Shown here one piece after another: positions 1 through 64,000 of a DNA stretch of 64,000 bases. Source of the stretch: Melieria omissa (Eukaryota > Arthropoda > Insecta > Diptera > Ulidiidae); the NCBI GenBank assembly GCA_963971225.1, contig OZ020267.1, positions 121,327,891 to 121,391,890 on the forward strand, written 5' to 3'. The position numbers and the translations under genes are program-made. Numbering within the stretch: the stretch's first letter is position 1; every line of letters starts with the position of its first letter. Below the pieces are notes generated by a model. It did not search any database, was not told where the DNA came from, and was given only the letters and a program-made list of their open reading frames with translations.

Positions 1-354
1 AAGAGATTAGAGCTAATAAGTAAGTTTAACCAACAAAAAAAGCCATCACTACCCCCACCCCCTCCGCCTTTGGCTTATATCCCTACAACCAGGACAAACA
101 AGTCTTATTCTGAGGCCTTGAAAGCAAATAGTCAAGCTAATACTTCAAACTATCCCAAAGCTAGAACCACCCAAAGCACAGACTCAACATTCAACATGAT
201 CAGCAATGATTGCGAGAGGTTGCTAGGGCGAGATTTCTTTACTTGCCTTAATAAAGTAAAGGAATTCTCCACATACTATAATGCTCTCGTCAACGACGAA
301 GACAAATCCAAGGCACTATTTAAACTTTTCATAGACCTTCGCATTGACACCTAA
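1..354 (+). CDS. ORF1 (gag-like) C-terminal part of the retrotransposon
   Basis: The frame is open from the first base to the TAA at 352-354, so only the last 117 codons are present. It has a proline run (codons 18-23 or so), then a Ser/Thr/Asn-rich stretch and a short helical-looking C-terminus. No CCHC zinc knuckle is visible; in Jockey-type ORF1 proteins the knuckles lie further upstream. ORF1 proteins of this class bind element RNA and form the RNP. The start lies beyond the left edge. The assignment rests mainly on its position just before ORF2. Confidence 0.6.
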   Translation, partial: KRLELISKFNQQKKPSLPPPPPPLAYIPTTRTNKSYSEALKANSQANTSNYPKARTTQSTDSTFNMISNDCERLLGRDFFTCLNKVKEFSTYYNALVNDEDKSKALFKLFIDLRIDT

Positions 355-3313
355 GAATTTAAAATGTTTCTTCATAAATGTTTGTTCACTGGTTAGTAAG
401 AGAAAGAGACACTCCTTCAACCTGTTTTTGAAACATCATAAGCCAGACATTGTTTTAATTGCAGAGCATAAATTGAATCACAGACACAAGCTGTCGTTCA
501 CTAATTATGAACTCATAAGGGATGATCGTACCTCTGGCAGAGGTGGTGGTACAGCAATCTGTATCAAAGACTCCTTCGTTTATCAGAAAGTCACATGCAA
601 CACTTGTGTAATTGAAAATACCACCATCACAATTAATCTCAGCAACAACACAACAATAGCATTCATCTCAGCTTATAACAAACCTTCTAACACCCTTACA
701 GAATCTGATTTAAACACCTTAATCAGCTCCTCTAATACAGAGCAAATAGTCCTGGGTGGAGATTTTAACGCTAGACACCGCAATTGGGGAGACACGGTCT
801 GCAATAGAAATGGGAATATTTTGTCTGAATGGCTTTTAAAAACCCCCTCCATGCAAATCAATCCAACTAAAAATCCAACGAGGAACAATTCATATTTAGA
901 CCTTTTCATCACCTCCTTACCAATTTGTACAAACTACCACACAGACTTCCTGAATACCCTCAGAACTTTTGACTTTGACTCCGATCATGACGCAGTTGAA
1001 CTTCTAATAGTAACCAGTGATTTTCTACGAAAGTCACCGGAAACAACTCTAGATTGGAATAAAATTAATATAAAGTTGTTCAACAGCGTACTATATGAAA
1101 ACCTTAATAGCCATGTCTTACCCAACAATAGAGTAGCATCTATAACTGAAATAGATAACTGTATTTCCTATATAAATCAATCTTTCCAAACTGCTATCGA
1201 AGCTGCTGTACCCAAAGTAAAAATTCAAAGAAAAGGTCAAATTAACCTCCCACAAAATATCTTGCATTATATCCAGGAAAAAAAGAGGCTACGTAGAGCG
1301 GCATATAGATGCGTCGACCCGGACCGGAAAAACACCTTAAAAGCAATTATACGCAACATTGAAAAAATCGTCCAGGAGCTAATTCAGCTACACGAAGAAA
1401 AATACTGGGACAACTTCTTCAAAAAGATTAGAATGAATAATCAGACCTATAAGAAAATCAAAAACCTAAGTGGAACAAACAGCAAAATCGAATTGCCCAC
1501 CATCGTGGATGACAATGGGAACACTCACACTGAAAATTTTCACAAAATAAATGTATTGGCTGATCGTTTTGAGAAAGTTCATTTAAGAGATCAAGATATG
1601 CCCAACCAGCCTCATGATAATCTAGTCCGTAGCTCAATATCCGTTTTAAGAAACAACGTCCCAATCATTTCCTTTGATAATGAAATCACTGCGGACGGCG
1701 AATCTGATAAGTTGACAAACCATGCTCCCGACATCGTAGAAAATTACGCACATCTCACCACGTCAGAAGATATTGCCTTCGGTATCTATTTCACTAACAA
1801 TAAAAAAAGTTATGGCGACGATAGGATCCCGAACTTTCTACTAAGAAAAACTTCTGCTTTCTTTTGCGACTTCCTTGCAATTCTATTCAATCAGTCCTAC
1901 AACATTGGCTATTTTCCTGAATCATGGAAATGTGCCAAAATTATCCCAGTCTTAAAACCAAAGTCAGATCCGAATTTAGCCAATAACTACAGACCAATTT
2001 CCCTGTTGTCTAATATTAGTAAATTATTTGAGAGGATTCTTCTGGGAAAACTTAAAACGCATATCGTGGAAAGTAAGATCTTAAAAGACAATCAATTTGG
2101 TTTTAAAACTCTTCACTCTACCAACCACGCCCTAACCGTGCTTTCTGACTTCATTACCACTAACTTAAACAAACGCCAAGCCACCATAGCAGTGGCATTA
2201 GATCTTGAAAAAGCTTTTGATACAGTTTGGATTGAAGGAATTATATACAAAATGTACAACACTTTCCAGTTTGACAAGCACATCTGTAGATTTCTCCTAA
2301 ACTACTTAACAGATCGCTCATTCTATGTAACCCACAAGGACGAAAATTCCATAATAAAACCAATTGCGGCAGGTGTCCCCCAAGGATCCATTCTTGGCCC
2401 TATCCTATATAACATCTACCTAGCTGACATACAGAACCCAGAACCCGAATCCAATAAACAAATAATCATATATGCTGACGACATTCTTATTCTTGGATCC
2501 AAACCTAGAATTTCAATAATGAACAAAGAGATTAATCAATACCTCTCCGAGTTGTCCCCTTACTTTGAGAAGTGGAAACTAAAACTGAACACTGCCAAAA
2601 GCGAATGCGTCTTATTTACAGGAGTTAAAAAGTACCTATACCCCAATGCCAGAAAATTCTCTCCTAACATTATGTTCAACCAATCTAGAATAGCCAACAA
2701 GGAACAAATTAAATACTTAGGTGTCGTTTTGCACAAATCTTTCAAGTTCTACCGGCACATGGACTACATTCTCTCTAAAGCCAAAAATTGTTTCCATGCT
2801 TATTATGGGATACTGAGGAGAGCTAAGAGCCTGAAAATGCGCATTAAACTAAATTGCTACAAACAACTCATTAGGCCAATTCTTACGTATGCCTTCCCCA
2901 TATGGTTTGATATATCTTCGCACCAAATGGAAAGGTTACGCACGTTTGAACGAAAGATTTTACGCATCTGCTCCGGCACCACAACAACTTGGGTCAATGG
3001 CACATACAAATGCATATCAAACTACAGACTTTATAAAAAATGCAAAACGGAAAGAATCGACTGTCACTTAGTAAAGGCAGCGGTAAGATTCCTAGATAAT
3101 TTAGGAAGACTGGACAATAATCTAGTCAAAAAATACCTACTAAAGGAACCAAATATACCTTTCCCATTTCAAGATAAATTCCTATCACCTATCCATCTGC
3201 GAATTTTGTTAAGAAACAATCAGGTCTTCCGACAGGAAAAGCTTTTGTTCTACCACAGGCGATTCCGCACATTTAATATCAATGATCCAATTTACTGTAC
3301 TCATCAATTCTGA
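335..3313 (+). CDS. ORF2 endonuclease / reverse transcriptase of the retrotransposon
   Basis: About 990 residues without an internal stop. Counting from the TTG at 344, the N-terminal apurinic-type endonuclease has GGDFNARHRNWGD (D140, N142) and the SDHD motif (H215). The reverse transcriptase has palm motif A ALDLEKAFD (D620), the GVPQGSILGP motif, and the YADD active site at 710-713. After the thumb the protein ends without an RNase H domain, as in Jockey relatives. It would nick target DNA and copy the element RNA in place. The frame opens at 335 after a TAG at 332-334 and overlaps the end of ORF1 by 20 bases. No ATG precedes the endonuclease motifs, so the start is uncertain (reinitiation or frameshifting). 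The uninterrupted frame suggests a recent insertion. Confidence 0.88.
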   Translation, partial: TFALTPKNLKCFFINVCSLVSKRKRHSFNLFLKHHKPDIVLIAEHKLNHRHKLSFTNYELIRDDRTSGRGGGTAICIKDSFVYQKVTCNTCVIENTTITINLSNNTTIAFISAYNKPSNTLTESDLNTLISSSNTEQIVLGGDFNARHRNWGDTVCNRNGNILSEWLLKTPSMQINPTKNPTRNNSYLDLFITSLPICTNYHTDFLNTLRTFDFDSDHDAVELLIVTSDFLRKSPETTLDWNKINIKLFNSVLYENLNSHVLPNNRVASITEIDNCISYINQSFQTAIEAAVPKVKIQRKGQINLPQNILHYIQEKKRLRRAAYRCVDPDRKNTLKAIIRNIEKIVQELIQLHEEKYWDNFFKKIRMNNQTYKKIKNLSGTNSKIELPTIVDDNGNTHTENFHKINVLADRFEKVHLRDQDMPNQPHDNLVRSSISVLRNNVPIISFDNEITADGESDKLTNHAPDIVENYAHLTTSEDIAFGIYFTNNKKSYGDDRIPNFLLRKTSAFFCDFLAILFNQSYNIGYFPESWKCAKIIPVLKPKSDPNLANNYRPISLLSNISKLFERILLGKLKTHIVESKILKDNQFGFKTLHSTNHALTVLSDFITTNLNKRQATIAVALDLEKAFDTVWIEGIIYKMYNTFQFDKHICRFLLNYLTDRSFYVTHKDENSIIKPIAAGVPQGSILGPILYNIYLADIQNPEPESNKQIIIYADDILILGSKPRISIMNKEINQYLSELSPYFEKWKLKLNTAKSECVLFTGVKKYLYPNARKFSPNIMFNQSRIANKEQIKYLGVVLHKSFKFYRHMDYILSKAKNCFHAYYGILRRAKSLKMRIKLNCYKQLIRPILTYAFPIWFDISSHQMERLRTFERKILRICSGTTTTWVNGTYKCISNYRLYKKCKTERIDCHLVKAAVRFLDNLGRLDNNLVKKYLLKEPNIPFPFQDKFLSPIHLRILLRNNQVFRQEKLLFYHRRFRTFNINDPIYCTHQF

Positions 3314-3610
3314 TGTGTACTCCTCCATGTGTACAAAGTGTATAGTGTATATAGTGTTACTTAGTTTAAGTTAGAATAAGCTAATATAAACAAAATGAAA
3401 ATGTGATTCCCTTTTTTACATGCCCTTTTTAGGGAAATACTACAATGTAACAGATCTCAAATAAACAAACATAATGTGATATTTCACTACTTGAATGTAA
3501 ACACTCCTAGATAAATATTTTATGTGCTAGGAAATCATTAATGTACTTAATGTTAACTAGATTTAGTCTTACTTATGTACCAATGAAATAATGGGCAATA
3601 AATATCATCT
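3314..3610 (+). other. 3' UTR of the retrotransposon and junction with histone unit 1
   Basis: AT-rich sequence with no gene. It holds AATAAA-type signals at about 3461 and 3598 and lacks a long poly(A) tail. The last bases (CTGTATCG) are shared with the intact histone promoter, so the breakpoint can be placed only within 3609-3616. Confidence 0.6.
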
Positions 3611-3647
3611 GTATCGTTAACATTTGTGTATAGTGTGTGACTAGTGA

Positions 3648-4052
<405 letters not shown>

Positions 4053-4083
4053 ACAATCGACTAATACAACAAATTACACAAAC

Positions 4084-4099
4084 CGTCCTTTTCAGGACG
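4084..4099 (+). promoter_or_regulatory. Histone mRNA 3' stem-loop, H2A copy 1
   Basis: CGTCCT-TTTC-AGGACG: a 6-bp stem and 4-base loop 32 bases after the stop, bound by SLBP in histone mRNA. A purine-rich downstream element (ACAAAGAG, about 4113-4120) follows, the expected U7 snRNA pairing site. Confidence 0.95.
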
Positions 4100-4677
4100 A
4101 CAAAATATTCGAACAAAGAGTTGAAAAATATGTTCAAACAAGAAATTATAAAAATATTTTGTCATGAAGTAAATTTTACAAAAGAAATGCTGTTGCTTGC
4201 ATAGCCGAACATAGTCTCTGAGTAAACTTTTCTATTTGTCTGCATTTCGCCATATATTAATATATATTGTGCCATATTGTAAAAGCTGTGCCATAAGGCA
4301 ATCCTGCTCCTGTCAGCATACTCGCCGCGCCGCTACTCGTAAGTGTAGCAACGAGTAGCCGGCATAAGAAGGTAGTAGTAGAAGTGAAGCAATCGAGAAC
4401 GGATCAAATAAAAGGCAGCGGCCATACAGCATTGTTAAATACATACATTGTTAAATAGTTCTAAGTTAGTTTAGTAGTTTCTTAATTTTAAATTGAAATT
4501 TATTTAGGGAAGCTGTACACACACATATACATTAAAATACAAAGTACAGTACTTTTCGCTTAAAGCGAACTTCGAGAGACTTTGTTTAAAACGAAAAATA
4601 ATCAAAATAGTTTATAAATCTTTCTGTAAATGTGTATAGTAAAATAATTCTTAAATCTTTTTGTAAATGTATTTTGT
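4100..4677. other. H2A-H4 convergent spacer, haplotype A (unit 1)
   Basis: No gene seen. It holds the downstream processing elements of both converging genes, an AT-rich block (4250-4270), a 12-bp imperfect hairpin (4329-4340 with 4351-4363, 10-base loop) in a locally GC-rich patch, and AATAAA at about 4407. The patch from about 4270 to 4450 looks unlike the surrounding AT-rich DNA and could be an old transposon remnant; I could not identify it. Haplotype A has CCATATATTAATATATATTG at the AT block. Confidence 0.6.
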
Positions 4678-4693
4678 GGTCCTGAAAAGGACC
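4678..4693 (-). promoter_or_regulatory. Histone mRNA 3' stem-loop, H4 copy 1
   Basis: On the minus strand GGTCCT-TTTC-AGGACC, 33 bases past the H4 stop, followed by an ACAAAAAGAT downstream element. Confidence 0.95.
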
Positions 4694-4726
4694 GTTTTTC
4701 ATTATTAATGTCGTCAATTTATGACT

Positions 4727-5756
<1,030 letters not shown>

Positions 5757-5804
5757 GTCAATTTTTAAACGGTCGACACTTTCAAAAATAGCAAACAAAC
5801 AATC

Positions 5805-5820
5805 GGTCCTTTTCAGGACC
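5805..5820 (+). promoter_or_regulatory. Histone mRNA 3' stem-loop, H3 copy 1
   Basis: GGTCCT-TTTC-AGGACC, 48 bases after the stop, followed by ACAAAAGAGATT (about 5834-5845). Confidence 0.95.
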
Positions 5821-6144
5821 ACAAATTTCTATACAAAAGAGATTATTGAAAACAATTTTAACTACTTTCGATATTATTATTAAGAAAATATAGTTGTTTT
5901 TTTTTTTTAGTTTTCATGCTAACAAACATTGCAATTCACAACATAACATTTAATCAAAAAAACGTCGAAATATAAATTTTATTGCAAACATGCCAAAACA
6001 TACATTGAAAGCGAATTATGCAAATTTTCTGATTCAGAAAAATAATTCATCCATTTTGTTGAGAACATTCCCAAAAACAAAAAATATGCATTTGAATAGA
6101 AATGTACTGATATGATATGGAGGTGAATAGTCGAATAAGCATTC
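5821..6144. other. H3-5S spacer, unit 1
   Basis: AT-rich with a T10 run near 5900 and no gene seen. The last 35 bases before the 5S gene hold TATGATAT (6111-6118, -34 to -27), a plausible insect-type upstream 5S element. The matching spacers are 12678-13001, 20628-20951, 28578-28901, 35444-35767, 42287-42610, 49153-49476 and 56019-56342. Confidence 0.6.
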
Positions 6145-6264
6145 GCCAACGACCATACCACGCTGAATACATCGGTTCTCGTCCGATCACCGAAATTAAG
6201 CAGCGTCGGGCGCGGTTAGTACTTGGATGGGGGACCGCTTGGGAACACCGCGTGTTGTTGGCAT
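6145..6264 (+). rRNA. 5SrRNA: 5S ribosomal RNA, copy 1 (inside the histone unit)
   Basis: Starts GCCAACGACCATACCACGCT and ends GTGTTGTTGGC; the two ends pair as helix I. Internal control regions are intact: box A around nt 50-60 (AATTAAGCAGC), the intermediate element (CGCGGTTAG) and box C (GGATGGGGGACCGCTTGGGA). It matches the insect 5S sequence I recall with at most a base or two of difference. A T8 run at 6275-6282 is the likely Pol III terminator, giving a primary transcript near 135 nt that would need 3' trimming. TATGATAT at -34 could be an upstream promoter element. Transcribed in the same direction as H3 and H1. The exact 3' end (118-120 nt) is approximate. Confidence 0.95.
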
Positions 6265-6503
6265 TTGCCTAAACTTTTTTTTGCTCCCTCCTCCTTATTT
6301 CTTTTCAACACATTTTCATTTAATTCACATTTCGAGTTCAGTTTTTACTGAATGGTCTTTCTTATGTATGTTTCTTCTTCTTTTTTTAGAACATTTTGCC
6401 TAAACTTTTTTTTGCTCCATCCTCCTCCTTATTTCTTTTCAACACATTTTCATTTAATTCACATTTCGAGTTCAGTTTTTACTGAATGGTCTTTCTTATG
6501 TAT
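6263..6503 (+). repeat. Tandem duplication just downstream of 5S, unit 1
   Basis: A segment of about 107 bp (6263-6369), starting in the 5S trailer and including the T8 terminator, is repeated at about 6393-6503 with a 3-base insertion in its CTCC tract. Both copies end in CTTATGTAT. Present in all eight units at +917 to +1157 from the H3 start. Confidence 0.85.
6275..6282 (+). terminator. Pol III oligo-T terminator of 5S copy 1
   Basis: Eight consecutive T residues 11-18 bases after the mature 5S end. A second T8 occurs in the downstream duplicate segment near 6406-6413 and could serve as back-up. Confidence 0.75.
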
Positions 6504-6720
6504 TTTTTTTCTTCTTATTTTCAACATTTTATCATCTACAACGATTTCATTTACGTATCAGCCCATAGCTTCATAATATGCTATATTAAGATATTGTATT
6601 ACTGTTGTGAAAGATATAAGTTTTACATTTTTTAAGTCGTTTTAAGAAAATATCCCAGAACTAGAACGAAAAAAGCGTCAAATATGGTCCACGCAGTGTA
6701 GATAGAATGGGAGCACCGTA

Positions 6721-6917
6721 TAATGCAGACATACAAAATGCAGACAAGACATATTGCAGACAAATTTTGTAAATGTAGACAGGACAAAATGCAGACAAGA
6801 CAAAATACAGACAGGACAAAATGCAGACAAAACAAAATGCAGACAAAACAAAATGCAGACAAGACAAAATGACGGCAAGACAAAACGCAGACAGGACAAA
6901 ATGCAGACAAGACAAAA
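6721..6917 (+). repeat. Minisatellite, about 16-bp period (left arm), unit 1
   Basis: About twelve degenerate copies of AARACAAAATGCAGAC. The three frames read as repetitive low-complexity peptides on the minus strand and are not genes. Other units: 13578-13774, 21528-21724, 29478-29674, 36344-36540, 43187-43383, 50053-50249, 56919-57115. Confidence 0.9.
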
Positions 6918-7532
6918 ACTAAATCCAGAAACATTAATTTTAATATCGGAATGAAACTGCGTTATTAATTTAGAACAAAAGTTAGTTTATTTATGAAGAT
7001 AGTAAATTAAAATTATTAATAGTATTTACATTTTTTTTTTTAATGTATCCCAAAACTAAACTCCCATGAGGGTTATTTTTTGCAGTCCGGCCACCCAGGA
7101 AAAACTTATTGGCAAGAAAACTATGGATTTGAACAAAAAATACTGTGCACACCTGACTGTTGCTTGATGTGGTGGTGACTCCCATGAGGCTTATATTTTT
7201 AGCGCCCGGCCGAAGGCCGGCCACTTGGGAAAAACTTATTGCCAAGAAAACTATGGCTTTCGGGAAAACTGTATGCACCTCTGGGATTGCGAAAAAAAGC
7301 GCGAATTTTAAACTTTGAGCGAAATTTTAAACCTTGGGCCTCGATATCTCGAAAACGAAGCGAGATATCGAAAAATTGTATTCCTCATTTTCGACTTATT
7401 TTTGGTCAATGTATCTAAAGACACCCTCAAATGGCGGCGCCACGGAAACCGTAGTCGTGCCTTTTTTTGCATACAAAATCATGCACTGAATAAATATAGC
7501 TTCAATAATTGTTTATTGATAAAAAAAATGTG
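6918..7532. other. Region between inverted minisatellite arms, unit 1
   Basis: No gene. It contains an imperfect direct repeat of about 118 bp (7061-7178 and 7179-7285, each opening CTCCCATGAG and containing AAAACTTATTGSCAAGAAAA), a GGCCGAAGGCC palindrome near 7204, and an 11-bp perfect stem with a 9-base loop at 7341-7371 (TCGATATCTCG / CGAGATATCGA). Together with its flanking inverted arms it resembles a foldback-type or other non-autonomous element fixed in the unit. A frame of 138 codons at 7315-7731 has no recognisable domain. Confidence 0.55.
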
Positions 7533-7620
7533 TCTGTCATTTGTCTCCATTTTTCTGTATTCTGTATTTTGTCCTGTCTGCGTTTGGTCTTGTCTGCATT
7601 ACGTCTTTCTGCAATTCGTC
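7533..7620 (-). repeat. Inverted copy of the 16-bp minisatellite (right arm), unit 1
   Basis: Read on the minus strand it gives AAGACCAAACGCAGACAGG and similar copies, matching the plus-strand array at 6870-6910. Other units: 14390-14477, 22340-22427, 30290-30377, 37156-37243 (runs into the gap), 43999-44086, 50865-50952, 57731-57818. Confidence 0.8.
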
Positions 7621-8795
7621 ATACACCCGATAGAATATATACAAAAACATGTACACATTGCAAAAACTCCATTTATTCAAGGGACAGCGAAATGGTCTGC
7701 AAGGAGTGTGCAAAATAAAAATGCTCAATGAATCTTCGATGTTATTATTGCTTTTGAACCTTTTTAAACTTTTTAATACGTTTCTTAGTTTTAAAAACTT
7801 GAAGTTCTTACGAAAAAATACATATGTATGTATAAATAAGCCACATTTTCACCTTTTGTATGGTTTCCGAAAAGACTTAATAATTTAAGCACATTTTTTT
7901 AAATCAATGAAATGTATTATATATAAACTTATTCTTTTCTTTTTTGTGTGCTATTATTTTTTGTTTTTAAATATGCATACATCGGTATTTAGAAACAATA
8001 AAAATACAAATACTCCATTTTATATGCCAACAAGTGAGCATAACATACATAAAATTCTTGTGGGAAGACAGTTGACGCATTTGACAAAGAAAATACTATG
8101 AAATTAATGATTTTAATAGAATATTACTTCCAGTAAATAGTTTTGAATATTTAAATTATATTGAAAATTAAATATAGATGATTTTGTATGCTAATTATAA
8201 AAATCGAACCGAGTTGAGCTAAGATATTCGATTTGCAAAACGTATACTTGGTAGACTTTCGGTAAGTTGAGAGCAATTGTAAAATATTTTGTTTAACTGT
8301 TGCATTCAATAAATGTGAATAAATTTCATTTAAATACTATGTAAATTGTTCAAAATCATATATAAATGCAACTTTAACTATTTATTGAATGTATAAGTGG
8401 TAAAATGTTAAGTTTTTTCTATGAAATTTCATAATAAATCAGGCAAAGTTTATGTTTGACTGCATTTAAAACTGTCATCATAACAAATATGAGGCAAATA
8501 TATTAAAAATGCGAAAGATCAATATTTGGTAAATATTAATGGGTGATTTGTTTGAATGGAAATGGAAAAGTAATGTTTTAAAAAATTAAAATTCTATTTG
8601 AAGATGACTATTAGAAAATGTTCACAACTACTGACTGGTAAATTATTATCATATATCCCTTCTACATGAGTCTCACTTTTTCAAGGGACTTAAACTTGTG
8701 TTCTGTGAGTCACTGAATTTTATTGAATTTGAATTGTGTTGCGTAGCGTTTTGTTACGAATTGAATTGGGAAAAAGTGTAAAGTGAAAAGGAGAA
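7621..8795. other. AT-rich spacer and H1 upstream region, unit 1
   Basis: No gene seen; several short frames repeat only because the array repeats. The 100 bases before the H1 ATG have no TATAAA; TGAGTCTCACTTTTTCAAGG (about 8668-8687) is the most distinctive stretch. A TATA-less H1 promoter fits what is known for Drosophila H1, which uses TRF2. Equivalent regions precede H1 in every unit. Confidence 0.6.
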
Positions 8796-9557
8796 ATGTC
8801 GGAATCTGCTGTAATTGCTAATGCATCATCGCCGGTTGCTGCAGCGGGAGCTACGGCTGTTGCGGAGAAAAAGGTTGCTGCCAAGAAACCGGCATCGGCA
8901 AAATCAAAGAAACCCGCAGCTGCACCAACCCATCCGTCGACACAGCAAATGGTCGATGCATCGATTAAAAATTTGAAAGAGCGCGGTGGCTCTTCACTGC
9001 TGGCCATCAAGAAATATATTAGTGCAACATATAAATGCGATGCACAAAAATTGGCTCCGTTCATAAAGAGATATTTAAAGTCTTCGGTAGTCAGCGGTAA
9101 ATTGATTCAAACTAAAGGCAAAGGTGCATCCGGATCGTTCAAGTTATCGGCAGCTGCAGCAAAACCGAAAAAAGTCGGCAGCAGTAAGCCAAAATCGTCA
9201 TCTGTGGAAAAGGGTAAAGCAAAGAAGAAGAAGAGTGGAGCATTGGGAGCTAGCAGTGCAGCCAAGAAGAAATCTTCATCGGCGATTGGCGCCAAGAAAA
9301 CGAGCAGTGACAAGGCAGCTGTAAAGGTAAAGAAAGCAGCTGTGGCTACCAAAAAGACAGCCGAAAAAAAGAAGAGTGAAAAGGCAAAAGTGAAAAGTAT
9401 CAAGAAGACTGGTACAGTTAAGGCGAAACCAGCAAAGGCAAAGCCAAGCGCCACCAAACCAAAAGCACCCAAGGTTAAAACATCTGCTGCCAAGCCAAAA
9501 AAGACTGCAACAGCGGCCAAGAAGCCAGTCGCTAAAAAAACGGCTGCCAAAAAGTAA
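8796..9557 (+). CDS. His1: Linker histone H1, copy 1
   Basis: Binds linker DNA at the nucleosome dyad and compacts chromatin. The 253 residues are close to the length of Drosophila H1. An Ala/Ser/Lys-rich N-tail (1-44) precedes a winged-helix H15 domain at about 45-118 ([20 protein letters not shown] ... GASGSFKLS), then a long Lys/Ala/Pro-rich C-tail (119-253) with KKTA and KPKAP-type repeats. Intronless; the ATG follows AAAAGGAGAA. The 147-codon frame on the opposite strand is antisense to the lysine-rich tail and is not a gene. H1 stands alone, not in a divergent pair. Confidence 0.98.
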
Positions 9558-9615
9558 GGTGTCAGTAATGGGACATTATCTATATATTTACATATATCTG
9601 AAATGATATATAAAA

Positions 9616-9631
9616 AGCCCTTTTCAGGGCT
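9616..9631 (+). promoter_or_regulatory. Histone mRNA 3' stem-loop, H1 copy 1
   Basis: AGCCCT-TTTC-AGGGCT, 58 bases after the stop; downstream element ACAAAGAGAAT at about 9646-9656. Confidence 0.95.
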
Positions 9632-9710
9632 ACAAAATCAATATACAAAGAGAATCGGAATATTTTCAAACGCTAAATATATTTTTAATAAATTGTTTAA
9701 TTGCGACGCG

Positions 9711-9764
9711 CGATTCCCGTCCGATCACAGCGTCGGGCGCGTTTAGTGGACCGCTTGGGAACAC
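9711..9764 (+). pseudogene. 5S rRNA relic in the H1-H2B spacer, unit 1
   Basis: Aligns to nt 31-104 of the intact 5S gene with two clean 11-base deletions: nt 47-57 (including box A) and nt 77-87 (part of box C). The retained blocks are CCGTCCGATCAC, AGCGTCGGGCGCG and GGACCGCTTGGGAACAC. The 5' third and the 3' end are missing or diverged, so it should not be transcribed as 5S. Confidence 0.9.
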
Positions 9765-9864
9765 AATGGCGGTGGTTCTATTTGTTTTGCATATTACGAT
9801 TAAGGAGCATAATAGGATATTTTTTAAAACAACATATAAAAATCTCTTTGTTTATATATTTTGT

Positions 9865-9880
9865 GGCCCTGAAAAGGGCC
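9865..9880 (-). promoter_or_regulatory. Histone mRNA 3' stem-loop, H2B copy 1
   Basis: Minus strand GGCCCT-TTTC-AGGGCC, 39 bases past the stop, with AAACAAAGAGATT as the downstream element (9841-9853). Confidence 0.95.
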
Positions 9881-9919
9881 TTTTGTTCTATTAACGTAGA
9901 TGTTGTAGATTGAAATTGC

Positions 9920-10291
9920 TTATTTGGAACTGGTGTATTTGGTGACGGCCTTAGTTCCCTCACTGACAGCGTGCTTCGCCAATTCACCGGGCAACAGCAG
10001 ACGAACGGCAGTCTGAATTTCGCGACTAGTGATTGTCGAACGCTTATTGTAGTGCGCCAGACGCGACGCTTCGGCAGCGATACGCTCAAAGATGTCATTC
10101 ACGAAACTGTTCATAATACTCATTGCCTTCGAAGAGATGCCAGTGTCCGGGTGGACTTGCTTCAACACTTTGTAAATGTAGATAGCGTAGCTTTCCTTCC
10201 TCTTGCGCTTCTTCTTCTTGTCGTTTTTCGTAATGTTCTTTTGCGCCTTGCCGGCCTTTTTTGCCGCTTTACCACTCGTTTTAGGAGGCAT
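9920..10291 (-). CDS. His2B: Histone H2B, copy 1
   Basis: Core histone that dimerises with H2A. The 123 residues have the Lys-rich N-tail [17 protein letters not shown], a basic [11 protein letters not shown] block, the histone fold (about 34-100) and the C-terminal helix ending AVTKYTSSK, with the conserved ubiquitinated lysine in that helix. The ATG at 10291 gives the canonical PPKT start; reading two codons further upstream would need a GTG and is rejected. Divergent from the H2A of unit 2. Confidence 0.98.
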
Positions 10292-10909
<618 letters not shown>

Positions 10910-10940
10910 ACAATCGACTAATACAACAAATTACACAAAC

Positions 10941-10956
10941 CGTCCTTTTCAGGACG
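10941..10956 (+). promoter_or_regulatory. 3' stem-loop, H2A copy 2
   Basis: CGTCCT-TTTC-AGGACG with downstream ACAAAGAG. Confidence 0.95.
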
Positions 10957-11534
10957 ACAAAATATTCGAACAAAGAGTTGAAAAATATGTTCAAACAAGA
11001 AATTATAAAAATATTTTGTCATGAAGTAAATTTTACAAAAGAAATGCTGTTGCTTGCATAGCCGAACATAGTCTCTGAGTAAACTTTTCTATTTGTCTGC
11101 ATTTCGCCATATATTAATATATATTGTGCCATATTGTAAAAGCTGTGCCATAAGGCAATCCTGCTCCTGTCAGCATACTCGCCGCGCCGCTACTCGTAAG
11201 TGTAGCAACGAGTAGCCGGCATAAGAAGGTAGTAGTAGAAGTGAAGCAATCGAGAACGGATCAAATAAAAGGCAGCGGCCATACAGCATTGTTAAATACA
11301 TACATTGTTAAATAGTTCTAAGTTAGTTTAGTAGTTTCTTAATTTTAAATTGAAATTTATTTAGGGAAGCTGTACACACACATATACATTAAAATACAAA
11401 GTACAGTACTTTTCGCTTAAAGCGAACTTCGAGAGACTTTGTTTAAAACGAAAAATAATCAAAATAGTTTATAAATCTTTCTGTAAATGTGTATAGTAAA
11501 ATAATTCTTAAATCTTTTTGTAAATGTATTTTGT
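10957..11534. other. H2A-H4 spacer, haplotype A (unit 2)
   Basis: No gene. Same as unit 1 throughout, including AGAAATTATAAA and CTCTGAGTAAAC, which differ in units 3-8. Confidence 0.6.
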
Positions 11535-11550
11535 GGTCCTGAAAAGGACC
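11535..11550 (-). promoter_or_regulatory. 3' stem-loop, H4 copy 2
   Basis: Minus strand GGTCCT-TTTC-AGGACC. Confidence 0.95.
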
Positions 11551-11583
11551 GTTTTTCATTATTAATGTCGTCAATTTATGAAT

Positions 11584-12613
<1,030 letters not shown>

Positions 12614-12661
12614 GTCAATTTTTAAACGGTCGACACTTTCAAAAATAGCAAACAAACAATC

Positions 12662-12677
12662 GGTCCTTTTCAGGACC
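12662..12677 (+). promoter_or_regulatory. 3' stem-loop, H3 copy 2
   Basis: GGTCCT-TTTC-AGGACC. Confidence 0.95.
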
Positions 12678-13001
12678 ACAAATTTCTATACAAAAGAGAT
12701 TATTGAAAACAATTTTAACTACTTTCGATATTATTATTAAGAAAATATAGTTGTTTTTTTTTTTTAGTTTTCATGCTAACAAACATTGCAATTCACAACA
12801 TAACATTTAATCAAAAAAACGTCGAAATATAAATTTTATTGCAAACATGCCAAAACATACATTGAAAGCGAATTATGCAAATTTTCTGATTCAGAAAAAT
12901 AATTCATCCATTTTGTTGAGAACATTCCCAAAAACAAAAAATATGCATTTGAATAGAAATGTACTGATATGATATGGAGGTGAATAGTCGAATAAGCATT
13001 C

Positions 13002-13121
13002 GCCAACGACCATACCACGCTGAATACATCGGTTCTCGTCCGATCACCGAAATTAAGCAGCGTCGGGCGCGGTTAGTACTTGGATGGGGGACCGCTTGGG
13101 AACACCGCGTGTTGTTGGCAT
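13002..13121 (+). rRNA. 5SrRNA: 5S ribosomal RNA, copy 2
   Basis: Same sequence as copy 1, with intact internal control regions; T8 terminator at 13132-13139. Confidence 0.95.
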
Positions 13122-13139
13122 TTGCCTAAACTTTTTTTT

Positions 13140-15652
13140 GCTCCCTCCTCCTTATTTCTTTTCAACACATTTTCATTTAATTCACATTTCGAGTTCAGTT
13201 TTTACTGAATGGTCTTTCTTATGTATGTTTCTTCTTCTTTTTTTAGAACATTTTGCCTAAACTTTTTTTTGCTCCATCCTCCTCCTTATTTCTTTTCAAC
13301 ACATTTTCATTTAATTCACATTTCGAGTTCAGTTTTTACTGAATGGTCTTTCTTATGTATTTTTTTTCTTCTTATTTTCAACATTTTATCATCTACAACG
13401 ATTTCATTTACGTATCAGCCCATAGCTTCATAATATGCTATATTAAGATATTGTATTACTGTTGTGAAAGATATAAGTTTTACATTTTTTAAGTCGTTTT
13501 AAGAAAATATCCCAGAACTAGAACGAAAAAAGCGTCAAATATGGTCCACGCAGTGTAGATAGAATGGGAGCACCGTATAATGCAGACATACAAAATGCAG
13601 ACAAGACATATTGCAGACAAATTTTGTAAATGTAGACAGGACAAAATGCAGACAAGACAAAATACAGACAGGACAAAATGCAGACAAAACAAAATGCAGA
13701 CAAAACAAAATGCAGACAAGACAAAATGACGGCAAGACAAAACGCAGACAGGACAAAATGCAGACAAGACAAAAACTAAATCCAGAAACATTAATTTTAA
13801 TATCGGAATGAAACTGCGTTATTAATTTAGAACAAAAGTTAGTTTATTTATGAAGATAGTAAATTAAAATTATTAATAGTATTTACATTTTTTTTTTTAA
13901 TGTATCCCAAAACTAAACTCCCATGAGGGTTATTTTTTGCAGTCCGGCCACCCAGGAAAAACTTATTGGCAAGAAAACTATGGATTTGAACAAAAAATAC
14001 TGTGCACACCTGACTGTTGCTTGATGTGGTGGTGACTCCCATGAGGCTTATATTTTTAGCGCCCGGCCGAAGGCCGGCCACTTGGGAAAAACTTATTGCC
14101 AAGAAAACTATGGCTTTCGGGAAAACTGTATGCACCTCTGGGATTGCGAAAAAAAGCGCGAATTTTAAACTTTGAGCGAAATTTTAAACCTTGGGCCTCG
14201 ATATCTCGAAAACGAAGCGAGATATCGAAAAATTGTATTCCTCATTTTCGACTTATTTTTGGTCAATGTATCTAAAGACACCCTCAAATGGCGGCGCCAC
14301 GGAAACCGTAGTCGTGCCTTTTTTTGCATACAAAATCATGCACTGAATAAATATAGCTTCAATAATTGTTTATTGATAAAAAAAATGTGTCTGTCATTTG
14401 TCTCCATTTTTCTGTATTCTGTATTTTGTCCTGTCTGCGTTTGGTCTTGTCTGCATTACGTCTTTCTGCAATTCGTCATACACCCGATAGAATATATACA
14501 AAAACATGTACACATTGCAAAAACTCCATTTATTCAAGGGACAGCGAAATGGTCTGCAAGGAGTGTGCAAAATAAAAATGCTCAATGAATCTTCGATGTT
14601 ATTATTGCTTTTGAACCTTTTTAAACTTTTTAATACGTTTCTTAGTTTTAAAAACTTGAAGTTCTTACGAAAAAATACATATGTATGTATAAATAAGCCA
14701 CATTTTCACCTTTTGTATGGTTTCCGAAAAGACTTAATAATTTAAGCACATTTTTTTAAATCAATGAAATGTATTATATATAAACTTATTCTTTTCTTTT
14801 TTGTGTGCTATTATTTTTTGTTTTTAAATATGCATACATCGGTATTTAGAAACAATAAAAATACAAATACTCCATTTTATATGCCAACAAGTGAGCATAA
14901 CATACATAAAATTCTTGTGGGAAGACAGTTGACGCATTTGACAAAGAAAATACTATGAAATTAATGATTTTAATAGAATATTACTTCCAGTAAATAGTTT
15001 TGAATATTTAAATTATATTGAAAATTAAATATAGATGATTTTGTATGCTAATTATAAAAATCGAACCGAGTTGAGCTAAGATATTCGATTTGCAAAACGT
15101 ATACTTGGTAGACTTTCGGTAAGTTGAGAGCAATTGTAAAATATTTTTTTTAACTGTTGCATTCAATAAATGTGAATAAATTTCATTTAAATACTATGTA
15201 AATTGTTCAAAATCATATATAAATGCAACTTTAACTATTTATTGAATGTATAAGTGGTAAAATGTTAAGTTTTTTCTATGAAATTTCATAATAAATCAGG
15301 CAAAGTTTATGTTTGACTGCATTTAAAACTGTCATCATAACAAATATGAGGCAAATATATTAAAAATGCGAAAGATCAATATTTGGTAAATATTAATGGG
15401 TGATTTGTTTGAATGGAAATGGAAAAGTAATGTTTTAAAAAATTAAAATTCTATTTGAAGATGACTATTAGAAAATGTTCACAACTACTGACTGGTAAAT
15501 TATTATCATATATCCCTTCTACATGAGTCTCACTTTTTCAAGGGACTTAAACTTGTGTTCTGTGAGTCACTGAATTTTATTGAATTTGAATTGTGTTGCG
15601 TAGCGTTTTGTTACGAATTGAATTGGGAAAAAGTGTAAAGTGAAAAGGAGAA
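13140..15652. other. 5S-H1 spacer, unit 2
   Basis: Holds the 5S-downstream duplication, minisatellite 13578-13774, its inverted arm 14390-14477, and the TATA-less H1 upstream region. No gene seen. Confidence 0.6.
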
Positions 15653-16414
15653 ATGTCGGAATCTGCTGTAATTGCTAATGCATCATCGCCGGTTGCTGCA
15701 GCGGGAGCTACGGCTGTTGCGGAGAAAAAGGTTGCTGCCAAGAAACCGGCATCGGCAAAATCAAAGAAACCCGCAGCTGCACCAACCCATCCGTCGACAC
15801 AGCAAATGGTCGATGCATCGATTAAAAATTTGAAAGAGCGCGGTGGCTCTTCACTGCTGGCCATCAAGAAATATATTAGTGCAACATATAAATGCGATGC
15901 ACAAAAATTGGCTCCGTTCATAAAGAGATATTTAAAGTCTTCGGTAGTCAGCGGTAAATTGATTCAAACTAAAGGCAAAGGTGCATCCGGATCGTTCAAG
16001 TTATCGGCAGCTGCAGCAAAACCGAAAAAAGTCGGCAGCAGTAAGCCAAAATCGTCATCTGTGGAAAAGGGTAAAGCAAAGAAGAAGAAGAGTGGAGCAT
16101 TGGGAGCTAGCAGTGCAGCCAAGAAGAAATCTTCATCGGCGATTGGCGCCAAGAAAACGAGCAGTGACAAGGCAGCTGTAAAGGTAAAGAAAGCAGCTGT
16201 GGCTACCAAAAAGACAGCCGAAAAAAAGAAGAGTGAAAAGGCAAAAGTGAAAAGTATCAAGAAGACTGGTACAGTTAAGGCGAAACCAGCAAAGGCAAAG
16301 CCAAGCGCCACCAAACCAAAAGCACCCAAGGTTAAAACATCTGCTGCCAAGCCAAAAAAGACTGCAACAGCGGCCAAGAAGCCAGTCGCTAAAAAAACGG
16401 CTGCCAAAAAGTAA
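15653..16414 (+). CDS. His1: Linker histone H1, copy 2
   Basis: Same 253-residue protein as copy 1, with an H15 domain at about 45-118. Confidence 0.98.
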
Positions 16415-16472
16415 GGTGTCAGTAATGGGACATTATCTATATATTTACATATATCTGAAATGATATATAAAA

Positions 16473-16488
16473 AGCCCTTTTCAGGGCT
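16473..16488 (+). promoter_or_regulatory. 3' stem-loop, H1 copy 2
   Basis: AGCCCT-TTTC-AGGGCT. Confidence 0.95.
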
Positions 16489-16567
16489 ACAAAATCAATA
16501 TACAAAGAGAATCGGAATATTTTCAAACGCTAAATATATTTTTAATAAATTGTTTAATTGCGACGCG

Positions 16568-16621
16568 CGATTCCCGTCCGATCACAGCGTCGGGCGCGTT
16601 TAGTGGACCGCTTGGGAACAC
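16568..16621 (+). pseudogene. 5S rRNA relic, unit 2
   Basis: Same doubly deleted 5S remnant as in unit 1. Confidence 0.9.
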
Positions 16622-16721
16622 AATGGCGGTGGTTCTATTTGTTTTGCATATTACGATTAAGGAGCATAATAGGATATTTTTTAAAACAACATATAAAAAT
16701 CTCTTTGTTTATATATTTTGT

Positions 16722-16737
16722 GGCCCTGAAAAGGGCC
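16722..16737 (-). promoter_or_regulatory. 3' stem-loop, H2B copy 2
   Basis: Minus strand GGCCCT-TTTC-AGGGCC. Confidence 0.95.
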
Positions 16738-16776
16738 TTTTGTTCTATTAACGTAGATGTTGTAGATTGAAATTGC

Positions 16777-17148
16777 TTATTTGGAACTGGTGTATTTGGT
16801 GACGGCCTTAGTTCCCTCACTGACAGCGTGCTTCGCCAATTCACCGGGCAACAGCAGACGAACGGCAGTCTGAATTTCGCGACTAGTGATTGTCGAACGC
16901 TTATTGTAGTGCGCCAGACGCGACGCTTCGGCAGCGATACGCTCAAAGATGTCATTCACGAAACTGTTCATAATACTCATTGCCTTCGAAGAGATGCCAG
17001 TGTCCGGGTGGACTTGCTTCAACACTTTGTAAATGTAGATAGCGTAGCTTTCCTTCCTCTTGCGCTTCTTCTTCTTGTCGTTTTTCGTAATGTTCTTTTG
17101 CGCCTTGCCGGCCTTTTTTGCCGCTTTACCACTCGTTTTAGGAGGCAT
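16777..17148 (-). CDS. His2B: Histone H2B, copy 2
   Basis: Same 123-residue protein as copy 1, starting MPPKTSGK; divergent from H2A copy 3. Confidence 0.98.
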
Positions 17149-17766
<618 letters not shown>

Positions 17767-17797
17767 ACAATCGACTAATACAACAAATTACACAAAC

Positions 17798-17813
17798 CGT
17801 CCTTTTCAGGACG
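17798..17813 (+). promoter_or_regulatory. 3' stem-loop, H2A copy 3
   Basis: CGTCCT-TTTC-AGGACG. Confidence 0.95.
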
Positions 17814-18400
17814 ACAAAATATTCGAACAAAGAGTTGAAAAATATGTTCAAACAAGAATTTATAAAAATATTTTGTCATGAAGTAAATTTTACAAAAGAA
17901 ATGCTGTTGCTTGCATAGCCGAACATAGTCTCTAAGTAAACTTTTCTATTTGTCTGCATTTCGCCATATTGTATATATATATAATATATATTGTGCCTAT
18001 TGTAAAAGCTGTGCCATTAGGCAATCCTGCTCCTGTCAGCATACTCGCCGCGCCGCTACTCGTAAGTGTAGCAACGAGTAGCCGGCATAAGAAGGTAGTA
18101 GTAGAAGTGAAGCAATCGAGAACGGATCAAATAAAAGGCAGCGGCCATACAGCATTGTTAAATACATACATTGTTAAATAGTTCTAAGTTAGTTTAGTAG
18201 TTTCTTAATTTTAAATTGAAATTTATTTAGGGAAGCTGTACACACACATATACATTAAAATACAAAGTACAGTACTTTTCGCTTAAAGCGAACTTCGAGA
18301 GACTTTGTTTAAAACGAAAAATAATCAAAATAGTTTATAAATCTTTCTGTAAATGTGTATAGTAAAATAATTCTTAAATCTTTTTGTAAATGTATTTTGT
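17814..18400. other. H2A-H4 spacer, haplotype B (unit 3)
   Basis: First unit with haplotype B: AGAATTTATAAA, CTCTAAGTAAAC, an expanded TATATATATATAATATATA tract, GCCTATTG and GCCATTAGG. These clustered changes and the net +9 bp are shared by units 3-8. The 12-bp hairpin is retained. No gene seen; the 70-codon frame created by the AT change at 17969 has no recognisable domain. Confidence 0.65.
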
Positions 18401-18416
18401 GGTCCTGAAAAGGACC
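18401..18416 (-). promoter_or_regulatory. 3' stem-loop, H4 copy 3
   Basis: Minus strand GGTCCT-TTTC-AGGACC. Confidence 0.95.
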
Positions 18417-18449
18417 GTTTTTCATTATTAATGTCGTCAATTTATGAAT

Positions 18450-18791
<342 letters not shown>

Positions 18792-19015
18792 TCACAAAGT
18801 ACAAAACACAACTGCGAATACTACACCCATTTGCTTCAACTTATATTTATACTAAACCGAGACGACGCTTGCAATGCATATTATCTACCTGTCCTCCTCT
18901 AACATATATGAGGGTTGTTTATAATGTTGAATTAGTGAAACGCTTTCGGATATTTAACTATAAAAGTGTTGTTTGGTACGTGCATATGGATTCATTAGCG
19001 TTCTCCTAGTGCTCA

Positions 19016-20107
19016 GTGTTAGTCAATGATAACATGATGCGAAACTGAGAGCGCTCGACCACAATACATACTCAAAATCCGCACTAATACACCGATAACA
19101 TCAGACCTTAGGGTTGATTTTGCCAAACATCAGACCCGGGGTATGCACAGAACCGTACTGTTGATTTCCCATACAAGGGCCACGGCGAGGGTTGCGTTTA
19201 CTTTCAATTTGTTAAGCATCGAAAAATCAATTGTTATTTCTTTGTAACTATGTAATCTTTTGGAAGAAAAATGATTAAAAAATTACAATATTTCCCGAAA
19301 ACCAGTTAAAAGTGTTTTGTTGTGTAATGAACGTGACTTTTTAAAAAGAAATGCGTTTGCATATGTATGTGGCTGGATATACACTAAATTATATAAGTTG
19401 CATAATTGCACAAAACCTCTTCCTTACCTTGGTTATGAAGTAATCACCGAGGATTTATTATTTTCGCTGGAAAAACAAGAATCTAGTTTTAATTTGGTGA
19501 AAGCTCCACAGGAGTTTTTGCAGTATATCTCGCAATTGGACGAGATATTTTTAGAATTGTGGGATGGAGCTTCACACAGAATTGGTGTAAGCCAATATCT
19601 GTTTTCAAAGATGGAGCATATAGCCCCATACAATTGCTGCGATAATTGCGACCGAGCACCCAACAAAAAAATCGGTAACGCGCCTTATTGCATACCTCAG
19701 TGGTGGTGCGGAAAATGCAAATTAGTTTCAATTCGATAGGCACAAAAAGATATTGTTTTCTTTTTTACATCTATATATCACTGTATATTACTACTTTTCC
19801 CTAACACTTTTATTTGAATTAAATAATTTTGATAATTTCTTATATTTTCTTCCTTATTTTACACTGCTTCTTACAATAAGACTGTGAACATACTTTTTTA
19901 CAAGTACATAAAAATTGCAACCCCGCGTTAGGAACAAATTTGCAAGTCAGCTGCTCGCTACAATACGAATTGTTCCACAAAGAGAGAAAGCTGGCAGGGT
20001 TGACGATTTTCTTTTCAGCTCACACGGATTGTGTTCGTGTGACCAAAAAAAACGACAAAATTTCGTCAATCCTCTCAGTTTCGCATCATGTTATCATTGG
20101 TGTTAGT
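19016..20107 (+). mobile_element. DNA transposon in the H3 5' leader, unit 3 (P-superfamily-like), with TSD
   Basis: The 1076-bp element (19024..20099) is flanked by an 8-bp target-site duplication GTGTTAGT (19016-19023 and 20100-20107). It has 28-bp perfect terminal inverted repeats (19024-19051 and 20072-20099) starting CAATGATAACATGATGCG. Removing the element plus one TSD copy gives exactly the unit 2 sequence. Long TIRs, an 8-bp TSD and the transposase-like remnant suggest the P superfamily; hAT also makes 8-bp duplications, so this is an inference. With a single truncated frame it is non-autonomous. Confidence 0.9.
19275..19739 (+). pseudogene. Truncated transposase C-terminal remnant, unit 3 transposon
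   Basis: Open for 154 codons from 19275 (just after a TGA) to the TAG at 19737-19739, with no usable ATG near the start; its only internal Met is late. The stretch NAFAYVCGWIYTKL resembles the Y-V-x-G-Y segment near the C-terminus of P-element/THAP9-type transposases. Four CxxC-like cysteines follow (NCCDNC, WWCGKC). No DNA-binding domain or complete catalytic core is present. The family assignment is tentative. Confidence 0.45.
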
Positions 20108-20143
20108 GTTGGTGTGAATAGAAGAAACAAGAAGAAGAAGTAA

Positions 20144-20563
<420 letters not shown>

Positions 20564-20611
20564 GTCAATTTTTAAACGGTCGACACTTTCAAAAATAGCA
20601 AACAAACAATC

Positions 20612-20627
20612 GGTCCTTTTCAGGACC
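20612..20627 (+). promoter_or_regulatory. 3' stem-loop, H3 copy 3
   Basis: GGTCCT-TTTC-AGGACC. Confidence 0.95.
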
Positions 20628-20951
20628 ACAAATTTCTATACAAAAGAGATTATTGAAAACAATTTTAACTACTTTCGATATTATTATTAAGAAAATATAG
20701 TTGTTTTTTTTTTTTAGTTTTCATGCTAACAAACATTGCAATTCACAACATAACATTTAATCAAAAAAACGTCGAAATATAAATTTTATTGCAAACATGC
20801 CAAAACATACATTGAAAGCGAATTATGCAAATTTTCTGATTCAGAAAAATAATTCATCCATTTTGTTGAGAACATTCCCAAAAACAAAAAATATGCATTT
20901 GAATAGAAATGTACTGATATGATATGGAGGTGAATAGTCGAATAAGCATTC

Positions 20952-21071
20952 GCCAACGACCATACCACGCTGAATACATCGGTTCTCGTCCGATCACCGA
21001 AATTAAGCAGCGTCGGGCGCGGTTAGTACTTGGATGGGGGACCGCTTGGGAACACCGCGTGTTGTTGGCAT
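20952..21071 (+). rRNA. 5SrRNA: 5S ribosomal RNA, copy 3
   Basis: Same sequence as copy 1; T8 terminator at 21082-21089. Confidence 0.95.
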
Positions 21072-21089
21072 TTGCCTAAACTTTTTTTT

Positions 21090-23602
21090 GCTCCCTCCTC
21101 CTTATTTCTTTTCAACACATTTTCATTTAATTCACATTTCGAGTTCAGTTTTTACTGAATGGTCTTTCTTATGTATGTTTCTTCTTCTTTTTTTAGAACA
21201 TTTTGCCTAAACTTTTTTTTGCTCCATCCTCCTCCTTATTTCTTTTCAACACATTTTCATTTAATTCACATTTCGAGTTCAGTTTTTACTGAATGGTCTT
21301 TCTTATGTATTTTTTTTCTTCTTATTTTCAACATTTTATCATCTACAACGATTTCATTTACGTATCAGCCCATAGCTTCATAATATGCTATATTAAGATA
21401 TTGTATTACTGTTGTGAAAGATATAAGTTTTACATTTTTTAAGTCGTTTTAAGAAAATATCCCAGAACTAGAACGAAAAAAGCGTCAAATATGGTCCACG
21501 CAGTGTAGATAGAATGGGAGCACCGTATAATGCAGACATACAAAATGCAGACAAGACATATTGCAGACAAATTTTGTAAATGTAGACAGGACAAAATGCA
21601 GACAAGACAAAATACAGACAGGACAAAATGCAGACAAAACAAAATGCAGACAAAACAAAATGCAGACAAGACAAAATGACGGCAAGACAAAACGCAGACA
21701 GGACAAAATGCAGACAAGACAAAAACTAAATCCAGAAACATTAATTTTAATATCGGAATGAAACTGCGTTATTAATTTAGAACAAAAGTTAGTTTATTTA
21801 TGAAGATAGTAAATTAAAATTATTAATAGTATTTACATTTTTTTTTTTAATGTATCCCAAAACTAAACTCCCATGAGGGTTATTTTTTGCAGTCCGGCCA
21901 CCCAGGAAAAACTTATTGGCAAGAAAACTATGGATTTGAACAAAAAATACTGTGCACACCTGACTGTTGCTTGATGTGGTGGTGACTCCCATGAGGCTTA
22001 TATTTTTAGCGCCCGGCCGAAGGCCGGCCACTTGGGAAAAACTTATTGCCAAGAAAACTATGGCTTTCGGGAAAACTGTATGCACCTCTGGGATTGCGAA
22101 AAAAAGCGCGAATTTTAAACTTTGAGCGAAATTTTAAACCTTGGGCCTCGATATCTCGAAAACGAAGCGAGATATCGAAAAATTGTATTCCTCATTTTCG
22201 ACTTATTTTTGGTCAATGTATCTAAAGACACCCTCAAATGGCGGCGCCACGGAAACCGTAGTCGTGCCTTTTTTTGCATACAAAATCATGCACTGAATAA
22301 ATATAGCTTCAATAATTGTTTATTGATAAAAAAAATGTGTCTGTCATTTGTCTCCATTTTTCTGTATTCTGTATTTTGTCCTGTCTGCGTTTGGTCTTGT
22401 CTGCATTACGTCTTTCTGCAATTCGTCATACACCCGATAGAATATATACAAAAACATGTACACATTGCAAAAACTCCATTTATTCAAGGGACAGCGAAAT
22501 GGTCTGCAAGGAGTGTGCAAAATAAAAATGCTCAATGAATCTTCGATGTTATTATTGCTTTTGAACCTTTTTAAACTTTTTAATACGTTTCTTAGTTTTA
22601 AAAACTTGAAGTTCTTACGAAAAAATACATATGTATGTATAAATAAGCCACATTTTCACCTTTTGTATGGTTTCCGAAAAGACTTAATAATTTAAGCACA
22701 TTTTTTTAAATCAATGAAATGTATTATATATAAACTTATTCTTTTCTTTTTTGTGTGCTATTATTTTTTGTTTTTAAATATGCATACATCGGTATTTAGA
22801 AACAATAAAAATACAAATACTCCATTTTATATGCCAACAAGTGAGCATAACATACATAAAATTCTTGTGGGAAGACAGTTGACGCATTTGACAAAGAAAA
22901 TACTATGAAATTAATGATTTTAATAGAATATTACTTCCAGTAAATAGTTTTGAATATTTAAATTATATTGAAAATTAAATATAGATGATTTTGTATGCTA
23001 ATTATAAAAATCGAACCGAGTTGAGCTAAGATATTCGATTTGCAAAACGTATACTTGGTAGACTTTCGGTAAGTTGAGAGCAATTGTAAAATATTTTTTT
23101 TAACTGTTGCATTCAATAAATGTGAATAAATTTCATTTAAATACTATGTAAATTGTTCAAAATCATATATAAATGCAACTTTAACTATTTATTGAATGTA
23201 TAAGTGGTAAAATGTTAAGTTTTTTCTATGAAATTTCATAATAAATCAGGCAAAGTTTATGTTTGACTGCATTTAAAACTGTCATCATAACAAATATGAG
23301 GCAAATATATTAAAAATGCGAAAGATCAATATTTGGTAAATATTAATGGGTGATTTGTTTGAATGGAAATGGAAAAGTAATGTTTTAAAAAATTAAAATT
23401 CTATTTGAAGATGACTATTAGAAAATGTTCACAACTACTGACTGGTAAATTATTATCATATATCCCTTCTACATGAGTCTCACTTTTTCAAGGGACTTAA
23501 ACTTGTGTTCTGTGAGTCACTGAATTTTATTGAATTTGAATTGTGTTGCGTAGCGTTTTGTTACGAATTGAATTGGGAAAAAGTGTAAAGTGAAAAGGAG
23601 AA
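21090..23602. other. 5S-H1 spacer, unit 3
   Basis: Same layout as unit 1: minisatellite 21528-21724 and inverted arm 22340-22427. No gene seen. Confidence 0.6.
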
Positions 23603-24364
23603 ATGTCGGAATCTGCTGTAATTGCTAATGCATCATCGCCGGTTGCTGCAGCGGGAGCTACGGCTGTTGCGGAGAAAAAGGTTGCTGCCAAGAAACCGGC
23701 ATCGGCAAAATCAAAGAAACCCGCAGCTGCACCAACCCATCCGTCGACACAGCAAATGGTCGATGCATCGATTAAAAATTTGAAAGAGCGCGGTGGCTCT
23801 TCACTGCTGGCCATCAAGAAATATATTAGTGCAACATATAAATGCGATGCACAAAAATTGGCTCCGTTCATAAAGAGATATTTAAAGTCTTCGGTAGTCA
23901 GCGGTAAATTGATTCAAACTAAAGGCAAAGGTGCATCCGGATCGTTCAAGTTATCGGCAGCTGCAGCAAAACCGAAAAAAGTCGGCAGCAGTAAGCCAAA
24001 ATCGTCATCTGTGGAAAAGGGTAAAGCAAAGAAGAAGAAGAGTGGAGCATTGGGAGCTAGCAGTGCAGCCAAGAAGAAATCTTCATCGGCGATTGGCGCC
24101 AAGAAAACGAGCAGTGACAAGGCAGCTGTAAAGGTAAAGAAAGCAGCTGTGGCTACCAAAAAGACAGCCGAAAAAAAGAAGAGTGAAAAGGCAAAAGTGA
24201 AAAGTATCAAGAAGACTGGTACAGTTAAGGCGAAACCAGCAAAGGCAAAGCCAAGCGCCACCAAACCAAAAGCACCCAAGGTTAAAACATCTGCTGCCAA
24301 GCCAAAAAAGACTGCAACAGCGGCCAAGAAGCCAGTCGCTAAAAAAACGGCTGCCAAAAAGTAA
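23603..24364 (+). CDS. His1: Linker histone H1, copy 3
   Basis: Same 253-residue protein as copy 1. Confidence 0.98.
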
Positions 24365-24422
24365 GGTGTCAGTAATGGGACATTATCTATATATTTACAT
24401 ATATCTGAAATGATATATAAAA

Positions 24423-24438
24423 AGCCCTTTTCAGGGCT
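24423..24438 (+). promoter_or_regulatory. 3' stem-loop, H1 copy 3
   Basis: AGCCCT-TTTC-AGGGCT. Confidence 0.95.
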
Positions 24439-24517
24439 ACAAAATCAATATACAAAGAGAATCGGAATATTTTCAAACGCTAAATATATTTTTAATAAAT
24501 TGTTTAATTGCGACGCG

Positions 24518-24571
24518 CGATTCCCGTCCGATCACAGCGTCGGGCGCGTTTAGTGGACCGCTTGGGAACAC
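24518..24571 (+). pseudogene. 5S rRNA relic, unit 3
   Basis: Same doubly deleted 5S remnant as in unit 1. Confidence 0.9.
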
Positions 24572-24671
24572 AATGGCGGTGGTTCTATTTGTTTTGCATA
24601 TTACGATTAAGGAGCATAATAGGATATTTTTTAAAACAACATATAAAAATCTCTTTGTTTATATATTTTGT

Positions 24672-24687
24672 GGCCCTGAAAAGGGCC
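24672..24687 (-). promoter_or_regulatory. 3' stem-loop, H2B copy 3
   Basis: Minus strand GGCCCT-TTTC-AGGGCC. Confidence 0.95.
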
Positions 24688-24726
24688 TTTTGTTCTATTA
24701 ACGTAGATGTTGTAGATTGAAATTGC

Positions 24727-25098
24727 TTATTTGGAACTGGTGTATTTGGTGACGGCCTTAGTTCCCTCACTGACAGCGTGCTTCGCCAATTCACCGGGCA
24801 ACAGCAGACGAACGGCAGTCTGAATTTCGCGACTAGTGATTGTCGAACGCTTATTGTAGTGCGCCAGACGCGACGCTTCGGCAGCGATACGCTCAAAGAT
24901 GTCATTCACGAAACTGTTCATAATACTCATTGCCTTCGAAGAGATGCCAGTGTCCGGGTGGACTTGCTTCAACACTTTGTAAATGTAGATAGCGTAGCTT
25001 TCCTTCCTCTTGCGCTTCTTCTTCTTGTCGTTTTTCGTAATGTTCTTTTGCGCCTTGCCGGCCTTTTTTGCCGCTTTACCACTCGTTTTAGGAGGCAT
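24727..25098 (-). CDS. His2B: Histone H2B, copy 3
   Basis: Same 123-residue protein as copy 1; divergent from H2A copy 4. Confidence 0.98.
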
Positions 25099-25716
<618 letters not shown>

Positions 25717-25747
25717 ACAATCGACTAATACAACAAATTACACAAAC

Positions 25748-25763
25748 CGTCCTTTTCAGGACG
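25748..25763 (+). promoter_or_regulatory. 3' stem-loop, H2A copy 4
   Basis: CGTCCT-TTTC-AGGACG. Confidence 0.95.
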
Positions 25764-26350
25764 ACAAAATATTCGAACAAAGAGTTGAAAAATATGTTCA
25801 AACAAGAATTTATAAAAATATTTTGTCATGAAGTAAATTTTACAAAAGAAATGCTGTTGCTTGCATAGCCGAACATAGTCTCTAAGTAAACTTTTCTATT
25901 TGTCTGCATTTCGCCATATTGTATATATATATAATATATATTGTGCCTATTGTAAAAGCTGTGCCATTAGGCAATCCTGCTCCTGTCAGCATACTCGCCG
26001 CGCCGCTACTCGTAAGTGTAGCAACGAGTAGCCGGCATAAGAAGGTAGTAGTAGAAGTGAAGCAATCGAGAACGGATCAAATAAAAGGCAGCGGCCATAC
26101 AGCATTGTTAAATACATACATTGTTAAATAGTTCTAAGTTAGTTTAGTAGTTTCTTAATTTTAAATTGAAATTTATTTAGGGAAGCTGTACACACACATA
26201 TACATTAAAATACAAAGTACAGTACTTTTCGCTTAAAGCGAACTTCGAGAGACTTTGTTTAAAACGAAAAATAATCAAAATAGTTTATAAATCTTTCTGT
26301 AAATGTGTATAGTAAAATAATTCTTAAATCTTTTTGTAAATGTATTTTGT
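25764..26350. other. H2A-H4 spacer, haplotype B (unit 4)
   Basis: Same as unit 3; no gene seen. Confidence 0.6.
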
Positions 26351-26366
26351 GGTCCTGAAAAGGACC
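26351..26366 (-). promoter_or_regulatory. 3' stem-loop, H4 copy 4
   Basis: Minus strand GGTCCT-TTTC-AGGACC. Confidence 0.95.
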
Positions 26367-26399
26367 GTTTTTCATTATTAATGTCGTCAATTTATGAAT

Positions 26400-26741
<342 letters not shown>

Positions 26742-26965
26742 TCACAAAGTACAAAACACAACTGCGAATACTACACCCATTTGCTTCAACTTATATTTAT
26801 ACTAAACCGAGACGACGCTTGCAATGCATATTATCTACCTGTCCTCCTCTAACATATATGAGGGTTGTTTATAATGTTGAATTAGTGAAACGCTTTCGGA
26901 TATTTAACTATAAAAGTGTTGTTTGGTACGTGCATATGGATTCATTAGCGTTCTCCTAGTGCTCA

Positions 26966-28057
26966 GTGTTAGTCAATGATAACATGATGCGAAACTGAGA
27001 GCGCTCGACCACAATACATACTCAAAATCCGCACTAATACACCGATAACATCAGACCTTAGGGTTGATTTTGCCAAACATCAGACCCGGGGTATGCACAG
27101 AACCGTACTGTTGATTTCCCATACAAGGGCCACGGCGAGGGTTGCGTTTACTTTCAATTTGTTAAGCATCGAAAAATCAATTGTTATTTCTTTGTAACTA
27201 TGTAATCTTTTGGAAGAAAAATGATTAAAAAATTACAATATTTCCCGAAAACCAGTTAAAAGTGTTTTGTTGTGTAATGAACGTGACTTTTTAAAAAGAA
27301 ATGCGTTTGCATATGTATGTGGCTGGATATACACTAAATTATATAAGTTGCATAATTGCACAAAACCTCTTCCTTACCTTGGTTATGAAGTAATCACCGA
27401 GGATTTATTATTTTCGCTGGAAAAACAAGAATCTAGTTTTAATTTGGTGAAAGCTCCACAGGAGTTTTTGCAGTATATCTCGCAATTGGACGAGATATTT
27501 TTAGAATTGTGGGATGGAGCTTCACACAGAATTGGTGTAAGCCAATATCTGTTTTCAAAGATGGAGCATATAGCCCCATACAATTGCTGCGATAATTGCG
27601 ACCGAGCACCCAACAAAAAAATCGGTAACGCGCCTTATTGCATACCTCAGTGGTGGTGCGGAAAATGCAAATTAGTTTCAATTCGATAGGCACAAAAAGA
27701 TATTGTTTTCTTTTTTACATCTATATATCACTGTATATTACTACTTTTCCCTAACACTTTTATTTGAATTAAATAATTTTGATAATTTCTTATATTTTCT
27801 TCCTTATTTTACACTGCTTCTTACAATAAGACTGTGAACATACTTTTTTACAAGTACATAAAAATTGCAACCCCGCGTTAGGAACAAATTTGCAAGTCAG
27901 CTGCTCGCTACAATACGAATTGTTCCACAAAGAGAGAAAGCTGGCAGGGTTGACGATTTTCTTTTCAGCTCACACGGATTGTGTTCGTGTGACCAAAAAA
28001 AACGACAAAATTTCGTCAATCCTCTCAGTTTCGCATCATGTTATCATTGGTGTTAGT
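26966..28057 (+). mobile_element. DNA transposon in the H3 5' leader, unit 4, with TSD
   Basis: Second copy of the 1076-bp element (26974..28049), with the same 28-bp TIRs and the same GTGTTAGT duplication (26966-26973, 28050-28057) at the identical site. Homologous by descent with the unit 3 copy, not an independent insertion. Confidence 0.9.
27225..27689 (+). pseudogene. Truncated transposase remnant, unit 4 transposon
   Basis: Same frame and features as the unit 3 copy; no start codon and no complete domain. Confidence 0.45.
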
Positions 28058-28093
28058 GTTGGTGTGAATAGAAGAAACAAGAAGAAGAAGTAA

Positions 28094-28513
<420 letters not shown>

Positions 28514-28561
28514 GTCAATTTTTAAACGGTCGACACTTTCAAAAATAGCAAACAAACAATC

Positions 28562-28577
28562 GGTCCTTTTCAGGACC
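28562..28577 (+). promoter_or_regulatory. 3' stem-loop, H3 copy 4
   Basis: GGTCCT-TTTC-AGGACC. Confidence 0.95.
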
Positions 28578-28901
28578 ACAAATTTCTATACAAAAGAGAT
28601 TATTGAAAACAATTTTAACTACTTTCGATATTATTATTAAGAAAATATAGTTGTTTTTTTTTTTTAGTTTTCATGCTAACAAACATTGCAATTCACAACA
28701 TAACATTTAATCAAAAAAACGTCGAAATATAAATTTTATTGCAAACATGCCAAAACATACATTGAAAGCGAATTATGCAAATTTTCTGATTCAGAAAAAT
28801 AATTCATCCATTTTGTTGAGAACATTCCCAAAAACAAAAAATATGCATTTGAATAGAAATGTACTGATATGATATGGAGGTGAATAGTCGAATAAGCATT
28901 C

Positions 28902-29021
28902 GCCAACGACCATACCACGCTGAATACATCGGTTCTCGTCCGATCACCGAAATTAAGCAGCGTCGGGCGCGGTTAGTACTTGGATGGGGGACCGCTTGGG
29001 AACACCGCGTGTTGTTGGCAT
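28902..29021 (+). rRNA. 5SrRNA: 5S ribosomal RNA, copy 4
   Basis: Same sequence as copy 1; T8 terminator at 29032-29039. Confidence 0.95.
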
Positions 29022-29039
29022 TTGCCTAAACTTTTTTTT

Positions 29040-31552
29040 GCTCCCTCCTCCTTATTTCTTTTCAACACATTTTCATTTAATTCACATTTCGAGTTCAGTT
29101 TTTACTGAATGGTCTTTCTTATGTATGTTTCTTCTTCTTTTTTTAGAACATTTTGCCTAAACTTTTTTTTGCTCCATCCTCCTCCTTATTTCTTTTCAAC
29201 ACATTTTCATTTAATTCACATTTCGAGTTCAGTTTTTACTGAATGGTCTTTCTTATGTATTTTTTTTCTTCTTATTTTCAACATTTTATCATCTACAACG
29301 ATTTCATTTACGTATCAGCCCATAGCTTCATAATATGCTATATTAAGATATTGTATTACTGTTGTGAAAGATATAAGTTTTACATTTTTTAAGTCGTTTT
29401 AAGAAAATATCCCAGAACTAGAACGAAAAAAGCGTCAAATATGGTCCACGCAGTGTAGATAGAATGGGAGCACCGTATAATGCAGACATACAAAATGCAG
29501 ACAAGACATATTGCAGACAAATTTTGTAAATGTAGACAGGACAAAATGCAGACAAGACAAAATACAGACAGGACAAAATGCAGACAAAACAAAATGCAGA
29601 CAAAACAAAATGCAGACAAGACAAAATGACGGCAAGACAAAACGCAGACAGGACAAAATGCAGACAAGACAAAAACTAAATCCAGAAACATTAATTTTAA
29701 TATCGGAATGAAACTGCGTTATTAATTTAGAACAAAAGTTAGTTTATTTATGAAGATAGTAAATTAAAATTATTAATAGTATTTACATTTTTTTTTTTAA
29801 TGTATCCCAAAACTAAACTCCCATGAGGGTTATTTTTTGCAGTCCGGCCACCCAGGAAAAACTTATTGGCAAGAAAACTATGGATTTGAACAAAAAATAC
29901 TGTGCACACCTGACTGTTGCTTGATGTGGTGGTGACTCCCATGAGGCTTATATTTTTAGCGCCCGGCCGAAGGCCGGCCACTTGGGAAAAACTTATTGCC
30001 AAGAAAACTATGGCTTTCGGGAAAACTGTATGCACCTCTGGGATTGCGAAAAAAAGCGCGAATTTTAAACTTTGAGCGAAATTTTAAACCTTGGGCCTCG
30101 ATATCTCGAAAACGAAGCGAGATATCGAAAAATTGTATTCCTCATTTTCGACTTATTTTTGGTCAATGTATCTAAAGACACCCTCAAATGGCGGCGCCAC
30201 GGAAACCGTAGTCGTGCCTTTTTTTGCATACAAAATCATGCACTGAATAAATATAGCTTCAATAATTGTTTATTGATAAAAAAAATGTGTCTGTCATTTG
30301 TCTCCATTTTTCTGTATTCTGTATTTTGTCCTGTCTGCGTTTGGTCTTGTCTGCATTACGTCTTTCTGCAATTCGTCATACACCCGATAGAATATATACA
30401 AAAACATGTACACATTGCAAAAACTCCATTTATTCAAGGGACAGCGAAATGGTCTGCAAGGAGTGTGCAAAATAAAAATGCTCAATGAATCTTCGATGTT
30501 ATTATTGCTTTTGAACCTTTTTAAACTTTTTAATACGTTTCTTAGTTTTAAAAACTTGAAGTTCTTACGAAAAAATACATATGTATGTATAAATAAGCCA
30601 CATTTTCACCTTTTGTATGGTTTCCGAAAAGACTTAATAATTTAAGCACATTTTTTTAAATCAATGAAATGTATTATATATAAACTTATTCTTTTCTTTT
30701 TTGTGTGCTATTATTTTTTGTTTTTAAATATGCATACATCGGTATTTAGAAACAATAAAAATACAAATACTCCATTTTATATGCCAACAAGTGAGCATAA
30801 CATACATAAAATTCTTGTGGGAAGACAGTTGACGCATTTGACAAAGAAAATACTATGAAATTAATGATTTTAATAGAATATTACTTCCAGTAAATAGTTT
30901 TGAATATTTAAATTATATTGAAAATTAAATATAGATGATTTTGTATGCTAATTATAAAAATCGAACCGAGTTGAGCTAAGATATTCGATTTGCAAAACGT
31001 ATACTTGGTAGACTTTCGGTAAGTTGAGAGCAATTGTAAAATATTTTTTTTAACTGTTGCATTCAATAAATGTGAATAAATTTCATTTAAATACTATGTA
31101 AATTGTTCAAAATCATATATAAATGCAACTTTAACTATTTATTGAATGTATAAGTGGTAAAATGTTAAGTTTTTTCTATGAAATTTCATAATAAATCAGG
31201 CAAAGTTTATGTTTGACTGCATTTAAAACTGTCATCATAACAAATATGAGGCAAATATATTAAAAATGCGAAAGATCAATATTTGGTAAATATTAATGGG
31301 TGATTTGTTTGAATGGAAATGGAAAAGTAATGTTTTAAAAAATTAAAATTCTATTTGAAGATGACTATTAGAAAATGTTCACAACTACTGACTGGTAAAT
31401 TATTATCATATATCCCTTCTACATGAGTCTCACTTTTTCAAGGGACTTAAACTTGTGTTCTGTGAGTCACTGAATTTTATTGAATTTGAATTGTGTTGCG
31501 TAGCGTTTTGTTACGAATTGAATTGGGAAAAAGTGTAAAGTGAAAAGGAGAA
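29040..31552. other. 5S-H1 spacer, unit 4
   Basis: Minisatellite 29478-29674 and inverted arm 30290-30377. No gene seen. Confidence 0.6.
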
Positions 31553-32314
31553 ATGTCGGAATCTGCTGTAATTGCTAATGCATCATCGCCGGTTGCTGCA
31601 GCGGGAGCTACGGCTGTTGCGGAGAAAAAGGTTGCTGCCAAGAAACCGGCATCGGCAAAATCAAAGAAACCCGCAGCTGCACCAACCCATCCGTCGACAC
31701 AGCAAATGGTCGATGCATCGATTAAAAATTTGAAAGAGCGCGGTGGCTCTTCACTGCTGGCCATCAAGAAATATATTAGTGCAACATATAAATGCGATGC
31801 ACAAAAATTGGCTCCGTTCATAAAGAGATATTTAAAGTCTTCGGTAGTCAGCGGTAAATTGATTCAAACTAAAGGCAAAGGTGCATCCGGATCGTTCAAG
31901 TTATCGGCAGCTGCAGCAAAACCGAAAAAAGTCGGCAGCAGTAAGCCAAAATCGTCATCTGTGGAAAAGGGTAAAGCAAAGAAGAAGAAGAGTGGAGCAT
32001 TGGGAGCTAGCAGTGCAGCCAAGAAGAAATCTTCATCGGCGATTGGCGCCAAGAAAACGAGCAGTGACAAGGCAGCTGTAAAGGTAAAGAAAGCAGCTGT
32101 GGCTACCAAAAAGACAGCCGAAAAAAAGAAGAGTGAAAAGGCAAAAGTGAAAAGTATCAAGAAGACTGGTACAGTTAAGGCGAAACCAGCAAAGGCAAAG
32201 CCAAGCGCCACCAAACCAAAAGCACCCAAGGTTAAAACATCTGCTGCCAAGCCAAAAAAGACTGCAACAGCGGCCAAGAAGCCAGTCGCTAAAAAAACGG
32301 CTGCCAAAAAGTAA
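31553..32314 (+). CDS. His1: Linker histone H1, copy 4
   Basis: Same 253-residue protein as copy 1. Confidence 0.98.
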
Positions 32315-32372
32315 GGTGTCAGTAATGGGACATTATCTATATATTTACATATATCTGAAATGATATATAAAA

Positions 32373-32388
32373 AGCCCTTTTCAGGGCT
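32373..32388 (+). promoter_or_regulatory. 3' stem-loop, H1 copy 4
   Basis: AGCCCT-TTTC-AGGGCT. Confidence 0.95.
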
Positions 32389-32467
32389 ACAAAATCAATA
32401 TACAAAGAGAATCGGAATATTTTCAAACGCTAAATATATTTTTAATAAATTGTTTAATTGCGACGCG

Positions 32468-32521
32468 CGATTCCCGTCCGATCACAGCGTCGGGCGCGTT
32501 TAGTGGACCGCTTGGGAACAC
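32468..32521 (+). pseudogene. 5S rRNA relic, unit 4
   Basis: Same doubly deleted 5S remnant as in unit 1. Confidence 0.9.
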
Positions 32522-32621
32522 AATGGCGGTGGTTCTATTTGTTTTGCATATTACGATTAAGGAGCATAATAGGATATTTTTTAAAACAACATATAAAAAT
32601 CTCTTTGTTTATATATTTTGT

Positions 32622-32637
32622 GGCCCTGAAAAGGGCC
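32622..32637 (-). promoter_or_regulatory. 3' stem-loop, H2B copy 4
   Basis: Minus strand GGCCCT-TTTC-AGGGCC. Confidence 0.95.
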
Positions 32638-32676
32638 TTTTGTTCTATTAACGTAGATGTTGTAGATTGAAATTGC

Positions 32677-33048
32677 TTATTTGGAACTGGTGTATTTGGT
32701 GACGGCCTTAGTTCCCTCACTGACAGCGTGCTTCGCCAATTCACCGGGCAACAGCAGACGAACGGCAGTCTGAATTTCGCGACTAGTGATTGTCGAACGC
32801 TTATTGTAGTGCGCCAGACGCGACGCTTCGGCAGCGATACGCTCAAAGATGTCATTCACGAAACTGTTCATAATACTCATTGCCTTCGAAGAGATGCCAG
32901 TGTCCGGGTGGACTTGCTTCAACACTTTGTAAATGTAGATAGCGTAGCTTTCCTTCCTCTTGCGCTTCTTCTTCTTGTCGTTTTTCGTAATGTTCTTTTG
33001 CGCCTTGCCGGCCTTTTTTGCCGCTTTACCACTCGTTTTAGGAGGCAT
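32677..33048 (-). CDS. His2B: Histone H2B, copy 4
   Basis: Same 123-residue protein as copy 1; divergent from H2A copy 5. Confidence 0.98.
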
Positions 33049-33666
<618 letters not shown>

Positions 33667-33697
33667 ACAATCGACTAATACAACAAATTACACAAAC

Positions 33698-33713
33698 CGT
33701 CCTTTTCAGGACG
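33698..33713 (+). promoter_or_regulatory. 3' stem-loop, H2A copy 5
   Basis: CGTCCT-TTTC-AGGACG. Confidence 0.95.
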
Positions 33714-34300
33714 ACAAAATATTCGAACAAAGAGTTGAAAAATATGTTCAAACAAGAATTTATAAAAATATTTTGTCATGAAGTAAATTTTACAAAAGAA
33801 ATGCTGTTGCTTGCATAGCCGAACATAGTCTCTAAGTAAACTTTTCTATTTGTCTGCATTTCGCCATATTGTATATATATATAATATATATTGTGCCTAT
33901 TGTAAAAGCTGTGCCATTAGGCAATCCTGCTCCTGTCAGCATACTCGCCGCGCCGCTACTCGTAAGTGTAGCAACGAGTAGCCGGCATAAGAAGGTAGTA
34001 GTAGAAGTGAAGCAATCGAGAACGGATCAAATAAAAGGCAGCGGCCATACAGCATTGTTAAATACATACATTGTTAAATAGTTCTAAGTTAGTTTAGTAG
34101 TTTCTTAATTTTAAATTGAAATTTATTTAGGGAAGCTGTACACACACATATACATTAAAATACAAAGTACAGTACTTTTCGCTTAAAGCGAACTTCGAGA
34201 GACTTTGTTTAAAACGAAAAATAATCAAAATAGTTTATAAATCTTTCTGTAAATGTGTATAGTAAAATAATTCTTAAATCTTTTTGTAAATGTATTTTGT
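33714..34300. other. H2A-H4 spacer, haplotype B (unit 5)
   Basis: Same as unit 3; no gene seen. Confidence 0.6.
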
Positions 34301-34316
34301 GGTCCTGAAAAGGACC
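34301..34316 (-). promoter_or_regulatory. 3' stem-loop, H4 copy 5
   Basis: Minus strand GGTCCT-TTTC-AGGACC. Confidence 0.95.
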
Positions 34317-34349
34317 GTTTTTCATTATTAATGTCGTCAATTTATGAAT

Positions 34350-35379
<1,030 letters not shown>

Positions 35380-35427
35380 GTCAATTTTTAAACGGTCGAC
35401 ACTTTCAAAAATAGCAAACAAACAATC

Positions 35428-35443
35428 GGTCCTTTTCAGGACC
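35428..35443 (+). promoter_or_regulatory. 3' stem-loop, H3 copy 5
   Basis: GGTCCT-TTTC-AGGACC. Confidence 0.95.
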
Positions 35444-35767
35444 ACAAATTTCTATACAAAAGAGATTATTGAAAACAATTTTAACTACTTTCGATATTAT
35501 TATTAAGAAAATATAGTTGTTTTTTTTTTTTAGTTTTCATGCTAACAAACATTGCAATTCACAACATAACATTTAATCAAAAAAACGTCGAAATATAAAT
35601 TTTATTGCAAACATGCCAAAACATACATTGAAAGCGAATTATGCAAATTTTCTGATTCAGAAAAATAATTCATCCATTTTGTTGAGAACATTCCCAAAAA
35701 CAAAAAATATGCATTTGAATAGAAATGTACTGATATGATATGGAGGTGAATAGTCGAATAAGCATTC

Positions 35768-35887
35768 GCCAACGACCATACCACGCTGAATACATCGGTT
35801 CTCGTCCGATCACCGAAATTAAGCAGCGTCGGGCGCGGTTAGTACTTGGATGGGGGACCGCTTGGGAACACCGCGTGTTGTTGGCAT
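35768..35887 (+). rRNA. 5SrRNA: 5S ribosomal RNA, copy 5
   Basis: Same sequence as copy 1; T8 terminator at 35898-35905. Confidence 0.95.
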
Positions 35888-35905
35888 TTGCCTAAACTTT
35901 TTTTT

Positions 35906-38395
35906 GCTCCCTCCTCCTTATTTCTTTTCAACACATTTTCATTTAATTCACATTTCGAGTTCAGTTTTTACTGAATGGTCTTTCTTATGTATGTTTCTTC
36001 TTCTTTTTTTAGAACATTTTGCCTAAACTTTTTTTTGCTCCATCCTCCTCCTTATTTCTTTTCAACACATTTTCATTTAATTCACATTTCGAGTTCAGTT
36101 TTTACTGAATGGTCTTTCTTATGTATTTTTTTTCTTCTTATTTTCAACATTTTATCATCTACAACGATTTCATTTACGTATCAGCCCATAGCTTCATAAT
36201 ATGCTATATTAAGATATTGTATTACTGTTGTGAAAGATATAAGTTTTACATTTTTTAAGTCGTTTTAAGAAAATATCCCAGAACTAGAACGAAAAAAGCG
36301 TCAAATATGGTCCACGCAGTGTAGATAGAATGGGAGCACCGTATAATGCAGACATACAAAATGCAGACAAGACATATTGCAGACAAATTTTGTAAATGTA
36401 GACAGGACAAAATGCAGACAAGACAAAATACAGACAGGACAAAATGCAGACAAAACAAAATGCAGACAAAACAAAATGCAGACAAGACAAAATGACGGCA
36501 AGACAAAACGCAGACAGGACAAAATGCAGACAAGACAAAAACTAAATCCAGAAACATTAATTTTAATATCGGAATGAAACTGCGTTATTAATTTAGAACA
36601 AAAGTTAGTTTATTTATGAAGATAGTAAATTAAAATTATTAATAGTATTTACATTTTTTTTTTTAATGTATCCCAAAACTAAACTCCCATGAGGGTTATT
36701 TTTTGCAGTCCGGCCACCCAGGAAAAACTTATTGGCAAGAAAACTATGGATTTGAACAAAAAATACTGTGCACACCTGACTGTTGCTTGATGTGGTGGTG
36801 ACTCCCATGAGGCTTATATTTTTAGCGCCCGGCCGAAGGCCGGCCACTTGGGAAAAACTTATTGCCAAGAAAACTATGGCTTTCGGGAAAACTGTATGCA
36901 CCTCTGGGATTGCGAAAAAAAGCGCGAATTTTAAACTTTGAGCGAAATTTTAAACCTTGGGCCTCGATATCTCGAAAACGAAGCGAGATATCGAAAAATT
37001 GTATTCCTCATTTTCGACTTATTTTTGGTCAATGTATCTAAAGACACCCTCAAATGGCGGCGCCACGGAAACCGTAGTCGTGCCTTTTTTTGCATACAAA
37101 ATCATGCACTGAATAAATATAGCTTCAATAATTGTTTATTGATAAAAAAAATGTGTCTGTCATTTGTCTCCATTTTTCTGTATTCTGTATTTTGTCCTGT
37201 CTGCGTTTGGTCTTGTCTGCATTACGTCTTTCTGCAATTCGTCNNNNNNNNNNNNNNNNNNNNNNNNNNNNNNNNNNNNNNNNNNNNNNNNNNNNNNNNN
37301 NNNNNNNNNNNNNNNNNNNNNNNNNNNNNNNNNNNNNNNNNNNNNNNNNNNNNNNNNNNNNNNNNNNNNNNNNNNNNNNNNNNNNNNNNNNNNNNNNNNN
37401 NNNNNNNNNNNNNNNNNNNNNNNNNNNNNNNNNNNNNNNNNNNCATTTTCACCTTTTGTATGGTTTCCGAAAAGACTTAATAATTTAAGCACATTTTTTT
37501 AAATCAATGAAATGTATTATATATAAACTTATTCTTTTCTTTTTTGTGTGCTATTATTTTTTGTTTTTAAATATGCATACATCGGTATTTAGAAACAATA
37601 AAAATACAAATACTCCATTTTATATGCCAACAAGTGAGCATAACATACATAAAATTCTTGTGGGAAGACAGTTGACGCATTTGACAAAGAAAATACTATG
37701 AAATTAATGATTTTAATAGAATATTACTTCCAGTAAATAGTTTTGAATATTTAAATTATATTGAAAATTAAATATAGATGATTTTGTATGCTAATTATAA
37801 AAATCGAACCGAGTTGAGCTAAGATATTCGATTTGCAAAACGTATACTTGGTAGACTTTCGGTAAGTTGAGAGCAATTGTAAAATATTTTTTTTAACTGT
37901 TGCATTCAATAAATGTGAATAAATTTCATTTAAATACTATGTAAATTGTTCAAAATCATATATAAATGCAACTTTAACTATTTATTGAATGTATAAGTGG
38001 TAAAATGTTAAGTTTTTTCTATGAAATTTCATAATAAATCAGGCAAAGTTTATGTTTGACTGCATTTAAAACTGTCATCATAACAAATATGAGGCAAATA
38101 TATTAAAAATGCGAAAGATCAATATTTGGTAAATATTAATGGGTGATTTGTTTGAATGGAAATGGAAAAGTAATGTTTTAAAAAATTAAAATTCTATTTG
38201 AAGATGACTATTAGAAAATGTTCACAACTACTGACTGGTAAATTATTATCATATATCCCTTCTACATGAGTCTCACTTTTTCAAGGGACTTAAACTTGTG
38301 TTCTGTGAGTCACTGAATTTTATTGAATTTGAATTGTGTTGCGTAGCGTTTTGTTACGAATTGAATTGGGAAAAAGTGTAAAGTGAAAAGGAGAA
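35906..38395. other. 5S-H1 spacer, unit 5, with gap
   Basis: Minisatellite 36344-36540; the inverted arm 37156-37243 runs straight into the gap. No gene seen; frames crossing the Ns are artefacts. Confidence 0.6.
37244..37443. other. Assembly gap, 200 Ns
   Basis: Flanked by ...GCAATTCGTC and CATTTTCACC..., which in the other units are separated by 223 bases (7621-7843 in unit 1). The gap size is a placeholder. Confidence 0.98.
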
Positions 38396-39157
38396 ATGTC
38401 GGAATCTGCTGTAATTGCTAATGCATCATCGCCGGTTGCTGCAGCGGGAGCTACGGCTGTTGCGGAGAAAAAGGTTGCTGCCAAGAAACCGGCATCGGCA
38501 AAATCAAAGAAACCCGCAGCTGCACCAACCCATCCGTCGACACAGCAAATGGTCGATGCATCGATTAAAAATTTGAAAGAGCGCGGTGGCTCTTCACTGC
38601 TGGCCATCAAGAAATATATTAGTGCAACATATAAATGCGATGCACAAAAATTGGCTCCGTTCATAAAGAGATATTTAAAGTCTTCGGTAGTCAGCGGTAA
38701 ATTGATTCAAACTAAAGGCAAAGGTGCATCCGGATCGTTCAAGTTATCGGCAGCTGCAGCAAAACCGAAAAAAGTCGGCAGCAGTAAGCCAAAATCGTCA
38801 TCTGTGGAAAAGGGTAAAGCAAAGAAGAAGAAGAGTGGAGCATTGGGAGCTAGCAGTGCAGCCAAGAAGAAATCTTCATCGGCGATTGGCGCCAAGAAAA
38901 CGAGCAGTGACAAGGCAGCTGTAAAGGTAAAGAAAGCAGCTGTGGCTACCAAAAAGACAGCCGAAAAAAAGAAGAGTGAAAAGGCAAAAGTGAAAAGTAT
39001 CAAGAAGACTGGTACAGTTAAGGCGAAACCAGCAAAGGCAAAGCCAAGCGCCACCAAACCAAAAGCACCCAAGGTTAAAACATCTGCTGCCAAGCCAAAA
39101 AAGACTGCAACAGCGGCCAAGAAGCCAGTCGCTAAAAAAACGGCTGCCAAAAAGTAA
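38396..39157 (+). CDS. His1: Linker histone H1, copy 5
   Basis: Same 253-residue protein as copy 1. Confidence 0.98.
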
Positions 39158-39215
39158 GGTGTCAGTAATGGGACATTATCTATATATTTACATATATCTG
39201 AAATGATATATAAAA

Positions 39216-39231
39216 AGCCCTTTTCAGGGCT
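39216..39231 (+). promoter_or_regulatory. 3' stem-loop, H1 copy 5
   Basis: AGCCCT-TTTC-AGGGCT. Confidence 0.95.
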
Positions 39232-39310
39232 ACAAAATCAATATACAAAGAGAATCGGAATATTTTCAAACGCTAAATATATTTTTAATAAATTGTTTAA
39301 TTGCGACGCG

Positions 39311-39364
39311 CGATTCCCGTCCGATCACAGCGTCGGGCGCGTTTAGTGGACCGCTTGGGAACAC
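39311..39364 (+). pseudogene. 5S rRNA relic, unit 5
   Basis: Same doubly deleted 5S remnant as in unit 1. Confidence 0.9.
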
Positions 39365-39464
39365 AATGGCGGTGGTTCTATTTGTTTTGCATATTACGAT
39401 TAAGGAGCATAATAGGATATTTTTTAAAACAACATATAAAAATCTCTTTGTTTATATATTTTGT

Positions 39465-39480
39465 GGCCCTGAAAAGGGCC
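39465..39480 (-). promoter_or_regulatory. 3' stem-loop, H2B copy 5
   Basis: Minus strand GGCCCT-TTTC-AGGGCC. Confidence 0.95.
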
Positions 39481-39519
39481 TTTTGTTCTATTAACGTAGA
39501 TGTTGTAGATTGAAATTGC

Positions 39520-39891
39520 TTATTTGGAACTGGTGTATTTGGTGACGGCCTTAGTTCCCTCACTGACAGCGTGCTTCGCCAATTCACCGGGCAACAGCAG
39601 ACGAACGGCAGTCTGAATTTCGCGACTAGTGATTGTCGAACGCTTATTGTAGTGCGCCAGACGCGACGCTTCGGCAGCGATACGCTCAAAGATGTCATTC
39701 ACGAAACTGTTCATAATACTCATTGCCTTCGAAGAGATGCCAGTGTCCGGGTGGACTTGCTTCAACACTTTGTAAATGTAGATAGCGTAGCTTTCCTTCC
39801 TCTTGCGCTTCTTCTTCTTGTCGTTTTTCGTAATGTTCTTTTGCGCCTTGCCGGCCTTTTTTGCCGCTTTACCACTCGTTTTAGGAGGCAT
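39520..39891 (-). CDS. His2B: Histone H2B, copy 5
   Basis: Same 123-residue protein as copy 1; divergent from H2A copy 6. Confidence 0.98.
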
Positions 39892-40509
<618 letters not shown>

Positions 40510-40540
40510 ACAATCGACTAATACAACAAATTACACAAAC

Positions 40541-40556
40541 CGTCCTTTTCAGGACG
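40541..40556 (+). promoter_or_regulatory. 3' stem-loop, H2A copy 6
   Basis: CGTCCT-TTTC-AGGACG. Confidence 0.95.
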
Positions 40557-41143
40557 ACAAAATATTCGAACAAAGAGTTGAAAAATATGTTCAAACAAGA
40601 ATTTATAAAAATATTTTGTCATGAAGTAAATTTTACAAAAGAAATGCTGTTGCTTGCATAGCCGAACATAGTCTCTAAGTAAACTTTTCTATTTGTCTGC
40701 ATTTCGCCATATTGTATATATATATAATATATATTGTGCCTATTGTAAAAGCTGTGCCATTAGGCAATCCTGCTCCTGTCAGCATACTCGCCGCGCCGCT
40801 ACTCGTAAGTGTAGCAACGAGTAGCCGGCATAAGAAGGTAGTAGTAGAAGTGAAGCAATCGAGAACGGATCAAATAAAAGGCAGCGGCCATACAGCATTG
40901 TTAAATACATACATTGTTAAATAGTTCTAAGTTAGTTTAGTAGTTTCTTAATTTTAAATTGAAATTTATTTAGGGAAGCTGTACACACACATATACATTA
41001 AAATACAAAGTACAGTACTTTTCGCTTAAAGCGAACTTCGAGAGACTTTGTTTAAAACGAAAAATAATCAAAATAGTTTATAAATCTTTCTGTAAATGTG
41101 TATAGTAAAATAATTCTTAAATCTTTTTGTAAATGTATTTTGT
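40557..41143. other. H2A-H4 spacer, haplotype B (unit 6)
   Basis: Same as unit 3; no gene seen. Confidence 0.6.
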
Positions 41144-41159
41144 GGTCCTGAAAAGGACC
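41144..41159 (-). promoter_or_regulatory. 3' stem-loop, H4 copy 6
   Basis: Minus strand GGTCCT-TTTC-AGGACC. Confidence 0.95.
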
Positions 41160-41192
41160 GTTTTTCATTATTAATGTCGTCAATTTATGAAT

Positions 41193-42222
<1,030 letters not shown>

Positions 42223-42270
42223 GTCAATTTTTAAACGGTCGACACTTTCAAAAATAGCAAACAAACAATC

Positions 42271-42286
42271 GGTCCTTTTCAGGACC
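42271..42286 (+). promoter_or_regulatory. 3' stem-loop, H3 copy 6
   Basis: GGTCCT-TTTC-AGGACC. Confidence 0.95.
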
Positions 42287-42610
42287 ACAAATTTCTATAC
42301 AAAAGAGATTATTGAAAACAATTTTAACTACTTTCGATATTATTATTAAGAAAATATAGTTGTTTTTTTTTTTTAGTTTTCATGCTAACAAACATTGCAA
42401 TTCACAACATAACATTTAATCAAAAAAACGTCGAAATATAAATTTTATTGCAAACATGCCAAAACATACATTGAAAGCGAATTATGCAAATTTTCTGATT
42501 CAGAAAAATAATTCATCCATTTTGTTGAGAACATTCCCAAAAACAAAAAATATGCATTTGAATAGAAATGTACTGATATGATATGGAGGTGAATAGTCGA
42601 ATAAGCATTC

Positions 42611-42730
42611 GCCAACGACCATACCACGCTGAATACATCGGTTCTCGTCCGATCACCGAAATTAAGCAGCGTCGGGCGCGGTTAGTACTTGGATGGGGGA
42701 CCGCTTGGGAACACCGCGTGTTGTTGGCAT
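42611..42730 (+). rRNA. 5SrRNA: 5S ribosomal RNA, copy 6
   Basis: Same sequence as copy 1; T8 terminator at 42741-42748. Confidence 0.95.
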
Positions 42731-42748
42731 TTGCCTAAACTTTTTTTT

Positions 42749-45261
42749 GCTCCCTCCTCCTTATTTCTTTTCAACACATTTTCATTTAATTCACATTTCG
42801 AGTTCAGTTTTTACTGAATGGTCTTTCTTATGTATGTTTCTTCTTCTTTTTTTAGAACATTTTGCCTAAACTTTTTTTTGCTCCATCCTCCTCCTTATTT
42901 CTTTTCAACACATTTTCATTTAATTCACATTTCGAGTTCAGTTTTTACTGAATGGTCTTTCTTATGTATTTTTTTTCTTCTTATTTTCAACATTTTATCA
43001 TCTACAACGATTTCATTTACGTATCAGCCCATAGCTTCATAATATGCTATATTAAGATATTGTATTACTGTTGTGAAAGATATAAGTTTTACATTTTTTA
43101 AGTCGTTTTAAGAAAATATCCCAGAACTAGAACGAAAAAAGCGTCAAATATGGTCCACGCAGTGTAGATAGAATGGGAGCACCGTATAATGCAGACATAC
43201 AAAATGCAGACAAGACATATTGCAGACAAATTTTGTAAATGTAGACAGGACAAAATGCAGACAAGACAAAATACAGACAGGACAAAATGCAGACAAAACA
43301 AAATGCAGACAAAACAAAATGCAGACAAGACAAAATGACGGCAAGACAAAACGCAGACAGGACAAAATGCAGACAAGACAAAAACTAAATCCAGAAACAT
43401 TAATTTTAATATCGGAATGAAACTGCGTTATTAATTTAGAACAAAAGTTAGTTTATTTATGAAGATAGTAAATTAAAATTATTAATAGTATTTACATTTT
43501 TTTTTTTAATGTATCCCAAAACTAAACTCCCATGAGGGTTATTTTTTGCAGTCCGGCCACCCAGGAAAAACTTATTGGCAAGAAAACTATGGATTTGAAC
43601 AAAAAATACTGTGCACACCTGACTGTTGCTTGATGTGGTGGTGACTCCCATGAGGCTTATATTTTTAGCGCCCGGCCGAAGGCCGGCCACTTGGGAAAAA
43701 CTTATTGCCAAGAAAACTATGGCTTTCGGGAAAACTGTATGCACCTCTGGGATTGCGAAAAAAAGCGCGAATTTTAAACTTTGAGCGAAATTTTAAACCT
43801 TGGGCCTCGATATCTCGAAAACGAAGCGAGATATCGAAAAATTGTATTCCTCATTTTCGACTTATTTTTGGTCAATGTATCTAAAGACACCCTCAAATGG
43901 CGGCGCCACGGAAACCGTAGTCGTGCCTTTTTTTGCATACAAAATCATGCACTGAATAAATATAGCTTCAATAATTGTTTATTGATAAAAAAAATGTGTC
44001 TGTCATTTGTCTCCATTTTTCTGTATTCTGTATTTTGTCCTGTCTGCGTTTGGTCTTGTCTGCATTACGTCTTTCTGCAATTCGTCATACACCCGATAGA
44101 ATATATACAAAAACATGTACACATTGCAAAAACTCCATTTATTCAAGGGACAGCGAAATGGTCTGCAAGGAGTGTGCAAAATAAAAATGCTCAATGAATC
44201 TTCGATGTTATTATTGCTTTTGAACCTTTTTAAACTTTTTAATAGGTTTCTTAGTTTTAAAAACTTGAAGTTCTTACGAAAAAATACATATGTATGTATA
44301 AATAAGCCACATTTTCACCTTTTGTATGGTTTCCGAAAAGACTTAATAATTTAAGCACATTTTTTTAAATCAATGAAATGTATTATATATAAACTTATTC
44401 TTTTCTTTTTTGTGTGCTATTATTTTTTGTTTTTAAATATGCATACATCGGTATTTAGAAACAATAAAAATACAAATACTCCATTTTATATGCCAACAAG
44501 TGAGCATAACATACATAAAATTCTTGTGGGAAGACAGTTGACGCATTTGACAAAGAAAATACTATGAAATTAATGATTTTAATAGAATATTACTTCCAGT
44601 AAATAGTTTTGAATATTTAAATTATATTGAAAATTAAATATAGATGATTTTGTATGCTAATTATAAAAATCGAACCGAGTTGAGCTAAGATATTCGATTT
44701 GCAAAACGTATACTTGGTAGACTTTCGGTAAGTTGAGAGCAATTGTAAAATATTTTTTTTAACTGTTGCATTCAATAAATGTGAATAAATTTCATTTAAA
44801 TACTATGTAAATTGTTCAAAATCATATATAAATGCAACTTTAACTATTTATTGAATGTATAAGTGGTAAAATGTTAAGTTTTTTCTATGAAATTTCATAA
44901 TAAATCAGGCAAAGTTTATGTTTGACTGCATTTAAAACTGTCATCATAACAAATATGAGGCAAATATATTAAAAATGCGAAAGATCAATATTTGGTAAAT
45001 ATTAATGGGTGATTTGTTTGAATGGAAATGGAAAAGTAATGTTTTAAAAAATTAAAATTCTATTTGAAGATGACTATTAGAAAATGTTCACAACTACTGA
45101 CTGGTAAATTATTATCATATATCCCTTCTACATGAGTCTCACTTTTTCAAGGGACTTAAACTTGTGTTCTGTGAGTCACTGAATTTTATTGAATTTGAAT
45201 TGTGTTGCGTAGCGTTTTGTTACGAATTGAATTGGGAAAAAGTGTAAAGTGAAAAGGAGAA
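42749..45261. other. 5S-H1 spacer, unit 6
   Basis: Minisatellite 43187-43383 and inverted arm 43999-44086. No gene seen. Confidence 0.6.
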
Positions 45262-46023
45262 ATGTCGGAATCTGCTGTAATTGCTAATGCATCATCGCCG
45301 GTTGCTGCAGCGGGAGCTACGGCTGTTGCGGAGAAAAAGGTTGCTGCCAAGAAACCGGCATCGGCAAAATCAAAGAAACCCGCAGCTGCACCAACCCATC
45401 CGTCGACACAGCAAATGGTCGATGCATCGATTAAAAATTTGAAAGAGCGCGGTGGCTCTTCACTGCTGGCCATCAAGAAATATATTAGTGCAACATATAA
45501 ATGCGATGCACAAAAATTGGCTCCGTTCATAAAGAGATATTTAAAGTCTTCGGTAGTCAGCGGTAAATTGATTCAAACTAAAGGCAAAGGTGCATCCGGA
45601 TCGTTCAAGTTATCGGCAGCTGCAGCAAAACCGAAAAAAGTCGGCAGCAGTAAGCCAAAATCGTCATCTGTGGAAAAGGGTAAAGCAAAGAAGAAGAAGA
45701 GTGGAGCATTGGGAGCTAGCAGTGCAGCCAAGAAGAAATCTTCATCGGCGATTGGCGCCAAGAAAACGAGCAGTGACAAGGCAGCTGTAAAGGTAAAGAA
45801 AGCAGCTGTGGCTACCAAAAAGACAGCCGAAAAAAAGAAGAGTGAAAAGGCAAAAGTGAAAAGTATCAAGAAGACTGGTACAGTTAAGGCGAAACCAGCA
45901 AAGGCAAAGCCAAGCGCCACCAAACCAAAAGCACCCAAGGTTAAAACATCTGCTGCCAAGCCAAAAAAGACTGCAACAGCGGCCAAGAAGCCAGTCGCTA
46001 AAAAAACGGCTGCCAAAAAGTAA
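45262..46023 (+). CDS. His1: Linker histone H1, copy 6
   Basis: Same 253-residue protein as copy 1. Confidence 0.98.
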
Positions 46024-46081
46024 GGTGTCAGTAATGGGACATTATCTATATATTTACATATATCTGAAATGATATATAAAA

Positions 46082-46097
46082 AGCCCTTTTCAGGGCT
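46082..46097 (+). promoter_or_regulatory. 3' stem-loop, H1 copy 6
   Basis: AGCCCT-TTTC-AGGGCT. Confidence 0.95.
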
Positions 46098-46176
46098 ACA
46101 AAATCAATATACAAAGAGAATCGGAATATTTTCAAACGCTAAATATATTTTTAATAAATTGTTTAATTGCGACGCG

Positions 46177-46230
46177 CGATTCCCGTCCGATCACAGCGTC
46201 GGGCGCGTTTAGTGGACCGCTTGGGAACAC
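46177..46230 (+). pseudogene. 5S rRNA relic, unit 6
   Basis: Same doubly deleted 5S remnant as in unit 1. Confidence 0.9.
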
Positions 46231-46330
46231 AATGGCGGTGGTTCTATTTGTTTTGCATATTACGATTAAGGAGCATAATAGGATATTTTTTAAAACAACA
46301 TATAAAAATCTCTTTGTTTATATATTTTGT

Positions 46331-46346
46331 GGCCCTGAAAAGGGCC
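46331..46346 (-). promoter_or_regulatory. 3' stem-loop, H2B copy 6
   Basis: Minus strand GGCCCT-TTTC-AGGGCC. Confidence 0.95.
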
Positions 46347-46385
46347 TTTTGTTCTATTAACGTAGATGTTGTAGATTGAAATTGC

Positions 46386-46757
46386 TTATTTGGAACTGGT
46401 GTATTTGGTGACGGCCTTAGTTCCCTCACTGACAGCGTGCTTCGCCAATTCACCGGGCAACAGCAGACGAACGGCAGTCTGAATTTCGCGACTAGTGATT
46501 GTCGAACGCTTATTGTAGTGCGCCAGACGCGACGCTTCGGCAGCGATACGCTCAAAGATGTCATTCACGAAACTGTTCATAATACTCATTGCCTTCGAAG
46601 AGATGCCAGTGTCCGGGTGGACTTGCTTCAACACTTTGTAAATGTAGATAGCGTAGCTTTCCTTCCTCTTGCGCTTCTTCTTCTTGTCGTTTTTCGTAAT
46701 GTTCTTTTGCGCCTTGCCGGCCTTTTTTGCCGCTTTACCACTCGTTTTAGGAGGCAT
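46386..46757 (-). CDS. His2B: Histone H2B, copy 6
   Basis: Same 123-residue protein as copy 1; divergent from H2A copy 7. Confidence 0.98.
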
Positions 46758-47375
<618 letters not shown>

Positions 47376-47406
47376 ACAATCGACTAATACAACAAATTAC
47401 ACAAAC

Positions 47407-47422
47407 CGTCCTTTTCAGGACG
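47407..47422 (+). promoter_or_regulatory. 3' stem-loop, H2A copy 7
   Basis: CGTCCT-TTTC-AGGACG. Confidence 0.95.
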
Positions 47423-48009
47423 ACAAAATATTCGAACAAAGAGTTGAAAAATATGTTCAAACAAGAATTTATAAAAATATTTTGTCATGAAGTAAATTTT
47501 ACAAAAGAAATGCTGTTGCTTGCATAGCCGAACATAGTCTCTAAGTAAACTTTTCTATTTGTCTGCATTTCGCCATATTGTATATATATATAATATATAT
47601 TGTGCCTATTGTAAAAGCTGTGCCATTAGGCAATCCTGCTCCTGTCAGCATACTCGCCGCGCCGCTACTCGTAAGTGTAGCAACGAGTAGCCGGCATAAG
47701 AAGGTAGTAGTAGAAGTGAAGCAATCGAGAACGGATCAAATAAAAGGCAGCGGCCATACAGCATTGTTAAATACATACATTGTTAAATAGTTCTAAGTTA
47801 GTTTAGTAGTTTCTTAATTTTAAATTGAAATTTATTTAGGGAAGCTGTACACACACATATACATTAAAATACAAAGTACAGTACTTTTCGCTTAAAGCGA
47901 ACTTCGAGAGACTTTGTTTAAAACGAAAAATAATCAAAATAGTTTATAAATCTTTCTGTAAATGTGTATAGTAAAATAATTCTTAAATCTTTTTGTAAAT
48001 GTATTTTGT
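47423..48009. other. H2A-H4 spacer, haplotype B (unit 7)
   Basis: Same as unit 3; no gene seen. Confidence 0.6.
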
Positions 48010-48025
48010 GGTCCTGAAAAGGACC
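48010..48025 (-). promoter_or_regulatory. 3' stem-loop, H4 copy 7
   Basis: Minus strand GGTCCT-TTTC-AGGACC. Confidence 0.95.
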
Positions 48026-48058
48026 GTTTTTCATTATTAATGTCGTCAATTTATGAAT

Positions 48059-49088
<1,030 letters not shown>

Positions 49089-49136
49089 GTCAATTTTTAA
49101 ACGGTCGACACTTTCAAAAATAGCAAACAAACAATC

Positions 49137-49152
49137 GGTCCTTTTCAGGACC
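49137..49152 (+). promoter_or_regulatory. 3' stem-loop, H3 copy 7
   Basis: GGTCCT-TTTC-AGGACC. Confidence 0.95.
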
Positions 49153-49476
49153 ACAAATTTCTATACAAAAGAGATTATTGAAAACAATTTTAACTACTTT
49201 CGATATTATTATTAAGAAAATATAGTTGTTTTTTTTTTTTAGTTTTCATGCTAACAAACATTGCAATTCACAACATAACATTTAATCAAAAAAACGTCGA
49301 AATATAAATTTTATTGCAAACATGCCAAAACATACATTGAAAGCGAATTATGCAAATTTTCTGATTCAGAAAAATAATTCATCCATTTTGTTGAGAACAT
49401 TCCCAAAAACAAAAAATATGCATTTGAATAGAAATGTACTGATATGATATGGAGGTGAATAGTCGAATAAGCATTC

Positions 49477-49596
49477 GCCAACGACCATACCACGCTGAAT
49501 ACATCGGTTCTCGTCCGATCACCGAAATTAAGCAGCGTCGGGCGCGGTTAGTACTTGGATGGGGGACCGCTTGGGAACACCGCGTGTTGTTGGCAT
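49477..49596 (+). rRNA. 5SrRNA: 5S ribosomal RNA, copy 7
   Basis: Same sequence as copy 1; T8 terminator at 49607-49614. Confidence 0.95.
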
Positions 49597-49614
49597 TTGC
49601 CTAAACTTTTTTTT

Positions 49615-52127
49615 GCTCCCTCCTCCTTATTTCTTTTCAACACATTTTCATTTAATTCACATTTCGAGTTCAGTTTTTACTGAATGGTCTTTCTTATGTA
49701 TGTTTCTTCTTCTTTTTTTAGAACATTTTGCCTAAACTTTTTTTTGCTCCATCCTCCTCCTTATTTCTTTTCAACACATTTTCATTTAATTCACATTTCG
49801 AGTTCAGTTTTTACTGAATGGTCTTTCTTATGTATTTTTTTTCTTCTTATTTTCAACATTTTATCATCTACAACGATTTCATTTACGTATCAGCCCATAG
49901 CTTCATAATATGCTATATTAAGATATTGTATTACTGTTGTGAAAGATATAAGTTTTACATTTTTTAAGTCGTTTTAAGAAAATATCCCAGAACTAGAACG
50001 AAAAAAGCGTCAAATATGGTCCACGCAGTGTAGATAGAATGGGAGCACCGTATAATGCAGACATACAAAATGCAGACAAGACATATTGCAGACAAATTTT
50101 GTAAATGTAGACAGGACAAAATGCAGACAAGACAAAATACAGACAGGACAAAATGCAGACAAAACAAAATGCAGACAAAACAAAATGCAGACAAGACAAA
50201 ATGACGGCAAGACAAAACGCAGACAGGACAAAATGCAGACAAGACAAAAACTAAATCCAGAAACATTAATTTTAATATCGGAATGAAACTGCGTTATTAA
50301 TTTAGAACAAAAGTTAGTTTATTTATGAAGATAGTAAATTAAAATTATTAATAGTATTTACATTTTTTTTTTTAATGTATCCCAAAACTAAACTCCCATG
50401 AGGGTTATTTTTTGCAGTCCGGCCACCCAGGAAAAACTTATTGGCAAGAAAACTATGGATTTGAACAAAAAATACTGTGCACACCTGACTGTTGCTTGAT
50501 GTGGTGGTGACTCCCATGAGGCTTATATTTTTAGCGCCCGGCCGAAGGCCGGCCACTTGGGAAAAACTTATTGCCAAGAAAACTATGGCTTTCGGGAAAA
50601 CTGTATGCACCTCTGGGATTGCGAAAAAAAGCGCGAATTTTAAACTTTGAGCGAAATTTTAAACCTTGGGCCTCGATATCTCGAAAACGAAGCGAGATAT
50701 CGAAAAATTGTATTCCTCATTTTCGACTTATTTTTGGTCAATGTATCTAAAGACACCCTCAAATGGCGGCGCCACGGAAACCGTAGTCGTGCCTTTTTTT
50801 GCATACAAAATCATGCACTGAATAAATATAGCTTCAATAATTGTTTATTGATAAAAAAAATGTGTCTGTCATTTGTCTCCATTTTTCTGTATTCTGTATT
50901 TTGTCCTGTCTGCGTTTGGTCTTGTCTGCATTACGTCTTTCTGCAATTCGTCATACACCCGATAGAATATATACAAAAACATGTACACATTGCAAAAACT
51001 CCATTTATTCAAGGGACAGCGAAATGGTCTGCAAGGAGTGTGCAAAATAAAAATGCTCAATGAATCTTCGATGTTATTATTGCTTTTGAACCTTTTTAAA
51101 CTTTTTAATACGTTTCTTAGTTTTAAAAACTTGAAGTTCTTACGAAAAAATACATATGTATGTATAAATAAGCCACATTTTCACCTTTTGTATGGTTTCC
51201 GAAAAGACTTAATAATTTAAGCACATTTTTTTAAATCAATGAAATGTATTATATATAAACTTATTCTTTTCTTTTTTGTGTGCTATTATTTTTTGTTTTT
51301 AAATATGCATACATCGGTATTTAGAAACAATAAAAATACAAATACTCCATTTTATATGCCAACAAGTGAGCATAACATACATAAAATTCTTGTGGGAAGA
51401 CAGTTGACGCATTTGACAAAGAAAATACTATGAAATTAATGATTTTAATAGAATATTACTTCCAGTAAATAGTTTTGAATATTTAAATTATATTGAAAAT
51501 TAAATATAGATGATTTTGTATGCTAATTATAAAAATCGAACCGAGTTGAGCTAAGATATTCGATTTGCAAAACGTATACTTGGTAGACTTTCGGTAAGTT
51601 GAGAGCAATTGTAAAATATTTTTTTTAACTGTTGCATTCAATAAATGTGAATAAATTTCATTTAAATACTATGTAAATTGTTCAAAATCATATATAAATG
51701 CAACTTTAACTATTTATTGAATGTATAAGTGGTAAAATGTTAAGTTTTTTCTATGAAATTTCATAATAAATCAGGCAAAGTTTATGTTTGACTGCATTTA
51801 AAACTGTCATCATAACAAATATGAGGCAAATATATTAAAAATGCGAAAGATCAATATTTGGTAAATATTAATGGGTGATTTGTTTGAATGGAAATGGAAA
51901 AGTAATGTTTTAAAAAATTAAAATTCTATTTGAAGATGACTATTAGAAAATGTTCACAACTACTGACTGGTAAATTATTATCATATATCCCTTCTACATG
52001 AGTCTCACTTTTTCAAGGGACTTAAACTTGTGTTCTGTGAGTCACTGAATTTTATTGAATTTGAATTGTGTTGCGTAGCGTTTTGTTACGAATTGAATTG
52101 GGAAAAAGTGTAAAGTGAAAAGGAGAA
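49615..52127. other. 5S-H1 spacer, unit 7
   Basis: Minisatellite 50053-50249 and inverted arm 50865-50952. No gene seen. Confidence 0.6.
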
Positions 52128-52889
52128 ATGTCGGAATCTGCTGTAATTGCTAATGCATCATCGCCGGTTGCTGCAGCGGGAGCTACGGCTGTTGCGGAGA
52201 AAAAGGTTGCTGCCAAGAAACCGGCATCGGCAAAATCAAAGAAACCCGCAGCTGCACCAACCCATCCGTCGACACAGCAAATGGTCGATGCATCGATTAA
52301 AAATTTGAAAGAGCGCGGTGGCTCTTCACTGCTGGCCATCAAGAAATATATTAGTGCAACATATAAATGCGATGCACAAAAATTGGCTCCGTTCATAAAG
52401 AGATATTTAAAGTCTTCGGTAGTCAGCGGTAAATTGATTCAAACTAAAGGCAAAGGTGCATCCGGATCGTTCAAGTTATCGGCAGCTGCAGCAAAACCGA
52501 AAAAAGTCGGCAGCAGTAAGCCAAAATCGTCATCTGTGGAAAAGGGTAAAGCAAAGAAGAAGAAGAGTGGAGCATTGGGAGCTAGCAGTGCAGCCAAGAA
52601 GAAATCTTCATCGGCGATTGGCGCCAAGAAAACGAGCAGTGACAAGGCAGCTGTAAAGGTAAAGAAAGCAGCTGTGGCTACCAAAAAGACAGCCGAAAAA
52701 AAGAAGAGTGAAAAGGCAAAAGTGAAAAGTATCAAGAAGACTGGTACAGTTAAGGCGAAACCAGCAAAGGCAAAGCCAAGCGCCACCAAACCAAAAGCAC
52801 CCAAGGTTAAAACATCTGCTGCCAAGCCAAAAAAGACTGCAACAGCGGCCAAGAAGCCAGTCGCTAAAAAAACGGCTGCCAAAAAGTAA
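52128..52889 (+). CDS. His1: Linker histone H1, copy 7
   Basis: Same 253-residue protein as copy 1. Confidence 0.98.
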
Positions 52890-52947
52890 GGTGTCAGTAA
52901 TGGGACATTATCTATATATTTACATATATCTGAAATGATATATAAAA

Positions 52948-52963
52948 AGCCCTTTTCAGGGCT
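52948..52963 (+). promoter_or_regulatory. 3' stem-loop, H1 copy 7
   Basis: AGCCCT-TTTC-AGGGCT. Confidence 0.95.
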
Positions 52964-53042
52964 ACAAAATCAATATACAAAGAGAATCGGAATATTTTCA
53001 AACGCTAAATATATTTTTAATAAATTGTTTAATTGCGACGCG

Positions 53043-53096
53043 CGATTCCCGTCCGATCACAGCGTCGGGCGCGTTTAGTGGACCGCTTGGGAACAC
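53043..53096 (+). pseudogene. 5S rRNA relic, unit 7
   Basis: Same doubly deleted 5S remnant as in unit 1. Confidence 0.9.
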
Positions 53097-53196
53097 AATG
53101 GCGGTGGTTCTATTTGTTTTGCATATTACGATTAAGGAGCATAATAGGATATTTTTTAAAACAACATATAAAAATCTCTTTGTTTATATATTTTGT

Positions 53197-53212
53197 GGCC
53201 CTGAAAAGGGCC
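53197..53212 (-). promoter_or_regulatory. 3' stem-loop, H2B copy 7
   Basis: Minus strand GGCCCT-TTTC-AGGGCC. Confidence 0.95.
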
Positions 53213-53251
53213 TTTTGTTCTATTAACGTAGATGTTGTAGATTGAAATTGC

Positions 53252-53623
53252 TTATTTGGAACTGGTGTATTTGGTGACGGCCTTAGTTCCCTCACTGACA
53301 GCGTGCTTCGCCAATTCACCGGGCAACAGCAGACGAACGGCAGTCTGAATTTCGCGACTAGTGATTGTCGAACGCTTATTGTAGTGCGCCAGACGCGACG
53401 CTTCGGCAGCGATACGCTCAAAGATGTCATTCACGAAACTGTTCATAATACTCATTGCCTTCGAAGAGATGCCAGTGTCCGGGTGGACTTGCTTCAACAC
53501 TTTGTAAATGTAGATAGCGTAGCTTTCCTTCCTCTTGCGCTTCTTCTTCTTGTCGTTTTTCGTAATGTTCTTTTGGGCCTTGCCGGCCTTTTTTGCCGCT
53601 TTACCACTCGTTTTAGGAGGCAT
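53252..53623 (-). CDS. His2B: Histone H2B, copy 7
   Basis: Same protein as copy 1, with one silent alanine-codon change at 53576. Confidence 0.98.
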
Positions 53624-54241
<618 letters not shown>

Positions 54242-54272
54242 ACAATCGACTAATACAACAAATTACACAAAC

Positions 54273-54288
54273 CGTCCTTTTCAGGACG
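54273..54288 (+). promoter_or_regulatory. 3' stem-loop, H2A copy 8
   Basis: CGTCCT-TTTC-AGGACG. Confidence 0.95.
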
Positions 54289-54875
54289 ACAAAATATTCG
54301 AACAAAGAGTTGAAAAATATGTTCAAACAAGAATTTATAAAAATATTTTGTCATGAAGTAAATTTTACAAAAGAAATGCTGTTGCTTGCATAGCCGAACA
54401 TAGTCTCTAAGTAAACTTTTCTATTTGTCTGCATTTCGCCATATTGTATATATATATAATATATATTGTGCCTATTGTAAAAGCTGTGCCATTAGGCAAT
54501 CCTGCTCCTGTCAGCATACTCGCCGCGCCGCTACTCGTAAGTGTAGCAACGAGTAGCCGGCATAAGAAGGTAGTAGTAGAAGTGAAGCAATCGAGAACGG
54601 ATCAAATAAAAGGCAGCGGCCATACAGCATTGTTAAATACATACATTGTTAAATAGTTCTAAGTTAGTTTAGTAGTTTCTTAATTTTAAATTGAAATTTA
54701 TTTAGGGAAGCTGTACACACACATATACATTAAAATACAAAGTACAGTACTTTTCGCTTAAAGCGAACTTCGAGAGACTTTGTTTAAAACGAAAAATAAT
54801 CAAAATAGTTTATAAATCTTTCTGTAAATGTGTATAGTAAAATAATTCTTAAATCTTTTTGTAAATGTATTTTGT
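54289..54875. other. H2A-H4 spacer, haplotype B (unit 8)
   Basis: Same as unit 3; no gene seen. Confidence 0.6.
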
Positions 54876-54891
54876 GGTCCTGAAAAGGACC
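54876..54891 (-). promoter_or_regulatory. 3' stem-loop, H4 copy 8
   Basis: Minus strand GGTCCT-TTTC-AGGACC. Confidence 0.95.
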
Positions 54892-54924
54892 GTTTTTCAT
54901 TATTAATGTCGTCAATTTATGAAT

Positions 54925-55954
<1,030 letters not shown>

Positions 55955-56002
55955 GTCAATTTTTAAACGGTCGACACTTTCAAAAATAGCAAACAAACAA
56001 TC

Positions 56003-56018
56003 GGTCCTTTTCAGGACC
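56003..56018 (+). promoter_or_regulatory. 3' stem-loop, H3 copy 8
   Basis: GGTCCT-TTTC-AGGACC. Confidence 0.95.
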
Positions 56019-56342
56019 ACAAATTTCTATACAAAAGAGATTATTGAAAACAATTTTAACTACTTTCGATATTATTATTAAGAAAATATAGTTGTTTTTT
56101 TTTTTTAGTTTTCATGCTAACAAACATTGCAATTCACAACATAACATTTAATCAAAAAAACGTCGAAATATAAATTTTATTGCAAACATGCCAAAACATA
56201 CATTGAAAGCGAATTATGCAAATTTTCTGATTCAGAAAAATAATTCATCCATTTTGTTGAGAACATTCCCAAAAACAAAAAATATGCATTTGAATAGAAA
56301 TGTACTGATATGATATGGAGGTGAATAGTCGAATAAGCATTC

Positions 56343-56462
56343 GCCAACGACCATACCACGCTGAATACATCGGTTCTCGTCCGATCACCGAAATTAAGCA
56401 GCGTCGGGCGCGGTTAGTACTTGGATGGGGGACCGCTTGGGAACACCGCGTGTTGTTGGCAT
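56343..56462 (+). rRNA. 5SrRNA: 5S ribosomal RNA, copy 8
   Basis: Same sequence as copy 1; T8 terminator at 56473-56480. Confidence 0.95.
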
Positions 56463-56480
56463 TTGCCTAAACTTTTTTTT

Positions 56481-58993
56481 GCTCCCTCCTCCTTATTTCT
56501 TTTCAACACATTTTCATTTAATTCACATTTCGAGTTCAGTTTTTACTGAATGGTCTTTCTTATGTATGTTTCTTCTTCTTTTTTTAGAACATTTTGCCTA
56601 AACTTTTTTTTGCTCCATCCTCCTCCTTATTTCTTTTCAACACATTTTCATTTAATTCACATTTCGAGTTCAGTTTTTACTGAATGGTCTTTCTTATGTA
56701 TTTTTTTTCTTCTTATTTTCAACATTTTATCATCTACAACGATTTCATTTACGTATCAGCCCATAGCTTCATAATATGCTATATTAAGATATTGTATTAC
56801 TGTTGTGAAAGATATAAGTTTTACATTTTTTAAGTCGTTTTAAGAAAATATCCCAGAACTAGAACGAAAAAAGCGTCAAATATGGTCCACGCAGTGTAGA
56901 TAGAATGGGAGCACCGTATAATGCAGACATACAAAATGCAGACAAGACATATTGCAGACAAATTTTGTAAATGTAGACAGGACAAAATGCAGACAAGACA
57001 AAATACAGACAGGACAAAATGCAGACAAAACAAAATGCAGACAAAACAAAATGCAGACAAGACAAAATGACGGCAAGACAAAACGCAGACAGGACAAAAT
57101 GCAGACAAGACAAAAACTAAATCCAGAAACATTAATTTTAATATCGGAATGAAACTGCGTTATTAATTTAGAACAAAAGTTAGTTTATTTATGAAGATAG
57201 TAAATTAAAATTATTAATAGTATTTACATTTTTTTTTTTAATGTATCCCAAAACTAAACTCCCATGAGGGTTATTTTTTGCAGTCCGGCCACCCAGGAAA
57301 AACTTATTGGCAAGAAAACTATGGATTTGAACAAAAAATACTGTGCACACCTGACTGTTGCTTGATGTGGTGGTGACTCCCATGAGGCTTATATTTTTAG
57401 CGCCCGGCCGAAGGCCGGCCACTTGGGAAAAACTTATTGCCAAGAAAACTATGGCTTTCGGGAAAACTGTATGCACCTCTGGGATTGCGAAAAAAAGCGC
57501 GAATTTTAAACTTTGAGCGAAATTTTAAACCTTGGGCCTCGATATCTCGAAAACGAAGCGAGATATCGAAAAATTGTATTCCTCATTTTCGACTTATTTT
57601 TGGTCAATGTATCTAAAGACACCCTCAAATGGCGGCGCCACGGAAACCGTAGTCGTGCCTTTTTTTGCATACAAAATCATGCACTGAATAAATATAGCTT
57701 CAATAATTGTTTATTGATAAAAAAAATGTGTCTGTCATTTGTCTCCATTTTTCTGTATTCTGTATTTTGTCCTGTCTGCGTTTGGTCTTGTCTGCATTAC
57801 GTCTTTCTGCAATTCGTCATACACCCGATAGAATATATACAAAAACATGTACACATTGCAAAAACTCCATTTATTCAAGGGACAGCGAAATGGTCTGCAA
57901 GGAGTGTGCAAAATAAAAATGCTCAATGAATCTTCGATGTTATTATTGCTTTTGAACCTTTTTAAACTTTTTAATACGTTTCTTAGTTTTAAAAACTTGA
58001 AGTTCTTACGAAAAAATACATATGTATGTATAAATAAGCCACATTTTCACCTTTTGTATGGTTTCCGAAAAGACTTAATAATTTAAGCACATTTTTTTAA
58101 ATCAATGAAATGTATTATATATAAACTTATTCTTTTCTTTTTTGTGTGCTATTATTTTTTGTTTTTAAATATGCATACATCGGTATTTAGAAACAATAAA
58201 AATACAAATACTCCATTTTATATGCCAACAAGTGAGCATAACATACATAAAATTCTTGTGGGAAGACAGTTGACGCATTTGACAAAGAAAATACTATGAA
58301 ATTAATGATTTTAATAGAATATTACTTCCAGTAAATAGTTTTGAATATTTAAATTATATTGAAAATTAAATATAGATGATTTTGTATGCTAATTATAAAA
58401 ATCGAACCGAGTTGAGCTAAGATATTCGATTTGCAAAACGTATACTTGGTAGACTTTCGGTAAGTTGAGAGCAATTGTAAAATATTTTTTTTAACTGTTG
58501 CATTCAATAAATGTGAATAAATTTCATTTAAATACTATGTAAATTGTTCAAAATCATATATAAATGCAACTTTAACTATTTATTGAATGTATAAGTGGTA
58601 AAATGTTAAGTTTTTTCTATGAAATTTCATAATAAATCAGGCAAAGTTTATGTTTGACTGCATTTAAAACTGTCATCATAACAAATATGAGGCAAATATA
58701 TTAAAAATGCGAAAGATCAATATTTGGTAAATATTAATGGGTGATTTGTTTGAATGGAAATGGAAAAGTAATGTTTTAAAAAATTAAAATTCTATTTGAA
58801 GATGACTATTAGAAAATGTTCACAACTACTGACTGGTAAATTATTATCATATATCCCTTCTACATGAGTCTCACTTTTTCAAGGGACTTAAACTTGTGTT
58901 CTGTGAGTCACTGAATTTTATTGAATTTGAATTGTGTTGCGTAGCGTTTTGTTACGAATTGAATTGGGAAAAAGTGTAAAGTGAAAAGGAGAA
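56481..58993. other. 5S-H1 spacer, unit 8
   Basis: Minisatellite 56919-57115 and inverted arm 57731-57818. No gene seen. Confidence 0.6.
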
Positions 58994-59755
58994 ATGTCGG
59001 AATCTGCTGTAATTGCTAATGCATCATCGCCGGTTGCTGCAGCGGGAGCTACGGCTGTTGCGGAGAAAAAGGTTGCTGCCAAGAAACCGGCATCGGCAAA
59101 ATCAAAGAAACCCGCAGCTGCACCAACCCATCCGTCGACACAGCAAATGGTCGATGCATCGATTAAAAATTTGAAAGAGCGCGGTGGCTCTTCACTGCTG
59201 GCCATCAAGAAATATATTAGTGCAACATATAAATGCGATGCACAAAAATTGGCTCCGTTCATAAAGAGATATTTAAAGTCTTCGGTAGTCAGCGGTAAAT
59301 TGATTCAAACTAAAGGCAAAGGTGCATCCGGATCGTTCAAGTTATCGGCAGCTGCAGCAAAACCGAAAAAAGTCGGCAGCAGTAAGCCAAAATCGTCATC
59401 TGTGGAAAAGGGTAAAGCAAAGAAGAAGAAGAGTGGAGCATTGGGAGCTAGCAGTGCAGCCAAGAAGAAATCTTCATCGGCGATTGGCGCCAAGAAAACG
59501 AGCAGTGACAAGGCAGCTGTAAAGGTAAAGAAAGCAGCTGTGGCTACCAAAAAGACAGCCGAAAAAAAGAAGAGTGAAAAGGCAAAAGTGAAAAGTATCA
59601 AGAAGACTGGTACAGTTAAGGCGAAACCAGCAAAGGCAAAGCCAAGCGCCACCAAACCAAAAGCACCCAAGGTTAAAACATCTGCTGCCAAGCCAAAAAA
59701 GACTGCAACAGCGGCCAAGAAGCCAGTCGCTAAAAAAACGGCTGCCAAAAAGTAA
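58994..59755 (+). CDS. His1: Linker histone H1, copy 8
   Basis: Same 253-residue protein as copy 1. Confidence 0.98.
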
Positions 59756-59813
59756 GGTGTCAGTAATGGGACATTATCTATATATTTACATATATCTGAA
59801 ATGATATATAAAA

Positions 59814-59829
59814 AGCCCTTTTCAGGGCT
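59814..59829 (+). promoter_or_regulatory. 3' stem-loop, H1 copy 8
   Basis: AGCCCT-TTTC-AGGGCT. Confidence 0.95.
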
Positions 59830-59908
59830 ACAAAATCAATATACAAAGAGAATCGGAATATTTTCAAACGCTAAATATATTTTTAATAAATTGTTTAATT
59901 GCGACGCG

Positions 59909-59962
59909 CGATTCCCGTCCGATCACAGCGTCGGGCGCGTTTAGTGGACCGCTTGGGAACAC
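59909..59962 (+). pseudogene. 5S rRNA relic, unit 8
   Basis: Same doubly deleted 5S remnant as in unit 1. Confidence 0.9.
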
Positions 59963-60062
59963 AATGGCGGTGGTTCTATTTGTTTTGCATATTACGATTA
60001 AGGAGCATAATAGGATATTTTTTAAAACAACATATAAAAATCTCTTTGTTTATATATTTTGT

Positions 60063-60078
60063 GGCCCTGAAAAGGGCC
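60063..60078 (-). promoter_or_regulatory. 3' stem-loop, H2B copy 8
   Basis: Minus strand GGCCCT-TTTC-AGGGCC. Confidence 0.95.
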
Positions 60079-60117
60079 TTTTGTTCTATTAACGTAGATG
60101 TTGTAGATTGAAATTGC

Positions 60118-60327
<210 letters not shown>

Positions 60328-60527
60328 NNNNNNNNNNNNNNNNNNNNNNNNNNNNNNNNNNNNNNNNNNNNNNNNNNNNNNNNNNNNNNNNNNNNNNNNN
60401 NNNNNNNNNNNNNNNNNNNNNNNNNNNNNNNNNNNNNNNNNNNNNNNNNNNNNNNNNNNNNNNNNNNNNNNNNNNNNNNNNNNNNNNNNNNNNNNNNNNN
60501 NNNNNNNNNNNNNNNNNNNNNNNNNNN
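60328..60527. other. Assembly gap, 200 Ns
   Basis: Same placeholder length as the gap in unit 5. It hides the junction between the array and the flank; the true size is unknown. Confidence 0.98.
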
Positions 60528-61027
60528 GAATATTAGCAAAATCAAATAATCAACGGCACCCGGTCATTGGCCTTTTCCAATAGGCACAATGACACGCGCA
60601 CAGACGAGCATGTGGCGATGTGGATAAAAATATATATAGTTTGCTTGACATACACACCTTATGCGGTACACCAGCACCTCGTCCTCGTCGTTGGAAAAGA
60701 GATCGTCACGATCTTTGCGGCGAAAACGCGACACCAACGCATACGAGGCAAGATACAGCAGCATCAGGAGCAACAGAAAAATCTGCAAAATTCAAATACA
60801 AATTTTAATTGTTACAAAAATTGATTAAACTGTTCCATTAGTGATGAATGACTTCAAAGATATAACAATGCAGTGGAGCACAAAGGGCCCAAATACAAAC
60901 ATTTATGTTGCAAAATATGGTTTCAAATGGACTTGAAAAGTTGTACGCTAAATCCATCCTCCCGCCCCCCCCCCCCAAATAAATTGTTGGGTGTATCACT
61001 GTATCACTGTAACAATGCTTATGAATA
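60528..61027. other. Flank around the putative exon
   Basis: Apart from the exon at 60658-60782, this is probable intron sequence with a C12 run at about 60965-60976. No other gene seen. Confidence 0.4.
60658..60782 (-). CDS. Probable internal exon of an LMBR1/lilipod-like membrane protein gene
   Basis: On the minus strand a TTTTGCAG acceptor precedes 60782, and the exon ends ...CGCATAAG before GTGTGTATG (donor at 60657). The 125-nt exon encodes a hydrophobic helix (IFLLLLMLLYLASYALV) followed by SRFRRKDRDDLFSNDEDE and VLVYRI, split in phase 2. This fits the first membrane segment and following loop of LMBR1-type multi-pass proteins (RF..., DDED, V.(K/R)I pattern). The family call is from memory of the pattern and needs a search. 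The remaining exons are not visible. The next exon in transcription order should lie towards the histone array, only 130 bp from the gap. Confidence 0.5.
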
Positions 61028-61364
61028 ACACAGGCCGACAAGATTTTAGAACCAGAAACCAGAGTATACTTTTCCGAAGGTTTTTGGTGCGCTGAACAAG
61101 AATCTGGCCTCAGACGCATTTGAAAGGGAAAGGCTTGTACTTTAAGATGCCAGCAGTTATTTTACAAAAATAGCTTAAAATAGCTATGCTACATAACCTC
61201 AAATATAGGCAAAAACCGCAATTTTCGCACTTTTAGGTTAGGATATCTCGAAAACCTGACGTGATGGAGCAATTCTGAGCCCAGATTCTTGTTCAGCGCA
61301 CCCTTCGGAAAAGTATACTCTGGTTTCTGGTTCTGAAATTTGTTCGAATTTTGTCGGCCTGTGT
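61028..61364. repeat. Long inverted repeat (foldback/MITE-like)
   Basis: The left arm (61028-61113) and right arm (61275-61364) are nearly perfect inverted copies: ACACAGGCCGACAA ... ACCAGAAACCAGAGTATAC ... GCGCTGAACAAGAATCTGG. A spacer of about 160 bp between them contains GGATATCTCGAAAACC. A few small indels separate the arms. No coding content; probably a non-autonomous foldback element. Target duplication not determined. Confidence 0.8.
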
Positions 61365-61413
61365 AATTTTTATAATGACACTGTGTTCTTCAAATTAGAC
61401 TCGTAATTGCTAG

Positions 61414-61608
61414 AGTATATATTGGCGAAAATTACTTTGCCCTTTACGACTAGCGGCGATCAAAGTTTTCATTGCTCAGTGTTTGCCATTATTTGAATTG
61501 ATTGAACGACGCTTAGACGATGAAAGCAGCAATAAATACGCATTGATAAAAGATAAGACATGTGTTAAAATATTGCACAGTTTCAGGAAAAACGAGAATA
61601 CATACTGA
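61414..61608 (+). other. Open frame of unknown nature, overlapping a possible exon
   Basis: 64 codons open between stops. The middle (AAIKVFIAQCLPLFELIERR) looks protein-like. No domain recognised and no start codon. Confidence 0.2.
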
Positions 61609-61680
61609 CAACAATCGAGCAAAACTTGGACTTGGACTATGAACAAAAAATCGACACCATTTCACAAAAGAAACTCAAAG
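61581..61680 (+). other. Possible unassigned exon
   Basis: Preceded by TTGCACAG and followed by GTGAATG, so splice-compatible at both ends. Its frame gives 33 charged, helix-prone residues (FQEKREYILTTIEQ ... KKLK). Family not recognised. Confidence 0.25.
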
Positions 61681-61812
61681 GTGAATGCTAAATAAATTTA
61701 ATCAGGCATGACCAAACCGAATTTGAAGAGTAATAAATTTAATTTGATGACACATAGCATACTGCTGGCGCATGTGTTCGCAACACTTGCTATTGAAAAC
61801 AATAAAAACTAA

Positions 61813-61855
61813 GTTATCAGCTCAGTAGTTAGAGCATCGTAAGCTTGAGACCCGA
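61813..61855 (+). other. tRNA-like D-arm fragment
   Basis: TCAGCTCAGTAGTTAGAGCATCGT resembles a tRNA 5' half with box A, but no T-arm or matching acceptor stem follows. Possibly a tRNA-derived relic. Confidence 0.2.
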
Positions 61856-62698
61856 CTTAAAAAACCACATATTTAGAAAAAGCTTTTGTCGATGGGTGTC
61901 CTATTGCATTGCTAAGGACCCAACAAGATGTATGGCGCGGCCCTTTTGGCTGCCAGAATAACCAAACCAGTATTTTCCCACAACAGGTCATCATCAGAGT
62001 CTTATGTGTCTTATGGATCTTATGAGCGTAAAAAATGGTTGTGGAAAAAGCAAAGAGAATCAATTGCTTTCTGAAATACGATCTACCAAATGGGCCTTTC
62101 GGCCGAAATAAGCGATTCTCGCGAATCTCACAACTACAATAACTTGGGAAATATGATCGCATTTCTATTTTTGCTTACATTCGTCCAGATTAGTGTATTA
62201 TAATCAAAATAAAGCAAAATGTTTACCTTAACCAAGTTGTGTTAAATTGTATACACAGTGTAATGCATTTACAGTAGGGAACGTGCAAAGAGCTCTTCAT
62301 AAAATTGCAGCATTTACATGTCCATTAGAACAGAAGTGCGCGTGCAAGTCGGTCCATATCTCTAAACCGCCTTATCAGCGTGCAAAATATTTTTAAACGC
62401 CACACATGCGGTCGTGTTGTTGGTGCTTGTGCAGTTACCGCTGTTGTTAGGTGCAAGTGTTGGACACTCAACCAACAACTCTGACAGCAGCATAGCCAAT
62501 ACCAACGTAGCAACAACAACAAAAATGACAACAAACTAAGTAATTGCATTTTTAAAACTGAAATTGAATGATGATAAAGTATGGCGGACCAGTCATTTGC
62601 ACATTTGATGTCTACTTTCAGAGCAACAAATCACTGACGTGGTGCCACCAAAAATAGACAAGTGTCTCTATCATTTGATTTGGAGGAAACAAAATAAG
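61856..62698. other. Unassigned flank sequence
   Basis: No convincing gene on either strand. A CAA-rich microsatellite-like patch occurs at about 62500-62535. A 101-codon minus-strand frame (61857-62162) has no recognisable domain. Confidence 0.4.
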
Positions 62699-62704
62699 GG
62701 AGAG

Positions 62705-63294
62705 GGCTGGGTTGTGAACAGGGGTTTTGTTTTTTGGCTCTAACTTTTCACAGAATAAAGATATCGAAAAATCTAAGCTACCGTTGGAAAGGTGAATATA
62801 TAACGCATTTTTTATGAAGACAGATTACCGTTTTGATTGAAATTTAACTCTCTACGTCCAATTTTCTAAGGACTTGATATTTCGCTTTTCCAAAGAAGTG
62901 GCTGGGTTGTGAACCATCTGGAAAATCCCTATAAAAGTTGGAAAATACGAAGAAAACACCCATAATTTTTAAGTAAGTTGAGGATTTATTTAATCAGGAG
63001 GCCACAAGAGGTGAAAAAAGTTATAATGACGCCAATTAGGCCAAAAAATCGCAATTAATGAAAGTGCTCAATTTTTGGAATTTTCATCATAACCGGTGTC
63101 GCAATGTTTGCTTGTGAAATACGAATACGTTCTCGCATTGGCCCACTTCAAGTGAACTCAAGGAAATCGAGTGAAATTACATTAAATTACTTTATTTTAA
63201 TATATCCGTCCATATTTGACAGTGTTAGAACAAATGTAGTACGAAAAACAGGTGGTTCATAACCCAGCCACCTCAGTGGTTCACAGCCCAACCA
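62705..63294. repeat. Region with four copies of an 18-bp motif in two orientations
   Basis: TGGCTGGGTTGTGAACCA at 62899-62916, a partial copy at 62705-62720, and inverted copies at 63253-63270 and 63277-63294. AT-rich sequence between them has no gene. Could be the ends of an unrecognised element. Confidence 0.5.
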
Positions 63295-63399
63295 CGATGC
63301 CATTTTGGAAACTTAAAAATAAACGACACTTCCAATCATAATTCGACATAAACAAATATTGCATCGTAAAATAGAATCAAAACACTAAATAAACATGTA

Positions 63400-64000
63400 C
63401 CAGGTATGCGCCTATGAAACCGGTAACGACATCTAGCGGTAAATAGCCGAATATTTATAAACTTCGGAACCGTACCAAATGTCATGTTTACTTCTTCTGT
63501 CATATGTCAACAATATTCAGTTCAAAATTTGTCAAGTTTCATCCAACAACGCATTGTTTGACGCTCCGGAAAATGTCGGATTACGTGCCTACAAATTACG
63601 AATATGAAGCCAGGCAACACAAAGTGATTTTCCTCGATGACAACGCACCACCACACCGCACTAGAGCCACCAAAGAATTGGTTGCATCGTACAACTGGGA
63701 AGCTCTTGCTCATGCGGCTTACTCACCAGACTTGGCGCCTTCGGATTATCACATGTTCGCATCGATGGGCCACGCATTAACGGAACAGCGCTTCAATTCT
63801 CACGCAGAAGCCAAAAAATGGATCGATGATTGGTTTCAGGCAAAAGACGAAACATTTTTTTTGGCGAGGCATCCATAAATTGCCTGAGAGATGGGAAAAA
63901 TGTGTAGCTAGCGATGGCCATTACTTTGAAGAATAAAATTGTAATCATTTCCTCACAATAAACGTGGTTTTTTTCAAAAATAATTACCGGTTTCATAGGC
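63400..64000 (+). mobile_element. Mariner-family transposon, internally deleted, right end at the window edge
   Basis: A TA dinucleotide (63398-63399) precedes CCAGGTATGCGCCTATGAA. The inner terminal repeat GCCTATGAAACCGGTAA (63410-63426) is found inverted at 63984-64000, so the element is about 0.6 kb against about 1.3 kb for an intact mariner. The outermost right bases lie outside the window. Confidence 0.85.
63573..63936 (+). pseudogene. Mariner transposase, internally deleted and frameshifted
   Basis: The ATG at 63573 starts MSDYVPTNYEYE, then the frame jumps directly to the C-terminal catalytic part: FLDDNAPPHR (second catalytic Asp) and YSPDLAPSDYHMF (third Asp). The region with the DNA-binding helices and the first catalytic Asp is missing. 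The frame stops at 63876-63878; the expected family C-terminus (HKLPERWEK ...) continues in another frame from 63874 to the TAA at 63934-63936. Not functional. Confidence 0.85.

Follow-up and report, generated by a model that had tools for sequence, protein, structure and literature searches.

The window analysed here is a 64,000-nucleotide stretch of contig OZ020267.1 of Melieria omissa (assembly GCA_963971225.1, forward-strand positions 121,327,891 to 121,391,890). Eight units of a tandem histone array are visible in it, and counts out of eight refer to these units rather than to the whole array. Open reading frames place all five histone genes in the unit, in the order H2A(+), H4(-), H3(+), 5S(+), H1(+), H2B(-), and the unit measures 6866 bp (units 6 and 7). 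In unit 1, H2A lies at 3678-4052 (+; Pfam Histone_H2A_C), H3 at 5346-5756 (+; Pfam Histone), H1 at 8796-9557 (+; Pfam Linker_histone) and H2B at 9920-10291 (-; Pfam Histone). The H4 reading frame (4727-5038, -) scores 22.9 with the Pfam model Histone, below its cut-off of 26.4, and matches the H4 stretches of two comparison loci, L002 and L003, at 87-99%. The H1 protein has its best named match in Bactrocera tryoni (69% over 78%, among the 120 of 1857 matches listed), which, taken with the retroelement at the left edge of the window, points to a likely schizophoran fly. The Rfam model RF00032 detects the 3' stem-loops of the mRNAs of H3 (5800-5846, +; 35.3 bits), H2B (9839-9885, -; 42 bits) and H1 (9611-9655, +; 29.6 bits, E 2.5e-05, which is below the gathering score of 34 bits). 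Of the five such stem-loops in unit 1, three exceed the gathering score and two fall short of it; each of the eight units has three that exceed it. The five reading frames and the 3' stem-loops are features of replication-dependent histone genes. At E up to 1, Rfam found only 5S and histone stem-loops in unit 1, with no snRNA or other RNA gene, and ARAGORN found no tRNA gene in the window.

An intact 5S rRNA gene occupies the spacer between H3 and H1. The Rfam 5S model (RF00001) gave a full-length match (model positions 1-120, 106.1 bits, E 2.9e-22) in 8/8 units, always on the strand of H3 and H1. From unit 1 to unit 8 the genes lie on the plus strand at 6145-6263, 13002-13120, 20952-21070, 28902-29020, 35768-35886, 42611-42729, 49477-49595 and 56343-56461, and the 120-bp 5S stretch has the same sequence in every unit. 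The gene starts 799 bp from the H3 ATG throughout and, in unit 1, about 300 bp past the H3 stem-loop; the distance from 5S to the H1 ATG is 2651 in seven units and 2628 in unit 5, whose spacer contains a gap of 200 N. The same place and strand recur across successive units, in all eight that the window shows, and this placement of 5S in the histone units is not chance. A preliminary description of this DNA had put an intact 5S between H3 and H1, on the same strand and at +799, which Rfam and the spacing bear out; of the interval that it gave for the gene, 6145-6264, the start stands but the end does not, as the model match stops at 6263. The predicted fold (-47.5 kcal/mol, z -2.75) is equalled by 2 of 200 shuffles. 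We take this 5S to be nearly identical to that of Drosophila melanogaster, and we infer from its undamaged sequence that the internal control regions are preserved. By BLAST (E up to 10), the window contains no further 5S-like sequence beyond the eight genes and the eight fragments described below.

A run of eight T residues (T8) begins 12 bases past the end of the gene in all eight units (6275-6282, +, in unit 1; sequence scan), where an oligo-T had already been noted. If this predicted Pol III terminator is used, the primary transcript up to T8 would be about 134 nt long, which resembles the 135 nt of the Drosophila 5S precursor. Self-BLAST and the T runs show that the trailer is tandemly duplicated (6264-6530, +), the copies at 6264-6397 and 6395-6530 being 94% identical; in unit 1 the second copy has an extra T8 at 6406-6413 without a 5S gene. 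We considered the doubled trailer as the trace of a lost second 5S and rejected this idea, because the junction, judged by eye, resembles a plain tandem duplication with a short shared ATTT.

Each unit holds a second 5S-derived piece, between the converging H1 and H2B genes, with the H1 stem-loop ahead of it and the H2B stem-loop on its far side. This decayed fragment lies on the plus strand at 9711-9764, 16568-16621, 24518-24571, 32468-32521, 39311-39364, 46177-46230, 53043-53096 and 59909-59962 (units 1 to 8), and its sequence is identical in 8/8 units. The earlier count of one 5S per unit thus holds for the intact gene but overlooked the fragment. Between 5S positions 29 and 104 the fragment keeps 54 of 76 positions (29-45, 57-76 and 88-104) with 3 mismatches, making it about 94% identical in its gene part, and lacks the 11-base blocks 46-56 and 77-87. 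In unit 1 it stands out as a GC-rich patch (63% vs 27% in the surroundings). The fragment was established by BLAST, alignment, and shuffle and tile controls. Its alignment with 5S scores 81.5 (81.0 for the core). All shuffled sequences stayed below this, the highest scores being 46.0 for the region (1000 shuffles), 48.5 for the core (2000 shuffles) and 58.5 for the 5S gene (2000 shuffles). Among 2996 tiles of the 13 other loci, with the real 5S of L002 set aside, the best score was 50.0; it was 39.0 for 296 tiles taken from unit 1 and the window flanks, with both 5S places left out. Significant similarity to 5S, two losses of 11 bases and two unrecognisable ends identify the fragment as a 5S pseudogene. 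An Rfam scan of unit 1 with E up to 1 leaves it unlisted, which makes it easy to overlook. Its predicted RNA fold is unremarkable, being equalled by 123 of 200 shuffles. The two lost blocks fall at the sites of the principal internal promoter boxes, which in Drosophila 5S lie at about 48-61 and 78-98, so the fragment would be expected to be silent.

Repeats that join histone genes and 5S are already known from other animals, and the array in the window has the features tested for this kind. The Artemia repeat was reportedly described by Andrews in 1987 and by Cruces in 1989, the Asellus aquaticus unit by Barzotti in 2000, and 5S linkage across animals is said to have been surveyed by Vierna in 2013. 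The preliminary description was right in naming Artemia and molluscs as precedents; the range is wider and takes in isopods, hydroids and, by FISH, beetles. In Artemia, 5S is reported within the tandem histone unit (PMC3215682, PMC4106214, PMC5011920), which combines it with core and linker histones (PMC4106214) as the window unit does; unlike Melieria, Artemia is a crustacean, and the available passages citing its repeat do not mention a decayed second 5S. Hydractinia echinata has 5S in the tandem unit of its canonical histones, where it is reported as transcribed, together with U1, U2 and an Arg tRNA (PMC5011920), whereas Rfam and ARAGORN find none of these additional genes in the window unit. 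Another arthropod, Asellus aquaticus, is cited for a tandem histone unit with 5S (PMC3215682, PMC4106214); that unit is described as having core histones only, without H1 (PMC4106214), while the window unit has H1. Mytilus is listed with a five-histone unit with 5S, in the order h4, h2b, h2a, h3, h1 (PMC4106214), and so resembles the window in its five histones and 5S but differs in being a mollusc. Scarab beetles and grasshoppers, which are insects, are reported to have co-localised 5S and H3 on their chromosomes (PMC3209441; review PMC11354594). The basis there is chromosome mapping, as against sequence here, and the beetle authors state that molecular studies are still required to confirm the linkage (PMC3209441). 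Among Diptera, the tandem unit of Rhynchosciara americana is given as four core histones plus H1 in 5131 bp (PMC5127150), compared with 6866 bp here, and the main text on that unit never uses the terms '5S rRNA', '5S rDNA' and 'ribosomal'. The same source puts the histone units of D. hydei, D. melanogaster and C. thummi at 5153, 5041 and 6271 bp (PMC5127150). Within the open-licence literature, the titles and abstract openings of the matches listed disclosed no sequenced dipteran histone-5S unit.

A search with H3 yielded 13 comparison loci, of which three (L002, L003 and L005) had four histone kinds, with core histones at high identity; only L002 had a 5S at the gathering score. There, U2, U1, 5S and the four core histones lie at 118-4586, with H2B, H2A, H4, H3 and one 5S within 5.6 kb. 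L002 is likely an animal histone contig, apparently wrongly binned in a bacterial MAG. It resembles the window in combining histone genes with one 5S, and differs in having U1 and U2, in a 5S that adjoins H2B on the minus strand, and in giving no H1 match at E 1e-5. Locus L005 has H3, H1, H2B and H2A in the order and orientation of the window, without 5S at the gathering score; the low identity of its H1, 44% over the part that matches, rules it out as a close relative. A degenerate insect-like 5S pattern had no match in viral contigs and none in genome contigs.

A transposable element of 1076 bases is inserted in units 3 and 4. Its inverted ends are perfect over 28 bases, and the target repeats (GTGTTAGT) measure 8 bases, a size that fits the P or hAT superfamilies. 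In unit 3 it spans 19024-20099 and stops some 54 bp short of the H3 start, within the divergent promoter region of H4 and H3. The left edge of the window (1-3608) is a jockey-like non-LTR retroelement with a reverse transcriptase domain, whose best named match is in Rhagoletis zephyria (50%; unnamed matches reach 56%). To its right, the sequence of the histone unit picks up again some 69 bp before the first H2A start, and the junction corresponds to the H2A/H2B divergent promoter region of the other units. In the spacer between 5S and H1, positions 6722-7620 form inverted arms rich in cagacaagacaaaatg-like repeats, perhaps a non-autonomous element. Near the right end of the window, an open frame at 63504-63878 looks by eye like a piece of a mariner-type transposase and has no Pfam match at E 0.001.

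Any two units differ by 0-12 substitutions, and 13 sites vary across the eight, none of them in 5S (indels, gaps and the sequence beyond the gap in unit 8 were left out). From 13 sites over about 6.9 kb, some 0.2 variable sites would be expected in a 5S gene of 119 bp, so that its invariance is weak evidence in itself. Five variants set units 1 and 2 apart from the rest, and one is common to units 7 and 8, a pattern that fits spread between neighbours. Units 3 and 4 are identical, so the interrupted unit itself was likely duplicated; the shared variants, and the insertion common to these two units, fit spreading by unequal exchange or conversion. In this one array of one animal, 5S and the histone genes evolve in concert, in agreement with the linkage and joint homogenisation proposed at the outset. 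Two assembly gaps of 200 N interrupt the array, at 37244-37443 in the spacer of unit 5 and at 60328-60527, where the gap cuts the H2B of unit 8; no histone open reading frame is listed in the window past the second. Gaps of this sort, in arrays that are hard to assemble, might raise the suspicion that 5S was misassembled into the histone units. Yet the same junctions recur in all eight units, which can be told apart by their variants and by the insertion confined to units 3 and 4, and we regard such an artefact as extremely improbable.

The origin of the decayed fragment can be approached through its similarity and its flanks. It scores 81 against the 5S of the window and 47.5 against that of L002, and hence derives from a 5S similar to the one that this animal has. 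When the surroundings of the fragment were compared with those of the intact gene, 749 of 2000 shuffles were as good for the upstream side and 1864 of 2000 for the downstream side with the trailer. The bases directly before the fragment are weakly similar to 5S positions 1-32, a level that 49 of 2000 shuffles reached; the bases directly after it have no likeness to positions 105-119 plus trailer (1170 of 2000). Including the flanks raised the alignment score from 81.5 to 102.5 (+21); shuffled flanks averaged 98.9 and 253 of 1000 did as well, so the rise carries no meaning. A segmental duplication of the resident 5S was rejected as the source since the flanks are at chance level against those of the intact gene, which leaves two origins, an independent arrival or the copying of the gene body only. 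The former is the likely one and the one that we prefer, and 5S DNA thus likely entered this histone array more than once. That the fragment is instead a partial copy of the resident 5S, made within the unit by ectopic repair, is conceivable and would agree with its nearness to this animal's 5S (the 3 mismatches in 54 retained core positions), its distance from the 5S of L002 and its location on the same strand and in the same unit as the intact gene. We hold this to be somewhat improbable, as neither flank of the intact gene is recognisable beside a fragment whose gene part has kept about 94% identity. Copying of the gene body alone from the resident 5S would also be compatible with the flank tests, so two entries are likely rather than certain; the order in which the two pieces entered is not datable, because homogenisation resets divergence.

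The intact 5S looks able to work, because it is complete, folds well and is followed by T8 in 8/8 units, and we consider it likely to be still working. It could also be a passive passenger, intact only through recent homogenisation while a separate 5S array supplies the ribosomes. The dead fragment is carried as faithfully in the eight units as the intact gene, so the homogenised state does not show function; variation within the array is too low for detecting selection, and transcription of the intact 5S is a prediction from sequence. Set against this are the strong match of the intact gene to the full 5S model, a fold that beats nearly all shuffles and a terminator-like run, whereas its decayed counterpart within the unit has a fold that shuffled sequence equals. 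A 5S in a histone unit is, moreover, reported as transcribed in Hydractinia (PMC5011920). We consider the passenger reading unlikely. Whether or not the gene works, nothing here shows a benefit of the linkage to the animal, and it may simply be tolerated; the authors of two of the sources likewise see no obvious advantage, since the polymerases differ (PMC3209441, PMC4106214).

We think it quite probable that the intact 5S is transcribed by Pol III and goes back to one insertion that was spread by homogenisation, with the fragment likely marking another, older entry. Under such a history, one 5S gene would have inserted between H3 and H1 of a single histone unit and retained the internal promoter and the terminator that it brought along. 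The array would then have passed it on to all units through unequal crossing-over and gene conversion, as unequal exchange or conversion would suffice to do for any one inserted 5S, and the second piece, now dead, would have spread in the same way. The need for many identical copies of both genes likely makes the pairing of histone genes and 5S tolerable. A bolder version, which we find doubtful, would make the array a repeated landing site for 5S: the first, between H1 and H2B, would have decayed, the second, between H3 and H1, would have taken over, and the entire 5S supply would now lie in the histone repeats, having replaced a free-standing array.

The histone array of Drosophila is the best studied, and the 5S genes of that fly lie in an array separate from the histone genes, whereas a likely relative here has 5S within the histone unit. 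Should every stage be represented among related flies (no 5S, the fragment only, both, or the intact gene only), the successive arrivals of a Pol III gene in a Pol II array could be put in order, and one could ask whether Pol III transcription is tolerated or used by histone locus bodies. With a live-looking and a dead 5S in one unit, this array also illustrates that under homogenisation dead copies stay just as uniform as intact ones.
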